This document shows, in pieces, positions 1 to 64,000 of a stretch of 64,000 nt of DNA. The DNA lies in contig NZ_JBAGBW010000001.1 in the NCBI RefSeq assembly GCF_039822205.1, forward strand, positions 62,001 to 126,000, read 5' to 3'. The notes beneath the pieces were generated by a model. It saw only the letters and a list, made by a program, of their open reading frames with translations. It made no database searches and was not told the DNA's origin. Position numbers and translations under genes: made by a program. This DNA comes from Thermodesulfobium sp. 4217-1 (GTDB lineage Bacteria > Thermodesulfobiota > Thermodesulfobiia > Thermodesulfobiales > Thermodesulfobiaceae). Numbering within the stretch: position 1 is the stretch's first letter; every line of letters starts with the position of its first letter.

Positions 1-59
1 GGAAGTATGCAAACGTTCTGGGTAGTTAAGATTTGTTCTTTGATTTCCTTTACCTCCAT
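1..59 (-). CDS. nuoC: NADH-quinone oxidoreductase subunit C, N-terminal fragment
   Basis: Only the first 19 codons lie in the window, starting [13 protein letters not shown]. The start ATG overlaps the end of the preceding subunit B gene (ATGGAGGTAA, where TAA ends nuoB), a typical translational coupling. The call rests on position: in complex I operons subunit C normally follows subunit B. The fragment is too short for any domain evidence, so a different coupled gene is possible. Confidence 0.45.
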
Positions 60-586
60 GCTCCCCATACCAAACCTTCCTTTTTTATTTTCTGTTGGAG
101 ATACAAAAGAGCATGCAGTAGTGCCTCTGGTCTTGGTGGACAGCCTGGAAGATAGACGTCCACAGGAACGATTTGATCTACGCCCTGTAAAACCGAATAC
201 GTGTTAAAAACTCCGCCGCTGTTTGCACAACTGCCCATTGATATCACATATCTTGGCTGTGGCATCTGATCGTAAACCCTTCTTAAAACAGGAGCCATTT
301 TCAATGTTACCGTTCCAGCAACAATCATAAGATCGGCCTGCCTAGGAGATGCTCTAAAAAGAATTCCAAACCTATCAAGATCGTTGTGTGGGGCTCCCAC
401 AGCCATCATCTCAATTGCACAACATGCAAGGCCAAACGTCATTGGCCATAGCGACGATACCCTTCCCCAGTTGACTACCCAATTTATAGCCTTGTCAATT
501 GGGGATACAATAACATTTGCTTCTGGAATAGCTTTAACTCCATCAGCAATTTCTATTTCTCTGTCCTTCACCCCGTTTTCGTTCAT
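50..586 (-). CDS. nuoB: NADH-quinone oxidoreductase subunit B (complex I, N2 cluster subunit)
   Basis: This is the peripheral-arm subunit of respiratory complex I or a related complex that carries the terminal N2 [4Fe-4S] cluster and passes electrons to the quinone. Visible ligand motifs are the tandem cysteines in [11 protein letters not shown], the cysteine of GSCANSGG and that of [11 protein letters not shown], all in family order. The 178-residue length is normal. The start ATG has an AGGAGG-type ribosome site eight bases upstream. It lies 90 bases after the ferredoxin gene on the same strand and overlaps the next gene. The AT-rich 587-676 gap may carry a nuo promoter, but I could not fix one. 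Confidence 0.95.
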
Positions 587-676
587 ATCGACCTCCTTGA
601 CAGTTACTAAAATTAATATCTGCAGATAACCTTAAGTAATAAAAGCTTTAAAATATTAATATTTAATATATTATCA

Positions 677-1183
677 CTATTTTTTCAAAGGAGATATGTC
701 CTTTGCAAACTTTTCTCGCTTAACTTGAGAAGCCTCGCTCGGAGAAATAAATTTCAATGCACCGGTAGTGCAACCTGTAACACATGCAGGCTGCAACCCT
801 TGATCGATTCTGTCCATGCAATAATCGCATTTCATCACCTTACCCTTTTCTGAATTCCATTGAGGCACACCCCAGGGACACGCGGTAATACAATTCTTAC
901 ATCCAATACAAAGATCTTCTTTTACATATACAATACCATCTTTTGATCTTTTTATCATCGCCCCAGTGGGACAGGCGTACACGCACCATGGCTTTTCACA
1001 GTGAAAGCAGGGCATAAACACAAAGTGCATCCTTGGGACTCCCTTTACCACCTGGGGACCCGTAGGCACTATCCTGCAAAGCTTGGCGCCTTCTGGAGCG
1101 TTATTTTTGGTCTTGCAATGAAGCTCGCAAGCATAACATCCTATACACCTTTTCTGATCTTGAAATATATAATATTTTCCCAC
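677..1183 (-). CDS. 4Fe-4S ferredoxin-type electron transfer subunit (DmsB/HycB-like)
   Basis: This 168-residue polyferredoxin has four cysteine groups: CxxCxxCxxxC at residues 13-23, CFHCEKPWC...C in the middle, CIGCKNCITAC, and CDYC followed by C and C near residues 121-138. That pattern matches four [4Fe-4S] clusters, as in the small subunits of DMSO, polysulfide and thiosulfate reductases. It is expected to shuttle electrons to or from the molybdopterin subunit encoded 57 bases upstream. Translation probably starts at GTG, with GGAGG six bases upstream. No signal sequence is present. No NrfD/PsrC-type membrane anchor is seen next to it in this window. Confidence 0.9.
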   Translation of the reverse strand: MGKYYIFQDQKRCIGCYACELHCKTKNNAPEGAKLCRIVPTGPQVVKGVPRMHFVFMPCFHCEKPWCVYACPTGAMIKRSKDGIVYVKEDLCIGCKNCITACPWGVPQWNSEKGKVMKCDYCMDRIDQGLQPACVTGCTTGALKFISPSEASQVKREKFAKDISPLKK

Positions 1184-1240
1184 ATTACTCCTCCAAAATT
1201 TTTTTATATAACAAAAAACTTATATTTTTTGCTCACAAAA

Positions 1241-3325
1241 TCATTTAATCTTCTTAATAGAAACTGTACATTCTGTATATGGACAGTTGCCACCAATTGC
1301 GACCTTAGCAAGCCCTTTTTGGAGTCTAATATCAGACGCGCCCCTGCCATACGATCTGGTTCTGAGAGGTACATCATCCCCAAATCCATGAAGCATAAAA
1401 GCTACGTCTGGGTGTATATATTTTGTCAATTTTGATTTAATATGCTGCTTTTCTCCCTCATTTTCTACTTCAAGCAGATCGCCTTCCTTTATGCCAAGCT
1501 CGTTTGCCCTATCTTCATGTATATATATATGATTTTCACTAACGTATTCATTCAGCAATTTGTTGTTTGAAGTGGTTCTCCCTTGGGTATGGAGCGCACA
1601 TTTACTAGTGACTAATCTAAATCTGCCAGGTTTTAATTCTATCGGCTTTTCATAAGGAATAAATGAAGGGACTCCAACGTCCTCTAACTTTTTGGAGATA
1701 AATTCTATCTTACCAGAAGGGGTTTTAAACTTTAGGCCATCAACCCTATCCCACATTATAGGCTTATCTACCAGATCTATATAGCCCTTTTCATTAAAAT
1801 CTTCCAAACTGTAACCAGTTCCATCAAGCTGCCAGGCGATAAGCTCTTCAATATTGTTATATGGAAAATATTGACCCACTCCAAGCCTATTCGCAAGCTC
1901 TTTAAATATCCACGACCTTGGCCTGGTGTCAAATCTTCTTTGAACAGCAGCCTGCCTAAGGATATAGCCTGGCTTAGAGCCGTTTCGAGCTATCACATGA
2001 TCTGTTCTCTCAAGATATGTATCTTCTGGGAGTATCACATCGGAAAACCATCCTGTTTCACTAAAATTTATGTCGATCGAAACTAATAGGTCCAATTTTT
2101 TATAAGCACTTCTAATATAGTCCGGATCGGGAAGAGATGCAAGAGGATCGTGCCTGAAGGCAATATAGGCTCTAACGGGGTATGGCTCGTCTGTAAGCAG
2201 CACGCTTGCCAACTCTTGAGCAAGACCCCATTGTCCGCTAAGATGAGGATACTTTGTCCCGCATCCATCAAATCTTGGCTCATTTGACTTTGGAATTTGA
2301 GATAACAATGACTTTAAGGGCTTGCCCAAGGAACCTGGGCCCTTATTTATAATCAAACCACCCTTTGCCTCATATGTCCCGAGCAAAGCGTTAAGAGAAC
2401 AGATAGCGCGCCTGAGGTAGAAGTCATTTGAATACCAGGCAGTCATCCAGCCCAAATGAAATATAACTGAAGGCTTCGCATTTCCTACATCGTGAGCCAG
2501 TTTTACAATATCGGCTGCAGATATCCCTGTCTCCTTTTCAGCAAATTCTGGGGTATAGGGCTTCACAAAGTTTGAAAGCTCATCAAAACCTACAGTCCAT
2601 CTTTGTACAAAATCGACATCGTAAAGAGAATCCCTTATGATTACATGAATTAAAGCTAAAGCCAAAGCATAATCCGTACCAGGATTTATCATAAAAAATC
2701 TATCTGCTTTTGCAGCTGTGTAGTTCCATCTAACGTCGACCTGTACAAGTTTTCCGCCATTTTCTATCATATCTATAACATTTTTTGCCTCTCCTGTGAC
2801 AAGAGACTCCAGTAAATTTCTGCCAAAACTGACTAAGTATTTTGCATTTTTATAATCATAAGTCACACCATTTCTTGCAAGGCCTGCTACCGAGAGATGA
2901 GCATTGTGTATAGAGTTAGAGCATGTTGCGTGATGATTGAAATAATTCGGAGATCCAATTGCAGCTATGAATGCCTTCTCAAACTCAGTAATAGCGCCCC
3001 CTCTATCGGAAAGAACTACGCTCTTTGCTCCATAATTATCGATCACTTTTTTCAAATTATCTGCAACATAATCCAATGCCTCGTCCCAAGAAACGCTTCT
3101 CCATTTTCCCGAACCCCTTTCTCCATCGCGAATCAAAGGAGTTTTTGGCCTTTCAGAATCATTTAACAGGGTTTTTCCTGCAGCCCCTCGTGGACAAAGG
3201 TTATATCCACCCAAAAGATAGGGGTTGCCCCAGATATGTTCAACCTCATTGTCTTCCACATCAACCACTATGGGGCACCTTCCAGTACACATAGCGCAAA
3301 TACTATACACCCTCTTACTACCCAT
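1241..3325 (-). CDS. molybdopterin (Mo/W-bisPGD) oxidoreductase catalytic subunit, PsrA/PhsA-like
   Basis: This large catalytic subunit belongs to the DMSO reductase superfamily. Residues 10-17 (CxxCxxxC) plus the cysteine of CPRG at 44 would bind the N-terminal [4Fe-4S] cluster. A cysteine near residue 135 (HHATCSNS) sits where thiosulfate and polysulfide reductases place the Mo ligand. The C-terminal 120 residues form the molybdopterin dinucleotide-binding domain. The start is set at ATG 3325 because GGAGGA lies just upstream; an in-frame TTG four codons earlier is part of that ribosome site. There is no Tat signal, so the enzyme is predicted to be cytoplasmic, unlike classic PsrA. The substrate cannot be read from sequence; a sulfur oxyanion or polysulfide is a guess from similarity. 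Confidence 0.85.
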   Translation of the reverse strand: MGSKRVYSICAMCTGRCPIVVDVEDNEVEHIWGNPYLLGGYNLCPRGAAGKTLLNDSERPKTPLIRDGERGSGKWRSVSWDEALDYVADNLKKVIDNYGAKSVVLSDRGGAITEFEKAFIAAIGSPNYFNHHATCSNSIHNAHLSVAGLARNGVTYDYKNAKYLVSFGRNLLESLVTGEAKNVIDMIENGGKLVQVDVRWNYTAAKADRFFMINPGTDYALALALIHVIIRDSLYDVDFVQRWTVGFDELSNFVKPYTPEFAEKETGISAADIVKLAHDVGNAKPSVIFHLGWMTAWYSNDFYLRRAICSLNALLGTYEAKGGLIINKGPGSLGKPLKSLLSQIPKSNEPRFDGCGTKYPHLSGQWGLAQELASVLLTDEPYPVRAYIAFRHDPLASLPDPDYIRSAYKKLDLLVSIDINFSETGWFSDVILPEDTYLERTDHVIARNGSKPGYILRQAAVQRRFDTRPRSWIFKELANRLGVGQYFPYNNIEELIAWQLDGTGYSLEDFNEKGYIDLVDKPIMWDRVDGLKFKTPSGKIEFISKKLEDVGVPSFIPYEKPIELKPGRFRLVTSKCALHTQGRTTSNNKLLNEYVSENHIYIHEDRANELGIKEGDLLEVENEGEKQHIKSKLTKYIHPDVAFMLHGFGDDVPLRTRSYGRGASDIRLQKGLAKVAIGGNCPYTECTVSIKKIK

Positions 3326-3516
3326 GGTCTCCTCCAATTTATTTTGAAATAGTATAAACTAAATCTTAAAAATTGACAGAAAATTGCGACAATATTAATT
3401 CTACACTATTATAATCTATAATTATCAATTGATATTTAGTTTAGCAAAGTATTTTAAAATCGTTGATAAGAAGTATTTATTATTAAATATAAAATGATGA
3501 TAGAAAAGGAGTGTTT

Positions 3517-3900
3517 ATGCCAGAGGCTAGCGGAAAAATATTTGAATTTAAAGATGAATCCTATATTATGCCAGATTTTCTGGAAGGATTCGAGTTTATG
3601 GCTGAAGAATATATAAAGATTGAAACAAATGAATTTAGTGCTGTTTGCCCATTTAGCGGACTGCCTGATATAGGAAAATTGATTATTGAATATTTTCCTG
3701 ATGGCGGGTTTTGTGTAGAGCTGAAAAGCCTGAAATACTATCTGATATCATTCAGAAATGTAGGAATATACCAGGAAGCAGCCACAAAAAAAATATTTGA
3801 CGATCTAAAAAAGCTATTAAAAACAGATAGAATAAAAATTACTCTTGTTTACAATACCAGAGGCGGGATGGACACATTGACCAGTATGGGGAGCCTATAA
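3517..3900 (+). CDS. queF: NADPH-dependent 7-cyano-7-deazaguanine reductase (preQ0 reductase)
   Basis: This 127-residue protein of the short QueF type reduces preQ0 to preQ1 in queuosine tRNA modification. The thioimide-forming cysteine and following aspartate are in [11 protein letters not shown]. The NADPH motif is ELKSLKYYL. The usual FRNHG-x-x-HE stretch reads FRNVGIYQE, so the family histidine is glutamine while the glutamate is kept. It ends with the RGG-type tail. ATG 3517 is preferred over the in-frame GTG at 3511, because AAAAGGA abuts that GTG and is well spaced for the ATG. The gene stands alone between the molybdopterin operon and the chemoreceptor gene. Confidence 0.9.
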
Positions 3901-4039
3901 AATTTATTAATCAAAATAATAAATAATACACATGAAATAATAAATTTTTCTAATTTAAAAACAAAATTAGATTAGAAATTACTAATTTTTTAGTGATAAA
4001 ATATTGTATATTATTTTTATTTTAGGGGAGAATTATTTT

Positions 4040-6199
4040 ATGAATATTATTAAGAATTGGTCCTTGAGGAAAAAGCTTTTAGCAATTACTTTTCTTAGTT
4101 TCTTTATATTCGGCGTTGCTCTTATAACTCTTACTTCATTTCAGCTTTTTGAAAACGGGCACAAAAGCGCCCAAGAGAAACTTCATTATGCAATGGACGC
4201 CTCAAATGAACTTTTGCAGGGATATACATCTAGATCTAAAGATATGGCAAAACTGCTCTCAGATAAGGAGAGCGTGGTAAAAGGAGTAGAAACGAAGAAT
4301 TTCGATCTATTGAAAAACGTACTTGTCCCATATATAAAGGAATACAAAGACCTCTACATTGTGGTAACAGACAACAAAGGAGACGTCATCATAAGAGCAC
4401 ATTCTCTTAACACGCCAATTGGAGATTCTATAGCAAATCAAATAAACGTTCAAAAGGCACTCAAGGGAGAAAATACCGTTGGCATTGAGGAAGGAAAGGT
4501 AGTCAAGCTCTCTATTCGTGCAGGATCGCCAGTCAAGGATAGTAACGGTAACGTTATAGGCACAGTGAGCGCAGGGTATACGATTTTCGACTCAAACAGG
4601 CTGGCAAGCGAGATGAAAAAATTATTAAATATTGATGCAACGTTCACGTTTGGCCAAGACATTGTCGCATCAACTTTAAATAAAGATGTCAAAAATCAAA
4701 AAATCCCCCAAAATATTTATGACAAGCTAACAAAGGGCGAAAGTTTTATCCAAAGATTTAACTTTCTTGGAAATGATTACTACAATGTAGTGATCCCTCT
4801 TAAAGATTCAAATAATAAGGTGGTAGGCTCTTATGTTCTCTCGTATCCACCATCGCTTATAGACGGTCCAATATATAACTCGCTAATAGTTCAAATAATT
4901 ACAATTATTCTTTGTCTCCTGATAGGGTTTCTGATAATCGGTGCAGGAATAGAGTTTATATTAATAAGGCCGCTTTCAAAAGCAAAGACTGATATAGATT
5001 GCCTTTCTACTGGAGATCTGTGCTCTGATATAAGCGTGTCATCAAGAGATGAGATAGGGCAAATTGCCCAGGCATCTCTAAAGCTTAGAGATAACTTCTC
5101 TGAGATTCTGCACGATATAAAAGCTGTACTTGACGATCTGTCCCAAGCCTCTAACAAGCTGTCAAATCTTTCGTCAGACGCAAAATACGCGTCAAGCGAG
5201 AGCTCAAGCTATGCCGACAAGACAGCTCAAAATTCTGAAGAGCTAAGCGCTACATTAGAAAAGCTAAACAATCATGTAACCATCTTATTGGGAGCCATAG
5301 AGTCAATAGCAAAAGGCGCAGAAGATCAGGCAAACTCTGCATCAAGCGTTGCTGACAAAATGGGCAAAATTTCAGAAAACGCACAAATCCTCCTTAAGAC
5401 CACCAGAGGAGTAGGTTCTCTTGCATCAGAAGCTGAAGAGAAGTCCAAAATGGGATCTTTGTTGATAGAGCGAAACGATTCTTCCTCTTTGCAGATATTG
5501 AACTCTGTCGAAGATCTATCGAAGACAATAATATCCCTATCAGAAAGATCAAATGATATAGTAAAAATAGTAGACATCATATCTCAGATCTCTGAACAGA
5601 CAAACCTCTTGGCTTTAAATGCGGCAATAGAGGCAGCACGAGCTGGCGATGCAGGAAGAGGATTCGCAGTAGTTGCAGACGAGGTTAGAAAATTAGCCGA
5701 AGAATCCCAAAAGGCTGCCAAAAATATTGGAGAGCTTATAGAGCAAACCAAGCAGGAAACGACCTTGGCTTCAGAAGCAATGAAAACTACTCTTGAAGAG
5801 GTAAAAAAGGGCAGAACCATAACGAAGGACTCAAGAGAAGCCTTTGAGCAAATCAGCTCAAACATTGACAGACTTCTTAAAGAGATACAATCAGCCCAAA
5901 ACAACGTAACAAAGGTAGAAGAAGACATTAGAAGTATAGAAACAAATATCAGCAACCTTGCAGCCCTTTCGGAAGAATATACTGCAAGCGCTCAAGAGAT
6001 GAACGCCTCTACATCAGAATTGAAAAAAGATATCGATGGGCTATCAGTAATTGCAAAAGATGGCTCCATTGCTGCGAACGAAGAGTCCGCTCTTTCAAAG
6101 GAATTGAGTTCTATGATGGAGGACGTGGAAAACATCTCAAAGAACCTAAGCGTTCATGTAGAGAAACTAAACGATAAAACTTCAAAATTTAAAATATAG
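4040..6199 (+). CDS. methyl-accepting chemotaxis protein with extracytoplasmic Cache-type sensor
   Basis: This 719-residue transmembrane chemoreceptor would feed the CheA/flagellar system. Order: membrane helix at about 13-34, a periplasmic sensor of roughly 245 residues resembling a Cache domain (the [11 protein letters not shown]-like region and a GYTIFDS segment), a second helix at about 280-307, HAMP, then a long coiled-coil signalling domain. The hairpin tip near residue 520 is the canonical [19 protein letters not shown] followed by [18 protein letters not shown]. The start is ATG 4040, preceded by GGGGAG; an upstream in-frame ATG at 4004 lacks a ribosome site. It is monocistronic, with a terminator after it. 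The ligand is unknown. Confidence 0.93.
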
Positions 6200-6213
6200 C
6201 AAAATTTATTTAG

Positions 6214-6269
6214 GCTCTTGTCGGCAGCATAGTTATATACTTGAGCACATGCTGGCAAGAGCTTTTTTT
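6214..6269 (+). terminator. rho-independent terminator after the chemoreceptor gene
   Basis: GCTCTTG pairs with CAAGAGC, with further pairing through GGCAGCAT and ATGCTGGC around a loop of about 18 bases. The 3' arm is followed directly by a run of seven T. It lies 15-70 bases after the chemoreceptor stop. Confidence 0.8.
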
Positions 6270-6387
6270 GAAAATCTTATCTGTCAGCATTCTAAACGTA
6301 CAAAAATCTTTAAAAATTTTTTAGATTTTTATTATTATCAAATTTCGTATAAAATAGATTATTAGCTAATTTTTAAGGAGGTAATCT

Positions 6388-6948
6388 ATGAGCATACTTG
6401 AAATTATCAAGTCAAGAAGGTCTGTTAGAAAATTTAAGGATATTACGGTTGAATCTGAAAAAATAGATCGATTAATCGAGGCTGCCATGTGGGCGCCAAG
6501 CGCTATGAATTCACAACCGTGGGCTTTCGTAGTAATTCAGGACAAGGCAGTTCTACAAACCATATCAGATAACTCAAAAAAGTTGCTTTTAGAAAATATG
6601 ACGAATTTCCCTGCGTTGGAAAAATACAGGGGCGTTTTAGAAAAGGATGATTTCAACATATTTTACAATGCGCCCGTTTTAATAACTATTTATGCAAAGG
6701 ATAATGGGCTTTATTCAAAAGAGGACACAGCCCTTGCTGCCCAAAATCTTATGCTTGAAGCTCATTCGATAGACCTTGGAACTTGCTGGATAGGGTTTGC
6801 AAGAGAATATATGGATCTAGAAGAAACAAAAAATAAATTCAAGGTATCCACAGAATACAGTGCAGTAGCGCCTATAATAGTAGGCTATCCAGAAATAGTG
6901 CCATCTCAGAGCATTCGAAACAAACCAATAATATTCTATAGGAGATAA
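6388..6948 (+). CDS. nitroreductase family FMN-dependent oxidoreductase
   Basis: This is a 186-residue flavoprotein of the NfsB/FRase-like fold. The N-terminal SRRSVRKF and the APSAMNSQPW stretch are the FMN phosphate and ring-binding signatures; GTCWIGFA and the C-terminal VGYPE turn complete the fold. Such enzymes reduce quinones, nitro compounds or other electrophiles with NAD(P)H. A GGAGG ribosome site precedes the ATG. It lies 19 bases before a flavodiiron protein gene, so a shared role in oxygen, NO or electrophile detoxification is plausible but not shown. A second member of the family is at 32486-33124. Confidence 0.9.
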   Translation: MSILEIIKSRRSVRKFKDITVESEKIDRLIEAAMWAPSAMNSQPWAFVVIQDKAVLQTISDNSKKLLLENMTNFPALEKYRGVLEKDDFNIFYNAPVLITIYAKDNGLYSKEDTALAAQNLMLEAHSIDLGTCWIGFAREYMDLEETKNKFKVSTEYSAVAPIIVGYPEIVPSQSIRNKPIIFYRR

Positions 6949-6967
6949 CTAAACAGGAGGAAGAGAT

Positions 6968-8140
6968 ATGAATTGTAAATTAGCAGATTCATTATATGAT
7001 GTAGGCGCTTTAGATTGGGAAATAAGAGATTTTCACGGGGTATATACCCCTCAAGGGAACAAGTATAACTCTTTTCTCATCTTAGACGAAAAGATAGCAG
7101 TTATAGACAGCGTGAAAGAGTGCTACGGAAAAGAGTCCATCTGTAAAATAAAAGAAATAACTCAAGGCAAAGAGGTAGATTACCTTATATCTTTACATAC
7201 AGAGCCAGATCATGCAGGCTCTATCATTGAATATCTCAAAGAATTTAAAAATATGAAAGTTGTATGTCTTGAAAAGAATTATGAGTTTATAAAAAACTTT
7301 TTGCCAGATCTTGATGATTCAAGAGTTTTAGTTTTAAAATCAGGGGAAAGCCTATCGATTGGAGAAAAAACTCTAAACTTAAAATCAATGCCAATGACCC
7401 ACTGGCCTGATACTACCAGTCTATATATCCCAGAAAAGGGGTGGCTCTTTACCTCAGACTTCTTTGGCTGCCTCATATCGCTATCAAAACCATTCTACGA
7501 TCAAACACAATCAGATATATATCCATTTATCAGAGATTATTTCGCGTTCTTAATGAGGCCTTTCGAATCCCTCACAAAAAAGGCTCTCGAATACTATAAG
7601 TCGCTAAACCCCACAATAATATTCCCAGCACATGGACCATTTTACAGAAGGCCAGAAGACATCAAATATATATTCGACACTACAGAAAAATTAATAAATG
7701 ACCCTACAGAGAACAAGGTAGTGATAGTTTACACATCTATGTGGCACACTACAGAAAAGATGGCAAAGTTAATCTCTGAGGGAGCAGGGTGCTCAGACTG
7801 TGAAGTAAAGGTATTTGACCTTAGAGAGGATCCGGTCTCTGTTATTATGGGAGAGATCATGACCTCTAAAGCCTTTGCAGTAGGTTCGCCCACGGTTTAC
7901 AACGGCGTATTTCCAAACATATTGCCACTGTTAAGGCTGATGAGACTTCTAAAATTAAAGGGCAAAAAGGCAGCCGTATTTGGCTCTTATGGTTGGTCGG
8001 GCGGCGCAGTAAAAGAAATAGAAGAAGCCATGAAACCGCTTGGAGTAGAGGTTATAGAAAAAATTGAAACAAGGTTTTCCCTAAAACCAGAAGAAGTAAA
8101 AAAGTGCTTAGAAATCGGCAAAATTTTATCTGAGACATAA
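6968..8140 (+). CDS. flavodiiron protein (A-type flavoprotein, O2/NO reductase)
   Basis: This 390-residue enzyme reduces O2 to water and/or NO to N2O in anaerobes. Residues 1-250 form a metallo-beta-lactamase-like diiron domain with ligand motif HTEPDH at about 76-81, the histidine of MTHWPD near 143, the aspartate of FTSDFFG near 162, and the histidine of PAHGPFY near 221. Residues 250-390 are a flavodoxin domain beginning VVIVYTSMWHTTEKMA. No rubredoxin domain is attached, so an external donor is needed. An AGGAGG ribosome site is present. It forms an operon with the upstream nitroreductase and the citramalate synthase that begins two bases after its stop. Confidence 0.95.
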   Translation: MNCKLADSLYDVGALDWEIRDFHGVYTPQGNKYNSFLILDEKIAVIDSVKECYGKESICKIKEITQGKEVDYLISLHTEPDHAGSIIEYLKEFKNMKVVCLEKNYEFIKNFLPDLDDSRVLVLKSGESLSIGEKTLNLKSMPMTHWPDTTSLYIPEKGWLFTSDFFGCLISLSKPFYDQTQSDIYPFIRDYFAFLMRPFESLTKKALEYYKSLNPTIIFPAHGPFYRRPEDIKYIFDTTEKLINDPTENKVVIVYTSMWHTTEKMAKLISEGAGCSDCEVKVFDLREDPVSVIMGEIMTSKAFAVGSPTVYNGVFPNILPLLRLMRLLKLKGKKAAVFGSYGWSGGAVKEIEEAMKPLGVEVIEKIETRFSLKPEEVKKCLEIGKILSET

Positions 8141-8142
8141 TT

Positions 8143-9765
8143 ATGAAAAAGTTATCAAGAAAAATAGAGCTTTATGACACTACCCTAAGAGACGGAGCCC
8201 AGAGAGAGGGCATATCTCTAACCTTAGAAGATAAATTAAAGATAGTCAAAAAGTTAGACGACTTTGGAATAGACTACATAGAAGCAGGTTGGCCAGGGTC
8301 CAATCCTAAAGACGAAAAATTTTTTGAACACGTAAAGGATATAAAGTTAAATTTTTCTAAGCTTACAGCGTTTGGATCGACGAGAAGGGTAAATGCCCTA
8401 CCAGAAGATGACAAAAATGTAATATCGCTACTGAATGCCAATACAAGCGTTATCACGATATTTGGAAAGTCTTGGGATCTGCACGTAAAAGAGGCATTGA
8501 AGACTAATCTTGAAGAAAACTTAAATATGGTTTTCGACACCATATCATATCTAAATTCAAAGGGCAAATCAGTATTTTTTGACGCAGAGCATTTTTTCGA
8601 TGGTTTTAAGAATAACAAAGAATATGCGCTTGCTGTATTAAAAAGGGCAAAGGACGCAAAAGCAAAAAGGATAGTCTTAGCTGACACAAACGGTGGCACC
8701 CTGCCAGATGAGATTCGAGACATAATAAGGGAAGTAAAATCTTACTTAGGCAAAAATGTAGCGCTTGGCATACACTGCCACAACGATAGCGAGCTTGCTG
8801 TGGCCAACTCAATTGCGGCTGTTCAAGAAGGAATAATCCAGGTTCAGGGTACTATTAATGGTTTTGGAGAAAGAGCAGGCAATGCGAATCTGTGTTCTTT
8901 AATACCTATTTTGCAGCTAAAAATGAACACCCCCCTCTTTGATGAGGAAAAGCTAAAAGCCCTAACTCCTCTTTCCAGATTTATAGATGAAATAGCCAAC
9001 ATAACGCCAAACGATCATCAGCCATTCGTAGGGAAATCGGTTTTTGCTCACAAAGGAGGCATACACGTAAGCGCCGTCCTGACAAATCCAAAAACATACG
9101 AGCACATAAACCCAGAAATAATAGGGAACAAGAGAAGGGTGGTAATTTCAGAGCTTTCTGGCACAAGCAATATAATATTCAAGGCTAAAGAGATGGGAAT
9201 AGATTTAAATAAAAATAGGCCAGAAACAAGGAAGATACTCTCTTCCATAAAAGAGCTTGAAAATCAAGGCTATCAATTTGAAGCCGCTGAAGCATCTTTT
9301 GAGATACTTTTATGGAAGGGTCTGTGTACAAGGAATGAGCTCTTTGACTTAATATACTGGAAAACTACTGTAGAATACAACGAAAGGCTAAAAGAGATCT
9401 ATGCAGAGGCAGTAATAAAATTAATCGTCGAAGGCAAAATAAGCCATAGCGTTGGAGACGGAAACGGTCCTGTAAACGCAATGGACAAAGCGCTTAGATC
9501 GGCGCTCTACAGCCACTTTCCATCTCTTGAAAGAATACATCTATCTGATTATAGAGTTCGTGTTCTTGGAGGGAGCTCAGGCACAGGAGCAGGAGTAAGG
9601 GTTCTAATAGACCACACAGACTCAGATGAGACATGGACAACCCTTGGGGTATCAAGCAATATTATTGAAGCAAGTTATATTGCGCTGGTTGATGGAATAG
9701 AATACGGCTTAAGAAAAGAAAAAATAAGAAAAGACCTAAAAGAAATATCAAAAAAGCTGCTATGA
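8143..9765 (+). CDS. cimA: (R)-citramalate synthase
   Basis: This enzyme condenses pyruvate and acetyl-CoA to citramalate, the first step of the threonine-independent isoleucine route. The 540-residue HMGL-like protein has the catalytic DTTLRDGAQREG motif near residues 11-22, the metal-binding HCHND near 211, and NGFGERAGNAN. The C-terminal 130 residues are a LeuA-type regulatory domain, where isoleucine feedback usually acts. Length and motifs fit CimA better than 2-isopropylmalate or homocitrate synthase, though the substrate is inferred. The start follows the flavodiiron stop by two bases, so it is probably translationally coupled. No other isoleucine gene is adjacent. Confidence 0.88.
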   Translation: MKKLSRKIELYDTTLRDGAQREGISLTLEDKLKIVKKLDDFGIDYIEAGWPGSNPKDEKFFEHVKDIKLNFSKLTAFGSTRRVNALPEDDKNVISLLNANTSVITIFGKSWDLHVKEALKTNLEENLNMVFDTISYLNSKGKSVFFDAEHFFDGFKNNKEYALAVLKRAKDAKAKRIVLADTNGGTLPDEIRDIIREVKSYLGKNVALGIHCHNDSELAVANSIAAVQEGIIQVQGTINGFGERAGNANLCSLIPILQLKMNTPLFDEEKLKALTPLSRFIDEIANITPNDHQPFVGKSVFAHKGGIHVSAVLTNPKTYEHINPEIIGNKRRVVISELSGTSNIIFKAKEMGIDLNKNRPETRKILSSIKELENQGYQFEAAEASFEILLWKGLCTRNELFDLIYWKTTVEYNERLKEIYAEAVIKLIVEGKISHSVGDGNGPVNAMDKALRSALYSHFPSLERIHLSDYRVRVLGGSSGTGAGVRVLIDHTDSDETWTTLGVSSNIIEASYIALVDGIEYGLRKEKIRKDLKEISKKLL

Positions 9766-10307
9766 AGGATAGATTTCTCTTATTCTCTACCATAGGAGAA
9801 CTTTTTCTTGTAGCAATATCAATTTTTATTTTAGAAACGTTTCAGCAGATGCCTGACTTTTATATAGATACGCAGGGCATATTTACATCAATATTGGTCG
9901 GAACGTTAATTTTTTTACTGGGATTCTACGTCTCAAAAGTTTTTTTATTTGCAGAAAAGATAAGCCAAGCCCTCTCTATTAATATCTTTAAACGGGTTAA
10001 TATAGTAGAGATATTTTATATTTCATTGCTCAGCGCTTTTTGTGAAGAAATGTTTTTTAGAGGATTAATGCAGAATTTTCTTGGGATATATATTGCGTCC
10101 ATTTTCTTTGGAATTTTACACACGCCAGAAATAAACATTAAGGGCCTTTTTTATGCAATATATATCTCAGGAGTTGGATATATCTTAGGAATACTTTACT
10201 TGCAACAGGGATCAATATTAGCCCCTATGATAGCTCACTTTGTTATAAATTTCTTGGGTGGCGTTGCCTTGATGTTTTATAATATATTTCCAGAATCAAA
10301 GCCTTAG
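9762..10307 (+). CDS. CPBP family intramembrane glutamic protease
   Basis: This is a 181-residue, multi-helix membrane protein. It carries the three CPBP/Abi signatures: EEMFFR (the EExxxR catalytic glutamates), FFGILH (FxxxH) and HFVIN (HxxxN/B). Eukaryotic members cleave prenylated CAAX proteins; bacterial members have varied or unknown substrates. It overlaps the end of cimA by four bases (ATGA), so it belongs to that operon. Its cellular target cannot be inferred from context. Confidence 0.88.
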   Translation: MKDRFLLFSTIGELFLVAISIFILETFQQMPDFYIDTQGIFTSILVGTLIFLLGFYVSKVFLFAEKISQALSINIFKRVNIVEIFYISLLSAFCEEMFFRGLMQNFLGIYIASIFFGILHTPEINIKGLFYAIYISGVGYILGILYLQQGSILAPMIAHFVINFLGGVALMFYNIFPESKP

Positions 10308-10425
10308 ATATTTGCTAACTTATAGCAAGTTTTTATAAAGTAGCATAAAAGAAGCCACAATTTCATATATAAGCAAAGCTTATAAAAAATTTGCACATAA
10401 TTATTTAAAACTCAAAATTTTTTGA

Positions 10426-10494
10426 TATAATATTCTCTGGGTTCCCCCCACAGCACGGCCATGAAGGTAAAACTTACTTCATGGCCTCTTTTTT
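10426..10494 (+). ncRNA. possible small RNA with its own promoter and terminator
   Basis: A TATAAT box at 10426-10431 has a weak -35 (TTTAAA, 10404-10409) 16 bases upstream. A transcript starting near 10438 would carry a C-rich stretch and end in a strong hairpin: GGCCATGAA pairs with TTCATGGCC (10457-10486), then a T-rich run to 10494. The product would be roughly 57 nt with no reading frame. The hairpin could instead simply terminate the upstream operon, whose stop is 150 bases away. The C-rich segment before the hairpin does not belong to the terminator stem. Confidence 0.35.
10457..10494 (+). terminator. rho-independent terminator
   Basis: A nine-base-pair stem GGCCATGAA/TTCATGGCC is extended internally by GTAA/TTAC around an AAC loop, and is followed by TCTTTTTT. 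The T-run is on the plus-strand side, so it serves plus-strand transcription coming from the cimA operon or from the small-RNA candidate. The opposite side has no T-run for the convergent gene at 10509. Confidence 0.85.
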
Positions 10495-10508
10495 AACAGA
10501 ATTGTTTG

Positions 10509-11564
10509 CTACAAAAACCTCAATAAGCCTAATATTATCTCTATCAAGATTAAAAGAATAATAGTAATTTCAAGAAAGTTCGCAATCTTTTGGAAAAAAT
10601 CTTCTCTTAATAACTGATATATTTCTGAAAGGGTTTTCAAATTTCTTTCAAGCGAGTTTTCCCAGTCTGATACATGTAGCTTCAAACCAAGCGATCTGTA
10701 GATCCTTGCAAGATACAAGTCCCCTATCAGCTTCAAGGCATTGTCGAGCCTTTCTCTATTAAGCGAAACGTTCAAGAAAAAGAGACTTATACCTCTAATT
10801 GGAGGCAGAAAAACTGATCTTTTTTCAAGAATGGACTCAAAATAATCTAAATTTTTGTCCAGCATTCTATCCAACGCCCTAATTTGAGCCAGTTCAACTT
10901 GAGAGAATTCAATTATCTCCAGGATGTCTTCATAGTCAGTGTCCACAACAAATGAGGCATTGTAATCGATTATCACCATATCAAATTCATAATAACTATG
11001 CACTATCTGTGTAGCCTCTTCTATCTCCATCTGTGATAGATTGGACTTCTCCATCCTAAGTATATGGCCTAAAATTTCTTTGTTTTTTTTAAGGAATAAG
11101 GACGGTTCAATTTCAACATCGTCTGTCTGAAACACTATGTAGTCTTCATATATTAGCTCTTCAAAGGGCTTCTTCAGGGTCTTATTTAAAGAACTTTTCA
11201 ACCCAGATACATAGCTGCAGACTCTCTCTTCAAGGTCGCTATCAAATAGATCTGATGAAATATCTTTTAAGTTCACAAATTCAGTTTTGCCATTCCACAG
11301 GAGTGAAATGGAAACTGCCCCAAAATCAAAAATCTTTAGATTCGCATTGGAGGGATAAAAGTCATCAATAATATCAAAGTCAAACGGCATTTCCAAGTTA
11401 ACAGTTAGGGGAGAGGTTTCATATTTCAACCTTTTAGGAGTAGATTTCGATCTCCTAAAATCCACCCTTTTTGAAGCGTTAAGAAGGTTTTGCGCAAGGG
11501 CAAGGTTTATTTCTTCAGCTATGTAAAAAGAATATATTGAAAAAATTTTTCCTCTGAATTCCAT
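10509..11564 (-). CDS. RMD1/YagE family protein (DUF155), C-terminally membrane-anchored
   Basis: This 351-residue protein has the layout of the RMD1/Sif2/YagE family (DUF155): a soluble body rich in acidic and hydrophobic residues, a conserved WENSLERNLKTL segment near residue 300, and one or two C-terminal hydrophobic helices (IANFLEITIILLILIEIILG). Eukaryotic relatives such as RMND1 are mitochondrial inner-membrane proteins needed for organellar translation. The bacterial function is unknown. It is a single gene facing the cimA operon. The family call rests mainly on the C-terminal third. Confidence 0.72.
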   Translation of the reverse strand: MEFRGKIFSIYSFYIAEEINLALAQNLLNASKRVDFRRSKSTPKRLKYETSPLTVNLEMPFDFDIIDDFYPSNANLKIFDFGAVSISLLWNGKTEFVNLKDISSDLFDSDLEERVCSYVSGLKSSLNKTLKKPFEELIYEDYIVFQTDDVEIEPSLFLKKNKEILGHILRMEKSNLSQMEIEEATQIVHSYYEFDMVIIDYNASFVVDTDYEDILEIIEFSQVELAQIRALDRMLDKNLDYFESILEKRSVFLPPIRGISLFFLNVSLNRERLDNALKLIGDLYLARIYRSLGLKLHVSDWENSLERNLKTLSEIYQLLREDFFQKIANFLEITIILLILIEIILGLLRFL

Positions 11565-11632
11565 AACTTGATTTTACTACAACTATTAAGGCATTATCTA
11601 GGGAATTTTATAAGTTGAACAAGAGTATATAT

Positions 11633-12121
11633 TTAGCGCCATGGGTTATGTATCTGTATAAAGTATTTGCTGACAATTAAGTGCTGATTTTTATAAGTCG
11701 AATCACTGTCTGTAAAATACTTCGTGACCCTATTAAGAATTTGTGCTTGATTGTCTTGTGAGGTAACGTCTACCCAGGGCAGTTTTGCGCCAAAATCAGA
11801 GTCGTAAAGAATATTGTTTTCACTGTCACAGGATATCTTTTCTAATTATCTTACCTGTTTGGGACCATTATTTGGATAAATACGATATAGATAATGATTG
11901 AGCTCATAATAATCTTTATTAAATACATCCTTTACCCATACGTCATATTCTTCAAAAAAATTATTCTTTTCCAGAATCAAACTATACGTATCAAGATAAG
12001 AAACAGAATAATTGTTTGAAGAAATGTAATACCACCTAACGGCAGCCAAAGAATTAGAAACGTTGAAACCTGAAAATAAAAATATCAATACAAGGCTAAA
12101 AATCGAGAAAAGCTTTTTCAT
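11633..12121 (-). pseudogene. secreted hypothetical protein interrupted by an in-frame TAA
   Basis: The first 91 codons encode a signal peptide (MKKLFSIFSLVLIFLFSGF... cut after about SLAA) and a domain starting VRWYYISSNNYSVSYLDT. A TAA at 11846-11848 ends this part. In the same frame, coding-like sequence continues for 70 more codons (LEKISCDSENN, DSDFGAKLPWVDV, then QILNRVTKYF) to a second TAA at 11633-11635. The downstream part has normal composition and no further stop, so a single nonsense change in a protein of about 160 residues is the simplest reading. A sequencing error is the alternative. The stop is TAA, so selenocysteine does not explain it. I do not recognise the family. Confidence 0.65.
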
Positions 12122-12262
12122 AATACCCCCTTTTATTTAATAACATCTAACAATTGAGTTAAAATTTTGCCAAAAGATCATTTGTTGCACAACATTAATT
12201 CTAAAATCCTTTAAATAATTATACTATTTAATAACTTAAAACACAAAAAAATATAAATGTTG

Positions 12263-12712
12263 TCACTTAATAGAGCTAAAATTTTCCACATCAATCTCAT
12301 TGTAGAAGGTGTATCTTCCAACATGCTTGGTCTCAAAATACTTTCCGCTTACTTTTAATACTTCGTTATTTTTGATAGATAGCCATTTTGGAGAATAGCA
12401 ATTATAGATTTTATTGTCTTCTGTCTTTACCTTAAAAGTGGTATATTCATTGCCTCTCTTAGAGGTTCTAAACTTCAAATTGTAGATAGCGCCACTAACC
12501 TCAATATTTTTAAAACTGTCACTATATGAATCGTTGTAATTGTTATAAGAATTTTTAGGATAGCTGCTGCTATTGGAATTTTCAGAATAATTGCTGTTAT
12601 TCTGGTATGAATTGGTTCTGTGCGTTCCAAAAGTTCTATAAAGAAATAGCCCCGCCATAAGCAAAACGACAACAATTATCAAAAAATTTCTTTTGTTCTT
12701 AAAAAAGTACAT
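12263..12712 (-). CDS. membrane-anchored hypothetical protein with an OB-like C-terminal domain
   Basis: The 149-residue protein begins with a basic stretch and one membrane helix (residues about 10-26). An Asn/Ser/Tyr-rich linker (about 33-68) follows. The C-terminal domain (about 70-149) reads IEVSGAIYNLKFRTSKRGNEY and later VLKVSGKYF, alternating in a way that resembles an OB-fold beta barrel of the tRNA-anti type. The linker suggests a flexible tether outside the membrane. The fold is inferred by eye and no function is assigned. It is a single gene divergent from the TlpA-like lipoprotein gene. Confidence 0.6.
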   Translation of the reverse strand: MYFFKNKRNFLIIVVVLLMAGLFLYRTFGTHRTNSYQNNSNYSENSNSSSYPKNSYNNYNDSYSDSFKNIEVSGAIYNLKFRTSKRGNEYTTFKVKTEDNKIYNCYSPKWLSIKNNEVLKVSGKYFETKHVGRYTFYNEIDVENFSSIK

Positions 12713-12836
12713 TTAATACCTCGTATTAAGACTTATAAATCATTTTAATACTAAACTCTCTCAATAGATCAAAATTTTCGTCTTATCAAATGTAGCTTAG
12801 TAAAAATAAGATCGTTCAATATAATCTAATTTTAAT

Positions 12837-12865
12837 TTGAAAAAAGTATATTTTCTTGTTAAAAT
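12837..12865 (+). promoter_or_regulatory. sigma-A type promoter for the TlpA-like lipoprotein operon
   Basis: TTGAAA (12837-12842) and TAAAAT (12860-12865) are separated by 17 bases. Transcription would begin near 12872. That leaves a leader of about 25 bases containing AGGAG before the chosen TTG start at 12897. Confidence 0.65.
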
Positions 12866-12896
12866 ATAATAAATGAAATTTAGGAGATATTTTGCT

Positions 12897-13445
12897 TTGA
12901 AATACGTTTTTTTCACCTTGATGATGATTGGAATTTTAGCTTTATCTGGATGTGGTCAGAAGGCTGAGCACAAAGAAGTTACAAAAAACGAAGGTGCAAC
13001 TCAGCTTATAGGCAAGAGAGCTCCGAATTTTACACTAAAGGATATAGCTGGTTTTGAAGTAAACTTATCACAATACAGAGGCAAACCCGTCTTGTTAGTT
13101 TTTTGGGCGACATGGTGTCCTCACTGCAGAGTTGAAATGCCACAAATCAACACTCTATATAAATCATTCAAAGAAAATGTATTAGTATTTGGCATAAATG
13201 TAGAAGATGAAAATAGTAGAATTTTGAAATTCATTAGCGACTATCCAATGTCATTTCCTATACTCTCCGATAAAAATGGAGATGTTTCAAGACTTTATGG
13301 GATCACATCAATCCCCACATTGGTCTTTGTCGACCCAGAGGGGGTTGTAAAAGACGTTGATGTAGGAGAAACAAATATAAGCACAATTGACAATTGGGTA
13401 AATCCATATATAAAGGAGGTAAAAACCAATGGGAGATCAAATTAA
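12897..13445 (+). CDS. TlpA/ResA-like thioredoxin-fold lipoprotein
   Basis: The gene encodes an extracytoplasmic thiol-disulfide protein of about 182 residues. A short lipoprotein signal ends in ALSGC, the lipidated cysteine. A thioredoxin fold with active site WCPHC follows after the ATWCPHCRVEMP strand-helix, then the cis-proline turn SIPTLVFVD. I chose TTG 12897 because AGGAG lies about ten bases upstream and the predicted transcript starts near 12872. The in-frame ATG at 12873 would sit at the transcript's first base with no ribosome site. Likely roles are reduction of periplasmic disulfides or cytochrome maturation. It overlaps htpX by 17 bases. Confidence 0.85.
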   Translation: MKYVFFTLMMIGILALSGCGQKAEHKEVTKNEGATQLIGKRAPNFTLKDIAGFEVNLSQYRGKPVLLVFWATWCPHCRVEMPQINTLYKSFKENVLVFGINVEDENSRILKFISDYPMSFPILSDKNGDVSRLYGITSIPTLVFVDPEGVVKDVDVGETNISTIDNWVNPYIKEVKTNGRSN

Positions 13446-14283
13446 AACATTTTTACTCCTTGGATTGCTAAGCGTAATCTTAATAAGCATGGGAGGCCTC
13501 ATAGGCGGGCAAAGCGGTCTTGTGATAGCCTTTATTATCGCATTGGGTATGAATTTTGTTTCATACTGGTTCTCAGACAAAATAGTCCTTAAGATGACAA
13601 GAGCAAGAGAGGTTACCAGGGAAGAGATGCCAATTCTTCACGATATAGTCGAAGAACTTTCATATAGGGCCAATTTGCCAAAGCCGAAAATATATATCAC
13701 CGACGATCCATCGCCTAACGCTTTTGCAACAGGCAGAGATCCAGAACATGCAGCAGTAGCTGTTACCAGCGGCATTCTTAAAATACTTAGCCCAAGGGAG
13801 TTAAAGGGAGTTTTAGGACATGAAATGGGTCACGTTAAGCACAGGGATATTCTAATATCCAGCTTAGCGGCCGTACTGGCCTCCACCATAACCTTTGTAG
13901 CCGATATGGCTCGATGGGCTATGATATTTGGCACAAACTCAGACAGAGATGATAACAACAGCCCACTATCTCTTGTAGGAGGAATATTAATGCTAATCCT
14001 TGCGCCAATAGCCGCAATGCTTATCCAATTCGCTATATCAAGGTCAAGAGAGTTTCTTGCAGATGAGGAAGGAGCAAAGTTATCGCGCGATCCAGACGCG
14101 TTAGCTGATGCCCTGGAGAAATTGCACAGAGGGGTTGAATTAGTGCCATCAGACACCTCACCTGCTATTTCTCACATGTATATAATGAATCCTCTGAAGG
14201 GTGACGCTTTAGCTAATCTATTCAGCACACATCCGCCTTTCGAAGAGAGGATAAAAAGGTTAAGAAATATTAGAATATATTAG
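13429..14283 (+). CDS. htpX: HtpX-like membrane zinc metalloprotease
   Basis: This 284-residue inner-membrane M48 protease works in membrane-protein quality control. Two N-terminal helices are followed by the zinc motif HEMGH at about residues 131-135, two more hydrophobic segments, and the third-ligand region REFLADEEG near 207. Length is normal. A strong AAAGGAGG site lies inside the end of the preceding lipoprotein gene, and the two overlap by 17 bases, suggesting coupled translation. An envelope-stress role alongside the thioredoxin-like lipoprotein is plausible. Confidence 0.95.
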   Translation: MGDQIKTFLLLGLLSVILISMGGLIGGQSGLVIAFIIALGMNFVSYWFSDKIVLKMTRAREVTREEMPILHDIVEELSYRANLPKPKIYITDDPSPNAFATGRDPEHAAVAVTSGILKILSPRELKGVLGHEMGHVKHRDILISSLAAVLASTITFVADMARWAMIFGTNSDRDDNNSPLSLVGGILMLILAPIAAMLIQFAISRSREFLADEEGAKLSRDPDALADALEKLHRGVELVPSDTSPAISHMYIMNPLKGDALANLFSTHPPFEERIKRLRNIRIY

Positions 14284-14318
14284 AATTCAAAATCTTGTAG
14301 TTTTCCTAAGGAGATAAA

Positions 14319-14885
14319 ATGGATCATGAAAAGATAAAAAAAGCAGTATATGACATATTGGTAGCAGTTGGAGAAAACCCAGAGCGAGAAGGACTCAAAG
14401 AAACCCCAGATAGAATAGCAAGAATGTATGAGGAGATTTTTTCAGGTATAAACGAAGACCCTATGTCAGTGCTTAACGTAGAATATCACGAGAACACAGA
14501 TGAAATGGTGCTTATAAGGGATATTCCTTTTTATTCTGTGTGCGAACACCACTTGATTCCCTTTATTGGGAAGGCACATGTGGCATATCTCCCAAAAGAC
14601 GGCAGAGTGGTAGGGCTTTCCAAGATTGCCAGAGTGGTTGACATACTCTCAAAAAAACCCCAACTTCAGGAGAGATTAACTTCTGATATAGCCAACACCA
14701 TAATGAAGGGTCTCGATCCTTTGGGCGTTGCAGCCGTGGTAGAGGCAGAACATCTTTGTATGAGCATGCGAGGCGTAAGAAAGCCGGGACACAATACGGT
14801 TACATCTGCGCTAAGAGGGGCATTTAAGGCTTCTTCGTCCACAAGGTCTGAAGTGCTTAGCTTGATATTCGGCAGAATTATCTGA
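14319..14885 (+). CDS. folE: GTP cyclohydrolase I
   Basis: The enzyme converts GTP to dihydroneopterin triphosphate, the entry step of folate synthesis. The 188-residue sequence has the zinc and active-site stretch [10 protein letters not shown], the [18 protein letters not shown] signature and the second zinc cysteine in [17 protein letters not shown] lies upstream of the ATG. Its stop overlaps the folP start (TGATG). The fol block here is folE-folP-folK; a dihydroneopterin aldolase gene (folB) is not present between them. Confidence 0.97.
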
Positions 14886-15721
14886 TGTTCAAGGCGCGGG
14901 ATAAGAGTTTTAAATTAAATAAGACTATTATCTTTGGCATTCTAAACGTCACGCCAGATTCCTTCTATGATGGCGGTAAGTGGGACGGCCCTGACATGGC
15001 CATAAAAAGGGCTTTTAAAATGGTTGAAGATGGAGCAGATATAATAGATCTTGGCGGAGAATCTACAAAGCCATTTACAGATCCTACTCCGTTAGAAGTT
15101 GAAATAAAAAGAATCTTACCGGTTCTGAAGGACCTCGTTAAGAATGGCATAAGCGTTTCGGTAGATACCTACAAACCAGAAGTGGCAAAAATTGTCCTTG
15201 AAGAGGGGGCAATTATAATAAATGATATTTTCGGGCTAAGATCTGAGGGTATGTTAGAGACAATTTCGTCATTTAACCCAAAACCCGGTATAGTCATAAT
15301 GCACATGAAAAAAAATCCTAAAGAGATGCAGATAAGTCCTGAATACAACGATATTTTTAGCGAAATTTCAGATTTTTTATTTAACCAGGCGAATCAGGCT
15401 TTAGACGCTGGTTTTACAAAAGAAAATATACTTTTAGATGTAGGACTTGGATTTGGAAAAAATTTAGAAGATAACTTAAAGCTATGCGCAAACTATGAGA
15501 GGTTTTTAAAGGAAGATTTTCTTCATTTATTAGGCCCATCCAGAAAGAGTTTTACTGGAGCCGTTTCAAAAGGCGTGCCCACTGAAGAGAGGCTGCCTGC
15601 GACTATCAGTATATCAAGCATATGCGTATACAAAGGCGTTCACGCACTTCGAGTTCATGATCCTAAAGAAGTAAGATTGTCTTGCGATATGGCAGAAGAA
15701 GTGAGAAAAGCAACCATTTAA
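14885..15721 (+). CDS. folP: dihydropteroate synthase
   Basis: The enzyme joins the pterin pyrophosphate made by FolK to p-aminobenzoate. The TIM-barrel protein has the signatures ILNVTPDSFYDGG near the N-terminus, DIIDLGGESTKP near residue 56, and the GPSRKSF loop near 218. The 278-residue length is normal. It overlaps folE by one base and abuts folK with no gap, a tightly coupled folate operon. Confidence 0.97.
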   Translation: MFKARDKSFKLNKTIIFGILNVTPDSFYDGGKWDGPDMAIKRAFKMVEDGADIIDLGGESTKPFTDPTPLEVEIKRILPVLKDLVKNGISVSVDTYKPEVAKIVLEEGAIIINDIFGLRSEGMLETISSFNPKPGIVIMHMKKNPKEMQISPEYNDIFSEISDFLFNQANQALDAGFTKENILLDVGLGFGKNLEDNLKLCANYERFLKEDFLHLLGPSRKSFTGAVSKGVPTEERLPATISISSICVYKGVHALRVHDPKEVRLSCDMAEEVRKATI

Positions 15722-16228
15722 ATGCCATTTTCATTTTTGTCTCTTGGCTCAAACATCGGCTATAGAATAGAATATTTAACCAAAGCAATAGGATATTTGA
15801 AACAAAGTTGCTGTGAAATAGTTAAGGTTTCGAGCACCTACACGACAGATCCGCTTGAAGTTGCCGACCAGCCATATTTTACAAATTGTTTAATAGTTAT
15901 CAAGACAAAGCTTTCTCCTGAAGATCTTCTTTTCTTATGTAAGCGTATCGAAAAAGCAATAGGAAGATTTCAGACGTTTAGATATGGGCCAAGGGTTATT
16001 GACATTGATATATTAAGTTATAATTATTGTATGGACAAAAACAGTATGGAAGAGATAATAGGATGCTCTTATAAATTAGACAGACCTAATTTAATCCTTC
16101 CTCATCCAAAAATTATGGAGAGGGCGTTTATTAAGGTTTTATTCGATGATGTGCTTGGCAATCCTTACGTGAAATTAAAGGGAATAAGCAGAGGGGAAAA
16201 AATTGGCCACAGAACTTGTAGAGGTTAG
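15722..16228 (+). CDS. folK: 2-amino-4-hydroxy-6-hydroxymethyldihydropteridine pyrophosphokinase
   Basis: HPPK activates hydroxymethyl-dihydropterin with ATP for FolP. Visible family motifs are SLGSNIGYR at the N-terminus, the DQPYFTNC substrate loop, RYGPRVIDIDIL (the signature with the magnesium aspartates) and LILPHPKIMERAF. The length of 168 residues is normal. It starts immediately after the folP stop, and its 3' end overlaps the next gene by 26 bases in another frame. Confidence 0.95.
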   Translation: MPFSFLSLGSNIGYRIEYLTKAIGYLKQSCCEIVKVSSTYTTDPLEVADQPYFTNCLIVIKTKLSPEDLLFLCKRIEKAIGRFQTFRYGPRVIDIDILSYNYCMDKNSMEEIIGCSYKLDRPNLILPHPKIMERAFIKVLFDDVLGNPYVKLKGISRGEKIGHRTCRG

Positions 16229-16703
16229 AGTCTTAGGCATAACAATTGATCCAACAAATAATCAAACAGTCGTAGTCTTAAAAGAAATCGACTCAGATAG
16301 AGTTTTGCCAATATGGGTAGGTCCTTTTGAGGCTGGCGCAATCGCTATGGCAATAGAAAAGATAAAACCGCCCAGGCCCATTGCGTACGACCTTATAAGC
16401 GATATTATTCAGATATTTAATTTAAACGTAGTAAAAGTAATTATAGAATCACTAAAAGATGGCGTTTTCTACGCGCAATTAGTGGTCTCTCAAGGCGGCA
16501 AAGAGGAATATTTAGATTGTAGACCATCAGACTCTATCGCTATTGCAGTAAGAGTTTTTGCTCCTATATACGTCAAAAGAGATCTCTTCGAAACTTCATC
16601 AGTAAGTTTTACCAAAAAGGACATTAATGATGAGGAGGAGGAAACCAAAAAATTTAAAGATTTCATAAAAAATCTTAAACCCTCTGACTTCAAATGGCAC
16701 TAA
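16203..16703 (+). CDS. bifunctional nuclease family protein (DUF151)
   Basis: The 166-residue protein matches the BFN/DUF151 family, seen in TTDSDRVLPIWVG-like N-terminal strands (here EIDSDRVLPIWVGPFEAGAIA), the RPIAYDLISDI segment and the conserved RPSDSIAIAVR. A few family members have reported DNase/RNase activity; most bacterial ones are uncharacterised. The acidic C-terminal tail (DEEEET) varies in the family. Translation probably starts at TTG 16203 behind GAGGGG, inside folK. It overlaps the tamB start by ten bases. Confidence 0.88.
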   Translation: MATELVEVRVLGITIDPTNNQTVVVLKEIDSDRVLPIWVGPFEAGAIAMAIEKIKPPRPIAYDLISDIIQIFNLNVVKVIIESLKDGVFYAQLVVSQGGKEEYLDCRPSDSIAIAVRVFAPIYVKRDLFETSSVSFTKKDINDEEEETKKFKDFIKNLKPSDFKWH

Positions 16704-19700
16704 AATATTTTAAGGCAACTTTCATTGTTGTTTTTATATTAATAGCAATATTTTCAGTTCTTTTTCTAAACCTTGATAATATAAAAAAGACATACATATA
16801 TCCCATAATAAGTTCAAATTTGCCAGAAGGCACAAGCTTCCAATCTGCTGAAATCGGCATAAATGGAATTACAGTTTATAATGCGAGCATTGGAAACGAC
16901 TTTAAAGCAAAAAAAGTCTATGTGGGGCTTTCTATTTCTCTACTGCCATTCAAGATTACCCCAACTGAAGTAAAACTCTATAATGCCTCATTAAATATGA
17001 TATTTACAAAAAACAAAGGTTTTTCGTTGCCAGAAGATATCGAAAAGGCATTTGCCCCAAAAGAGGGGGCTCCACCTGCAAACTTTATATTAGATGCCTA
17101 TGATTCTACTTTAGTCATAGAAAACAGCACAATTACGCTTCCTCTAAATGCGTTTGGAGTCGTACAAAATAGCGAATTAAATCTTAATACGGTATCAAGC
17201 TCTAATTATGGGGATATAAATTGCACGGTAAAGATTGAGCCTGATAAAAAAGAGTTTCTATTCAGCGGGAAAAATATAGAAGCCAAAGAATTATTGCAGT
17301 TTATTAGCCTTGATAAAAGAATATCTGTAAAATCAGGAAAAGTATCAGCAAGGGGGAGCTTCGTATTAGATAAAGATAAGCCTCTTACAAATATTTATAT
17401 ATCATCAGACAACATAACGACAAGCATTGATGGAAAAAACTTTAGCGGTCCCGTTGATTTATATCTTGATTATCCAAACTTAAACCTAAACTATTCTTCA
17501 TCAAATTCAGACTACGGACCGATAAAGATAAGCCTGACATACAATGTGGAATCTGATGGCAAAGCGCAAATATTTTTGCCAAGTTATCCTTTGACCCAGA
17601 TAAACTCAACTGTGAGCGCATACCTATACACCGAGAGCGTCAAATCACCCTATTTTTATGGCAAATTTAATACTCCAAGCATGTCATTTAATGGCATTGA
17701 GCTAAAGGATGTAGTCGGAGACATTAAGACAGATGGACATTCTTCACATGGCAGCTTAGATGCCAGCTTTTTTGGTTATCCTATATCTGGAGGATATGCC
17801 ACAAGTGGTGACAACGTTGCATTTGTAGGAAATTATAGAAATGTAGGCTTTACCTTGCACAAACAGGGAGAACTTGCCCAAATTCAGGGAAGTTTGCCTT
17901 TCAATAATAGAAATATTCCTTTTAATTCAATATTTAACCTATCAAACAATCCAATAGCCTTTTCAGGGACCATAGGCTCAGGAGAATTTTCTGGAAACAT
18001 AATAAAAAGTACTGTTTCATCAGATATAAGATTAAACCTCAAGGACTTTCTAAACGTAGAAAATGGCTTCGCAAAATTTAACTTAAAATATTCCACAGCT
18101 GCTGGCTTGAGTTCAAAGGTTGACTTCTCAATGCTTACCAGATACGGCGCCTCTTTAAAAGGCAGTGGTTTGGTTGCGTCAAGAGACTTTAGCGATTTAG
18201 ATTTTAATTTTTCTTTATTTTCGGGAGAAAACAATGCTCATATTCAGGGAAACTTACAAAAATTTATTGCAAGCGGGAAAAATATATCTATAGATGCCCT
18301 ATATCAGCTTTCTCCCTTTACTTTTGAAGGGGGACAATTAATAAAAAAGCCAAATTTAAAATTTCTATATAATATTCCGCTAATAAGGGGCTTCGAAAAA
18401 CCTCCCTCAAATGAAATTCTATATCAGGTATATTCTATGGATTTGAACAAGGGGACCAAAATATTGTCTCCCGAATCATATCTTTCTTTTTATGAGAGCG
18501 TTTTAAGCAGCAGAAAGCCATATCAGCCAATAGTTAACTTTAAAGGCACTACTTCATTTAACGTAAGCTATGATAATGGAAATTGGAAAGGTGAGGTAAG
18601 CGCAAAAAATTTCTACTCAAACTTTTACTCCTTCTCAAATGCGCAGATAAGCTTTCATGGAGATAACAAGGAATTTTTTGTTGATAGCGCTTCTGTCTAC
18701 AAGGATTCTGGAGAACTGAATTTTTCTGGCCGCATTACTCCTAACATAGACATTAGCGGAAAAACTAAAAACTACCCTGTAGATTCCGAGGGTTTTAGCT
18801 TGCTTGCAGATTCTACCTTTAGTCTTTACCATTCTGAAACAGCCACCAGAGGAACCATAAATCTTACATCAAATAATGTCTCTTACAATGGTAAAAGCGG
18901 TGGGAAATTATCAATGAACGTGTCGTTAGACTATCCATTTCTCAAGGTAAGCAACCTTTCATTGGAAAATGATGGACATATAGCAAACCTCCAAGGTACT
19001 TTGCCGATGAACAAAGAGGCCCTGAAAAGCAATGAAGCTACCGACCTAAAGCTTTCAATATCAAATTCAAGCATTGCCCTGCTTTCTTTTCTGTTACCCA
19101 AAAATATGTCCATAAAATCAAGCGAGGGGAATATAAACCTCCAAGTATCAGGCAGCTTCGACTCTCCAACTTTAAATGGGAATGCAAACATACCCAATAT
19201 GACCATACTCGTAGGTGGCAAAGAGGTTAAACTAAAAGATTTTAGCGCAAAACTTGACGGGGATGAAATAAACTTGACAGGCTATCTTATAGAGAATGGT
19301 GGAATAGCAAGCTTGGATGGGCATATAAACAGTAAGTCAAAGGATCTAGATATAAGCATTTTAGGGAAAAATTTTTCTGCCAACCTTGGAAAAACTTATA
19401 ATGGCCTGGCAGATTTCTATTTGAATTTAGGCGGCAACATATTTGACCCTGTGCTAAAGGGCAATATAAATCTCACAAAGGGTCATATGGGCCTTGCTGA
19501 GGGCACAGCATCCGCCTTGCCAAATATAAAGCTCGATCTCAATATAAACATTGGTAAAAATGTAGACTTTCAAAATGATTTCTTCACTCTCTACCCTGCT
19601 GGAGATGTGAAGGTTTCGGGCACATTAAACAATCCAATTATATTTACAGACCTTAGTATAACTTCAGGAAGGATCTCTGTCTTTGATCAACCATTTCAAA

Positions 19701-20230
19701 TCACAAGAGGGCACATAAAATATACCCCCATAAGCCGTACGGTAGACATTTTGGCACAAAGCAGCATATCGGAGTACAAGGTTTATCTTACGGTAAGCGG
19801 GCAAATAGACAATCCAAAGCTCTCTTTTTCATCGGTGCCAGAGTTAAGCGAATCTCAGATAATAACCTTGATTGGCACGGGAAAGAATCCAGTAACGTAT
19901 GCCTCCACGGTAGCAGCAATGACCCCTATAACAGCAGTATCACAAGCACAGGGAATACTTTTTGAGCCTATAAAGCAAGCCTTAGGACTATCTCGTTTAT
20001 CGTTTGGGATGTCTATCGATGGGAAACCAGACATTACAGTATCCAAATCCTGGAACAAAAAACTTTCTACCTCTATTACCTACACGCTTGACGTAAAACC
20101 TCAAGCCACCTATCAAGCTGACCTGCAGCTCTCGAAATTCACTTCGTTTGTTATAAGAAACTCAATAACAGACAATACATCATTGGATAGAGGCACATTC
20201 GCTGGCCTCTATTATAGGTTTAGATTTTAA
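16694..20230 (+). CDS. tamB: TamB-like translocation/lipid-transport protein (DUF490)
   Basis: This 1178-residue AsmA/TamB-type bridge protein is anchored in the inner membrane by a helix at about 7-28, with the rest in the periplasm. The body is long, beta-rich and repetitive, as expected for a hydrophobic groove that moves lipids or aids outer-membrane protein assembly. The last 300 residues match the TamB domain, including ITRGHIKYTPISRTVDI and the C-terminal beta strands ending in aromatic residues (YYRFRF). Its presence supports an outer membrane. No TamA/BamA partner lies in the window. It starts inside the preceding gene (ATGGCACTAA). Confidence 0.9.
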   Translation: MALKYFKATFIVVFILIAIFSVLFLNLDNIKKTYIYPIISSNLPEGTSFQSAEIGINGITVYNASIGNDFKAKKVYVGLSISLLPFKITPTEVKLYNASLNMIFTKNKGFSLPEDIEKAFAPKEGAPPANFILDAYDSTLVIENSTITLPLNAFGVVQNSELNLNTVSSSNYGDINCTVKIEPDKKEFLFSGKNIEAKELLQFISLDKRISVKSGKVSARGSFVLDKDKPLTNIYISSDNITTSIDGKNFSGPVDLYLDYPNLNLNYSSSNSDYGPIKISLTYNVESDGKAQIFLPSYPLTQINSTVSAYLYTESVKSPYFYGKFNTPSMSFNGIELKDVVGDIKTDGHSSHGSLDASFFGYPISGGYATSGDNVAFVGNYRNVGFTLHKQGELAQIQGSLPFNNRNIPFNSIFNLSNNPIAFSGTIGSGEFSGNIIKSTVSSDIRLNLKDFLNVENGFAKFNLKYSTAAGLSSKVDFSMLTRYGASLKGSGLVASRDFSDLDFNFSLFSGENNAHIQGNLQKFIASGKNISIDALYQLSPFTFEGGQLIKKPNLKFLYNIPLIRGFEKPPSNEILYQVYSMDLNKGTKILSPESYLSFYESVLSSRKPYQPIVNFKGTTSFNVSYDNGNWKGEVSAKNFYSNFYSFSNAQISFHGDNKEFFVDSASVYKDSGELNFSGRITPNIDISGKTKNYPVDSEGFSLLADSTFSLYHSETATRGTINLTSNNVSYNGKSGGKLSMNVSLDYPFLKVSNLSLENDGHIANLQGTLPMNKEALKSNEATDLKLSISNSSIALLSFLLPKNMSIKSSEGNINLQVSGSFDSPTLNGNANIPNMTILVGGKEVKLKDFSAKLDGDEINLTGYLIENGGIASLDGHINSKSKDLDISILGKNFSANLGKTYNGLADFYLNLGGNIFDPVLKGNINLTKGHMGLAEGTASALPNIKLDLNINIGKNVDFQNDFFTLYPAGDVKVSGTLNNPIIFTDLSITSGRISVFDQPFQITRGHIKYTPISRTVDILAQSSISEYKVYLTVSGQIDNPKLSFSSVPELSESQIITLIGTGKNPVTYASTVAAMTPITAVSQAQGILFEPIKQALGLSRLSFGMSIDGKPDITVSKSWNKKLSTSITYTLDVKPQATYQADLQLSKFTSFVIRNSITDNTSLDRGTFAGLYYRFRF

Positions 20231-20260
20231 TCTTCCTTAGTAATCAGTTAGAATATTTTT

Positions 20261-22135
20261 TTATTTTTTTATAGATTTTTTCTGCGGGAAAAATTCCATT
20301 TTAAACTCAAATCTTGGGTAATTAGTTGGCAGCCTTAATATATGATATGTCCTCAAGCCCATAGCAACCCTCTCAAGCCATGAAGAAGTTGGCCAGCCGA
20401 GATGTACTACTATCCTCTTATCGGGAAAGCTCTCTTGCAGCAAGCCCAGCAAACCGTTTATACCACCATCAACTCCCCAAAAATGGTTCACTGGAATAAT
20501 AAAATGGTTGTTAGAAACTCTCTTTGGAATACTCTGTCTTGACATAAAAAAGGTTATGAAGATCTTTGACGAGTCGTCAGACCTCTCTAAATTATGCTCC
20601 ATAGGCCTTCTAAAATAGATGTGTATGTTGGCCATATCGTTTTCTTTGACATAGTTAATTACATCCCCAGGTTTTTCGGTAGAAACCTTCATAGCCCTGT
20701 CTATATTTTTATGTTTTATAATAATAGTGCCAAATATTAGGAAGACAACTAAAGATGACAGCCACAAAAGAGCTCCATCAGGCTTGTCCTTTAACAAAAA
20801 TATAAAGCTCCCAAGAAATAATATGAATAGGATGCTGTTAATGATAATGCTTGTCGAGTATTCTTTTACGTCCTCCCTACCCCTATACGCCCTGTATACT
20901 ATAAGGTTAAAAAGATTAATTACAAATGTAGCAACAAGGCCAATCGCATACATCTGAGCGACAGTATGCTGATTTCCAGATGTAATTAAAATTATCGAAA
21001 TAAATGCAATAGACATAATAATGATTATTCTATAAGCTGAACCAAATCTATTTGTCGCCGTCAGAGGTGAAAACTTATACTTTTCTGCAACCCTGTCCAA
21101 AAGCTCAACCGATGCTACCATGGCAGTATTTACAGCAAATATCAATGTAACAGCCGCTAAGATTACAACTACTATCGCAAGAGGCAGACCCCCAAGCATG
21201 CGAGAGAAAAAGGTAATGAGGTCTTCAGAGTGATCAAGCGGGTTGGGCACCTGAGAAAGCGCAAGAGTTCCTATCAGAGGTATTATGATGCCGACAGTTA
21301 AAGCAAGAGTAATGTATGCCTTTTTAATAGTTTTCCAGTTTTCTACAAGAGAGTGAGTCTGCAAAACAGACTCAATGCCAGAAAATGCAAGTATGGTAGC
21401 TGACATATTAAAGGTCATAGAAGTATAAGAGCTTATTGGGTTGGAATTAAATATTCCCTTTAAGCTATATTGATATGCATTAACAAGAAAAGGCAAACCT
21501 ACATTAAAGTTAAAGATCCCAAGTATAGCAACGTTCACAAGAATGACTGCTGCTGCTACAAATATCGAATACGTTACCTTAACGTTTTCTTTGATACCTA
21601 TCAAGTTAAGAATGGCAATAAATAAAATTATAAATATCTCAAAAATTATCTTCAGTTCGTGAGGGAACGCCAAAAGTGAGTGAACGTTATCTATCGCAGA
21701 AACGCTTGACATTGCTGCAGTGGTAATGTAGTCGACTATTATAGAGGCAACCGCAATAAAAGAAAAAGTCTGGCCAAGGACTAGATATGAAAAGTTATAT
21801 ACTCCACCCCCTTTAAGATTATTTTTCTCAAGGATCTCAGCTACCTCGGTTAGGGAAAAAGAATAAAGAGTCACCATTGCAAATGTGAAAACAAGATAAA
21901 AAACAGCGTGTTCACCAATAAAGTGAAATGCTTCACCAGGAGCGTAAAAGATTGAAGTCAATTCATCCATCATTGTGATTACAGCAACGCCCATAAAACC
22001 TAAGAAGAGCATTCCGCCTTTTTTGTAATACAAAATCTTCTTTTTCTTGGTTAGATAGAACAAAGCAATTAGAAGTATTACGTTACAAAAGATTACAATT
22101 AATATCTTCAGCAAATCTAAATTCAATATAGACAA
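20261..22135 (-). CDS. APC superfamily amino acid permease with extra C-terminal domain
   Basis: The first 470 residues contain about 12 hydrophobic segments, with the LKGGGVYNFSYLVLG motif of helix 3 and AFSGIESVLQ of helix 6 typical of APC transporters. The last 150 residues are soluble and carry FITFFMSRQSIP, NHFWGVDGGINGLLGLL and a VVHLGWPTSSW segment. This tail is longer than in standard amino acid permeases and looks like a separate cytosolic domain. The start is uncertain: TTG 22135 is used, with an AGGAG about 14 bases upstream. The gene stands alone, convergent with tamB. The substrate is unknown. Confidence 0.82.
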   Translation of the reverse strand: MSILNLDLLKILIVIFCNVILLIALFYLTKKKKILYYKKGGMLFLGFMGVAVITMMDELTSIFYAPGEAFHFIGEHAVFYLVFTFAMVTLYSFSLTEVAEILEKNNLKGGGVYNFSYLVLGQTFSFIAVASIIVDYITTAAMSSVSAIDNVHSLLAFPHELKIIFEIFIILFIAILNLIGIKENVKVTYSIFVAAAVILVNVAILGIFNFNVGLPFLVNAYQYSLKGIFNSNPISSYTSMTFNMSATILAFSGIESVLQTHSLVENWKTIKKAYITLALTVGIIIPLIGTLALSQVPNPLDHSEDLITFFSRMLGGLPLAIVVVILAAVTLIFAVNTAMVASVELLDRVAEKYKFSPLTATNRFGSAYRIIIIMSIAFISIILITSGNQHTVAQMYAIGLVATFVINLFNLIVYRAYRGREDVKEYSTSIIINSILFILFLGSFIFLLKDKPDGALLWLSSLVVFLIFGTIIIKHKNIDRAMKVSTEKPGDVINYVKENDMANIHIYFRRPMEHNLERSDDSSKIFITFFMSRQSIPKRVSNNHFIIPVNHFWGVDGGINGLLGLLQESFPDKRIVVHLGWPTSSWLERVAMGLRTYHILRLPTNYPRFEFKMEFFPQKKSIKK

Positions 22136-22235
22136 ATTAAGTTACCACTCTCCTAAAAAAATATATGTATATTTTAGCATTTAAGGTTCTTTAAATCACA
22201 CACATATTTATTTAAACTTCATGTTAGAATATTAA

Positions 22236-22500
<265 letters not shown>

Positions 22501-22545
22501 AAAATAAGTTTTGTTTAATTAATTTATTATTGAAGAAAGGAAATT

Positions 22546-22938
22546 ATGCTAATAGCTGATGACTGGTGCTTTGCTTGCGGAAAGGCAAATCCATTGGGCT
22601 TACACCTTGAGATATCTCAGGATGAAGAAGGCGTATTTACAACATTCCACTTTCATAAAAAGCATCAGGGTTGGGACAACATTGTACATGGCGGTATAAT
22701 ATCAACGCTATTGGATGAATTGAGCACCTGGGCAGCAGTCAAGTTGGGGCACAACGTAGTAACAGCTCAATTAACTGTAAAGTTTAAAAAACCTATCCTT
22801 ATAGACACTTATGCAAGAGTTTCTGCTCAAATAAGTGAAAATAAAGGCCGCTTAATTTATGCAAAATCTCAAATTGAAAGTCTGGATAAGAAAATATTAT
22901 ACGCTTCAGGGTTAGCAACTCTATCAACTATAAGATGA
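22546..22938 (+). CDS. PaaI/hotdog-fold thioesterase family protein
   Basis: The protein is a 130-residue single hotdog domain. The N-terminal CFACGKANPLGLHL and the IVHGGIISTLLDE segment, with its HGG turn followed by the helix carrying the catalytic acidic residue, are typical of PaaI-like acyl-CoA thioesterases. GAAAGGA precedes the ATG. It overlaps smpB by four bases (ATGA). The acyl substrate cannot be inferred; a housekeeping CoA-clearing role is likely. Confidence 0.88.
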   Translation: MLIADDWCFACGKANPLGLHLEISQDEEGVFTTFHFHKKHQGWDNIVHGGIISTLLDELSTWAAVKLGHNVVTAQLTVKFKKPILIDTYARVSAQISENKGRLIYAKSQIESLDKKILYASGLATLSTIR

Positions 22939-23381
22939 ACAATTTCTCGCCTACAATAGACAACAGAAAAGCACGATATGAATATGAAATCCTTGAAACC
23001 CTGGAAGCTGGAATAGAACTCGCAGGCACGGAAGTAAAGTCACTTCGCCTGGGTAGGGCTTCGTTTTCTGGTTCGTATTGCCAGGTTGAAAAGGGTGAGC
23101 TTTGGTTATATGATTTTCATATATCATCCTACGATCAAGGCAATGTTTACAACCTTGACCCAAAGAGGAAGAGGAAGCTTCTTGCGCACAAGGGCGAGAT
23201 ATTTCGTCTATATAACAATGTAAAACGCAAGGGCCTGACAATAGTAGCGCTTAGACTTTACTGGACGAGGGGGAGAGCAAAAATTCAGATAGGACTTGCA
23301 AGGGGCAAAAGACTGTACGATAAAAGAGAGAGCATTAAAAAGAGAGAAACAGAAAAAGATAGCAAAAGGGGAGACTATTAA
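22935..23381 (+). CDS. smpB: SsrA-binding protein SmpB
   Basis: SmpB binds tmRNA and brings it to stalled ribosomes for trans-translation. The 148-residue sequence has N-terminal DNRKARYEYEILET, the GIELAGTEVKSLR signature, and the basic C-terminal tail KRLYDKRESIKKRE that inserts into the mRNA channel. The length is normal. It lies 19 bases before sppA and overlaps the thioesterase gene. No tmRNA gene was found in the window. Confidence 0.97.
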   Translation: MNNFSPTIDNRKARYEYEILETLEAGIELAGTEVKSLRLGRASFSGSYCQVEKGELWLYDFHISSYDQGNVYNLDPKRKRKLLAHKGEIFRLYNNVKRKGLTIVALRLYWTRGRAKIQIGLARGKRLYDKRESIKKRETEKDSKRGDY

Positions 23382-23399
23382 GAATGAAGAAAACGAAAG

Positions 23400-24272
23400 A
23401 TGTTTAAAAAACTTAGTTTAGCTTTTACTTTTCTGGTTATTTTAATAATTGTATTTGCTTTGGGATTCATATCTGCAAAGGTTAAGCCATCTGGCGTAAA
23501 GGTGGGCTATATTGAAATTAACGGAACAATAAACGATCAGATGAGCGAATCGGTATCCTCAGCAATAAGAAGAGCAAAGGCAGATCCGAATATAAGAGGA
23601 ATACTGTTAAGGGTAAATAGCCCAGGAGGTTCTGTCGGAGCAAGCCAGGAGATATTTAACACCCTGATGAATTACAAAGAAAGCACAGGAAGGCCTATTA
23701 TCGTATCCATGGGAGACATGGCAGCCTCAGGAGGATATTATGTATCTATAGCTGGAGACAAAATTTTTGCCCTGCCATCAACTCTCACAGGCAGCATCGG
23801 TGTAATTTCAAATATATTAGACATCCACGATCTTATGAAAAAAATTGGCGTAAAAGAAGAAACTCTAAAAACATGTGAATATAAGGATACAGGTTCTATG
23901 TTTAGATCTCTTACCCCTCAGGACAAAGAATATTTAATGGGGCTTATAGGAGACGCATATGGTCAATTCTTATACGATGTGTCAAAAAGGCGCAACATTC
24001 CACTTGACAAGCTAAAAAACATTGCAGATGGAAGAGTTTTTTCTGGAGCAAAGGCAAAATCGCTTGGATTGATAGACGAGCTTGGCACTCTGAACGATAC
24101 AATAGATTACATGAGAAATCTATTGGGAGCAAAAAAGATCACATTAGAAAAATTAAATAATAAAAACATCTTTGAGGAGCTTGTTGGCACCTCATCAAAA
24201 ACAGATGTCCAGCAAAAAAATTTTCTAATGTATGTTCTGCCTTTTTTAAAAAATGATATACTAAAATACTAA
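23400..24272 (+). CDS. sppA: signal peptide peptidase SppA (36K type)
   Basis: This 290-residue membrane-bound Ser/Lys protease degrades released signal peptides. One N-terminal helix (about 5-25) anchors it. The catalytic serine is in GDMAASGGYY near residue 112. The general-base lysine is expected in the CEYKDTGS segment near 161. SPGGSVGAS forms the oxyanion region. The length matches the short Bacillus-type enzyme, not the 67-kDa fused E. coli form. Confidence 0.95.
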   Translation: MFKKLSLAFTFLVILIIVFALGFISAKVKPSGVKVGYIEINGTINDQMSESVSSAIRRAKADPNIRGILLRVNSPGGSVGASQEIFNTLMNYKESTGRPIIVSMGDMAASGGYYVSIAGDKIFALPSTLTGSIGVISNILDIHDLMKKIGVKEETLKTCEYKDTGSMFRSLTPQDKEYLMGLIGDAYGQFLYDVSKRRNIPLDKLKNIADGRVFSGAKAKSLGLIDELGTLNDTIDYMRNLLGAKKITLEKLNNKNIFEELVGTSSKTDVQQKNFLMYVLPFLKNDILKY

Positions 24273-24288
24273 ATTTTAGGAGGTTAAT

Positions 24289-24639
24289 GTGGCTAAGGTT
24301 GGAAATGCTTTCGAAGTCGAAAACAAGAGAATGGATGTAGACGGCGCAAAGGGCGCAAGCATAAGATGGCTTATCACGCCAGAAGACGGCGCTCCAAATT
24401 TCGCAATGAGGATGATTACTATTGAACCAGAGGGCCAGAGCCCTGCACACGAACACGATTTTGAGCATGAGATGTTTTTGCTCGAAGGAGAAGCAACAGT
24501 AATATCTGAAAATGAAGAAACAAAAATTTCAGAGGGTTCATTCATATTTGTAAAGCCCGGTGAATTTCACACTGTTAAAAACACTGGTACAAAAGTTTGC
24601 AGATTTTTGTGCATGGTACCAAATTATTCTATAAAGTAA
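24289..24639 (+). CDS. cupin-domain protein
   Basis: This is a 116-residue single cupin barrel. The metal-binding motif 1 is HEHDFEHEMFLLEGE (two His and a Glu), and motif 2 is PGEFHTVKN (fourth ligand His). Translation starts at GTG 24289 behind AGGAGG. Single-domain cupins have very diverse roles, so no reaction is assigned. A second cupin-like gene follows after ten bases. Confidence 0.85.
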   Translation: MAKVGNAFEVENKRMDVDGAKGASIRWLITPEDGAPNFAMRMITIEPEGQSPAHEHDFEHEMFLLEGEATVISENEETKISEGSFIFVKPGEFHTVKNTGTKVCRFLCMVPNYSIK

Positions 24640-24649
24640 GTGTGAAATA

Positions 24650-25030
24650 ATGCTACCAAGATTAAAAAATTTAAACAAGTTGTCTTTCGAAAGAAAAAAT
24701 GGCATAAACAAAAAGGTTGTCTTTTCTCCAAATACCGATGGAAATCATTTTTTGTCATTGCATCTCTATGAGGGCGTACCAGGAGAAGAAATTAGGGTCG
24801 ATACAGAGGTTGGAGATGAAATAATTATCGTAGTCAATGGTGGTCTGAAAGTAACTGTAAACGAAATGGAATATCACATAAAAAAGGATATGTCATTTCT
24901 TTTGCCATCAGGAGCAAACTATCAGCTTACTGTTGAAGGAGGAGAGCCTTTAAAGGCTTTTATTATAGGCTGTGAGCAGTGTATCCTTGCAAGCGATCTA
25001 AAAAGAGAATACGAATCAGCTAAAGAATAG
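24650..25030 (+). CDS. cupin-like protein lacking most metal ligands
   Basis: This 126-residue protein has beta-barrel periodicity, with EIIIVVNGGLKVTVNE in the first cupin motif and FLLPSGANYQLTV in the second. The usual His ligands of both motifs are not visible, so it may not bind a metal in the normal way. The C-terminus (GCEQCILASDL) has a CxxC pair. It is a tandem partner of the preceding cupin and lies 11 bases before ribE. Its function is unknown. Confidence 0.68.
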   Translation: MLPRLKNLNKLSFERKNGINKKVVFSPNTDGNHFLSLHLYEGVPGEEIRVDTEVGDEIIIVVNGGLKVTVNEMEYHIKKDMSFLLPSGANYQLTVEGGEPLKAFIIGCEQCILASDLKREYESAKE

Positions 25031-25041
25031 ATTTTAATAGA

Positions 25042-25635
25042 ATGTTTACAGGTATTGTTGAAGATATTGGCCAGATAATTTCATTTACTCCACAGGGACA
25101 AGGTTATAAGATAAAGATATCTTTTAAAAAGGCGTTTGATGATTTAAAGATTTCAGACTCTATAGCCGTAGATGGCGTCTGCCTAACCGTAACGAGAAGA
25201 GGGGGACAAACGTTTGAAGCTGACATCTCAAAAGAAACTGTGTCGAGAACAGCTTTCAAATATTTTAAGGCAGGAGTAAAAGTAAACCTTGAAAGGGCAA
25301 TGAGCCACGAATCAAGGTTCGGGGGACATATAGTCTTGGGTCACGTAGATGCAATAGGAAAAATAGTATCTATCAAGGGGGATACATTAAACACCATATT
25401 AACAGTAGAATTTCCCCCTGAATTGAAAAAATATATTGCACATAAAGGTTCTATTGCTGTAAACGGCATAAGTCTAACGGTAGCATCAATAAACGAAAAT
25501 TCTTTTGACGTAGCCCTTATACCGCTAACCTTGAAAGAAACCTCTCTTTCACATAAGAAGGCAGGTTCGTTTGTAAACATTGAGGTTGATGTTATATCGA
25601 GATATATTGAAAATTTTTTAAAATTTAAGGATTGA
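25042..25635 (+). CDS. ribE: riboflavin synthase alpha chain
   Basis: The enzyme dismutates two molecules of 6,7-dimethyl-8-ribityllumazine to riboflavin. Two tandem lumazine-binding barrels are visible: MFTGIVEDIG ... DGVCLTV in the first and GHVDAIGKI ... NGISLTV in the second. The 197-residue length is normal. Other riboflavin genes and an FMN riboswitch are absent here, so this is an unlinked copy. Its stop overlaps the next start. Confidence 0.96.
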   Translation: MFTGIVEDIGQIISFTPQGQGYKIKISFKKAFDDLKISDSIAVDGVCLTVTRRGGQTFEADISKETVSRTAFKYFKAGVKVNLERAMSHESRFGGHIVLGHVDAIGKIVSIKGDTLNTILTVEFPPELKKYIAHKGSIAVNGISLTVASINENSFDVALIPLTLKETSLSHKKAGSFVNIEVDVISRYIENFLKFKD

Positions 25636-26288
25636 GCAAAAAAGATATTGATCTTTTAAAAAATTATGAAATTCTTTATAATTTTTTTGGTCCACAAGGT
25701 TGGTGGCCAGCAGACAGTCCATTAGAGGTTATAGTTGGCGCTGTTCTTACTCAAAGCACTTCATGGCAAAATGTAGAAAGGGCTATTATCAATCTAAAAA
25801 AAGAAGGGCTATTGGACTTTGAGGCATTGGTTAATGTTGAGCAGGATAAGCTTGCAATGCTTATTAAGCCTTCAGGATATTACAATATAAAGGCCAAAAG
25901 ATTAAAAAATCTTATAATAGAAATACATAAAAATTTTCAAGACTTAGAAGATATAAAAAAATTAAGCATGGAAGATGCAAGAAATTTTTTATTAAAGATA
26001 AACGGCATTGGATGTGAAACTGCCGATTCCATATTACTTTACGCGCTTGGATATCCAGTTTTTGTAATTGACGCATATACCTTAAGATGGCTTGAAAGAT
26101 TTCATATAAAATTTTCAGGCAGCAAGAGGGACAGATATCATCAATCACAAGCTTTATTTATGAAAAATTTACCTAAGGATTCTAAATTGTTCAACGAGTA
26201 CCATGCTTTAATAGTAAGGATGGGGAAAGAATTTTGCAAAAAGGTGCCTAACTGCAAAGGGTGTCCTTTTTACATCAGAGCTCTATAA
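25632..26288 (+). CDS. endonuclease III-like HhH-GPD DNA glycosylase (MagIII-like)
   Basis: This 218-residue protein has the HhH-GPD fold: LTQSTSWQNVERA, then the hairpin and catalytic region LKINGIGCETADSILLYALG...VIDAYT. The catalytic aspartate is kept (VIDAY), but the lysine of bifunctional Nth enzymes is glutamate (GCETAD). This predicts a monofunctional glycosylase, as in MagIII 3-methyladenine glycosylases. The C-terminus has only three of the four cluster cysteines (C-x5-C-x2-C) before the protein ends. The start is TTG 25632, overlapping the ribE stop. Its 3' end overlaps the convergent efflux gene by 14 bases. Confidence 0.82.
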   Translation: MSKKDIDLLKNYEILYNFFGPQGWWPADSPLEVIVGAVLTQSTSWQNVERAIINLKKEGLLDFEALVNVEQDKLAMLIKPSGYYNIKAKRLKNLIIEIHKNFQDLEDIKKLSMEDARNFLLKINGIGCETADSILLYALGYPVFVIDAYTLRWLERFHIKFSGSKRDRYHQSQALFMKNLPKDSKLFNEYHALIVRMGKEFCKKVPNCKGCPFYIRAL

Positions 26289-27909
26289 TGTTTTCAGTAG
26301 CCTCTGAATCCTTTTTATTCTTTAGCTTGTGAGGCCTGGTGTCTCTAATTAGAAAACTAAATACTATCGCGATAATAAATAGAAAAAATATCCAAAAAAA
26401 TGTAGTGTTATAGGCCATTATGGCAGCATGCAGATCAATATAATTGCTCAGAATTGCAAAAGCCTTGTTCGGCAAGTCTGCAGGAGTAGAACCTGCGTTT
26501 TGCATCAGGGCACCGCTTAGATTAGCAAACCATGTGCTAAGTATGGGGGACGTGGTAGCAGGACTTATTAGCGAGCTCTGGGTGTAAAATGGATTGTTTG
26601 TAACGATGTGTTCTACCATATATGCCCTGTTTATAGTAGTAGAATTTTCAAGTATGGTAGCAAAAACCGCTATGCCAATACTGCCGCAAACCGTTCTTAC
26701 AAGATTAAATAATCCAGATGCTCCGAACATAAATCTTTTTTCCACAGTCATTAGCGCTGCAGTACTCAAGGATACAAATATAAAAGCAAAGGCGACTCCT
26801 TGAATCACCTGAGGAATTAAGATGTCCCACGCATTTGTATTAAGATTCATTGTGGTAAGAGGATAAAAACTTATTGCAGCCAAAATCGTAGCAATAAAAA
26901 TCATCTTTTTTGGACCTATAAAGTTATATATCCTACCAGCAAGCGGCATTGCAAAAGCCATAGCAAGACTCCTTGGCATAAGGGCCAGCCCAGATTCCAT
27001 TACCGAGTAACCGAGAACGCTTTCGAATAGCATTGGCAATAAAAAAAGACTCCCGAAAAGTCCCATCCCAAAAATACCGCCAAGCGCAGTGGCGCTCGTG
27101 AAGGATATATCCTTTAGCACTCTTAGCTCAACAACGGGATTATCGGTCTTTAACTCCCATATTACAAAAGATATCAAAGAAATGGCACTAACAACTGCAA
27201 GCTTTACTATAAAGTCGGATTCAAACCATGAGTTTTCTTGACCCTTTTCGAGCATTATCTGCAAAGTAGAGAGCCCCACTGTCATCAACATAAGACCAAT
27301 ATAGTCAATTTTACCAGTATGCCTTTCACGATCGGGAGATTCTTTTAAAAAGAGGGATATCATTATTAGATTCAATATTATAAAAGGCATATTTATATAA
27401 AAAATCCAGTTCCAATTATAGTTGTCAGTAATGTAACCGCCAAGTGTCGGTCCAATACCAGGGCCTAAAACAACGCCCATGCCAAAGATGCCCATAGCCT
27501 TGCCCTGCTCTTCTGGCGGAAAGGTTTCCCTGAGAATTGCTTGAGACATAGGGATTAGAGCGCCGCCGCCTATGCCCTGAATAACCCTGAAAAAGATCAT
27601 AGAGTTCATATTCCAGGCAAGACCACACAGAAATGATCCTATCCCAAAAATAATCACGCTAAAGGTGAAAAACCTCACCTTGCCGAACAAATTGCTCAAA
27701 AATCCTATCGTAGGCATTATAACAACGTTGGACAACATATATGCAGTTGATACCCAGGTAATTTCAGAAACTGATGCACCCAGAGATCCTCTCATGTTTG
27801 GGAGCGCAACGTTTACTATACTGGTGTCAAGAGCGGCTACCAGCGTGCCTAGCATTATCGTAAGCGTTATCATCCATCTATTCGGGTGAGCAGAATCTTT
27901 ATTTGGCAT
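26275..27909 (-). CDS. emrB: EmrB/QacA-type DHA2 family MFS drug efflux transporter
   Basis: This 544-residue proton-driven exporter has 14 predicted membrane helices. The drug-antiporter motif C is visible as VLGPGIGPTLGG in helix 5, and motif A-like GFLSNLFGKVRFF follows helix 2. The first helix contains ALDTSIVNVALP, typical of the family. It lies 158 bases after the membrane-fusion gene and probably forms a tripartite pump with it and an outer-membrane TolC-like protein encoded elsewhere. The substrate is unknown. Confidence 0.92.
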   Translation of the reverse strand: MPNKDSAHPNRWMITLTIMLGTLVAALDTSIVNVALPNMRGSLGASVSEITWVSTAYMLSNVVIMPTIGFLSNLFGKVRFFTFSVIIFGIGSFLCGLAWNMNSMIFFRVIQGIGGGALIPMSQAILRETFPPEEQGKAMGIFGMGVVLGPGIGPTLGGYITDNYNWNWIFYINMPFIILNLIMISLFLKESPDRERHTGKIDYIGLMLMTVGLSTLQIMLEKGQENSWFESDFIVKLAVVSAISLISFVIWELKTDNPVVELRVLKDISFTSATALGGIFGMGLFGSLFLLPMLFESVLGYSVMESGLALMPRSLAMAFAMPLAGRIYNFIGPKKMIFIATILAAISFYPLTTMNLNTNAWDILIPQVIQGVAFAFIFVSLSTAALMTVEKRFMFGASGLFNLVRTVCGSIGIAVFATILENSTTINRAYMVEHIVTNNPFYTQSSLISPATTSPILSTWFANLSGALMQNAGSTPADLPNKAFAILSNYIDLHAAIMAYNTTFFWIFFLFIIAIVFSFLIRDTRPHKLKNKKDSEATENIIEL

Positions 27910-27989
27910 AATAGCTTAATATCACATCCTTTTTAATTTAAAATGAGGGGTAAATCAAAACATTTTAAAGGGCACTTTGTGTATTGAGA

Positions 27990-28033
27990 GGGTTAAACAA
28001 TAATACGTCATAGAATAAGAAAAGGTTTAACCC
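27990..28033. repeat. inverted repeat between the efflux genes
   Basis: GGGTTAAAC (27990-27998) and its exact reverse complement GTTTAACCC (28025-28033) flank 26 bases. Each arm is followed within 5-7 bases by TACGTCA, so the segment also has a direct-repeat component. It could fold in the emrA-emrB transcript or be a regulator site. No T-run makes it a normal terminator. Confidence 0.5.
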
Positions 28034-28067
28034 AGTATACGTCAAAGCATTTCAAAGCGTGTGTTGT

Positions 28068-29153
28068 TTAAAATCCTGTGTCAACAAATGGATTTACAGA
28101 AAGCCCTGGATAAAGAGGATGTTTCGAATCGTAAGGGCTATCAATTGCTATCCTGACAGGGACCCTTTGGACTACCTTTACGAAGTTACCAGTAGCGTTC
28201 TCGGGTGGTAAAAGACTAAATACTGCTCCTGTGCCTGGTTGGAAGCTTTCAACGTGACCCTTGAAGGTAACTCCAGGATATGCGTCCACCTGTATGTCTA
28301 CCTTTTGTCCGACTCTCATTTTATCAATCTGTGTTTCCTTATAATTTGCAGTAACCCACAGGTCATTCTTTCTTACCAATATGAACAAGGTTTGTCCAGG
28401 AACAGCATAATTCCCTACCTCAGCAAATTTTTTTGCAATAAAGCCGTCTTCTGGAGCTAAAATTTGTGTTCTTTGGACGTTTACAAGAGCTTGATCGAGG
28501 TTTGCCTGAGCTGCCTTGATAGAATACAAAGTTGTAACCTTTTGAGCCCTAATGGTTTCTAAGGCAGCCTGAGCCTGAGCAATAGCCTTTTGAGCAGCTT
28601 GCATTGCAGCCACTGCAGTCTTTTCCTTGGTAACATAAGTGTCATATACATCAGCAGAAACAGCATCCTGCTTGTATAGGTCTTCGTACCTAACTTTCTC
28701 TTTTTGTGCCAGCTCTGCCTGTGCCTTAGCCGATGTATAGTTATCCATAGCTTGTTGCAGCGCTGCCTCAGCCTGGTTTTCAGAACTGTCAATTTCATTA
28801 ATTGTAGCCTGAGCCTTATTCAAGGTCGCCTGATTAAGGTTCAATGCGTTCGTATAGTCAGATGTTTCAACTTCAGCAAGAACCTGGCCTTTCTTTACCT
28901 GCTGGTATCTTTCTACTTTTACCGCAACAATATTGCCAGATATCTGGGGGGATATATAAATATATGTGCCCTCTACGTATGCGTCATCTGTACTCTGGTG
29001 AGTAAGAGAATATACAACTTTTTGATAGGCAAATGGTGATAGTATTATGAGGACAATCAAAAGGGATATAAGAAATACCTTTTTGGTAGGTCTTTTCACT
29101 TGCGAAAGATTAAACTTAGATTTGAGATTGTTTTCTTTAGGTTGATCTGCCAT
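28068..29153 (-). CDS. emrA: HlyD/EmrA family membrane-fusion (periplasmic adaptor) protein
   Basis: The 361-residue adaptor links the EmrB pump to an outer-membrane channel. After a cytosolic start, one helix at about 28-47 anchors it. The STDDAYVEGTYIYISPQISGNI strand begins the lipoyl domain, residues about 95-210 form an Ala/Gln-rich coiled-coil hairpin, and APEDGFIAK returns to the lipoyl and barrel domains. The start has AGGAGG upstream. It is the first gene of the efflux operon, behind a promoter that carries a palindrome. Confidence 0.93.
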   Translation of the reverse strand: MADQPKENNLKSKFNLSQVKRPTKKVFLISLLIVLIILSPFAYQKVVYSLTHQSTDDAYVEGTYIYISPQISGNIVAVKVERYQQVKKGQVLAEVETSDYTNALNLNQATLNKAQATINEIDSSENQAEAALQQAMDNYTSAKAQAELAQKEKVRYEDLYKQDAVSADVYDTYVTKEKTAVAAMQAAQKAIAQAQAALETIRAQKVTTLYSIKAAQANLDQALVNVQRTQILAPEDGFIAKKFAEVGNYAVPGQTLFILVRKNDLWVTANYKETQIDKMRVGQKVDIQVDAYPGVTFKGHVESFQPGTGAVFSLLPPENATGNFVKVVQRVPVRIAIDSPYDSKHPLYPGLSVNPFVDTGF

Positions 29154-29184
29154 AACGCCTCCTAATTATTTCTTGTAAAGTATC

Positions 29185-29213
29185 ATTTTAGTAAATACTG
29201 ACCAATCAGTCAA
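29185..29213 (-). promoter_or_regulatory. efflux operon promoter with an embedded palindromic operator
   Basis: Read on the minus strand, TTGACT (29213-29208), a 17-base spacer and TAAAAT (29190-29185) form a good sigma-A promoter. The palindrome TGACCAATCAGTCA (29199-29212; arms TGAC/GTCA) overlaps the -35 box and spacer, where a repressor would block polymerase. Its form resembles operators of TetR-type efflux regulators. No regulator gene lies next to it. Confidence 0.6.
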
Positions 29214-29339
29214 CTATGTTATGTATATTGCTATAATACAAATAAACGTGTTATACTATATGTGGTGTTTCTTAATTGTTTATACTTATAGATAAATTTA
29301 CTTTCTGAAACAAAAAGAAACTCTAATATTTAGATAGTA

Positions 29340-29366
29340 TTTACAAATAATTTATAGTGTTATAAT
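29340..29366 (+). promoter_or_regulatory. probable promoter of the universal stress protein gene
   Basis: A perfect TATAAT (29361-29366) has TTTACA (29340-29345) upstream at a short 15-base spacing. The start codon is 35 bases after the -10 box, behind AAGGAGG. Confidence 0.45.
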
Positions 29367-29400
29367 AGTCATAAGTAAATATTTTAAGGAGGCGTTTGAC

Positions 29401-29817
29401 ATGGACAAACAATCTGTTTTAGTTGCCTTTAGAAACTTTAAGGTTGACAGATCGGTTTTAAAGGAGGCTACAAGAATTGCAAGATCGAATGCGGCGACTG
29501 TTTGTCTTCTAAACATAGTTGAACGCTCTAATATACTTGGCGTATATAATCCCGTAGCAGAAGAAGAGCTTCTCACAAGAGCAGAAGACGAAATAGTAAA
29601 AGCAAAAGAATATCTTGCATCTGAGGGTGTGGAGGCTGCTGGCTTGGTAAGGTTTGGAGAGAGAAGTGAAATAATATGCGAAGTTGCAAATAAATTGAAA
29701 CCTGTTAGGGTGGTAATTGGAAACAGAGGCCTTAAGGGAATAAAGAGGTTTTTGTTCGGAGGAGTGCCTGAAAGAGTAGTAAAAACTTCTCCTTGTCCGG
29801 TGTACGTCGTAGAATAA
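29401..29817 (+). CDS. universal stress protein, UspA family
   Basis: This 138-residue single-domain protein has the UspA-type alpha/beta fold: VLVAFRNFKVDRSVLKEA at the start, and the nucleotide-binding signature VIGNRGLKGIKRFLFGGVPERV, close to the G-2x-G-9x-G(S/T) ATP motif, near the end. It probably binds ATP. Such proteins respond to energy or stress states. It is monocistronic, divergent from the efflux operon, and ends at a shared terminator. Confidence 0.9.
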   Translation: MDKQSVLVAFRNFKVDRSVLKEATRIARSNAATVCLLNIVERSNILGVYNPVAEEELLTRAEDEIVKAKEYLASEGVEAAGLVRFGERSEIICEVANKLKPVRVVIGNRGLKGIKRFLFGGVPERVVKTSPCPVYVVE

Positions 29818-29836
29818 CACAAACTAAAACTCATAG

Positions 29837-29870
29837 CCCCCGAAATTAAAATAATTTCGGGGGTATTTAT
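29837..29870. terminator. terminator between the convergent universal stress protein and alaS genes
   Basis: CCCCCGAAAT (29837-29846) pairs with ATTTCGGGGG (29854-29863) over ten base pairs around a seven-base loop, followed on the plus strand by TATTTATTTG. It lies between the two convergent stops. The T-rich side favours the plus-strand gene; the minus side is weaker. Confidence 0.8.
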
Positions 29871-29873
29871 TTG

Positions 29874-32447
29874 TTATACTGACTTTAGAAATTCCTTCAG
29901 AGCGTCAATAGCATCAGAAATCTTATTTGAATCCTTAATACCACCCTGTGCAACCTTATCTCTACCCCCTGCACCGCCGCCAGTAATCTTGGTAACAACT
30001 CTTGCCAAATCTTTTGCGCTAATATTTTGAGATATTTTGTCAGAAACTGATAGCACAAAATTAGCACTTTGGTTATTAACTGAGTACAAAAACAATACTA
30101 AATTGTCAAAGCGATTCCTGACAACATCTACAAAAAAAAGCATATCATCACTCGTGTATGAATTGAAATTGTCAACAAACAAGGAAAAGTTTCCAATTTC
30201 CTCAGCCACCAGTTCGCTTGCCTTTAGCTTCAAAAAGTTCGAAGTCGCTTCTCTAAGGCGCCTTTTATCTTCCTCTACTTCTTTCATAATCGAAATCGAC
30301 TTTTTTACGGGTGAGCCGCTTGCATCTATAATCTTATCAATCTTTTCAAGGTCTTCTCTTTTTTTCTGGAAGTATTCCAGAGCCCTTATACCTGTAAAAG
30401 CCTCAATTCGCCTAACAGAGCTTGCGATAGATTCTTGTTTTACAATAGCGAATGTACCAATTTCACCAGTCATTAGAGCATGAGTTCCACCACATAGCTC
30501 AGAAGAAACGTCATCAATATTTAATACTCTAACCCTTGACTTATATTTATCAGAAAATAAGGCCATAGAACCAGACTTAATAGCTTCTTCAAGGTCCATT
30601 TCTTGGGAAGTCACTGGGTGATTTTCAATTATTATTTTGTTTACAGATCTTTCTATATCCACTATATCCTCATCTGGTAGCGGAGCATTTGACACAAAAT
30701 CAAATCTTAACAGTTCGTCAGAGACAAAAGAACCCTTTTGTTTGGTAGCCTCGCCAAATTTATCTCTAAGCACGGCATGCAATATATGGGTGCAAGTATG
30801 ATTACTCGAAGACAGTCTTCTTCTTTGAAGGTCAATCTCGGCATCTACAGAATATCCCACGCATAAGGTCCCATTCTCTAATTTTCCAATGTGAAATATT
30901 GCTTCCTTCTCTCTCTGTACGTCAGTAACCCTAAAGATAGAATCTGCAAACTTTATATAGCCATGATCTGCAACCTGGCCTCCGCTTTCAGGATAAAATG
31001 GCGTTCTGTCAAGCACTATAACGCCCTCATCTCCGACGGACATCCTAGTAGTTTCAGCGCTATCTTTATACATGCCAATTATATTTGAATTGGTCTTAAC
31101 ATTATCGTAACCAACAAATTCAGTAACGAAAGATGTGTTCACAATATCGTCAACAAATTGAGAGCCCTCTCTGGATTGCTCTTTTCTCTGTCTTAGTAAA
31201 TTGTTGAAGCTGTTTATGTCTATTCCGATATTGAACTCTGTTGCCATTTCTTTTGTTAATTCGACAGGAAAGCCATAAGTATCATAAAGTAAAAATGCAA
31301 TTTCGCCTGAAACAATGCCATCATTTTTTATTTGAGGTAACATTTTATTAAACATACTTAAACCATCTTTCAGACTCTGGGAGAACTTTTCTTCTTCAGC
31401 TCTTATGGCATCTTTAAGGTAGTCTATTTTATCAGTAAGTTCAGGATACGAATGCCTATATATATCGCATACTTTTGACACAGCTTTATAGATAAACGGC
31501 TCTTGATATCCTGATAGGTGCGAAAAAGTCAATGCCCTCCTTAGAAGCCTTCTAACTACATAGCCTCTTCCCTCATTTGAAGGAAGGACTCCATCTGAAA
31601 TTGCAAAAACAGCGCCTCTTAAATGGTCTGACATAACCCTTAGAGAGGTAATCCCCGACCCGATATATTCTATCCCTGTAATGGCAGAAAGCTCTTCAAT
31701 AATTGGATAAATCAAATCTGTTTCGTAATTTGAGTCCTTGCCCTGCAAAACTGAAGCAATTCTTTCAAGACCCATTCCAGTATCTATGCCCTTTTTCTCA
31801 AGAGGGGTTAGGTTGGACTCTTCATCTCTATTGTATTGCATAAAAACAAGGTTCCAAATTTCTAAAAATCTATCACAACCACAAAGAGGCGAACAATCAG
31901 GACTTTTACAGCCAAAACTTTCCCCTCTGTCATAATATATTTCAGAACAAGGGCCACAAGGACCGACAGGACCAGCAGACCAAAAGTTATCTTTTTCGCC
32001 AGATCTATAGATCTTTTCTGCTGGGATGCCCAAAGATCGCCAAATATCAAATGATTCGTCGTCATCATTGTAAATGGTTATATAAAGTCTATCCCTTTGA
32101 AGGTGTAAAATCTCTGTTACAAAAACCCACGCAAAAGGGATGGCCTTCTCTTTAAAGTAATCGCCAAAAGAAAAATTTCCAAGCATTTCAAAAAATGTGT
32201 GGTGTCTTGCGGTCTTGCCAACCTCTTCAATATCGTTTGTTCTCAAGCACTTTTGGGAGGTCGTTGCCCTCCTAAAGGGTGCTTCTTCCCTGCCCAAAAA
32301 ATATGGTTTAAAGGGGACCATTCCTGCGATAGTAAACAGTATTGTCGGATCATCAGGTACGAGAGAAAAACTGGGCAATACAGCATGCCCTCTATCTTTA
32401 AAATAATCCAAAAAAAGACGTCTAATGTCATCTGAAGTCAAAATCAT
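29874..32447 (-). CDS. alaS: alanyl-tRNA synthetase
   Basis: This 857-residue class II synthetase charges tRNA-Ala. The N-terminal catalytic domain includes RATTSQKCLRTNDIEEVG and GMGLERI. The editing domain has the zinc-binding NHTCTHILHAVL and ELCGGTHA. The C-terminal oligomerisation domain ends with the glycine-rich KITGGGAGGRDKVAQGG. The ribosome site AGGAGG precedes the ATG. It lies 38 bases after a nitroreductase gene on the same strand. Confidence 0.98.
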   Translation of the reverse strand: MILTSDDIRRLFLDYFKDRGHAVLPSFSLVPDDPTILFTIAGMVPFKPYFLGREEAPFRRATTSQKCLRTNDIEEVGKTARHHTFFEMLGNFSFGDYFKEKAIPFAWVFVTEILHLQRDRLYITIYNDDDESFDIWRSLGIPAEKIYRSGEKDNFWSAGPVGPCGPCSEIYYDRGESFGCKSPDCSPLCGCDRFLEIWNLVFMQYNRDEESNLTPLEKKGIDTGMGLERIASVLQGKDSNYETDLIYPIIEELSAITGIEYIGSGITSLRVMSDHLRGAVFAISDGVLPSNEGRGYVVRRLLRRALTFSHLSGYQEPFIYKAVSKVCDIYRHSYPELTDKIDYLKDAIRAEEEKFSQSLKDGLSMFNKMLPQIKNDGIVSGEIAFLLYDTYGFPVELTKEMATEFNIGIDINSFNNLLRQRKEQSREGSQFVDDIVNTSFVTEFVGYDNVKTNSNIIGMYKDSAETTRMSVGDEGVIVLDRTPFYPESGGQVADHGYIKFADSIFRVTDVQREKEAIFHIGKLENGTLCVGYSVDAEIDLQRRRLSSSNHTCTHILHAVLRDKFGEATKQKGSFVSDELLRFDFVSNAPLPDEDIVDIERSVNKIIIENHPVTSQEMDLEEAIKSGSMALFSDKYKSRVRVLNIDDVSSELCGGTHALMTGEIGTFAIVKQESIASSVRRIEAFTGIRALEYFQKKREDLEKIDKIIDASGSPVKKSISIMKEVEEDKRRLREATSNFLKLKASELVAEEIGNFSLFVDNFNSYTSDDMLFFVDVVRNRFDNLVLFLYSVNNQSANFVLSVSDKISQNISAKDLARVVTKITGGGAGGRDKVAQGGIKDSNKISDAIDALKEFLKSV

Positions 32448-32485
32448 ACCTCCTACAATATAAAAAAAGTTAAATAGCTATATAA

Positions 32486-33124
32486 TTATATAAAACGCAA
32501 AACTTCATTTACGCTCTTTCTCCTTGGAGCAGAAAGACTGTTTGTTGCAGGCTTACCCAGAGGTATTGTAGCAATAATTCTATCATTATCGTGAATGCCA
32601 ATGATCTTTCCCATTTCTCTTTTCGCAATATTGGGAGCTGTCATCCAACAACTGCCATAGCCCATTATGTGTGCAGCAATCTGAAGCTGTAAAATGCTTG
32701 CAGAAACGCTTTGTATTGATGCCTCATATGCGAAAGAGGGTTCATCTTCTTCTAAGAAATACTCGTTAATAAAGTCCATTACTGACTTATAGGGCTTTGC
32801 AATAGCAAATATTACAACAGGAGCTTCCTTAAAAAAGGTAAAATAGAAACTTGATTTTGAAATAAGTTTAATCTGCCTGGCATCCTTATCCTTGTCAAGA
32901 TTTGAAGACATAAGATCAAGCTTTTTGAGAACTGCGTTTGCAAGCTCTTCCTTTACGGCATTATCATACACAGCCACATATTCCCATGGTTGAGAATTAG
33001 TCGCAGATGGAGACATGGTTGCAATATATATAATTTTTTCAATATCCTCTTTTGGAACAGGATCGGGTAAAAATTTCCTATGAGATCTTCTGCTCAAAAT
33101 AACATCGATAAGTTCTTGCTGCAT
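32486..33124 (-). CDS. nitroreductase family FMN-dependent oxidoreductase
   Basis: This 212-residue flavoprotein has SRRSHRKF and the SPSATNSQPWEYV FMN-binding stretches, and GYGSCWMTAPNIA near the C-terminal third. It is only distantly similar to the copy at 6388-6948 and has an extra insertion around residues 75-125. The family reduces nitro compounds, quinones or flavins. It is expressed with the slipin/NfeD genes upstream or with alaS downstream; an AGGAGG site precedes the ATG. Confidence 0.9.
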   Translation of the reverse strand: MQQELIDVILSRRSHRKFLPDPVPKEDIEKIIYIATMSPSATNSQPWEYVAVYDNAVKEELANAVLKKLDLMSSNLDKDKDARQIKLISKSSFYFTFFKEAPVVIFAIAKPYKSVMDFINEYFLEEDEPSFAYEASIQSVSASILQLQIAAHIMGYGSCWMTAPNIAKREMGKIIGIHDNDRIIATIPLGKPATNSLSAPRRKSVNEVLRFI

Positions 33125-33195
33125 TCAAAACCTCCTTTATAACCGCTTAAAGTTATCAATCATCCAACGATCGATTTTATCTTTTCAAAGGTAAT

Positions 33196-34002
33196 TTACT
33201 TGTTCTCTTTTTCTACGCTGTGCAGATACCCTGGATTAAAAATCTGACTCAATAAATTTATCGGAATAGGCAATATGGTAGTAGTATTTCTCTCGGGAGA
33301 TATGTCGGCAATTGTCTGCAAAAATCTAAGCTGGATAGTTAATGGGTTTTGAGCCATAACTTCAGCGGCCTGCCTAAGCTTTTCTGAAGCTTGAAATTCT
33401 CCATCTGCAATAATAACCTTTGCCCTTCTCAATCTTTCCGCTTCAGCCTGTTTGGCTATGGCCCTTTGCATCTCTTGAGGAATTTCAACATCCTTGAGTT
33501 CTACCACGCTTACCTTAATGCCCCAGGGATTGGTTTGTTCATCTATAATTTGTTGAAGTCTGTGATTTATGGCTTCTCTTTGGGACAGCATCTCATCGAG
33601 CTCGGACTGTCCAAGAACCGATCTCAAGGTAGTTTGAGCAATTTGAGAGGTAGCTCGTACAAAGTTTTCAACCTTTAGAACGCCAAGCTCAGGATCAACC
33701 AACCTAAAATATACAACCGCGTTTACCCTGGCTGGCACATTATCCTTAGTTATGACCTCTTGTGGCGGAACGTCCATCGTGATAGTTCTTAAGTCTACTT
33801 TTATCATTCTCTCGACAAATGGAATCAAAAGTATAAGACCAGGGCCTCTCACTCCAGCAAATCTGCCCAATCTAAAGACTACGCCTCTTTCGTATTCCTG
33901 GGTTATTCTAATAGCACTTGGCAAAACTATTGCGATAACAAATATTGCAAATAAAATAAAGATTAAAACTGAACTAAAAACTAACCTTACAATGTCAAAC
34001 AT
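33196..34002 (-). CDS. SPFH-domain protein, slipin/stomatin family
   Basis: The 268-residue membrane scaffold has an N-terminal helix (about 8-30), then the SPFH core with [28 protein letters not shown] and [21 protein letters not shown] charged helix rich in Ala/Glu ([17 protein letters not shown]) drives oligomerisation. The upstream gene, 25 bases away, encodes NfeD, the standard partner whose protease domain cleaves stomatin-like proteins. Likely role: membrane microdomain organisation or quality control. Confidence 0.93.
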
Positions 34003-34027
34003 TTCTTACCTCCTTTTATAAGATCTC

Positions 34028-35362
34028 TTACACTTTATCTTCATCAGACATATCACCTATCTCATAATTTGTTGATTTCGTTACCTTAAGAATTATTCCT
34101 TCTTTGCCGACAATCTTAACTAAATCGCCAATTTTATAAGATTGATCGTCAGCTGGATTCGCGCTCCAGAGTTCTCCATCATAAAAAACTAAAAGCAAGC
34201 GTCCGTCGTCTCTGACGTCTTTTACCTCAACCTCTTTATTCAATAAATATGAAGAATCTGAAAATGGTTTCTTCCTTCTCGTCCCAAGGACAAGGTAAAA
34301 AAGAATTGCTATCAATATGCCCGTCAAAAGCGCCACTGGAATAGCAACTGTCAGAACTGATGGATAGCCTACCCTCTCAGAAGGTTCAAAAAGCATAAAC
34401 ATACCGAATACTAGACTTATAATACCACCTGCTGTCAATATACCGAAAGTTGGCAAAAAGATCTCTGCAACAAAAAGGGTAACAGCAAACCCTATGAACA
34501 ACAAACCAGCTATGTTAAATGGGAGATTGCCGAGCGCAAATAAAGACAGCACAAGAGACATAAAGCCTATTACCCCTGGAAAGATTAGCCCAGGACTCGC
34601 TAGTTCAAAGATCATCCCAAAAATTCCTATCATCATAAGTATACTTGCAATAGTGGGGTTAGAAATAAAATGCAAAAAGCTCTCAAAAGGGGACATATTA
34701 TAATATATAAAATTTGGCTCCAAACTGAGAGTAACCGTACTATTGTCAGCTATAACAGCTTTGCCATTTGCTTGAGAAACCAAAGAGTTTAGACCTGTTG
34801 CCACCATATCTATGACATGTTCTTTAATAGCCTCTGAATCGTTTATGCTTTTGCTATCGAATACTGAGCTTTGAGCCCAGGCTTCATTTCTGCCATGAAT
34901 CTTAGCAAGACTCCTAATATATGAAGCTGCGTCTTGAGCGGCTTTTTCAAGAAGTGTTTTATCATTGCCGCCGCCAATCATTATAGGATGTGCAGCGCCA
35001 ATAGAAGTGTTTGGAGACATAACAGCTAAAGACGATGCCTGAACAATAAATGTTCCCGCAGAAGCAGCTCTTGCGCCAGATGGATAAACAAAGCTTGCTA
35101 CAGGAACCCTTGAAGACAAGATTGACTGGACTATCTCTCTCATAGATTGGTCGAGGCCGCCAGGCGTATCAAGTTCTATTATAACAAGAGAGGCATTTTG
35201 GCTGTTTGCGCTATCAATACCGCTTTTTACATATCTTGCAACCACAGGATCGATTACGCCGTTTACGCGTAAAACCAAAATATCGCCTGCATAGGCGCTC
35301 TGGAAAAAAGAAAAGGAAAACAAGAACAAGACTGTTAAAACTATAAAATTAAAAGTTCTCAT
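34028..35362 (-). CDS. NfeD family membrane-bound serine protease (NfeD1b type)
   Basis: This 444-residue protein starts with a signal peptide and a ClpP-class protease domain. The catalytic serine lies in ARAASAGTFIV and the lysine is expected in the GGGNDKTLLEKAAQD segment. Four to five membrane helices follow (about 230-365), then a C-terminal OB-like NfeD soluble domain with VKDVRDDGRLLVFYDGELW-type strands. It pairs with the slipin gene 25 bases downstream, a widely conserved two-gene module. Confidence 0.92.
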   Translation of the reverse strand: MRTFNFIVLTVLFLFSFSFFQSAYAGDILVLRVNGVIDPVVARYVKSGIDSANSQNASLVIIELDTPGGLDQSMREIVQSILSSRVPVASFVYPSGARAASAGTFIVQASSLAVMSPNTSIGAAHPIMIGGGNDKTLLEKAAQDAASYIRSLAKIHGRNEAWAQSSVFDSKSINDSEAIKEHVIDMVATGLNSLVSQANGKAVIADNSTVTLSLEPNFIYYNMSPFESFLHFISNPTIASILMMIGIFGMIFELASPGLIFPGVIGFMSLVLSLFALGNLPFNIAGLLFIGFAVTLFVAEIFLPTFGILTAGGIISLVFGMFMLFEPSERVGYPSVLTVAIPVALLTGILIAILFYLVLGTRRKKPFSDSSYLLNKEVEVKDVRDDGRLLLVFYDGELWSANPADDQSYKIGDLVKIVGKEGIILKVTKSTNYEIGDMSDEDKV

Positions 35363-35364
35363 AA

Positions 35365-36558
35365 TTAATTAACCATAATTTGAATGTGTAAAGGACCAAT
35401 TGCGTAAGTATCTTCTGCTGCAAGGATACTAATCTTAACCTTGCCCTGGTAAGACAAATTCTTTATGTTTCTTATAGCGTTATACAGCACAGGATATGAT
35501 ACGTTTCCAACAGTCCCAGTCAAAGGATCTGGCACGAGCCCTCTTAGCTTGGCTATGTGATTGGTCTCTTGCAGTAAAAGACCAAGCTTTGCGAGAAGTA
35601 AATTACTATCAAGGTTTGGATCTATCTCAGTAGATACTATCGTATCCTCTTTTCTAAAAACAAGGTTATTTTCAAAGACTTGAAGTGAGGCAAGAATATG
35701 CTTTTCACCAACCACGACGTTGCCCTCAGAAAGTATTCTTACAGCAAATTGCATATTATTTCTTGACATCATATCTATCGAATCGAACACATTTTGTTTT
35801 GGAATAAAAATCACAGTATCTACGCCTTCCAATCCAAGCTCGTTTATCAAAATAGAATTGGTCTTTTGTATAAAATCATTCAGCTCGCTTTCACAAACTG
35901 CCTTATCACCGCCTTGAATTGTTGTTTGGGCAATAATTTGGTGTGCCTCAAACTGAAGCTTCCCAGTTCTGAGAGACTGAATAGATGTTTTTAACTTATC
36001 CAATAACGCCTGTGAAGAGCTGATATCGTTTAACAATCCCGCCTTTTCAGAATTAAGAGATATTATCTTCTCATCAAGCAAGGACTTTTGAAATTCCATC
36101 TCTTTCACATGAGAAAGCGCTAAGTTATTTTCATTTTTAAGTTTGATGGTATCTAAAATAAGCTTTTGTTTTTCTTTATTTACATCGTTTAAATCGAGCT
36201 TCAGATTGTTTAACTCGCTCAAGCTCTTATTGTACTCAACTTGTAAGTTATTTTTTTCCTTAATAAGATTGTCTTTTTCCTTGCTAAGCGTAGAAATTTC
36301 CTCTTTTAAATTCTGAAGACCAAAAAGTGCCACCCTAGCATTTTGTGAGAGAGATAACATAACCACAATGGTAATCGCAGCTATCAATATACCAGAGCTT
36401 ACAGACATAAAGATTGCAGTATGCTTTGGTCTCAAACCAAAAATTGAGAGCCTTTTTTTGCCAGCTTTTTTGCCAAGTTTATCGGCAATATATGCAACTA
36501 CTGCGCTAAGCAGAAGAAGAATCGGTATGAAATAAAATCCTAACTCTACGTGTCCCAT
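35365..36558 (-). CDS. DUF3084 family membrane protein with coiled coil
   Basis: The 397-residue protein has two N-terminal membrane helices (about 8-25 and 49-70) separated by KKRLSIFGLRPKHTA, the hallmark of DUF3084. A long coiled coil with Lys/Glu/Asn heptads covers about 80-190, and a globular C-terminal domain of about 200 residues follows. The family function is unknown. It overlaps the LptF/G gene by 13 bases and lies two bases from NfeD, tying it to envelope genes. Confidence 0.85.
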   Translation of the reverse strand: MGHVELGFYFIPILLLLSAVVAYIADKLGKKAGKKRLSIFGLRPKHTAIFMSVSSGILIAAITIVVMLSLSQNARVALFGLQNLKEEISTLSKEKDNLIKEKNNLQVEYNKSLSELNNLKLDLNDVNKEKQKLILDTIKLKNENNLALSHVKEMEFQKSLLDEKIISLNSEKAGLLNDISSSQALLDKLKTSIQSLRTGKLQFEAHQIIAQTTIQGGDKAVCESELNDFIQKTNSILINELGLEGVDTVIFIPKQNVFDSIDMMSRNNMQFAVRILSEGNVVVGEKHILASLQVFENNLVFRKEDTIVSTEIDPNLDSNLLLAKLGLLLQETNHIAKLRGLVPDPLTGTVGNVSYPVLYNAIRNIKNLSYQGKVKISILAAEDTYAIGPLHIQIMVN

Positions 36559-37643
36559 TTGACAACCATAAATATTCCAAAAATTGTAATCAATATATCC
36601 GCACCAAACGATGCCAGAAATGCAGGAATGTCTTTCATATAACCAAGAGTAGTGAATAAGCTAAAAATTAGATAATATGCGAGCACAGTAGATATTGCGA
36701 TACCAAAACCAAGAGCAGACGATTTTCTCTCAGATGCTATGCCAAAGGCAACTCCTATACAGGCAAATGCAAAACAAGCAAAGGGAAGAGATATCTTGTT
36801 GTATAGATCTACATACAGAGTTTTATCAACTATGTCCTTTGACCTTGATAAATAAGAAAGTAGCTCAGAAAAACTCATATCTCTGGGTTTTTTCGTCGGC
36901 AAAGATTTTATGGTCTGAGGCAGTACCCCAAGAGGTACGATAAGTTTTTCAAAATCCAGTCTACCCATAATAAGGCCATCTTTAGAAAATTCATACGACA
37001 AGCCTTTAGATGCCACCCAACGGTTTCCTACAAACATAAGACTATTAGAATATATCGTCCTTTTTAAAAATTCATTGTCAAACTCTTGAATATAAACTTC
37101 CTGCAAGCTCATAGTAGCTGGCTTATATTCTTTAGCAAAAATTACAAATTTTGGTTGAGGGCTGTCAGGAGGCAGTTTAAATAAAACATTTTGCCTCTCT
37201 GTATTAAGCTCTTTTTTTAAGTCTTTTGCTACTATATATCTGCTTTGATCCATCAAAGGGTAAGCCAGTTTTTCAAAGGTAAGAAAAGAAAGCATTGAAA
37301 AAATGATGCCGATCACTATAAAAGGCAAAGAGAACTTGAAAATAGAAAGTCCAGCGGATCTGAGAGCAGCAAGCTCCCAATTTGATGAAATTCTTGATAC
37401 TGCCATCAAAACGCCCAAAAGGGTTGCCATAGGAAAGGCAAACGCAATCGCATAAGGTATGCCACAAGCTATTAACTTAGAACCAGTTAGGAATGAGCCC
37501 TGATTGTCGGCAACCAATTTTATGGTCCTCATAGACTCTCCCGCTATCATCAAACCAGAAAAGGCAAGGAGTCCAAAGAAAAAAAATGGCAAAAAATCTC
37601 TTAATATATAAGACCAAAATAGCTTATTGAATATTAATCTCAT
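36546..37643 (-). CDS. LptF/LptG family lipopolysaccharide export permease
   Basis: This 365-residue YjgP/YjgQ-type membrane protein acts in the Lpt transporter that moves lipopolysaccharide to the outer membrane. Three N-terminal helices (PFFFFGLLAFSGLMIAG, PYAIAFAFPMATLLGVLMA, and one near 105-125), a periplasmic beta-jellyroll region, and three C-terminal helices are visible. Only one such permease gene is present, where E. coli has two. It overlaps the LptA-like gene by four bases. Confidence 0.9.
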   Translation of the reverse strand: MRLIFNKLFWSYILRDFLPFFFFGLLAFSGLMIAGESMRTIKLVADNQGSFLTGSKLIACGIPYAIAFAFPMATLLGVLMAVSRISSNWELAALRSAGLSIFKFSLPFIVIGIIFSMLSFLTFEKLAYPLMDQSRYIVAKDLKKELNTERQNVLFKLPPDSPQPKFVIFAKEYKPATMSLQEVYIQEFDNEFLKRTIYSNSLMFVGNRWVASKGLSYEFSKDGLIMGRLDFEKLIVPLGVLPQTIKSLPTKKPRDMSFSELLSYLSRSKDIVDKTLYVDLYNKISLPFACFAFACIGVAFGIASERKSSALGFGIAISTVLAYYLIFSLFTTLGYMKDIPAFLASFGADILITIFGIFMVVKWDT

Positions 37644-38203
37644 TGTCCCACATTTGTAGCATTTTCTCCGGGACTATTGGCATCTTTTTTTAGAGAACCC
37701 GAAGTATCGCTTGACTTTATGTTTGTGCCTTCTATCTTGCCTGTTTTTGTGTTTATAATAAATTTGTCACCAGTCATTTTCGATGACTTAGAGCCAATAG
37801 ACGCGTCGCCTATCAGTGTAACAATGTCATTTAAGGATGTAAGTTCATTGCAGGCAAATGAGTATTGCTTATAGACGCCATCTTTTACGTTAAATGCATC
37901 TACGTAAGTCCCATTATCAGTTTTTTTTAAAATAACTTTTTTTGATAAAAAGTTTAAATCTTTGCCAACCAATTTACCATTAAAAAGGTCCAAAACAGAA
38001 TTGTTTGGATAATATTGCGCCTTTTCACCAGTAAATTCATAATCTTTATAGGTGATAATTACATTACCTTCTGCAACCCAAGTACCAGTTCCAAAATCAA
38101 GATAAACCTGATCAGCTTTTACATTTGGGCTTTCGGCAAAAGAAACGCCTGCCAACAAACATAGCATTAAAAAAGAAATTATAAAGCACTTTATAAAATT
38201 CAA
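37640..38203 (-). CDS. LptA/OstA-like periplasmic lipopolysaccharide transport protein
   Basis: The 187-residue secreted protein has a signal peptide (cut near VSFAES) and an OstA-type beta-jellyroll with NVKADQVYLDFGTGTWVAEG, YEFTGEKAQYYPNNSVL and later GDKFIINTKTGKIEG. It probably forms part of the periplasmic Lpt bridge. An LptC role cannot be excluded because the two share the fold. It is the first gene of the minus-strand envelope operon running through LptF/G to the slipin. Confidence 0.8.
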   Translation of the reverse strand: MNFIKCFIISFLMLCLLAGVSFAESPNVKADQVYLDFGTGTWVAEGNVIITYKDYEFTGEKAQYYPNNSVLDLFNGKLVGKDLNFLSKKVILKKTDNGTYVDAFNVKDGVYKQYSFACNELTSLNDIVTLIGDASIGSKSSKMTGDKFIINTKTGKIEGTNIKSSDTSGSLKKDANSPGENATNVGQ

Positions 38204-38446
38204 ATTATCCTCCGAGAATTAAACATATTAATTTTTGGCAATTACTTAAGAAAAATAAGTCTTAAAATATATTATATATTAAATCAGATTAGATTTGATT
38301 TAGAAAAGTAAAAATCATCAGAAAATATAATACTTAAAATTATATCTTAAAATATTGAAATTAGAGGCTTTTTTAATTCTTAAGGCACAATTTATTTTTT
38401 CATAAGACAAATTGCCGTAACCTCATTAATGGACAATCCGTTTAGA

Positions 38447-38475
38447 TTGACAAAACCTAAAAATTATACTAAACT
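38447..38475 (+). promoter_or_regulatory. probable feo operon promoter
   Basis: TTGACA (38447-38452) is followed after 17 bases by TAAACT (38470-38475). The predicted start falls at about 38482, at the edge of a palindrome and about 30 bases before the first feo gene. An overlapping TATACT is too close to the -35 to be used with it. Confidence 0.5.
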
Positions 38476-38481
38476 TGTAAT

Positions 38482-38497
38482 GTTAGTTAAAACTAAC
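38482..38497. promoter_or_regulatory. palindromic operator candidate of the feo operon (DtxR-like)
   Basis: GTTAGTTAAAACTAAC is a perfect inverted repeat (arms GTTAGTT/AACTAAC around AA) just before the ribosome site GGAGG of the first feo gene. Its TTAG...CTAA form resembles iron-box sites of DtxR/IdeR-type metal repressors more than a Fur box. Position at the predicted transcription start suits iron-dependent repression. Confidence 0.5.
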
Positions 38498-38510
38498 TTT
38501 GGAGGAGTTT

Positions 38511-38687
38511 ATGGATATGATGTTGATTTTACTTTTAGGCCTTATATCTTTGTTTGTTTTATACAGGATGTATTCAAAGAAAAAGGGCATCTGTGATAGC
38601 TGCCCCAATAAGTCTTGCAAGGCAAAAAATTTCGATTGCTGTGATTTAGATAATCTGCCCAAGGAGAAAAAAAATGGTGTTAAATAA
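38511..38687 (+). CDS. FeoB-associated Cys-rich membrane protein
   Basis: This 58-residue protein has one N-terminal membrane helix (residues about 2-20) and a cytosolic tail with CDSCPNKSCKAKNFDCC. Small proteins of this type are commonly encoded next to feoB and may aid assembly or iron handling; their role is not established. The start is ATG 38511 with GGAGG upstream. An in-frame TTG at 38499 lies in the ribosome site. It overlaps feoA by 14 bases. Confidence 0.85.
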   Translation: MDMMLILLLGLISLFVLYRMYSKKKGICDSCPNKSCKAKNFDCCDLDNLPKEKKNGVK

Positions 38688-38901
38688 GGCATTAAGAAAT
38701 AAAAAGTACAGAGTAATCGACATAAAGTTAGATGAAAAGCTTGCAAGAAGACTGCAAGAGCTTGGGATTGTAAAGGGCGGCAAGGTTCACATGGTAAGAA
38801 GAGCACCTTTGGGAGATCCAATTCATATTTGCGTGAACGGTCAAAATATATCATTAAGGGATTCGGTGTGTTCAGGTATCGTCATAGAAGAAGACAAATA
38901 G
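38674..38901 (+). CDS. feoA: FeoA family ferrous iron transport accessory protein
   Basis: This 75-residue SH3-like domain protein works with FeoB in Fe(II) uptake. LQELGIVKGGKVHMVRRAPLGDPI is the FeoA core, with C-terminal GIVIEED. AAGGAG precedes the ATG by eight bases. The gene overlaps its neighbours on both sides, indicating a coupled feo operon. Confidence 0.92.
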   Translation: MVLNKALRNKKYRVIDIKLDEKLARRLQELGIVKGGKVHMVRRAPLGDPIHICVNGQNISLRDSVCSGIVIEEDK

Positions 38902-41030
38902 CTCAGCCGCTCGAGGGATCAATCAAAATAGCATTTGTTGGCAACCCAAATGTCGGGAAGTCTGCGCTCATAAACGCTATAGCTGGTTCTAACCTAAAGG
39001 TTGGAAACTGGCCTGGCGTTACCGTTGAAAAAAAAGAGGCAAGCCTTATCATAAATGGAAAGATGTTTTCCTTAGTGGATTTACCAGGTGCATATTCTTT
39101 AAATCCATTCTCTCTTGAAGAGAAAATTACCAGGGATTTTCTTATAAATGAAAAACCAGACTTGATAGTAAACGTGGTAGACAGCAACCAACTCGAGAAA
39201 AGTCTTTTTTTGACGCTGGCTTTGTCAGAATTTGAAATACCTATGGTAATAGCCCTTAACTTCTTCGATGAGATGATAAAAAACAAGACAGAAATAGATA
39301 TAAAAAAGTTAAAAGAACTTCTATCGGTAGAAATAGTCCAAACATCGGGAGTAAAAAAGATCGGATTAGACGCCTTAAGGAAGGCAATTTACAAAACGCT
39401 TAATGAGGGCACCCTGCCAAACATACTATTTGAGGAGAGTCTTGATAGAAAATTTAATCAAATAAGAGAAATGCTTTCTGATAAAGATAAAGACCTTGAC
39501 TATCCGCTATCTTTTGCGGCTGCAAGAGTGTTAGAAAATGATTTACAAGTAGTGGAAGAGTTGCAAAACAAGAACCTTCTCGATAAAAAAATTACAGACC
39601 TCTCGCTTGATAACACAACATACATCCAATCAAGGTATAGGCTGATATCTTCAATATGCAATAACATTTTAGTGAGAAGAATAAACGAAAACAATTTAAC
39701 ACAAAAAATTGACTCGGTATTATTAAACAAGTTTTTAGGCTTACCACTCTTTGTCATAATGATGTTTGTGGTGTTTAAGCTTACCTTTGACTTGTCTCAG
39801 CCGTTTGTCGATTTTACAGGTTATCTCATAAATAATTATATTGGCAAGTACACCATTTACTTGCTTTGGTTTTTGCCAGACATATTTAAGTCGCTTATAA
39901 GAGAGGCCATCATAGGCGGTGTGGGCTCTGTAGTAAGCTTCTTCCCGCTAATAGGCATATTTTTTCTATTTATATCAATACTTGAAGAAAGCGGCTACAT
40001 GACAAGGGCAGCATTCCTTATAGACAAGCTTATGAACTCAATTGGGCTTAGCGGTAAAGTTTTTATACCTCTTATACTTGGTTTTGGTTGTAACGTCCCA
40101 GCAATATATGCCACTAAGGGTCTGGATTCACAAAAGGACAGGCTGCTTGCAGGTCTTATGATACCGCTAATGTCTTGTTCTGCAAGACTTCCAGTTTATC
40201 TATTGTTCACAGCAGCTTTTTTTGGGAGCTTTAAAGAGTTGGTGATACTTGGATTATACTTTCTTGGCGCCTTTATAGCCATAATACTTGTTATATTGCT
40301 CCAATTAGCGGTTCCATCTTTAAGGATGAATTCTACGCCTTTTATCTTAGAATTGCCACCTTATAGAATTCCTCCTTTAAAATTTCTCCTTAGGCTCACA
40401 GGCTTCAGGGTGAAATCTTTCGTAAGAAAGGCAGGCTCTGTAATACTCTTTACAATGATACTTGTGTGGAGTGTAAACTCACTGCCTTACAATGCGCCTC
40501 CTGGAGAAAGTTATCTTGCACAGGGGTCAAAGGCTATTGCTTTTATATTTGCTCCAGCAGGCTTTGATAAGTGGGAGGCAGTAGCGACTCTCTTGCCAAG
40601 CGTAGTAGCAAAAGAAGCAGTTATTGGGACGCTCGGTCAAATACTTGAGGGAGAGCAGGCATCTTCTAAGGAAATAAAAAGCCCAGAAAAATATAATTTT
40701 TTGAGCGATACGTCAGAGGTTATTGTAAGATTTAAAAATTCATTTATCGAAGCAGGCTCAAGCCTTTTGAATTTCTTTACGATAAGCTCATTCCAAGAAA
40801 AGGAAAAAAACGAAAGCCTTATGAACAGGCTAAAGGTTTTGTTTACACCACTATCAGCCCTGTCGTTTATGATATTTATACTGCTTTTCGTGCCCTGTAT
40901 CGTTACTATCAGCGTTTTTATACAAGAATACGGCATAAAGTGGACCGTTTTCGAAATATGCATGCTTCTTGTCATTTCATACAGCGTTTCCACATTGGTT
41001 TTTCAGACAGGGAGATTATTTATTCGCTGA
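38868..41030 (+). CDS. feoB: ferrous iron transporter FeoB
   Basis: This GTPase-linked Fe(II) permease is about 720 residues long. G1 GNPNVGKSA, G2 GNWPGVTVEKK, G3 DLPGAY and G4-like NFFD mark the GTP-binding domain. The membrane part has Gate motifs around GFGCNVPAIYATK and SCSARLPVYLLF. The start is uncertain. GTG 38868 sits seven bases after AAGGG and is used here; an in-frame TTG at 38829 lies deeper in feoA. Either choice gives an unusual arginine-rich N-terminus before the IKIAFVGN start seen in relatives. The 3' end overlaps the convergent comF by 15 bases. Confidence 0.93.
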   Translation: MFRYRHRRRQIAQPLEGSIKIAFVGNPNVGKSALINAIAGSNLKVGNWPGVTVEKKEASLIINGKMFSLVDLPGAYSLNPFSLEEKITRDFLINEKPDLIVNVVDSNQLEKSLFLTLALSEFEIPMVIALNFFDEMIKNKTEIDIKKLKELLSVEIVQTSGVKKIGLDALRKAIYKTLNEGTLPNILFEESLDRKFNQIREMLSDKDKDLDYPLSFAAARVLENDLQVVEELQNKNLLDKKITDLSLDNTTYIQSRYRLISSICNNILVRRINENNLTQKIDSVLLNKFLGLPLFVIMMFVVFKLTFDLSQPFVDFTGYLINNYIGKYTIYLLWFLPDIFKSLIREAIIGGVGSVVSFFPLIGIFFLFISILEESGYMTRAAFLIDKLMNSIGLSGKVFIPLILGFGCNVPAIYATKGLDSQKDRLLAGLMIPLMSCSARLPVYLLFTAAFFGSFKELVILGLYFLGAFIAIILVILLQLAVPSLRMNSTPFILELPPYRIPPLKFLLRLTGFRVKSFVRKAGSVILFTMILVWSVNSLPYNAPPGESYLAQGSKAIAFIFAPAGFDKWEAVATLLPSVVAKEAVIGTLGQILEGEQASSKEIKSPEKYNFLSDTSEVIVRFKNSFIEAGSSLLNFFTISSFQEKEKNESLMNRLKVLFTPLSALSFMIFILLFVPCIVTISVFIQEYGIKWTVFEICMLLVISYSVSTLVFQTGRLFIR

Positions 41031-41654
41031 AAATTTTCTGATATATTTTTCCCAAAAAACTGGAGAAATTGAAAATGTCAAAAAATAAACGGTCTTGGAT
41101 CCTGATTTTACAAGCTCATTATAAGCGCTCTTTGAAGTCGCACCTGAAGTTATAACGTCATCGATTAGCAATATTTTTTCTGGCGCTGATTCTGCACAAA
41201 AGCAGTTTAGAACGTTTAGACGTCTTTCATTAAAATACAAAAGATGCTGTTTCTTCGTCTCTTTTATTTTTTGGAATCTATATATTGGTAAATTTTTTTT
41301 GTCTGAGACTTCTTTCACAACCCTATCCAGGTGAGAGTGCCCAAATTTGTCATCGGGGACACAAGAAACACAAAACCCATCAAATCTTTTGTCCTGCAGA
41401 AATTTCAAAACTAATTTTGATATCTCTTCCATAGCTATAGAATTTGACTTTGCTTTGATAACCAAGTCTTTAAATCTATCTTTATACATCCCGATAGAAA
41501 AAGATTTTTCAAATGGAGGGCAAAAAAATTCAAATCCATCTCCAAAAGAGGAGCTACAATTCGGACAAATATAATCCAGAGCAAGATCGTCGCACAAAAT
41601 ACAATGCCCCCCAAAAAGGAGGGCAAATATATTTTTAAAATTTTTTAAACTCAT
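41016..41654 (-). CDS. comF: ComF family phosphoribosyltransferase-like protein
   Basis: This 212-residue protein has an N-terminal zinc-ribbon-like pair (CILCDD and CPNC) and the PRPP-binding signature ILLIDDVITSGAT near residue 165. ComF proteins aid DNA uptake in competent bacteria; many homologues lie outside competence loci. The ILCDD segment is short for the double-zinc arrangement. It follows metK on the same strand by 15 bases and overlaps feoB's end. Confidence 0.88.
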   Translation of the reverse strand: MSLKNFKNIFALLFGGHCILCDDLALDYICPNCSSSFGDGFEFFCPPFEKSFSIGMYKDRFKDLVIKAKSNSIAMEEISKLVLKFLQDKRFDGFCVSCVPDDKFGHSHLDRVVKEVSDKKNLPIYRFQKIKETKKQHLLYFNERRLNVLNCFCAESAPEKILLIDDVITSGATSKSAYNELVKSGSKTVYFLTFSISPVFWEKYIRKFSANK

Positions 41655-41669
41655 CTAATATTTATGAAG

Positions 41670-42866
41670 CTACGACTTGATTCCCTTTTTCAAATCCTCA
41701 ACTTTGTCAAGTTTCTCCCAAGAAGTTCCCAAATCCACCCTGCCCATGTGACCATAGGCAGCAAGAGGCCTGTATATTGGTCGTCTGAGATCGAGCTGAT
41801 TAATTATAGATCTTGGTCTAAAATCAAAGATCTCTCTTACAAGCTCTTCTATTCTCTCTTCTGGCACGTTATTGGTCCCAAAGGTATCTATCATTATAGA
41901 AAGGGGATTAGCCTTGCCTATAGCATACGAAACCTGGATTTCAGCCCTTGCAGCAAGTCCAGCTGCTACAATATTTTTTGCCACGTACCTTGCATAATAC
42001 GCTCCCGATCTGTCTACTTTCGTAGGATCCTTGCCAGAGAAAGCTCCGCCGCCATGTCTGGCCATACCTCCATAGGTGTCTACAATTATTTTTCTGCCAG
42101 TCAGACCTGAGTCTCCTTGAGGTCCTCCAATCACAAATCTGCCAGATGGATTTATGAGAACCTTCATAGAGTCATCTCTTAGATTTTCTGGAATTACTGG
42201 CATAATAACCTTTTCGATAATCTCTCTTTCTATCTCGTCGTTTTCAACGTCTGGTTTGTGTTGACTAGATATGAGAACGGTGTCAACCCTTATAGGCTTA
42301 TAACCTTCATACTCGACAGTAACCTGTGTTTTGCCATCAGGCCTAAGAAATGGAATTATTCTATTTTTTCTGGCGAAAGCTAATCTCTTTGCCAGGTTGT
42401 GTGCTAGAGTAATTGGAAGAGGCATATACTCTTCTGTCTCATCACAGGCAAAGCCATAAACCATTCCTTGATCTCCCGCTCCAAGCTCTTCTTCAGGTGC
42501 ATTAACTTTTTCACCACGTTTTTCTAAAGCCACATTAACTCCACCTGCTATATCAGGTGATTGAGGATCTATAGATGTTAGAACAGCACAGGTTTCGCTA
42601 TCAAAGCCATATTTTGCCCTAGTATACCCAACTTCTTTGATGGTCTTCCTAATAATGCTAGGGATATCCACATATGTCTTTGTAGTAATTTGCCCAACAA
42701 CTAAAACCAATCCCGTAGCAACAGTTGTCTCTGCAGCTACTCTCCCAGATGGATCATCAGCTAAAATTTCGTCAAGTATAGCGTCTGAAATCTGATCGGC
42801 AATCTTGTCGGGGTGGCCTTCTGTTACAGACTCTGAGGTGAAAAAATAATGCTTGTTTTGGATCAA
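41670..42866 (-). CDS. metK: S-adenosylmethionine synthetase
   Basis: MetK makes SAM from methionine and ATP. The 398-residue sequence has [19 protein letters not shown] at the start, the catalytic [12 protein letters not shown] and the [15 protein letters not shown] loop. Translation begins at TTG 42866, eight bases after AGGAGG. The 259-base upstream gap shows no SAM-riboswitch conserved core. Confidence 0.97.
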
Positions 42867-43125
42867 TTTTTGTACCTCCTGAAGATTATTATTTTAACTC
42901 ACATTATCAAATATTTATCACAAAATTGCAAGCACAACAATTGTTTGTCTTATAGACTTTTACAACAAAAATTAATACACTATTTTGCTATAAATAGCTT
43001 AATATTAAGTATAGCTCATTGTATACAGTATGAAATATGCAGCACAAAACTTTTATAAGAAAATCAATTTTCATATTTCAACTTAAAGAGCGTTTTATCA
43101 ATGAGAAATATTTATAGGCCAAACT

Positions 43126-44376
43126 TTATTTTGACGACCAGTTGTCAATAGCGTTGTTTATGTCTGGCCATATTTCAGGGATCATATCGGATAGCACCTT
43201 GCCCTGTTCAAAGAGTATCTGTTTCCTCGAAACCCAAGTTTCGTTCTCATGCCAATCGAATGATATCTTCTTTTTTATGTCTTTTGACCAGACCGTATCT
43301 CCATTTACATCAATCAACTTAAAGTTAACATCCATAAGAATCTTCTTTTTTGGAGAAAGCGACAGAAAACGACCAATCCACCAGGATCCGCCAAATGAGG
43401 GCATACTTAATAAATCGAGAATCGCGCCCGGGCTAGATGCTATAGGCTGCGGCAGCAGCAGTGGCTGCGGAAAATCTGGCACATGGGAAATGGTAGTGAT
43501 CAGGAAAAGAGTTTCTTCCGGTAAATATCCCATCTTGTTTGCTATGAAAGACCTTGAATCTCTTGACATATCTGTAGGGTTAAAGGCCGCAACGTCTTGA
43601 AAAGATAAGAGCATAACGTCATTTTTATATTTTTTCAAAGAACCTATAAACATTTTCATGGGAAATGGGGTTTCCTCATAAGAGGCAAGATATATGCCAT
43701 TTTTGGCCTGAGGAGGGAAAACTATTATAGAAGGCTTTACGCCAATGGTCTTGCTCCCATAAGGATAGTATGGAGCGCTTAGGATTCTATCTCCCGACAA
43801 AAATGGTTTCATAGCAGTCTTTATCTCGCTGTGCAGATAATCAAGATATTGTATTTCTCTAAGTCTTTGGGGGACGCCTCCTGGTATGTATTTCACAGGA
43901 CCAGAGTTAAAAGTTTTTATGTCCCTTTGGGAGACTCCGTAAATCAGCCTACCTGACCTTGCGCTGTAAACTCTAATCTCAAGCCATACATTAATTTCAT
44001 ACTTCTCGAAGATCAGATTGGGGAGGTTGACTATGTCCACAAGGTGTATGATTGGCAACACCACAATATCTCCTTTATTAACGCTGCCCAAACCAAAATA
44101 GGCACAAGACATAATAAATTCCCTGTTTATTCCATTAAATTTTTTTTCAAACAAGTTGACATCATCGGTGTCTATATATTTAAGGCCATATCCAGGAAGA
44201 GTATTGTCAAAAGCTCTTATTTGTGAACCAGAATATCCAGGGTCTTCGTTTAAAAAGGTTGTTTCTGCAAGATATGGCAAAATAACAGCCTTTTTCGTAT
44301 CAATAGAGCCCGCATTGGCTTTAGGAATAAATGCACAAAAAAATAGAACTGCTAGTAAAAAAAATTTTATTCTCAT
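43126..44376 (-). CDS. secreted protein of unknown function
   Basis: The 416-residue protein has a clear signal peptide cut after PKANA. The mature part appears to hold two alpha/beta domains, the first from about 25-190 (KKAVILPYLAETTF) and the second from about 205-410 (PSIIVFPPQAKNGI). Each begins with a hydrophobic strand after which a PY/PP turn follows, suggesting a distant internal duplication. Segments such as MDVNFKLIDVNGDTVW resemble envelope proteins that assemble from lipoprotein-like subunits, but I recognise no family. It is a single gene, divergent from the PocR-type chemoreceptor. Confidence 0.6.
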   Translation of the reverse strand: MRIKFFLLAVLFFCAFIPKANAGSIDTKKAVILPYLAETTFLNEDPGYSGSQIRAFDNTLPGYGLKYIDTDDVNLFEKKFNGINREFIMSCAYFGLGSVNKGDIVVLPIIHLVDIVNLPNLIFEKYEINVWLEIRVYSARSGRLIYGVSQRDIKTFNSGPVKYIPGGVPQRLREIQYLDYLHSEIKTAMKPFLSGDRILSAPYYPYGSKTIGVKPSIIVFPPQAKNGIYLASYEETPFPMKMFIGSLKKYKNDVMLLSFQDVAAFNPTDMSRDSRSFIANKMGYLPEETLFLITTISHVPDFPQPLLLPQPIASSPGAILDLLSMPSFGGSWWIGRFLSLSPKKKILMDVNFKLIDVNGDTVWSKDIKKKISFDWHENETWVSRKQILFEQGKVLSDMIPEIWPDINNAIDNWSSK

Positions 44377-44532
44377 GGTAGTATTTTATCAGAAAAAGTT
44401 AAAAATAGATTAGGATATATATTAACTATTCTGAAAATTTCGAAAACTTATATTTCGTAGTATACCAAATTGAATGTTAAAATTCATTAACAGGGAAAAT
44501 AAGAGTTTTACATATAAGTTGAGGAGGAAAAG

Positions 44533-45627
44533 ATGTCAGATGAAAAGTTAAATGAGGCTATAAGTTATTTTGGCGAAGAAGAGCTGAGGCTATCAAAATT
44601 GCTTTCAGATGAAGAAAAAAAATGGATATATGATTTTTTCGACAAGCTTTCAAGAGAGCTTGATTTCGCTGTAACGGTATCAGACCCAGAAGGCACCCCT
44701 GTCATCCCTGTAATAAATCATTCTGATCTGTGCGGCAAGACAATCCGTAGCACAGAAAAAGGTCTATCCAGATGTAAACAAGAGGCAGCAAAGCGCGGTA
44801 AAGACGCTATGGATCAAGGCAAGCCACAATACTATTTTTGTCATGCAAACATACAAGACTTTATAGTGCCAGTTTTACTTTATGGCAAAAGAATAGGAAA
44901 TATTGCAGGCGGACAGTGTTTGCCTAAAGAACCCGATGAAGATATGGTAGAACACTTTAGGAAATATTTCACTGAAATTGGAGTGCCAAATGTAGAAGAA
45001 TCACTCAAGACTTTAAAAACTGCTCATATAAACCCAAGAGAAAGAATTGGAAACTTCACTGTGATGTTCGATGCCCTTGGGAAAATTATCTCAAATTATC
45101 TTATGTTTCAAGTCGAAGCAAAGATAGAAGAGATGAAATTATTCGAAACTATAGACAAAAACCAAAAAATATCTTCTTCCTTAACCCAAGCACTTAGCTC
45201 TTTATCAGCAAGCTCTGAAGAGCTAGCAGCATCTAGCCAGGAAACAGCCGCCGTTGTTAACGAAGCAAGGAACAAACTGGATGAAACTGACGCGATAAAC
45301 ACTTTTATCAAAAAAATCGCAAATCAAACAAGACTTCTTGGCTTGAATGCTGCAATAGAGGCATCCAGAGCGGGCGTGCACGGCAAGGGATTTGGTGTGG
45401 TAGCTAGTGAAATACAAAAGCTTGCAACTGAATCTATGAAGTTTGCCAATAGAATAAACGAAACCTTAGAGGAGATAAGCTTATCAGTAAGGCAGATACT
45501 CGAAGGATCCCAAAGTATAGCAAAGGTGTCAGAGGATCAGGCGATGTCTATAAACGAGATATCAAAAGTAGCAGAGGATCTGCACGCTATATCAGAAAAG
45601 CTCTTGAAAATGAGAAAAGCTAAATAG
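44533..45627 (+). CDS. soluble chemoreceptor with PocR sensory domain
   Basis: The 364-residue protein has no membrane helix. Residues about 35-195 match the PocR domain, a ligand-binding PAS-like module: [49 protein letters not shown] and GNIAGGQCL, with conserved cysteines. Residues about 215-364 are a short methyl-accepting signalling domain with [17 protein letters not shown] at the tip. The receptor therefore senses something in the cytoplasm, possibly a redox or hydrocarbon-type ligand via the cysteines, and signals to CheA. AGGAGG precedes the start. Confidence 0.88.
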
Positions 45628-46227
45628 TTATTTTTTCTCCAATTTAACATATAGCTCGTTTAAAGAATTATAAAAATTCTCATTTGGGTCTTTACAGACC
45701 AAGCTTTTCATAAAACCAGCTATCGTGCCAGCGCTTTGGTCGTCTACCACGTCTACGTCATCTGGCCTATATGCGGCAGTGTAACCAAGAGCCCATATTA
45801 GCGCGTATCCCACAGAGTCATCAGAAGTGGTGTCGCTTGAATTGAGAGCTGATAAAAATGTTTTGCAGGTATAGTTTTTCGGATTAAAAACTAAATTTGT
45901 ATCTTTTTTTGAATTTCCAATATAGTGAAAAGTAAAATATTTTCTTACAAAATCAAGCAAAGTTGTGTTTAAATTTTGCGCACAGCCTTCACTCAAATCT
46001 GATGTCAAAGATTTCAACATATCGCTATTTAGAGATAGCAAGCTCTCGTCTTTAAAGGATAAGAAGCCCCATACCCACAAAGTCTGCAAAGCTACGCTGC
46101 CAGAATCAGTCGAATAGCTTTGGACAAAATCCCTGCATGTATACACATTTGGATCAAATCCTTGAGCATTAGAAATAGGATTAAAAGTAAAGAAAAAAAA
46201 TAAACCAAATAATATTAATTTTTTCAT
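45628..46227 (-). CDS. secreted protein with two HdeA-like repeats
   Basis: The 199-residue protein has a signal peptide (cut near SNAQG) and two similar halves. Each starts YTC-(K/R)-x-F and is followed by a helix with LxWxxG (WVWGF, IWALGY), a helical stretch, a second cysteine (EGC, LVC) and an N-rich turn before a final helix. This layout matches HdeA/HdeB-type acid-stress periplasmic chaperones, with each half able to form the single Cys-Cys disulfide. A fused double domain is uncommon. Function is inferred from pattern only. Confidence 0.55.
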   Translation of the reverse strand: MKKLILFGLFFFFTFNPISNAQGFDPNVYTCRDFVQSYSTDSGSVALQTLWVWGFLSFKDESLLSLNSDMLKSLTSDLSEGCAQNLNTTLLDFVRKYFTFHYIGNSKKDTNLVFNPKNYTCKTFLSALNSSDTTSDDSVGYALIWALGYTAAYRPDDVDVVDDQSAGTIAGFMKSLVCKDPNENFYNSLNELYVKLEKK

Positions 46228-46246
46228 ACTAGCCCCCTTTTAGTAT

Positions 46247-46597
46247 TTATGGCTTTATGTATGTGAAACCCAGATCTTGAAGCTTCACTATCTCTGTAAT
46301 ACCAGCCCTTACAACCTTCGCCCAATTAAAAACTAAACCGGTATCTATCTTATAAAAATTTAGCGCATTATTACAAAATTCAAACATTACTCCTTTGCCA
46401 GATAAATCTTTCATAAGATTTTCAAGCTCGCCTCTCAAATCGCTTGTTAGTATCAGAACCCCTGCTGAGTTGGCCACAACTCTTATGTCGTATTCTGACT
46501 CACCCGATATGTCATTTATAAAATTATTAATATTTTTTACTGCAACCGTCCATTCTTCCAGCTTCGAAATGTGAAAACAAACTTTTAGCATACTCAT
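46247..46597 (-). CDS. DsrE-like family protein
   Basis: This 116-residue cytosolic protein has the alpha/beta layout of DsrE/DsrF-like sulfur-relay proteins: LKVCFHISKLEEW at the start, and GVMFEFCNNALNFYKI, where family members place a cysteine before a turn, then AGITEIVKLQDLGFTYIKP at the end. In sulfur oxidisers and reducers such proteins carry persulfide sulfur. It overlaps the preceding molybdopterin-binding gene by four bases, so sulfur transfer for molybdenum cofactor may be its role; this is inference. Confidence 0.75.
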   Translation of the reverse strand: MSMLKVCFHISKLEEWTVAVKNINNFINDISGESEYDIRVVANSAGVLILTSDLRGELENLMKDLSGKGVMFEFCNNALNFYKIDTGLVFNWAKVVRAGITEIVKLQDLGFTYIKP

Positions 46598-47574
46598 CTC
46601 ATCAAACCTCCATGTCCAGAATGTCTGATCATCTCATAGGTAATCCTCAATCCAGAAAAGGCTATCTGGCCAAACAGATCAAAAGCCCCCGGATCGAATC
46701 TAAGCGCGCCCCCTGGCATGCCAAAAATTGGCAGATCTCCTAAATATGCCACAAGGAACATTGCACCAGGTGAAAGTGGCGCACCATAACTTACTACAGC
46801 TGCACCAGATCTTCTTACTCCTTCAGCAGAAACGTCATCTGGACTCATCCCACCAGTTATAATTATAACCTGAGCTTTATTTTGAACAAACTTTAAAATA
46901 GTATTAGAAATTAAATCAGGATCATCTGGTAAACATTCCCTCATAAATACTTCAGAATTAAACTTTGCTACCTTACTCACAATTAGCGGGGTAAATGAAT
47001 CCTCTTTTCTACCATAATAAATCTCTGATCCAGTAACAATCAGACCTACTTTCATGCTTATAAAAGGATGAAGAGTTAGAACTTTCCCAAGATTTTTGCA
47101 CTCACCCTCAATTAATTCTATTTCTCTTTTCTTTACAACTAATCCTTGAACCTTTGCTTTTGCAACAATTCTACCTTCTTCAACTACAGTATTGCTTTTA
47201 AGAGTAGCCACAAAGGTATCTCCTCTTGAGTTTATAGCATCGAGTTGCCTTACCCTAACTTTAAAAATTCCCTTTTTTGTTGCAATCACATCAGCCCAGG
47301 CTTCACCAGGCATTTTAACAATCAGATTATCGCCAGATATCGCCCTTGCAAGCCTTAAAGCAGCCTCATCTTCATGAAGTTCGTCTTCAGCAATCTTTAA
47401 ATCCCATATAAAATCTTTGCCGATCTCTTTCAAAATAGGTATATCATCGGCAGTAATGACATGCCCTCTTCTAAAAACAGCCTCTTTATGTTTGCCGGGG
47501 ACAATCTTTGTCAGATCGTACCCCAAAGTAATACCGACACTTTCCTCAATAGGGATTTTCTTTGATGGATACAC
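46594..47574 (-). CDS. molybdopterin-binding protein (MoCF biosynthesis domain)
   Basis: The 326-residue protein has an N-terminal domain of about 165 residues, then a MogA/MoeA-type molybdopterin-binding fold: VGLIVTGSEIYYGR, VIIITGGMSPDDVSAEGV and the DLPIFGMPGGAL turn. The normal GLPGNP is changed to GMPGGAL. This type of protein is found beside molybdoenzyme genes; it may chaperone or deliver the cofactor. It lies one base after the MoeA-like gene and is coupled to the DsrE-like gene. Confidence 0.82.
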   Translation of the reverse strand: MYPSKKIPIEESVGITLGYDLTKIVPGKHKEAVFRRGHVITADDIPILKEIGKDFIWDLKIAEDELHEDEAALRLARAISGDNLIVKMPGEAWADVIATKKGIFKVRVRQLDAINSRGDTFVATLKSNTVVEEGRIVAKAKVQGLVVKKREIELIEGECKNLGKVLTLHPFISMKVGLIVTGSEIYYGRKEDSFTPLIVSKVAKFNSEVFMRECLPDDPDLISNTILKFVQNKAQVIIITGGMSPDDVSAEGVRRSGAAVVSYGAPLSPGAMFLVAYLGDLPIFGMPGGALRFDPGAFDLFGQIAFSGLRITYEMIRHSGHGGLMR

Positions 47575-47575
47575 T

Positions 47576-48739
47576 TTATACCTCCAGAGAGAATGGGTAA
47601 ACTCTTACTAAAGATCCCTCTTCTTGCGCTGGACCAGGATTTAATCTGGCAATATGTGTCATATTGTGAAACCCCTTGAACGAATGACTGTGTTGAGAAA
47701 ACTTTTTAAAATAAAACTTATTGTCGATTAGGGTTCCTCTTAAATATCTTGCTTCTTTAGACGACTTATTAAAAGGCTCACCAAGCATAGCGTCAAATGG
47801 CTCAAGAGAATAGTCCTGGCCAGAAAGAAGAAATATCAGAGGCAGTACAAAGAGATAAAAACCCAAAACAGCAGCCCAAACATTTCCAGATAAGCCAAAA
47901 TAATAAGTTTTATTTTTCTTGAAAGCCATTATTGACTTGCCAGGCTGCATCTTTACCCTCCAAAAAAGGGGCTCAAAAAATTTTTGGGCGATCGGAAACA
48001 AACCGTCGCTCGTATCGAATGAGGCGTTACCAAAAGAAATTACTATATCTGAGTCGTTCAAAGATCTTTCTAACTCACATTCGGTCTCCAGGTTGCCCCT
48101 GCATATCAGATTCCTTTTAATTTCTATATGAGGCTTATTTAAAATAGCTTCAAAGGTTGGCGTTAAAAAATTTTTATACATGCCTTCTTCACCGCAACCT
48201 ACAAGCTCTGCACCGATGGCAAGAAGAGATATCCTTACCTTTTTGACAACTCTTATCTTAGTCTTGTTGAGTCTACAAAAAGTTCCCAGATCGATTGGAG
48301 AAATTTTTGAGCCATTGAAAGACACAATTGAGCCAGCACCATACTCTTCGCCCTTTTTAAATATATTCTTGCCCTCTAATGGTATTTTCTTAAAATGAAC
48401 TATTTCGCCGCTTACTACAGAATCCTCTACGAGCGCTACGGCATTGCTGCCTTGAGGGAGAAGAGACCCTGTGGAAACCTTCACTGCTTCGTTGTGAAAA
48501 ATTTCTCTTAAAAATGGTTTTTCGGTTGTAGACTCGCCTACTATTTTGCACTCGTCACTGCAAGGCAAGCTTATAGCAAAACCATCCATGGCAGAGAGAT
48601 TTTGAGACGGCACGTCTTCTTCTACATCTATATCTTGAGCTAACACCCTGCCAATAGAGTATTTGAGGGGAATTAACTCCTTGCCCAAAACACGCGCATT
48701 TTGCAATATCAATAGTTTGGCCTTTTCAACCTCTATCAT
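47576..48739 (-). CDS. MoeA-like molybdopterin molybdenumtransferase, divergent
   Basis: The 387-residue protein has the MoeA layout: an N-terminal domain with DVPSQNLSAMDGFAIS (the family PxxxxSAMDGFA), a VSTGSLLPQGSNAVALVEDS segment, then the catalytic fold. Two core motifs are eroded: the usual TGGVSxGDYD region reads SFGNASFDTSD, and GLPGNP reads GLSGNVW. MPGKPxxFG-like MQPGKSIMAF is kept. It may still bind molybdopterin but have altered chemistry. It leads the three-gene molybdopterin/DsrE cluster. Confidence 0.82.
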   Translation of the reverse strand: MIEVEKAKLLILQNARVLGKELIPLKYSIGRVLAQDIDVEEDVPSQNLSAMDGFAISLPCSDECKIVGESTTEKPFLREIFHNEAVKVSTGSLLPQGSNAVALVEDSVVSGEIVHFKKIPLEGKNIFKKGEEYGAGSIVSFNGSKISPIDLGTFCRLNKTKIRVVKKVRISLLAIGAELVGCGEEGMYKNFLTPTFEAILNKPHIEIKRNLICRGNLETECELERSLNDSDIVISFGNASFDTSDGLFPIAQKFFEPLFWRVKMQPGKSIMAFKKNKTYYFGLSGNVWAAVLGFYLFVLPLIFLLSGQDYSLEPFDAMLGEPFNKSSKEARYLRGTLIDNKFYFKKFSQHSHSFKGFHNMTHIARLNPGPAQEEGSLVRVYPFSLEV

Positions 48740-48778
48740 ATTAATTTTTCCTTTCTACATTTCAAGTTGAAAAAGTCT

Positions 48779-49333
48779 TCAGCTTTTGCAAACTTTATCA
48801 GACTTTTTCAATATAACGTGATAAATTGAATCTGTTAGATCTTCCATATGAATTAGATCGAAACCCGAGAATACAAGGGTTCCCAGCAAAAGATCTTCTT
48901 CCACCCTGACCATTGCTGGAGGTCCAAAGTTTTCTTTTCTCTCTTTTTTCCATTCAATTATAGACAAAATACCTGAGGACTTCAGCCATCGATTTAGCTT
49001 CTTCAGCATCAGAGGAGCATCTTCTAACTCATGATAAACAGATGACAAAATTATGAGATCGAAATATTCTTCTTGAAAATCTACCTCTTCAAAGCTTGAC
49101 GTCAGAGCGACTATGTTGTTTACGCCTTCATTTTTTGCGCGATCTAACATTAGGTTTAATACTTCAGAATTTTTATCAACAGCAAATACAGTACCCTTGT
49201 TAAGCATTTTGGCAAAAGGTATTGAAAGAGCCCCTGTGCCGCAGCCAAGATCCAAAATTGTCAAATTATCATCGGTAATTAACTCATCCAAAACCTTTTT
49301 TACGTCAATAAATTGTGATATATCCTTATGCAA
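48779..49333 (-). CDS. class I SAM-dependent methyltransferase
   Basis: This 184-residue Rossmann-fold protein has motif I ILDLGCGTGALSIPFA near residue 28 and the acidic motif II VFAVDKNSEVL. ILSSVYHELEDAP resembles motif IV of small UbiE-like and arsenite-type methyltransferases. The substrate is unknown. It is 40 bases upstream of the MoeA-like gene on the same strand and may head that operon. GGAGGGT precedes the ATG. Confidence 0.88.
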   Translation of the reverse strand: MHKDISQFIDVKKVLDELITDDNLTILDLGCGTGALSIPFAKMLNKGTVFAVDKNSEVLNLMLDRAKNEGVNNIVALTSSFEEVDFQEEYFDLIILSSVYHELEDAPLMLKKLNRWLKSSGILSIIEWKKERKENFGPPAMVRVEEDLLLGTLVFSGFDLIHMEDLTDSIYHVILKKSDKVCKS

Positions 49334-49588
49334 GGCACCCTCCTAAAATAAATCTTTTTAAATATTATAACGCCAAATATTTAATTGTAGATTTTTAAGA
49401 ATTCATCATTCATATTGCTAATTTTCTTATAAAAACCAAAAATCATATTTAGCTTATTAACACTTTGTGCTTTCTCTCTTGTTTAAAGACCTCCAAATTT
49501 ATAATATTATGAGAAAAATGACTGAATTATAGTATTATAAAATATATATTATCTTTGAATGTCTTATAACTTTCTAAGGAGCCAAGAT

Positions 49589-50395
49589 ATGAACGATTAC
49601 GACTGGATTGAAGGAATATTAAAAAAGATAGCAGAAAAAAAGCCGCTCATACACCATCTTACCAATTATGTGGTAATGAACGACAGCGCAAATGTCACTC
49701 TTGCAGCCGGTGCCCTACCAATAATGGCCCAAGAAGAAGCCGAATTAGACGATATAACAAACATGGCCTCAGCAGTGCTGTTAAATATAGGCACATTAAA
49801 ACAGGATGAAATAAATCATATGCTCCTTGCCGGGAAATATGCAAACTTTAAAAGCCTTCCACTGATTCTCGATCCTGTTGGCGCTGGTGCGAGCAAGTTT
49901 AGGACAAGAACAGCAAAAAATCTTTTACAAAATCTAAAAATTAACATTATAAAGGGTAACTCTTTTGAAATATCAACCCTTTGCGATCTGCCAGCGGAGG
50001 GCATTGGAGTAGATGCCATTTCAACAAACAAAAATTATGCTGACATAGTCAAAGAAGCTGCAAAAATATATAACTGCGTTGTCCTGTTGACGGGCGAAAA
50101 AGACTTTGTGAGCGATGGAGAAAGGGCTTTTGTCATTGAGGGGGGCAGTTCTTTGATGTCGAAAATAACAGGTTGTGGTTGTATGCTTGGCTCTATTACT
50201 GCAGCTTTTGCTGCAATAGAAAAGGGCGATCTGTTAAAGGCTTCGCTTGGAGCCAGCATATTTTTTAAATCAGCCGGGAAAATTGCTCAACAAAGAAGCG
50301 ATCTGCCAGGAGCCTTTAGAACCAGTTTAATTGATTCAATATTTCTTTTAGCAAATAGCAGAGAAAAACTAAACGCAACGTGGAGGGAAGCATAA
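49589..50395 (+). CDS. thiM: hydroxyethylthiazole kinase
   Basis: ThiM phosphorylates the thiazole precursor of thiamine. The 268-residue ribokinase-like protein has VIHHLTNYVV-type start (here LIHHLTNYVVMND), ILDPVGAGASKFR, IKGNSFEIS and the C-terminal GCGCMLGSITAAF anion-hole motif. The start is ATG 49589 behind AAGGAG; an in-frame ATG 30 bases upstream lacks a ribosome site. The leader has no TPP-riboswitch core. Other thiamine genes are not adjacent. Confidence 0.95.
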   Translation: MNDYDWIEGILKKIAEKKPLIHHLTNYVVMNDSANVTLAAGALPIMAQEEAELDDITNMASAVLLNIGTLKQDEINHMLLAGKYANFKSLPLILDPVGAGASKFRTRTAKNLLQNLKINIIKGNSFEISTLCDLPAEGIGVDAISTNKNYADIVKEAAKIYNCVVLLTGEKDFVSDGERAFVIEGGSSLMSKITGCGCMLGSITAAFAAIEKGDLLKASLGASIFFKSAGKIAQQRSDLPGAFRTSLIDSIFLLANSREKLNATWREA

Positions 50396-50664
50396 TGACT
50401 TTGTACGCCAAAGTAATAGGAAAGGTCCAGGGGGTATATTTCAGGGCTTTTACTCAGGGGATAGCAAGAGAATTGGGGCTCAGGGGCACAGTTAGAAATC
50501 TTAAAGACGGATCTGTAGAGGTTATAGCAGTTGGCGAGGAAGAAAAGGTTAATGGGCTAATAAAACTTTTAAAAAGGGGCTCGCCTGGATCGAACGTAAT
50601 AGAAATAGAAACAAAAAAAGACGAAAATAATCTTGATTTTAATGACTTTACAATTGTCTATTAG
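50395..50664 (+). CDS. acyP: acylphosphatase
   Basis: This 89-residue enzyme hydrolyses carboxyl-phosphate bonds. The phosphate-loop GKVQGVYFRAFTQ contains the catalytic arginine, and GTVRNLKDGSVEVIA has the catalytic asparagine. The start ATG at 50395 overlaps the thiM stop by one base; GGAGGG lies upstream inside thiM, so an in-frame GTG five codons earlier is rejected. Thermophile acylphosphatases of this size are common. Confidence 0.94.
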   Translation: MTLYAKVIGKVQGVYFRAFTQGIARELGLRGTVRNLKDGSVEVIAVGEEEKVNGLIKLLKRGSPGSNVIEIETKKDENNLDFNDFTIVY

Positions 50665-50669
50665 CTAAT

Positions 50670-51839
50670 TTATATCTTTTCAAGTCTTTCCTTAGGGCTA
50701 ATTATCTCAGTTATCCTTATGCCGAAATTTTCATCAATCACGACAACTTCGCCTCTTGCTATCAGCTCATCGTTTATCCTGACCTCAAGGGCTTCGCCTG
50801 CTAGTTTGTTTAGCTCAATAACCGACCCAGACCTTAGCTCCAATACGTCTTTCAGCGTCATCCTGGCATCACCAAGAGAAACGCTGAGCTCAAGGGGTAT
50901 ATTTAACAGGTTTTCAATGTTGATCGAGTCTCCCTGGGGCGAGGGTTGAAGCTGTTGAAATTGAGCCTGAGATGCTTGTATTTGAGGCTGCTGTTGATAT
51001 GTAGGTGGTGGCGGATATCCATAAGGTGGTGGCGGCGGATAATTATATTGGTTTTGTTGAGGGGGCTGTTGTGGATATCCGACAGGTTGCTGTTGAAAGC
51101 TATCCTGAGGATACGGAGGTGGCATAATTGTCTGGGTAACATTGCCAGTGCCTTGAGAAACAGTGCCACTGCCTTGAGGTGGAACAACAGGGCTTTCACT
51201 AGGAGCATTTGTTGAGCTCTTTGAAGGGCTCTCTTCGGTATCGATCATTGCCTTTGCGTTATTAACTGCCATTGCAGCCATCTTTTGAGCTACAGGCTCA
51301 GAGAGTATCATAACCAGTTTTGTTTGAAAGACGCTCTCTCCAGTAAAGTCAAAGAGCACTTCTACCGCCTCATTTCCAGAGGCTATCTGCTTTAGCGATT
51401 CTACAATTGGCTGTTCATCAAAATTAATAACCTGAGGTGGCATTATATCAATTCTGCCACCTAAAAGGCTGGCAAGAGCGGTGGAAGATGCGCCCATCAT
51501 CTGATTCATAGCTTCCTGCAGAGCTGACATAGCAAGCTCATCAAATGGAAGCTCTGGGTTGCCTTCTCCACCCATCATAAGATCAGCAATAATTGAACCG
51601 TCAGTCTTTTTTACAACAAGCAAAGAAGAGCCCTCAATCTCACCCTCATAGCCTATCATCACGCCAATTGAATTGTCTTCAAAATCAGCGGCTATCTGTT
51701 CGACATCGCTTATATCAACCATTGGAGAGGTAATTGATATCTTTTTGTTAACCAATTGCGAAAGAGTGGTGGCAGCAGAACCCATTGCCATGTTTAATAC
51801 TTCACCTATTGCATCGACTTGATCATCAGTTAAATTCAT
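50670..51839 (-). CDS. fliY: flagellar motor switch phosphatase FliY (CheC-FliN fusion)
   Basis: The 389-residue switch component has two CheC-type phosphatase sites: D-x3-E-x2-N-x22-P at the N-terminus (DAIGEVLN...P) and S-x3-E-x2-N-x22-P near residue 105, both intact, so CheY-P dephosphorylation is likely. A Pro/Gln/Tyr-rich linker (about 215-300) joins a FliN domain at 305-389 with LSVSLGDARMTLKDVL. Unlike Bacillus FliY it lacks an N-terminal CheY-binding EIDALL peptide. It is the last gene of the flagellar operon. Confidence 0.93.
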   Translation of the reverse strand: MNLTDDQVDAIGEVLNMAMGSAATTLSQLVNKKISITSPMVDISDVEQIAADFEDNSIGVMIGYEGEIEGSSLLVVKKTDGSIIADLMMGGEGNPELPFDELAMSALQEAMNQMMGASSTALASLLGGRIDIMPPQVINFDEQPIVESLKQIASGNEAVEVLFDFTGESVFQTKLVMILSEPVAQKMAAMAVNNAKAMIDTEESPSKSSTNAPSESPVVPPQGSGTVSQGTGNVTQTIMPPPYPQDSFQQQPVGYPQQPPQQNQYNYPPPPPYGYPPPPTYQQQPQIQASQAQFQQLQPSPQGDSINIENLLNIPLELSVSLGDARMTLKDVLELRSGSVIELNKLAGEALEVRINDELIARGEVVVIDENFGIRITEIISPKERLEKI

Positions 51840-51843
51840 CTTA

Positions 51844-52815
51844 TCATTCCCTCGTCAAATCATTAATTTTTATTGCTAAGTTTTTTCCAACTCTTCCTGG
51901 AGTCCCAAAAAATTTTTGTTTTTTCTCCACCTTAACTTCAAGAGGTTTGTTTACCTTCCTGTCTAACAAAAGGGTGTCGCCAACCCTTAAGCTAACAAGA
52001 TCTTTCAAAGGAATTTGCATATGGCCTAAACATACCTGTAGATTAACTATAACATTTAAAACGTGCTGATAAACATATTCCTTTTCAAGGTCATTTTCTG
52101 CCTTCTTTTTTACAAAAAATCTCTGTGCGGAAAGGTGATTGGTAATTGGCTCAAGAAGGCTATATGGAATAGCTAAAGACATTATGCCGCTAAGATCCCC
52201 AATACCTATATCCATAGTAATCAGGACGACCATTTCATTGGCAGGAACCACTTGTGCAAATTCTGGATTGGTCTCTGTGCCTACAAAGGATAGACTTACA
52301 GGATATACTGTCCTCCATGCTTCTTCCAAAGCCACAAGGTGCCTGTCAACAAGTTTTGTAATCAAAGCGGTTTCGATATCTGTTGGCGCCCTCGGGCTGG
52401 GAGGCGGAAGGCCAGATCCGCCCAAAAGCCTGTCAACAAGGGCTAAGGTTATATTCAGATTCATTTCCACCACCATTGAGAGTCCGGTATTTTCCCAGCT
52501 GATTACTACAATCATTGCAGGGGGTATCAAAGAATTTATAAATTCTTCATAAGGAACTTGATCAATTGCAGAAAAATCAAACCTCATGCTACCTCTTACA
52601 AGGCTTGAAAGCGAAGTTGCTACAAGTCTGCCATAAGTTTCGTGAATCAGCTCAAGAGTTCTAAGGTGATCCCTTGAAAATTTACTTGGTCTTTTAAAGT
52701 CGTAGGTCTTTACAGTCTTTTTTGGCTCTTTTTCAAGCAGATCGGCGCTAACCTGCCCAGCATTAAAGGCATTTAAGATGGCATCTATCTCGTCCTGACT
52801 TAGTACGTCAGCCAC
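51844..52815 (-). CDS. fliM: flagellar motor switch protein FliM
   Basis: This 323-residue C-ring protein carries the N-terminal CheY-binding peptide LSQDEIDAILNAF, a CheC-like middle domain with the GG region (RLLGGSGLP), and a C-terminal FliN-like domain with LKDLVSLRVGDTLLLDRKV. Its start codon overlaps the motA stop (one base shared), so it follows motA directly and precedes fliY by four bases. Operons of this type usually place motB and fliL between. Confidence 0.96.
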   Translation of the reverse strand: MADVLSQDEIDAILNAFNAGQVSADLLEKEPKKTVKTYDFKRPSKFSRDHLRTLELIHETYGRLVATSLSSLVRGSMRFDFSAIDQVPYEEFINSLIPPAMIVVISWENTGLSMVVEMNLNITLALVDRLLGGSGLPPPSPRAPTDIETALITKLVDRHLVALEEAWRTVYPVSLSFVGTETNPEFAQVVPANEMVVLITMDIGIGDLSGIMSLAIPYSLLEPITNHLSAQRFFVKKKAENDLEKEYVYQHVLNVIVNLQVCLGHMQIPLKDLVSLRVGDTLLLDRKVNKPLEVKVEKKQKFFGTPGRVGKNLAIKINDLTRE

Positions 52816-53609
52816 TATGCGCCAACTCTTTCCTTTTCTTTCTGCGCTTCATATGAAAGTCTAAGCGTAGGAGGCAAAAATACCTTTAATTTTTCTTCAA
52901 TTATTCTTGGGTTGTCCCCTGCTTGTATTGACAGTATACCTTCCATAACCATAGTTTTTATCTGAGCCTCTTCTTTGCTTCTCACTCCCAACTTTCCTGC
53001 GATGGGCAAGAAGACAAGGTTTGCTATACCAACGCCATATAGCGTTGCGATAAACGCACCTGCAATTGCCTGGCTAACTCCGCTGGGATCAGCGAGGTTT
53101 GCAAGCATGTGAACAAGACCCATAACAGTTCCAAGAATACCTAATGTGGGAGCAAACCCCCCCAGCCCCACGAAAAAGTTCTCTCCAGATTTGTGTCTGG
53201 CGTCCATTATCTCCAAATCGTTCTCAAGAATAGCTCTGACAAGCTCAGGATCAACTGCATCCACAACCAGTTGGACTCCTCGCTTCATAAACATATCATC
53301 AACGCCCTCAAGCTCGGCCTCAAGAGAAAGAAGGCCTTCCCTTCTGGCCTTTTCAGCCAGTCTTACAATCTGATCAATTACTCCCACGGGGTTATCCTTT
53401 GGCGCAAAAAAGGCCTTTTTAAGAACTTTTGGGACCATTTTTAGCTGATCCATAGTTGTGTTTATAATTACAGCGCCTGTGGTTCCACCGATAACCAATA
53501 TAAAAGCAGTAAGGCTGACATAGTGGGAAAAAGATCCACCTTCAATAACCACAGACAAGATAATCGAACCAAAAGCAATAGCAAAACCTGCAATTGTTGC
53601 TATGTCCAT
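52815..53609 (-). CDS. motA: flagellar stator protein MotA
   Basis: This 264-residue MotA has four membrane helices (about 5-22, 32-50, 150-170, 182-203) and the large cytosolic loop between the second and third. PTLGILGTVMGLVHML matches the family signature of helix 3. The arginine/glutamate-rich loop carrying torque residues includes EKARREGLLSLE. MotB, its obligate partner, is not in the window. The gene is preceded by flbD by three bases. Confidence 0.94.
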   Translation of the reverse strand: MDIATIAGFAIAFGSIILSVVIEGGSFSHYVSLTAFILVIGGTTGAVIINTTMDQLKMVPKVLKKAFFAPKDNPVGVIDQIVRLAEKARREGLLSLEAELEGVDDMFMKRGVQLVVDAVDPELVRAILENDLEIMDARHKSGENFFVGLGGFAPTLGILGTVMGLVHMLANLADPSGVSQAIAGAFIATLYGVGIANLVFLPIAGKLGVRSKEEAQIKTMVMEGILSIQAGDNPRIIEEKLKVFLPPTLRLSYEAQKEKERVGA

Positions 53610-53612
53610 ACT

Positions 53613-53840
53613 TTATCCGTCTTTTTCAGATGTGTTTTGCATTCTGGCTTGGGCAAATCTTAAACCTACCTTTTTGTTATAATTAACAATTTGTTCTATT
53701 ATTTCTTCCGGAGACTCCTTTACCATAAATTTCTTCCCCGTAAAGAGCGTTATCATGGTATCAGGAGAGCTCTCTATAGATTCTATCAAATCTGAGTTCA
53801 AAATGAACACTGCGTCGTTAAGCTTGGTTAATTTTATCAT
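53613..53840 (-). CDS. flbD: flagellar FlbD family protein
   Basis: This 75-residue small protein has the FlbD form: MIKLTKLNDAVFILNSDLIESIESSPDTMITLFTGKK-like strands (start shown in part) and a final EIIEQIVNYNKKVGL helix. The family is found only in flagellar operons between flgE and motA; its exact role is unclear. It overlaps the upstream hook-type gene by four bases. Confidence 0.9.
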   Translation of the reverse strand: MIKLTKLNDAVFILNSDLIESIESSPDTMITLFTGKKFMVKESPEEIIEQIVNYNKKVGLRFAQARMQNTSEKDG

Positions 53841-54604
53841 ACAATAAGCCCTATTGCGGTCTGAAGCATGCTATCGCTTGTAGTAATAGCCTGGGCATTA
53901 ACCTGATAAGTTCTCTCATAATTAATCAAATTAGTCATCTGGGTAGCAAGGTCTGTATTAGATCCCTCCAAGGCGCTTTGAGTTATCGAATAACCGCTAT
54001 TCAAAGATATGGGATTGCCAGAATTTGAAGACGAAATAAAGTTGTTATCTCCTGCGCTGACAAGGCCCTGTTCGTTTGTAAAGCCAACCACATTAATTTT
54101 ACCATCTAATGTAGATTTACCGTTTGAGAAGTTTGAATAAACAGATCCGTCAGGATTCACTGTAAAGCCCGTATAACCATTGGCAGCTGTATTGATATTT
54201 ATATTGCCATTTGTGCCCTGTACGTACAAGCCATCTGCGCTTACCAAGCTTCCGTTGCTATCAAGACTAAAGGAGCCATCCCTTGTATAAAAGGTATTCG
54301 TGCCATCAGACAGCGTAAAAAAACCGTTTCCGCTGAGGGCAAGATCGGTTGGATTGTTTGTTTGTAGGATTGTCCCTTGAGCAAAGGATACCGGCGTAGA
54401 GTCAATGGTAGAACCAAGCCCAACCTCAAGGGGATTGGTTGTGGGGGTGGCAAAAGAGAGCTCTTGAGACAATATATCAGAAAAATTTGTCCCGCTTTCT
54501 TTGAATCCCGTCGTGTTACTATTCGATATATTGTTTGCCACGACGTCCAAAGCATTTTGGCTAGAAAGAACGCCGCTTGTGGCAGTATAAATAGAGTTAT
54601 CCAT
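53837..54604 (-). CDS. short flagellar hook/rod-family protein (FlgE/FlgG-like)
   Basis: This 255-residue protein has the N-terminal NNISNSNTTGFK motif (Flg_bb_rod) and the C-terminal NLINYERTYQVNAQAITTSD motif of rod and hook proteins, with a middle reduced to about 150 residues. It lacks the long variable hook domain of the larger FlgE encoded just upstream. FlgG or FlgF roles are possible from length. Exact identity cannot be fixed from the motifs. Confidence 0.82.
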   Translation of the reverse strand: MDNSIYTATSGVLSSQNALDVVANNISNSNTTGFKESGTNFSDILSQELSFATPTTNPLEVGLGSTIDSTPVSFAQGTILQTNNPTDLALSGNGFFTLSDGTNTFYTRDGSFSLDSNGSLVSADGLYVQGTNGNININTAANGYTGFTVNPDGSVYSNFSNGKSTLDGKINVVGFTNEQGLVSAGDNNFISSSNSGNPISLNSGYSITQSALEGSNTDLATQMTNLINYERTYQVNAQAITTSDSMLQTAIGLIV

Positions 54605-54629
54605 AATAAAGTCCTCCTAAAATAAATTC

Positions 54630-56318
54630 CTACGGAGTAGCCTTTAACGAGAGAAGGTCCTGAAGCATTTGGTCAGATGTAGTAATAACCCTTGCGTTTG
54701 CCTCATAGCCTCTTTCGGTAGTAATCAAATTCGTAAACTGCTGAGAAAGGTCTACATTGGACATCTCAAGGGCGCTTGGGATAATAGTTCCAATGCCACC
54801 TGAACCAGCAGCACCTATTTGGGCAGTTCCAGAGTTGGAAGACGTACTATATATGTTTGATCCATTGCTCGTTAGACCTGACGGATTTGGAAAGTTAGCC
54901 AGTGCAATCTGCCCGATTGAATTTGTAAGTCCATTCGAATATGTCCCGGTAATGACGCCCGATTGATCTATAGAATAACTCTGCAAAGACCCAGATGAGT
55001 ATCCGTCCTGACTGGCAAAGTTTAGACTGGATGAGCCACCATATTGTGTCATACCTGAAAAGTTAATTGTAGGGGTCCAAGGGGTAGATGCACCCGATGA
55101 TGGATTTATCAAAAGATTTGCAACAGAGGTAGAGGGAGATGGATAGTTGGTTGTCACACTTGACAGAGAGCCATTTGTATTAAAAGTCATTGTTCCAAAA
55201 CCAGAAGTAGCGTAGACATTTGAAACAGGGGTAGTGCCTACATCAGTAGACGCATAAGAAAAACCATTAAGCCCTGTAGCAGCTCCTGTAGAACCATCAC
55301 TTTCAGTGATGCCCAACCAGTTAGTGCCATAAGTCCCTGTTGGATCTACCAGCTTTGACTGTAGGTTAACGCTTCCAGGTGTTGTAGTGCTATCGCTTGC
55401 TACAAAATAATTTTTTAGTATTTGATCGTTGTTTATAGCGTTTATGACCTTCTGCTCTATTGTAGAAGCAGTGTCGCCAGATTGAACGGTAATCGATATA
55501 TTGTATGGTACATTGTCGCCGACTATGCTCTGAATTGCATCGCCATTTAAAGATAGAGTTATATTGCCAGTTGTGGTAGCAGGCCCTGTGGGAGCAGCAG
55601 CAGTCTTACTAGGAACATCGGCCGACGGAAGGGTTGTTAAACTTCTCCACTTCCACGTGTTTTGAGTCCCAGTCGGGGTGATAACTGTGGTAACAGAGTG
55701 AGAGACACCAAGAGAGTCATATATTGCTCCAGATGATGTAACGGCATATGGATTAGTTGAAGAGGAGATGTTAGCATACTGCGATGCGTCCAGATTCCCT
55801 GTCATGGTGATGTTGTTTGACTGTTTTGCAGGCATAGACTGACCTATAGGGACAGTTAAGTCTGATACGGGGCCTGAAGGATTTACTACGCCGCTCGAAT
55901 CAGCCTGCCATCCTTGAACCTTGAGACCCGCGTTGTTTACAAGGTTTCCGTTTGCATCTACGTTGAAAGAGCCATCCCTAGTATAATAGTTCTGAGAACC
56001 ATTGTTTACTATAAAAAGCCCGTTTCCCTGTATGGCCAAATCGGTATTAACCCCAGTGTTCTCTGTAGAGGCACTGCTAAAAGGTGTAGAGATAGATGCA
56101 ATTTGGGTTCCCAAACCAACTTGCATAGGATTGATGCCGCCCAAACCATTTTGAGGCGCAGATGCACCGCTCAAAGTTTGAGTTAACATTTGAGAGAAAC
56201 TAACAGTGCTTCCCTTAAAACCAATTGTATTAACGTTTGCAATGTTATTGCCTATCACGTCCATGGCTGTCTGGTTATTCTCTAAGCCACTAACGGCAGA
56301 AGACATAGCTCTTAACAT
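54630..56318 (-). CDS. flgE: flagellar hook protein FlgE
   Basis: This 562-residue hook subunit has the N-terminal NNIANVNTIGFKGS and the C-terminal NLITTERGYEANARVITTSD motifs. Between them are the D1 domain near NGLFIVNNGSQNYYTRDG and a large Ser/Thr/Gly/Asn-rich variable region (about 195-440) that forms the exposed hook surface. The length is longer than E. coli FlgE because of the variable part. Confidence 0.94.
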   Translation of the reverse strand: MLRAMSSAVSGLENNQTAMDVIGNNIANVNTIGFKGSTVSFSQMLTQTLSGASAPQNGLGGINPMQVGLGTQIASISTPFSSASTENTGVNTDLAIQGNGLFIVNNGSQNYYTRDGSFNVDANGNLVNNAGLKVQGWQADSSGVVNPSGPVSDLTVPIGQSMPAKQSNNITMTGNLDASQYANISSSTNPYAVTSSGAIYDSLGVSHSVTTVITPTGTQNTWKWRSLTTLPSADVPSKTAAAPTGPATTTGNITLSLNGDAIQSIVGDNVPYNISITVQSGDTASTIEQKVINAINNDQILKNYFVASDSTTTPGSVNLQSKLVDPTGTYGTNWLGITESDGSTGAATGLNGFSYASTDVGTTPVSNVYATSGFGTMTFNTNGSLSSVTTNYPSPSTSVANLLINPSSGASTPWTPTINFSGMTQYGGSSSLNFASQDGYSSGSLQSYSIDQSGVITGTYSNGLTNSIGQIALANFPNPSGLTSNGSNIYSTSSNSGTAQIGAAGSGGIGTIIPSALEMSNVDLSQQFTNLITTERGYEANARVITTSDQMLQDLLSLKATP

Positions 56319-56370
56319 CTTTTACCCTCCTTAATTTTTCGAGGGCCTCCGACAAGCGGTCCAGCCCATT

Positions 56371-56724
56371 TTATAATATTATTGCACTATCAATATTTGT
56401 AAATATATTGTCTTTCAAGCTGTCTTGACTAACAGCGGTAATTATAGTCTTACTATTTGGATTTACCACAAAAGCCTTGTTGTCCATAAGCACAAGTGAC
56501 TCTTTAGAACCCTTTTTAGAAAGCTTTTCCATAGCATCGTTCATCCTTGAGATGTCTTGAGAATTTAGGTTTATACCTCTTGATTCAAGACGCTTTGATG
56601 CGTGATTTGACAGATTTACGCTACCAAGTTCACTATTCAGGACATCAGCAAAGTTTGAGCTAGGATGTGCTTTTGATTGATTAGTATTTGATGAGCCTTG
56701 TCCTTGAATTTTATCTATCTTCAT
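56371..56724 (-). CDS. flagellar operon protein (TIGR02530-like)
   Basis: This 117-residue protein has the typical FADVLNSELG..., LSNHASKRLESRGI, and VVNPNSKTIITAVSQDSLKDNIFTNIDSA-type segments (shown in part) of small proteins found between flgD and flgE in Firmicutes-type flagellar operons. Its exact function is unknown. The start ATG overlaps the flgD stop by four bases. Confidence 0.85.
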   Translation of the reverse strand: MKIDKIQGQGSSNTNQSKAHPSSNFADVLNSELGSVNLSNHASKRLESRGINLNSQDISRMNDAMEKLSKKGSKESLVLMDNKAFVVNPNSKTIITAVSQDSLKDNIFTNIDSAIIL

Positions 56725-57134
56725 GAAACACTTATCACGCTTGATAAATTTATTGTAGAGCCGTTGCTCAACACCAGAGAAGGCGTGCCGTTGCTGATAG
56801 TCACTTGAGAAACTGTTGCGCTCTGAGTGCTCTTATCACTTGCGGTATATTGAATATTTTTGCCTATTAAGCCAGTTGCGTACAGATTATTTATATTTGT
56901 CATGGAGTTTTGGACCGTAGTACTCATATTTGTCATCTGTTGGGTGGTAGTTAGTGATGACAATTCATTCATAAAATCGCTTGTGCTCATTGCATTAAGC
57001 GGATCTTGATTTTTTAGCTGAGCGATTAACAAAGTTAAGAAAGAGTTTGCGCTTGTCAAGCTATTGGAGCTTGAGGTCGAACTGGAACTCGTATTAGCAG
57101 TATTGCCGGTTGAGCCAACACTTGAAACTGACAT
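56721..57134 (-). CDS. flgD: flagellar hook capping protein FlgD
   Basis: This 137-residue FlgD has the core LLIAQLKNQDPLNAMSTSDFMNELSSL and a C-terminal beta-rich part with IGKNIQYTASDKST. It caps the growing hook and guides FlgE assembly. The N-terminal 25 residues are Ser/Thr-rich and probably disordered. GGAGG lies before the ATG. It is 18 bases downstream of fliK. Confidence 0.93.
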   Translation of the reverse strand: MSVSSVGSTGNTANTSSSSTSSSNSLTSANSFLTLLIAQLKNQDPLNAMSTSDFMNELSSLTTTQQMTNMSTTVQNSMTNINNLYATGLIGKNIQYTASDKSTQSATVSQVTISNGTPSLVLSNGSTINLSSVISVS

Positions 57135-57152
57135 CTTTACTTCCTCCTTTTC

Positions 57153-58877
57153 TTATACTCTTACGTCTACACCGCTTTTGAGACTCTGGATGCCCGATAT
57201 GATTGCGCTGTCAAAAGAGGTGCTATTGCTACCGGAAGCTGGATAAATCGACTGATTAAAACTTTGGTTGAAACCTTGACCCTTTTGATCAGAACCTACA
57301 TATACGTTTACATTGTTTGCTGTAAAGCCATTTGACTGAAGAATCTGCCTGAAATCCTGGATATTTGACATAATAGCGTGTTTGGCAACGTCGTCAGCAA
57401 CAAAAAATGTCATATTTACAGCGTTTGTTGACTTATCAAGGGATACGTTTAACTTCACTTTGCCCAAATCTGGCGGTTCCAATAAGAACTCTACATCCTT
57501 TGGGGTACCCGATCTCAAATCCTGCACCATGTTTTGGACCTTCTGATAGGCATCTATGGACAGGGAGTGATAGGATATGCTTTGGTTTGGAGTTATAAGA
57601 GAGCTGCTATTTGACAAGGTGGCTGTGCCTAAGCCAGAAAAGACGGCTTCTTCGCCATTTGACGATGTCTTGCCAGAAGAGCCGGAAGATTGAGGATTAG
57701 TTTGATCGAAACCTGACACGATCTGACCAGAAAGAGCTTGTGCAGTTATTAATTGAGTGTTTACAGATGGAGACTGAAGGTTGCTTAATATCTGGGAAGT
57801 AATATTGTTTGAGATATTTTGAGCTATGATTTGGTTTTGGGGCACAAATATCTGCTGGCTCTCCTGTAGTGAAGACGAGATTAAAGAATTAGAGGCATAG
57901 GTTGGCAGTATGATTGATTGATTGATATTTTGAGAGTTTAAAGTTGGCTGCGAAGAGCTCGTAAGTTGGCCTAAAACAGGTTGAGAATCTTGGTTAGAGG
58001 TCGTTTGATTTGATGGAATAGCGTTTGTCTGTGAATTTTGAGACGCACCCTGTACTACCTGAGACGTTGTTAGCAAGTTTACATTTGAGGCAGCAATATT
58101 TTGATTTAATTGATTGGCAGATAAAATTCCAAGGTTGTCTGTCAAACCCTGAGTTGATGATTGAAGCTGGCTAACGCTTGCGACCTGAGAGTTTATAGGC
58201 TGAAAATTCTGGCTGGATGACGTTATAGTTGAGGTAGTAGAGTTTGTCTGAGAGCCAATTTGAGAAATAGGCGTTTGGGCGTTTAAGTTAGAGTTTAAAT
58301 TGAGAATGTTTAACATGGCCTGGTCTACAAGATTCCCCTCAGAAGGGGGGCTTGTTGATAAATTAGTATTTGTTAAGTTTGTAAGCTGAGCATTTTGAGT
58401 TAAAACAGGAAGCTGAGTTGCTTGAATTGAAATTAATTGGGTATCCTGTAGGGGAGCTAAGGTTTGAGCATTTGTTTGAGAGACAGAGGAAGGATTGATA
58501 GCGCTTTGATTGTTCCCGACAGTTTGTGATTGCGGCTGCGAAGATGATGAATTTATTTGTGTTGATACAGGAATCTGTACTGCTATGTTTAGAATGGGTA
58601 TTTGATTTGAGACAGAAACTGGCACGGATGAAGACTGAGCTTCACTAGGAGAACCTTGATCGTTAGTTGTAGCCTGAGATTGAGACTTGGACGCAGTTGA
58701 GCCAAGATTGACCTGAGAGCCCTGGACTATATTGGACTCAACCTGGGTTGCCTCGCTAACAATTTGTTCCAAAAGGGAAGAAAAAGCCTCATCCTGAGAT
58801 CCAGATACCTGATTTGGATTAGACTTCGAACCACTTGACTGCGATATGGGTAAACTAATTAAAGGCAAGGAATTCAA
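57153..58877 (-). CDS. fliK: flagellar hook-length control protein FliK
   Basis: The 574-residue protein is Gln/Ser/Asn-rich and low in complexity through residue about 430, the extended ruler part. The C-terminal domain (about 440-530) carries VEFLLEPPDLGKVKLNVSLD, the FliK signature (LxPxxLGxVxV). It controls the switch of export specificity at a set hook length. Translation starts at TTG 58877 behind AGGAGG. It is the first gene of this operon; I could not pin a sigma-28 or sigma-54 promoter upstream. Confidence 0.88.
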   Translation of the reverse strand: MNSLPLISLPISQSSGSKSNPNQVSGSQDEAFSSLLEQIVSEATQVESNIVQGSQVNLGSTASKSQSQATTNDQGSPSEAQSSSVPVSVSNQIPILNIAVQIPVSTQINSSSSQPQSQTVGNNQSAINPSSVSQTNAQTLAPLQDTQLISIQATQLPVLTQNAQLTNLTNTNLSTSPPSEGNLVDQAMLNILNLNSNLNAQTPISQIGSQTNSTTSTITSSSQNFQPINSQVASVSQLQSSTQGLTDNLGILSANQLNQNIAASNVNLLTTSQVVQGASQNSQTNAIPSNQTTSNQDSQPVLGQLTSSSQPTLNSQNINQSIILPTYASNSLISSSLQESQQIFVPQNQIIAQNISNNITSQILSNLQSPSVNTQLITAQALSGQIVSGFDQTNPQSSGSSGKTSSNGEEAVFSGLGTATLSNSSSLITPNQSISYHSLSIDAYQKVQNMVQDLRSGTPKDVEFLLEPPDLGKVKLNVSLDKSTNAVNMTFFVADDVAKHAIMSNIQDFRQILQSNGFTANNVNVYVGSDQKGQGFNQSFNQSIYPASGSNSTSFDSAIISGIQSLKSGVDVRV

Positions 58878-59115
58878 TTTTTCACCTCCTTTCTATTAAT
58901 TTTAATCAATATAATATACCTTGTTAAGGATATCGACAAAAATCTACAATATATTTAAAAACAATAATATCCAAAAAATTTCACTATCCCTTCGGACAAG
59001 AATTTTTTAGATATGTCAATCTTTAAAAATTTTTCATTTGGAAGAGGTTGTATATTTTAGTTTAAATACCTAAGAAGTAAGAGATAGAACCCATGCTGGA
59101 CTGTAACAATATATC

Positions 59116-59706
59116 TCAAATGGATTTTGATACAAGGTTCTGTTCAACAATATCGCAGATAATATGAGCAATCATAATATGAGACTCCTGTATTCTGGGA
59201 ACCAATCTTGAAGGTACGCTTATGCATATATCAGAGAGCTTCTCCATCTCGCTACCAGTCATGCCAGTGAGAGAAATGGTGCTAATATGGCTAAGCTGGG
59301 CAATCCTGAGGGCCTTTATCAAATTCTTTGAATTGCCGCTTGTAGAAATGGCAAGAAAGACATCGCCCGCTTCGCCAAGAGCCTCTATTTGTCTTGCAAA
59401 TACGCTTTCGTAACCAAAATCATTTGCAATTGCAGTGATAATCGATGTATCAGTAGTGAGCGCTATAGCGCTTAGGGCTCTCCTATCCATCAAAAACCTG
59501 CCCACAAACTCAGCAGCAATATGTTGGGAGTCGGCTGCAGATCCGCCATTGCCCGCAATCAAAAGCTTTTTGCCAGATCTAAGGGCAGCAGATATAACCT
59601 TGCAAGACATTACAACCATTTCTAAAAATTTTTCATCGTTTAGAAGCTTATTTTTTAATTCTATCGATTCTGAGATAGAACTCTTGATTGTCTCTCTTGA
59701 GATCAC
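59116..59706 (-). CDS. gmhA: phosphoheptose isomerase (SIS domain)
   Basis: GmhA converts sedoheptulose 7-phosphate to D-glycero-manno-heptose 7-phosphate for lipopolysaccharide core. The 196-residue SIS protein has LLIAGNGGSAADSQHIAAEFVGRF, the ISTSGNSKNL phosphate loop, and the C-terminal active-site segment RIQESHIMIAHIICD. The start is GTG 59706, one base after the preceding stop, with AGGGA inside that gene. A longer frame open to 59799 is not used because the 196-residue length fits the family. It ends the glycosyltransferase operon. Confidence 0.93.
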   Translation of the reverse strand: MISRETIKSSISESIELKNKLLNDEKFLEMVVMSCKVISAALRSGKKLLIAGNGGSAADSQHIAAEFVGRFLMDRRALSAIALTTDTSIITAIANDFGYESVFARQIEALGEAGDVFLAISTSGNSKNLIKALRIAQLSHISTISLTGMTGSEMEKLSDICISVPSRLVPRIQESHIMIAHIICDIVEQNLVSKSI

Positions 59707-59707
59707 C

Positions 59708-62092
59708 TTATTTTTCCCTTTCAAAAAGGTCATACAGGGCACTAGAGAAGTTTTCAACAGAGTACTTCTCTTTGACAGAAAGTCTTGCTCTCTTGCCAAG
59801 CTCCTGGGCGAATTGCCTATCCGATGCTAATTTCAGCATCGACTTGTAAAGATCTTCTTCGTCAGGGAGCGCCCACTCCCAGTCAGGATTGTATCCTGAA
59901 TTATTTTCGCCTATCCTTTCAAACTTGTAATCCAATAGTATTGAATTATCTTTGTTCATAAATTCAAGATTTCCACCATAACCTGTAGCTATTACAGGCT
60001 TTCCAAGCCACATAGCCTCTATCAAAGGAAGCGCCATACCTTCACAACTGTGAGGCGAGACATAGGCATCGGCAGCATTTAGAATGGTGATATATCCGTC
60101 TCTGTTTGTGGTCTCGTCCACAAATATGACGTTGTCGGTAATATCAAGCTCTTTAATGTACTTAGCAATTTTTGCCTGATTTTCAGAATATTTTGCTGCC
60201 TGGAAGGTCTTAAAAATAAGGATAACATCGCCATATTCTTTTATAACCCTAGATAGGGCTTTTAGTAGTAAAAATGGCCTTTTTCTGTCAAAATCCCTGA
60301 AAAAGTCGAGTATAAACATAAACACAAAGGAATCATAAAAACCAAAGGTTGCGCGAAGATTTTTCCTGTGCTGCAATATCCTCCAATCGTGACTAAAGGG
60401 ATATGGAAATTTATAAACCTTTTTCCCTCCAGCTTTTATCAGGGCGCTTTTAGAAAAGTCAGAATAGCACATAACCTCATCTACACAAGCAAACGCCTCG
60501 GGATCATCAAAATACCTATCAAATTCCCAATTCCAAATTGCAGATGTTTTGCCCTTGAAAACGTTGTTGGATATGTCTTTCAAATAAACCAGATCCTGTG
60601 AGTTTATAAAAAAAATTGTATTGTTAAAGGATAGATTGCTAACGTTAAAACATGCGATATTTTTAATTTCTTCAGGAGAAACGCTTACGTTTGACGCAAC
60701 AGGCAGGAAGAATAAAGAGCAGGGAACGCCAAGGGAAGAGGATTTTCTAAAAAAAGATCTTGCTTGCACTCCCAAACCAATTTTTGATTCAAAAAATCCA
60801 ACAATATTTATTCCGAAGGGGTTGCGCTCAATACGAGAGGTATTAGTGAGATTGTAGCTAACCTTTAAGATGTCTTTCAAAATCGAAGTGTCTATTACGC
60901 CAGATCCGGAAAAAATAATGCTCAGATCTCTTCTTGATTCAATTACACAGCGGGCAAATCGACTTACTGAACTGTATTTTGGATGCAAAAAAGATAGTAT
61001 TGCCCTTACGTTTTCACTATCTGGCAGATAGGGGTTCCTAAATCTTTTAAATATTTCTTCAGAATACTCTTTTCTAACCTCAAGGGGCACCATTATCTGT
61101 GTAAGAGGAAGGTGTTCAAAATAATAAAGCATTTCCCCAAATTTTCTTTTATTGGAGAAAAAGTCTTTGTTATAGTATTCGCCTACCAATTTAACATAAG
61201 ATTTATTTATCGAACCAAAAAAGCTTACATGGTCAAATAAAAATAGGTCATCAAGGTAAAAACCACTAAACTCAAAGAGCGAAACTTTCTTAGACAAGTT
61301 ATTCCTAATTACAAAATAATTAGAATCTTTAAAAACAATGTCGTCTTTCTTGAGGTTATAAAAGGTTAGAGTATATTGCAAATCGTCTAACTCAAGAGAC
61401 TTTAATTTAGAGATTTCGTTTTTATGAAGATAGTCAATTGTAGATTCAGTGTTTTTTATAGCAAATATTGATTTCTTAAAATGCACTACATCATAATCAT
61501 CTAAAAGTTCAAATATGCCGCCTATCTCAGATAAACAAAATATATTTGCTGATAAGTATAGGCTCGATTTAAAACCCATATGGGCAAAATATTCAAAAAC
61601 ATAGGGCAGAGTCCAGCTTTTGGCATCTTCCTTGCTCGAAGTCCACAACACCTTGTGCATATCCCTACATGAAATTTCTGACAAGAGCTCACATAAAAAG
61701 AAAAACTTTACTCCTTTTGCAACGAGCTCATTAAAAAGCCTATATTCTCTGATATCCTTTAAAAGATCTACAACAACTATTACAAAATCAATATCTGGAT
61801 TGTTTTTCAAAAAACTATCCCTTAAGTTCAGAGCATAATGAATCTCATCTTTATTAGCTAAAGTAAATGAAACATTAGTGTGTTGGACCGGTATCTTCGG
61901 AAAGTAATCAAAATTTATTTTTACTGCCCTCAGGCCCTTCCATGCATCTTTTGCTTCGAAAATTTCATATTTTATTTTTGATATGCCCTTTTGCAAGGAA
62001 GCCGCGAAGCCCCTCTCCTGGTATGTCTTTAGAGATTTTCTAAATGACATATATTTTGATAAAGAAGTTTTTAAAAATATATCTTTAAGCAT
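59708..62092 (-). CDS. two-domain glycosyltransferase (GT4-like C-terminus)
   Basis: This 794-residue protein has a basic N-terminus and a first domain (about 55-330) beginning VSFTLANKDEIHYALNLRDSF and resembling GT8-type or other nucleotide-sugar-binding folds. A long C-terminal domain (about 420-794) has the GT4 hallmarks: NAADAYVSPHSCEGMALPLIEAMWLGKPVIATGYGGN (shown in short parts: SPHSCEGMALPLIEAMWLGK) with the E-x7-E motif. Fused transferases of this kind usually build surface polysaccharide or glycosylate flagellin. It is one base after the second UGA-containing gene and one base before gmhA. Confidence 0.82.
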   Translation of the reverse strand: MLKDIFLKTSLSKYMSFRKSLKTYQERGFAASLQKGISKIKYEIFEAKDAWKGLRAVKINFDYFPKIPVQHTNVSFTLANKDEIHYALNLRDSFLKNNPDIDFVIVVVDLLKDIREYRLFNELVAKGVKFFFLCELLSEISCRDMHKVLWTSSKEDAKSWTLPYVFEYFAHMGFKSSLYLSANIFCLSEIGGIFELLDDYDVVHFKKSIFAIKNTESTIDYLHKNEISKLKSLELDDLQYTLTFYNLKKDDIVFKDSNYFVIRNNLSKKVSLFEFSGFYLDDLFLFDHVSFFGSINKSYVKLVGEYYNKDFFSNKRKFGEMLYYFEHLPLTQIMVPLEVRKEYSEEIFKRFRNPYLPDSENVRAILSFLHPKYSSVSRFARCVIESRRDLSIIFSGSGVIDTSILKDILKVSYNLTNTSRIERNPFGINIVGFFESKIGLGVQARSFFRKSSSLGVPCSLFFLPVASNVSVSPEEIKNIACFNVSNLSFNNTIFFINSQDLVYLKDISNNVFKGKTSAIWNWEFDRYFDDPEAFACVDEVMCYSDFSKSALIKAGGKKVYKFPYPFSHDWRILQHRKNLRATFGFYDSFVFMFILDFFRDFDRKRPFLLLKALSRVIKEYGDVILIFKTFQAAKYSENQAKIAKYIKELDITDNVIFVDETTNRDGYITILNAADAYVSPHSCEGMALPLIEAMWLGKPVIATGYGGNLEFMNKDNSILLDYKFERIGENNSGYNPDWEWALPDEEDLYKSMLKLASDRQFAQELGKRARLSVKEKYSVENFSSALYDLFEREK

Positions 62093-62093
62093 A

Positions 62094-62369
62094 TCAAAAT
62101 ACCACTACGAGCTCTTTAAAGAACAGAAACTTCTTCAAAGCGATTCGAAGATTACTTTTAAGATTTAATTCTCTTGGAATATAAATTTCGATTCCCTCCT
62201 GTTCAAAAACTTTATATGACGTATCTTCCATAGGTTCTCCCGCTCGAACTGAGGGGGGCAGCGGAAGTCTGCTTCAGGAAAAACACGATGACGCATTTAA
62301 GAAATAAATCTTCGAACCCTTTGCCTGTATGTATTCTTTAGCCTCTTTATCAAACTCAATTTTAGGCAT
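62094..62369 (-). CDS. predicted small selenoprotein with CxxU motif (second of a tandem pair)
   Basis: A frame of 91 residues runs from ATG 62369, behind GGAGG, to TGA 62094-62096, with one internal TGA at 62274-62276 (codon 32). The context is C29-F-S-U32, a CxxU redox pair. On each side the reading is normal: KGSKIYFLNASSC before, then PSVRAGEP, YKVFEQEGIEIYI and a final LKKFLFFKEL. After the TGA, TTCCGCT (62266-62260) pairs with AGCGGGA (62244-62238) around a 15-base loop, at the distance expected of a bacterial SECIS. The pattern resembles small HesB/IscA-like or CC/Se-motif selenoproteins; the family call is tentative. If UGA is a stop here, only a 31-residue peptide is made. Confidence 0.7.
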
Positions 62370-62664
62370 TTTTACCTCCATCTAAAGCATATATATAAAT
62401 ATATTCCTTGCCATAAGAGCTCGACTTTGCATCAATAATTAGATCTTTGTCATAGGAAAAATTATCTGGTACATACAAAACTACATCGTCAAACTGCATG
62501 TAAAAGTGTTTATCAAAATCTCTTTTTGGCCTTCCCCATCTAACTGATGGAATTCCAGAACCAGTTCCTCAAGTGCTGCACAACAAATCCCTTGATGGCA
62601 AGATATAAATCTCGCCTCCATTAGTTTCAGCTAGTTTAATTGCCCTTTTAGTTAAAGATATCAC
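62362..62664 (-). CDS. predicted small selenoprotein with CxxU motif (first of a tandem pair)
   Basis: A frame of 100 residues runs from GTG 62664 to TAA 62362-62364, with one internal TGA at 62569-62571, also codon 32. The context is C29-S-T-U32. Flanking segments GGEIYILPSRDLLC and IPSVRWGRP, DDVVLYVPDN align with the downstream gene (KIYFLN..C; PPSVRAGEP; GIEIYIP), so the two are homologues. After the TGA, AACTGGT (62566-62560) pairs with ATCAGTT (62548-62542) around an 11-base loop. No ribosome site is seen before the GTG, so the start is uncertain. It overlaps the second gene by eight bases. Confidence 0.65.
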
Positions 62665-62794
62665 TATATATATTAAAACACATTAACACATAACAGTGAA
62701 GATCGGAAATTGGTAGCAAAAAAACAATTCCTACACAAATTTAAAAAAATAAGCTACTATTTATATTGGTAAATAAAAAATTTATGGAGGAATT

Positions 62795-63664
62795 ATGTCT
62801 TTAGTAGATTACAAAGAAAGGCTTCAAAATGCTGTTGAGCTTGTGAACAAGAACGAGCTGGACGAAGCAAGGGAAATACTGCAAGAATTAGTTGAAAAGC
62901 TTCATGACAGTCAGTCAAACGAAGAAGTAGATATTCTTGCAACCACACTGGACATAAGGAGCCTCATAAGAGCTTCCGGTAAAGATTTTGAGGGCTCAAT
63001 GAAGGACCTTGACGAATCAATTTCTCTTAGGAAGAAGTTGTTGGATGCAAATTTCGGCAATAACCAGGAAGATATTGCAAGGCTCCTGACTCACAAGGGG
63101 ATAAATTTAGGACAGATGGGAAAACTTGATGAGGCTCTCTCTCAGATCAAAGAGGCAGTAGACTTATACGATGAGAGCTACAAAAATGGCTCTCTTTCTA
63201 ACCCTGGTCTCTACACTCACGCGCTAAATCAGCTGGCAATTACACAAAAAAATATGAACAATTTTGATCAATCCTTTGAAACCTTCAATAAGGCCATAAA
63301 CCTCCTTGAAAAAGAGGTAGAAACAAAGGGCTTTCTAAATCTCGACCTTGCTGTAACGTATATGAATAGAGGGATCAATAACGTAGAGGCATCTAAAACC
63401 CAGGATTCTATTGATGACTTTAGAAAGAGCATAGACATTGTAATAGATTCGTTGAAAGAGCATCCAGAGCTTGTCGGGCTTTATTCAAGATTGGTCTATT
63501 ACTCAATACTCTCTATGGCAAGATCGGGCCTTATATTGCCAGATAAAATGGAGAAATTTAAAACAGAATCAGAATACGTCTTTAACACATACGGGATGAC
63601 GGAAGAATCAGAGTTTTGGATGACAAAAATTAGTGAAATATTTGCACCACCACAAAGCTCCTGA
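62795..63664 (+). CDS. tetratricopeptide-repeat protein
   Basis: The 289-residue soluble protein is almost wholly alpha-helical. At least four TPR-type helix pairs are visible, for example at about 5-40, 70-100, 108-140 (GKLDEALSQIKEAVDLYDE) and 150-190 (NNFDQSFETFNKAINLLE). The protein-interaction partner is unknown. Its ATG follows GGAGG. It is divergent from the selenoprotein operon and ends at a strong terminator. Confidence 0.85.
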   Translation: MSLVDYKERLQNAVELVNKNELDEAREILQELVEKLHDSQSNEEVDILATTLDIRSLIRASGKDFEGSMKDLDESISLRKKLLDANFGNNQEDIARLLTHKGINLGQMGKLDEALSQIKEAVDLYDESYKNGSLSNPGLYTHALNQLAITQKNMNNFDQSFETFNKAINLLEKEVETKGFLNLDLAVTYMNRGINNVEASKTQDSIDDFRKSIDIVIDSLKEHPELVGLYSRLVYYSILSMARSGLILPDKMEKFKTESEYVFNTYGMTEESEFWMTKISEIFAPPQSS

Positions 63665-63675
63665 GGATCAAGCTG

Positions 63676-63738
63676 TTAACCCTTGGTCTAAGGGTTAGTT
63701 AAGTAAAAAAAGAAGAGAAAATTTTCTCTTCTTTTTTT
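63676..63738 (+). terminator. double hairpin terminator after the TPR gene
   Basis: A first hairpin is TTAACCCTT/AAGGGTTA around GGTCT at about 63676-63695. It is followed by a perfect 17-bp stem at 63705-63738 (AAAAAAAGAAGAGAAAA with TTTTCTCTTCTTTTTTT), whose 3' arm supplies the T-run. The second element is symmetric and could also act on minus-strand transcripts. Confidence 0.8.
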
Positions 63739-63800
63739 GTTACTTTAAGTTTATTATTAGCGTATTATACATAACCAAATTCTAAATTAGAGGTAAGAAA

Positions 63801-64000
63801 ATGTGTGATATGTGCAGTAGAAGATCATTTATTAAAAAGCTTATTTGTAGTTTCGTCGCTTTCAAAGTGCTGTCAATTAGCTCAGAGTCATTTGCAGACT
63901 CTCTGAGCAGCGTATGGGGTCAATGCCCAAAGGGGCTTCAGTATGATCCATATCCAGGTAAGTGCTCAAGATATATAGACACGAACAACGATGGGTATTG
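63801..64000 (+). CDS. Tat-exported cysteine-rich protein, N-terminal part
   Basis: The first 66 codons lie in the window. The protein starts MCDMCSRRSFIKK, giving a SRRSFIKK twin-arginine motif close to the consensus, then a hydrophobic stretch to about residue 33 and a probable cleavage near SFADS. The mature start has CPKGLQYDPYPGKCSRY and then DTNNDGYC at the window edge, a cysteine pattern suited to a cofactor- or metal-binding periplasmic protein folded before export. GAGG lies upstream. The family cannot be settled without the rest. Confidence 0.65.
   Translation, partial: MCDMCSRRSFIKKLICSFVAFKVLSISSESFADSLSSVWGQCPKGLQYDPYPGKCSRYIDTNNDGY

Follow-up and report, generated by a model that had tools for sequence, protein, structure and literature searches.

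A conserved MoeA-like/MoCF/DsrE gene trio in Thermodesulfobium may form the core of a specialised molybdenum/tungsten cofactor operon

The window, the whole stretch of 64,000 nucleotides from Thermodesulfobium sp. 4217-1 that was analysed here, carries three open reading frames on the minus strand at 46247-48739. All three are real genes; they encode a MoeA-like protein, a MoCF protein and a DsrE-family protein and lie within a co-directional run of five genes. The features referred to in the following are:

48779..49333, minus strand: class I methyltransferase of 184 aa, with which the run begins (Pfam Methyltransf_31, 74.7 bits)
47576..48739, minus strand: MoeA-like protein, 387 aa (Pfam, residue table against E. 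coli MoeA, AlphaFold)
46594..47574, minus strand: MoCF protein, 326 aa, GTG start (Pfam PF00994, alignment, AlphaFold)
46247..46597, minus strand: DsrE-family protein, 116 aa, with Cys75 (Pfam DsrE PF02635)
45628..46227, minus strand: HdeA/HdeB-like secreted protein, 199 aa (Pfam HdeA, 30.4 bits vs 22; signal peptide judged by eye)
46756..47467, no strand: mosaic tract within MoCF (sliding identity and site-by-site pattern)
1241..3337, minus strand: PhsA-like bis-MGD-type oxidoreductase, 698 aa, a molybdoenzyme within the window, listed for context only (Pfam, NCBIfam)

The methyltransferase gene is separated from that of the MoeA-like protein by 39 bases, and the HdeA-like gene follows 19 bases after DsrE. 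According to a preliminary description of this DNA, four-base overlap couples DsrE to both of the other trio genes; MoCF and DsrE do overlap by 4 bases (46594-46597), but the MoeA-like and MoCF genes are set apart by a one-base gap. The order MoeA-like/MoCF/DsrE is identical in all four genomes of the genus, with the methyltransferase upstream and the HdeA-like gene downstream in the same places. Pairwise dN/dS of the trio genes was about 0.1 (0.07-0.20 in eight of nine comparisons; the remaining one, for DsrE, yielded no dS), and ordinary MoeA gave 0.09-0.12 in the same genomes. As the order is kept in 4/4 genomes and dN/dS is low, the trio is not a chance arrangement, and purifying selection on its genes rules out pseudogenes. 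The run is probably transcribed as a single unit; a scan of it for promoters and terminators gave signals at chance level.

The MoeA-like protein has the general make-up of MoeA. Its Pfam matches to MoeA_N (94 bits) and MoCF_biosynth (35 bits) are above the cut-offs, and the AlphaFold model (pLDDT 91.9) predicts the four-domain fold, aligning over about 384 residues with Cnx1E (Z 36.6-37.2) and E. coli MoeA (Z 34-35). The likeness to the insertases MoeA, gephyrin E and Cnx1E comprises this whole predicted fold and the residues D59, T100, E188, D259, R350 and S371, and K282 is unchanged as well (E. coli numbering throughout, from an alignment with E. coli MoeA). In contrast to these enzymes, D228 is variable, G252 and G256 of GGxSxG are gone (G251 and S254 are kept), K279Q, P298S, P301V and S303A are found, and MoeA_C stays under its cut-off (14.6 vs 22.1); R137F, D142E and K275R are further changes. 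The motifs quoted in the preliminary description, SFGNASFDTSD at residue 235 and GLSGNVW at residue 282 of this protein and GMPGG at residue 285 of MoCF, were read correctly. A panel of general MoeAs (29 of 30 fetched loci) has D228 in 29/29, P298 in 27/29 and P301 in 28/29, and all three are missing in 4/4 genus rows. Because these near-invariant residues and two glycines of GGxSxG are lost, we filed the protein as a MoeA-fold paralogue and not as a MoeA enzyme. Its domain III is altered in the part facing metal and AMP, with part of the active-site residues kept. Erosion restricted to domain III was dismissed, as loss over all conserved columns is not significantly concentrated there (Fisher 0.69 and 0.50, with assumed domain borders).

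The trio is not the sole moe/mog set of its genome. On contig C10 two further MoeAs, of 400 aa and, in a longer form, 639 aa, lie together with a MoaB/Mog of 165 aa; MoaA and MoaC are on this contig too. Each of the four genus genomes encodes exactly four MoeA_N proteins. This agrees with the preliminary description, which had taken the set for something other than ordinary MoeA unless no further moeA/mog copies existed. Its phrase 'the molybdoenzyme in this genome' was too narrow: PF00384 finds five bis-MGD-type genes, including FDH-alpha and FDH-N, none of which adjoins the trio, and no formate dehydrogenase (FDH) stands beside the operon in the genus. The 698-aa oxidoreductase reaches 549 bits with PhsA, under its cut-off of 694. 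FdhD is present in 4/4 genomes, in the window's genome fused to MobA. A MoCoBD_2 search found no xanthine-dehydrogenase-type enzyme in 4/4 genus genomes (6/14 control genomes were positive), and a role in xanthine dehydrogenase maturation was therefore rejected.

The MoCF protein (PF00994, 54 bits; AlphaFold pLDDT 93.3), a member of a widespread family, combines an N-terminal half without a Pfam match with a half resembling MogA and MoeA domain III. Residues 172-310 of this second half match MoaB2 (Z 17.0, rmsd 2.1), and the PDD and SPDD motifs retain their acidic residues. E184, D217 and D247 are invariant in 52/52 aligned family rows and P287 in 50/52; D217 and D247, which by eye we take to be D49 and D82 of MogA, provide the two essential aspartates that mark MogA/MoaB proteins within PF00994. 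Unlike the MPT adenylyltransferase MogA/MoaB, however, MoCF has an extra N-terminal half of about 170 residues, and at 326 aa it falls outside the single-domain equivalog (NF006932, 16.6 vs 158 bits). Its TIGR00177 score is likewise under the cut-off (52.9 vs 85.35), and the oxyanion lysines are absent. A C-terminal CxxCxxC..C tail, present in 68/80 homologues (the best 80 of at least 551), is lacking in the genus.

The MoCF loci of other genomes were the best 80 of at least 551 confirmed stretches. Longest-ORF calling gave a MoCF ORF in 73 of the 80, and the other seven were left out of the neighbourhood counts. Flanks reach at most 10 kb and are often shorter (3.3 and 3.4 kb for the shortest loci), so that absences near MoCF loci are lower bounds. 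Among these best 80, MoeA lies directly downstream of MoCF in 22 of the 73 readable loci. Within 7 kb of these 22 pairs, where each protein cluster took its name from the Pfam match of a single representative, we found a bis-MGD enzyme ORF in 18 cases, FdhD in 7, MobB in 8 and a xanthine-dehydrogenase-type cluster in none; the four pairs without a bis-MGD ORF are L057, L059 (a short contig), L084 and L098. At as many as 19 of the 73 loci, a MoCF homologue that has no MoeA next to it sits at xanthine dehydrogenase. Loci L044 and L076, with tblastn matches to MoeA and no called MoeA ORF, were not counted as pairs. L113, where an ORF separates MoCF and MoeA, was filed under bis-MGD loci without adjacent MoeA; it contributes to the 23 paired MoeAs of the residue tables and not to the 22 direct pairs.

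Ten pairs have an in-frame TGA in an FDH motif nearby, marking a selenocysteine FDH; nine of these genes adjoin the pair, and that of L068 is 2.4 kb away. E188, D228 or both are lost in 15 pairs, including all ten with the selenocysteine enzyme, and both are kept in 8 pairs, none of which has it (Fisher p 0.003, from rows that are not independent, the eroded MoeAs being one clade). P298 is replaced by Ser in 21/23 and S303 by Ala in 22/23 paired MoeAs, and both exchanges occur in 4/4 genus rows; with Ser298, Ala303 and an adjacent MoCF gene, the genus thus resembles the Bacillota group of MoCF-paired MoeAs. The preliminary description had called the MoeA-like protein degenerate, and motifs are indeed lost, but P298S and S303A are typical of paired MoeAs. 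As all ten FDH-near pairs are eroded, we regard such degeneration as a recurrent trait of these proteins and not as an oddity of the window.

The S303A exchange also bears on the idea that the MoeA-like protein is an insertase selective for tungsten (or another oxyanion), like MoeA1 of Methylorubrum extorquens or the archaeal MoeA-PBP paralogue. MoeA1, one of five MoeAs, matures a W-FDH together with MobB and FdhD and is, judging from mutants, essential for tungsten incorporation; it offers the example of a MoeA paralogue set aside for FDH with the same Ser-to-Ala exchange in the metal pocket, and the available text describes no MoCF or DsrE partner (PMC13197769). An A312S mutant of MoeA1 relaxed metal choice, although R291K had the larger effect; as a caveat, the authors point to the continued presence of MoeA2 (PMC13197769). 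The altered oxyanion loop (K279Q) of the window's protein would be consistent with such a function. However, S303A also occurs in 5/29 general MoeAs, D228 is lost, and the second marker of MoeA1, Arg at K282, is absent, Lys being kept at this position. ModA and one PBP_like_2 protein, each above cut-off in 4/4 genomes, are uninformative on tungsten versus molybdenum supply. Taken together, we consider tungsten selectivity rather improbable.

An altered active site within an intact predicted fold would also suit a scaffold without catalytic function that has been recruited away from cofactor synthesis, such as Glp of Actinobacteria, an FtsZ-binding MoeA homologue of the divisome whose family is likewise poorly conserved at the active site (PMC11733289). 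The sole FDH-paired MoeA compared with these models, that of L078, fits the Glp model best, albeit under its cut-off (266 vs 475 bits). The window's protein, in contrast, scores lower on Glp (NF045515, 112.6 vs 475 bits) than on ordinary MoeA (PRK10680, 163.6 bits), all under cut-off. It is flanked by genes for a MogA-type protein and DsrE and not by division genes, a context different from that of Glp, and MoeAs paired with MoCF in other genomes are found close to FDH, FdhD and MobB, which makes a scaffold role unlikely.

Phylogeny had been suggested as a check in the preliminary description. The MoCF tree places the window's MoCF outside the clade of FDH-pair MoCFs. In the MoeA trees (the careful one omitted 12 rows, and two rows had been omitted earlier), the MoeA-like protein sits on a long branch, and AU p of 0.4 and 0.7, with 0.89 in a quick tree, speak neither for nor against its kinship with paired MoeAs. 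The idea that a single lineage brought MoCF and MoeA jointly out of the FDH clade to the window was dropped: the MoCF tree gives no sign of this and the MoeA trees do not decide.

Distant anaerobes have this pairing too, again close to formate dehydrogenases, and the trio therefore resembles a module specialised for a late stage of cofactor synthesis. The best reading is a MoCF/MoeA module specialised for bis-MGD enzymes. We propose, with even confidence, that the three genes make up the core of a conserved operon for late molybdenum/tungsten cofactor maturation, beside the ordinary moa/moe set on C10. The dedicated maturation set of the preliminary description is in this way supported by analogy, through the pairs near bis-MGD enzymes elsewhere; the genus possesses bis-MGD-type enzymes as well, but its operon lies beside none. 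We infer direct binding between MoCF and the MoeA-like protein. MoCF would hold or activate molybdopterin in a Mog-like manner, and the MoeA-like protein would hold cofactor or oxyanion in its altered pocket and hand it on, both for the assembly of bis-MGD and to enzymes of the FDH type, without replacing canonical MoeA.

A bolder version is a split insertase, a heteromer of MoCF and an eroded MoeA, tied to selenocysteine FDH and related bis-MGD enzymes. Of the active-site cleft, the MoeA-like partner would give the domain I/II half (23/23 paired and 4/4 genus MoeAs retain D59 and T100) and MoCF the domain-III-like half (E184, D217, D247, P287), so that MoeA's own domain III would be free to erode. 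With the loss not significantly concentrated in domain III and MoCF devoid of oxyanion lysines, this version appears quite improbable.

The DsrE protein (PF02635, 31 bits vs a cut-off of 22.7) belongs by family and conserved cysteine (Cys75, invariant in 9/9 aligned rows) to the DsrE/TusD sulfurtransferases, with a putative role in sulfur transfer, and it falls far short of the NCBIfam YedF model (13.1 vs 110 bits). It matches MTH1491 (1l1s, E 1.4e-9) and ST0148-type proteins (2pd2) over its full length, Cys included; these are deposited as hypothetical. DsrE was linked to MoCF in 0/80 loci outside the genus (best 80 of at least 551), and DsrE homologues fetched from other genomes had neither MoCF nor MoeA nearby; as far as searched, the linkage is confined to this genus. 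The preliminary description had the set insert sulfur, with DsrE giving sulfur to the cofactor via the MoeA/MoCF pair. The MoCF/DsrE overlap and Cys75 are in keeping with this, as is one other genome, where a DsrE homologue stands in a run that, by visual inspection, comprises genes for thiamine sulfur and for an AOR-type enzyme. The genus-bound linkage counts against it, as does a DsrE paralogue of the window's genome with Ser at the Cys position. So does FdhD, the FDH sulfurtransferase, which is present in all four genus genomes; for the same reason, the idea that DsrE substitutes for a missing FdhD was rejected. Moreover, MoeA and MogA chemistry is not known to require a sulfur donor. We find sulfur insertion unsupported and very doubtful; within the cofactor module, DsrE could be a genus-level addition that supplies or protects a thiol or persulfide through Cys75.

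How one pterin pool equips different molybdenum and tungsten enzymes in a cell is largely unsolved, and a 2026 paper described a MoeA branch that is tungsten-specific and serves one FDH (PMC13197769). The recurring MoCF-MoeA pair near selenocysteine FDHs, with its regular active-site erosion, offers concrete candidates for factors that handle the cofactor specifically for FDH. If this holds true, it would be relevant to CO2 reduction by FDH made in active form in foreign hosts, a production for which cofactor assembly is described as an obstacle (PMC13197769). A literature search, with most subscription papers outside its reach, returned no report of the MoCF-MoeA-FDH pairing and no match for Pelotomaculum FDH with MoeA, for Syntrophomonas FDH with molybdopterin biosynthesis, or for MoeA, FDH, molybdopterin-binding and DsrE together.

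Within MoCF, the tract 46756-47467 matches another species (G003) near-perfectly, and both flanks match G002; the site pattern of this mosaic has a single exception, at 47395.

The preliminary description had placed genes for a MoeA-like protein, a second protein with a MogA/MoeA-type domain (MoCF) and a DsrE-family protein at 46247-48739. These positions, all on the minus strand, are correct, and the motifs quoted for the MoeA-like protein and MoCF held up on re-reading. The gene run is longer than first noted, comprising five genes instead of three:

48779-49333, methyltransferase gene, preceding the trio in the run
47576-48739, minus strand, MoeA-like protein (387 aa), Pfam-supported
46594-47574, minus strand, MoCF-domain protein (326 aa), Pfam-supported
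46247-46597, minus strand, DsrE-family protein (116 aa), Pfam-supported
45628-46227, HdeA-like secreted protein, after the trio in the run

The gene order from the methyltransferase to the HdeA-like protein is identical in all four genomes of the genus. Within MoCF, the segment 46756-47467 is a near-perfect match to another species of the genus (G003), and both flanks match G002 (about 97% identity to G002, about 75% to G003). This mosaic tract, which leaves the MoeA-like and DsrE genes untouched, is either a recent recombination or a chimeric contig.

The AlphaFold model of the MoeA-like protein (pLDDT 91.9) matched Cnx1E (Z 36.6-37.2) as well as E. coli MoeA (Z 34-35), with about 384 of its 387 residues aligned; the MoeA_C domain of the protein scored under the Pfam cut-off. 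Aligned with E. coli MoeA, it retains D59, T100, E188, D259, K282, R350 and S371 and carries R137F, D142E, K275R, K279Q, P298S, P301V and S303A. The D228 position, which is D in 29/29 general MoeAs, is occupied by G, N, S or Y across the four genus genomes. Several changed positions coincide with sites mutated in solved E. coli and Arabidopsis variants (D228A, K279Q; Cnx1E S328A); S328 is described as the Cnx1E equivalent of E. coli S303 in PMC13197769. Tested over whole alignment columns, a restriction of the erosion to domain III was not favoured. Pairwise dN/dS among the genus genomes was 0.10-0.13, compared to 0.09-0.12 for ordinary MoeA; the gene is under purifying selection, as ordinary MoeA is.

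MoCF, whose family we take to be 'MoeA_like' (cd03522), gave a model with pLDDT 93.3, in which the C-terminal half is predicted to resemble MoaB/MogA and MoeA domain III (MoaB2, Z 17.0, residues 172-310). Profile comparison with the paired MoeAs, i.e. those encoded beside MoCF genes, yielded 99.0% probability. E184, D217 and D247 are invariant in 52/52 aligned family members, and P287 is present in 50/52.

Species genomes were scanned with the MoCF alignment; the best 80 of 551 loci were kept, and a MoCF ORF was called in 73. Within this set of 80, a CxxCxxC..C tail ends 68 homologues; the genus proteins end before its position. MoeA directly follows MoCF in 22/73 loci, 19/73 show a xanthine-dehydrogenase-kind (XDH) neighbourhood without adjacent MoeA, seven have a bis-MGD enzyme but no MoeA called next to MoCF (L113 has MoeA one ORF further, and some stop at a contig edge), and the remaining 25 are other. 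Within 7 kb of the 22 pairs, with neighbour clusters named by Pfam on one representative each, a bis-MGD enzyme ORF occurred at 18, FdhD at 7 and MobB at 8, and an XDH-type cluster at 0; no bis-MGD ORF was seen in this range at L057, L059, L084 and L098. Within the same best 80 of 551, a DUF364-type protein (Pfam on one representative) lies near MoCF genes in 6/73 loci (L038, L049, L052, L057, L102, L117). One genome encodes two MoCF fusions with an N-terminal part that looks FmdE-like by eye (L036 8869-10494, L037 9088-10938).

Among the best 80 of 551 loci, ten paired loci have an in-frame TGA in an FDH motif nearby, nine adjoining the pair and one (L068) at 2.4 kb. All ten fall within the 15 pairs whose MoeA lacks E188, D228 or both, and none within the eight keeping both (Fisher p 0.003). 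The eroded paired MoeAs form one clade (100/100), so these cases are not independent events. Paired MoeAs from these loci have P298 replaced by S in 21/23 and S303 by A in 22/23; 'GLSGN' of the window's protein thus carries the paired-MoeA pattern further.

The window's MoeA, on a branch of 1.85 changes per site, may or may not belong to the paired clade. Unconstrained trees placed it outside; forced in with all pairs, the constrained tree stands (p-AU 0.4), and forced in with the eroded pairs, the forced tree is better (p-AU 0.7). A quick run also gave a better forced tree (0.89). The window's MoCF groups weakly (SH-aLRT 91) with L102 and L043, Bacillota MAG sequences, outside the FDH-pair clade, and L043 has an XDH-type setting. 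The main text of the paper on the divisome MoeA homologue Glp (PMC11733289) has zero occurrences of Bacillota and Firmicutes. The pair label has to change 7 times on the MoCF tree, so pairing may have been gained, or retained, repeatedly.

The trio does not hold the only moeA/mog copies. Seven PF00994 proteins are encoded in the genome, and contig C10 carries, in a single run, a 400-aa MoeA, a 639-aa MoeA extended at its C terminus, MoaA and MoaC (both named by eye), a 165-aa MoaB/Mog and a 380-aa MoeA-like protein. With exactly four MoeA_N proteins in each of the four genus genomes and MobA and FdhD fused into one protein in the window's genome (458 aa; L158 808-2184), canonical synthesis is thus provided elsewhere in the genome. 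The 380-aa protein (L028 9296-10438), which adjoins MoaB/Mog, is a second eroded MoeA sharing S298, V301 and A303 with that of the window; a quick tree groups both (SH-aLRT 93.8, with a long-branch warning).

A MoCoBD_2 enzyme was found in 0/4 genus genomes, with 6/14 control genomes positive, and five PF00384 genes occur in the window's genome:

FDH-alpha, 905 aa, over the equivalog cut-off
FDH-N-type, two genes, one with in-frame TGA, the other over the cut-off
TtrA-like protein
PhsA-like protein, window 1241-3337

Bis-MGD-type enzymes, FDH especially, are therefore the available clients; the trio operon adjoins none of the five. Two FDH-N-type operons lie near each other (L155 8523-11516 and 14759-17755), and the in-frame TGA, present in only one, is probably selenocysteine.

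In our reading, the MoCF-MoeA pair would serve a late stage of bis-MGD cofactor maturation, with binding, chemistry and metal all putative. MoCF would be a Mog-like holder or activator of the pterin, and the MoeA-like protein an altered holder of metal or cofactor; on a bold reading, both would form a split insertase. In Methylorubrum extorquens, according to PMC13197769, one of five MoeAs, with MobB and FdhD, serves W-FDH, a genetic precedent.

DsrE may be an optional thiol partner. Similarity was seen to MTH1491 and ST0148. All nine homologues in the alignment share Cys75, although in a paralogue on contig C45 this position is Ser. By tblastn, DsrE was near MoCF in 0/80 loci (best 80 of 551). 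Besides the window's own, five of 32 searched genomes have homologues, with no MoCF or MoeA found within 11-17 kb by tblastn. Matches in 7/98 genomes of one phylum and 10/22 of one class likewise had neither nearby within short flanks. As no linkage appeared at loci elsewhere, the DsrE link is, within the searches made, specific to the genus. At L150 (G078, 4436-11704), a DsrE homologue is co-directional with thiGHFE, ThiS/MoaD-like and AOR-type oxidoreductase genes, all assigned by eye.

Follow-up and report, generated by a model that had tools for sequence, protein, structure and literature searches.

A conserved tandem of overlapping genes for probable CxxU selenoproteins in Thermodesulfobium

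The window analysed here, a stretch of 64,000 nucleotides from Thermodesulfobium sp. 4217-1, contains on its minus strand two overlapping genes, B and A, each interrupted by one in-frame TGA, and selenocysteine (Sec) is very probably inserted at this codon in both of them. We consider it quite likely that the following explanation holds as a whole. B and A would be co-translated paralogous selenoproteins, in each of which UGA codon 32 is decoded as Sec by SelB and tRNA-Sec, and an AGUU-loop hairpin 24 nt downstream would assist the decoding. The products would be small proteins of the CC/Se-motif kind, about 90-100 residues long, A having an IscA/HesB-like fold according to the model. Cys29 and Sec32 appear to be the only conserved residues suited to redox, and they would lie roughly at the position of the first cysteine by which IscA binds its cluster. 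As to chemistry, a reversible Cys29-Sec32 selenenylsulfide seems likeliest, in a small thiol/selenol redox protein or one that handles sulfur or metal. Redox is here a presumed chemistry, and we give an even chance to thiol/selenol redox being the main function.

Gene B (62362..62664, minus strand, 100 codons) runs from a GTG start at 62664 to a TAA stop, and gene A (62094..62369, minus strand, 91 codons) from an ATG start at 62369 to a TGA stop at 62094-62096. The putative Sec codons are found at 62569..62571 in gene B, in the motif C29-S-T-U32, and at 62274..62276 in gene A, in the motif C29-F-S-U32. The two genes overlap by 8 nt, and each frame has exactly one internal TGA and no further internal stop or frameshift. 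The initial annotation had described overlapping frames with one TGA each at codon 32 and a cysteine at position 29, and its coordinates, codon numbers and overlap were all found to be right. The last TGA of gene A, at 62094, was considered as a second Sec codon and rejected: genome G001 has TAA at this place, which makes it a true stop. A ribosome binding site, GGAGGT (62374..62379, minus strand), precedes the ATG of gene A by 4 nt in all four species studied. As this site and the ATG itself lie inside the end of gene B, translation of the two genes is likely coupled. Gene B starts with GTG in the window, as it does in G003, and with ATG in the remaining two species. A clear ribosome site was not found at this start, nor did the minus strand show a promoter-like site ahead of gene B.

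When the non-coding parts of the whole window were scanned for frames interrupted by a TGA (with at least 20 codons ahead of it and at least 40 behind it), genes A and B were found and no others. The list of standard-code open reading frames has a gap of 570 bases here, apart from a short plus-strand frame at 61983-62168. With that exception the region is empty in standard gene calling, as had been said of it, and reading A and B as Sec genes accounts for the gap.

The Sec machinery is complete in the same genome, which encodes selA (526 bits), selB (349 bits), a Sec-type selD (325 bits), itself interrupted by an in-frame TGA near its start, and tRNA-Sec (76 bits), the gene of which sits just upstream of selB. 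A third paralogue of A and B, present in every species (L019-L022), carries an ordinary Cys where A and B have Sec. Two features expected of a selenoprotein gene in bacteria, a genome that encodes the Sec machinery and a Cys homologue at the Sec position, were thus found for A and B, and they bear out the original proposal of Sec in a CxxU motif. In the same genome two formate dehydrogenase genes (L045 and L046, G000:C14:17663 and 23902) lie 6 kb apart on one contig; one has an in-frame TGA (UHS) and the other is open, and they look like the Sec and the Cys version of one enzyme.

Conservation was studied in four species of one genus, which make up the whole phylum in the collection searched; the genome of the window is G000 (2.0 Mb). 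All four have the two genes intact, each with its TGA, and the 8-nt overlap between them, in agreement with the tandem coupling first suggested. Nei-Gojobori counts on the sequence behind the TGA gave dN/dS values of 0.06-0.10 for gene A and 0.11-0.28 for gene B in the diverged pairs of species, between which dS is about 0.5-1.9. The near pairs, G000/G003 and G001/G002, have fewer changes and carry less weight in this measure. With dN/dS well below 1 between diverged species, the part of each gene behind the UGA is evidently translated and selected. A profile scan of contigs with gene A alone gave a single match, the near relative JAJXTU010000064.1 (unclassified MAG).

The A and B proteins align with each other from end to end (26 % identity, E 5e-10 in a single comparison), and the initial annotation was correct in aligning them. 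Its further argument, that two independent nonsense changes at the same place are improbable, used the wrong null. Because A and B are paralogues, a Sec that both inherited from a duplicated gene is no less likely than one that arose twice. On the other points to which it had tied its reading, sel genes are present in the genome, the homologues align across the TGA, and the relatives are free of extra stops and frameshifts. The Sec coding, the conservation, the homology of A and B and the overlap are established at the level of sequence evidence.

An AlphaFold2 model of A, made from a four-row alignment, had a pLDDT of 80.8 and a pTM of 0.72, residues 33-36 directly behind the Sec being poor (below 50). 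In a Foldseek search with this model, ten of the 11 best PDB matches were IscA, SufA, HI1723, AQ_1857, DsrR and a putative Fe-S biosynthesis protein (E 0.005-0.36, TMq 0.50-0.61), and the match at rank 5 was an entry containing YneR. A thus probably has an IscA-like fold, as the early guess of a HesB/IscA-like protein had it, and according to the model it most likely works on an IscA-like frame. The model of B was too poor to use (pLDDT 38), and for B a fold like that of A is presumed. In an hhalign profile comparison, Sec32 fell opposite Cys35 of IscA, though weakly (P 0.0015, probability 17); of the IscA, SufA and ErpA sequences used, that of IscA was checked against PDB entry 1s98. When the family profile was run against the sequences of solved structures, no relative emerged, the best E being 0.47.

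The same likeness allows A and B to be seen as Sec-containing A-type carriers of Fe-S clusters or metal, in which Sec would be a cluster or metal ligand and not a redox residue. The IscA-type model of A and the alignment of Sec32 with the ligand Cys35 favour such a role, but the C-terminal CxC is absent, and apart from Cys29 and Sec32 gene A encodes zero Cys. DsrR is a protein of the IscA fold that lacks the ligand cysteines. As it is also among the fold matches, the IscA fold alone is no proof of cluster binding. By its defining ligands A is no A-type carrier, and we consider the carrier role unlikely. That A and B act together at all we infer solely from their overlap and shared ancestry. 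A hetero-oligomer of IscA-type proteins, in which B and A unite two Sec as a Se-ligated Fe-S or metal site or as a diselenide-capable redox pair, has in our view a small chance of being right; if true, it would be a selenium version of an A-type carrier, formed from two Sec subunits.

A glycosyltransferase gene (group 1 domain, 794 residues; 59708..62092, minus strand) starts 1 nt past the end of gene A and is likely on the same transcript. It is followed, in a putative operon, by a gene for a GmhA-like SIS-domain sugar isomerase (59116..59799, minus strand), after which comes a flagellar hook-length gene. The order B-A-glycosyltransferase is identical in L039 and L026. The pair might serve the adjoining sugar-transfer genes, for instance as a redox partner when glycans or flagellin are modified. 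The 1-nt spacing and the order kept in three species fit this idea, as does a Cys-form relative (L034) that also adjoins a glycosyltransferase gene, but other members of the family are found beside CstA, GPDPase-type membrane proteins or PhoU/Usp. Because the neighbours vary in this way, the neighbourhood was given little weight for function, and a role in sugar transfer seems improbable.

Behind each UGA there is a putative bSECIS on the minus strand, UUCCAUC-AGUUA-GAUGGGG in gene B (62534..62552) and CCCCUC-AGUUC-GAG(C)GGG in gene A (62239..62256), with the loop G 24 nt past the UGA. A hairpin with an AGUUA or AGUUC loop and with its G at exactly this distance occurs in all eight A and B sequences of the four species. 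In both genes the G is within the first two loop positions and falls in the range of about 16-37 nt after the UGA by which a bSECIS is judged. The stems of A (CCCCUC/GAG-C-GGG) and B (UUCCAUC/GAUGGGG) have different sequences, which means that some pairs have been altered on both sides with the pairing preserved. In the same genome, the Sec of FdhA (L045, ...RIUHS...), a textbook case, has behind it a hairpin whose loop is AGUUUA, the SelD loop is AGGUG, and a further gene with a CGSU motif (L029) has a hairpin with the loop AGUUU. The AGUU loop rule was derived from A and B, and independent tests of it are limited to FdhA, SelD and L029. The shared AG(U/G)U loop would give a simple rule for finding more selenoproteins in this lineage.

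Of the 2253 TGAs in the window, 1.2 % are followed by an AGUU or AGGU loop at a fitting distance and with at least five pairs. About 23 % have some hairpin of five pairs in which the second loop position is G, and for this reason the generic hairpin test is a weak one. At the matching place in the Cys paralogues a hairpin with an AG(U/G)U loop was not found. According to RNAfold, the AGUU hairpin is not the lowest-energy fold in every species and at every window length.

Termination always competes with Sec insertion, and the SECIS is backed here at the level of the hairpin only. The UGA could thus be leaky or regulated. Short peptides terminated at codon 32 would then predominate, and readthrough, whether a near-cognate tRNA or Sec at high Se brings it about, would act as a switch. 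However, the Cys at the Sec column of the paralogues and the match of the hairpin loops with those of FdhA and SelD make this very unlikely. A decaying pseudogene pair in which both TGAs are nonsense mutations, as the want of a gene in standard calling might suggest, is hardly conceivable and was rejected, given the purifying selection behind the TGA, the frames and TGAs kept in four species without any other internal stop or frameshift, and the complete Sec machinery.

To see how far the selenoprotein pair extends, about 600 genomes (627 counted, with repeats) and a second broad sample consisting mostly of the same genomes were searched. Family matches outside the genus came from three further phylum-level groups in the about 600 genomes, and no adjacent pair was present among them. 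Within the sampled genomes, which were not picked by name from large groups such as Bacillota (with Moorella), the Sec/Sec tandem is restricted to the genus. No relative of A or B was found in viral contigs. The matches L033, L034 and L040-L042 are Cys forms. The one in L034 (L034:1453-1821, minus strand) lies between transglycosylase and glycosyltransferase genes, and L040 and L042 come from a single genome, where about 300 kb separate them (G392:C18:741781 and 439897), the L042 match starting only from profile position 15. In another group (L035-L038) an in-frame TGA in a CxU motif is followed by the strong hairpin GGAGGU-GGUC-ACCUCC; the L035 gene is flanked by two similar membrane-protein genes. 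L043 (G415:C72), from the same phylum as L034, matches the family model NF041239 weakly (27 bits) and has two adjacent in-frame TGAs (VGUUNA), which may be a double-Sec form or due to chance.

The genome of the window also has a third small TGA-containing gene (L029:1501-1845, G000:C28) of 114 amino acids with the motif CGSU/CGAU, seen also in L030 and L031 and thus in three of the four species. It has phoU on one side and a gene for a universal stress protein on the other, its AGUUU hairpin loop is 19 nt past the TGA, and it matches NF041239 weakly over the first 63 positions. From these features it looks like another selenoprotein.

Protein A matches NF041239, the CC/Se motif family (Moor_selen_rel), with 65.2 bits over positions 2-88 of 91, above the curated cut-off of 40, and the first guess of a CC/Se-motif protein was therefore well placed. 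B scores 25.8 bits in the window and 36.2 in G001, below this cut-off; judged by these scores it is a divergent relative of the family and no member by the curated rule. The CxxC/U motif of the family is CFSU in A and CSTU in B in all four species. A and B match no Pfam family, and in a search of family models with E up to 10 NF041239 was the sole match, neither TIGR01911 nor NF038090 being hit. NF041239 is listed as a predicted selenoprotein with the motif CxxU in Table 1 of a 2026 review (PMC13188914). A thus belongs to an already catalogued family, with B as its divergent relative, and the family is not new. The earlier suggestion of an undescribed arrangement was overstated in this respect and applies to the tandem only. 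Neither the pair nor a tandem within the CC/Se family is mentioned in the literature texts searched. What is new here is the Sec/Sec pair itself, in tandem and probably co-translated, together with the divergent form of B and the assignment of an IscA-type fold to A. A selenoprotein family whose function is unknown thereby gains a conserved Sec/Sec tandem pair, and the predicted IscA/HesB-type fold would give this orphan family a testable role, that of handling metal or doing redox work where IscA has its ligand.

Compared to the A-type carriers IscA, SufA and ErpA (TIGR00049), A shares the predicted fold and, by profile alignment, the position of Sec32 at the place of IscA Cys35, whereas A and B are without the C-terminal CxC, their sequences ending without Cys, and do not match the Pfam or NCBIfam models of that family at the sequence level. 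The HesB-like selenoproteins (TIGR01911 and NF038090, IscA_HesB_Se) are likewise small selenoproteins of the HesB/IscA kind, but their listed motif is UxGP (PMC13188914), while A and B carry CxxU and match neither model. With the NF041239 family the pair has in common its size, the CxxU motif and the profile match over the whole length. It differs from that family in consisting of two overlapping paralogous Sec genes, of which B is extended at its C terminus and has 2 residues inserted ahead of CxxU.
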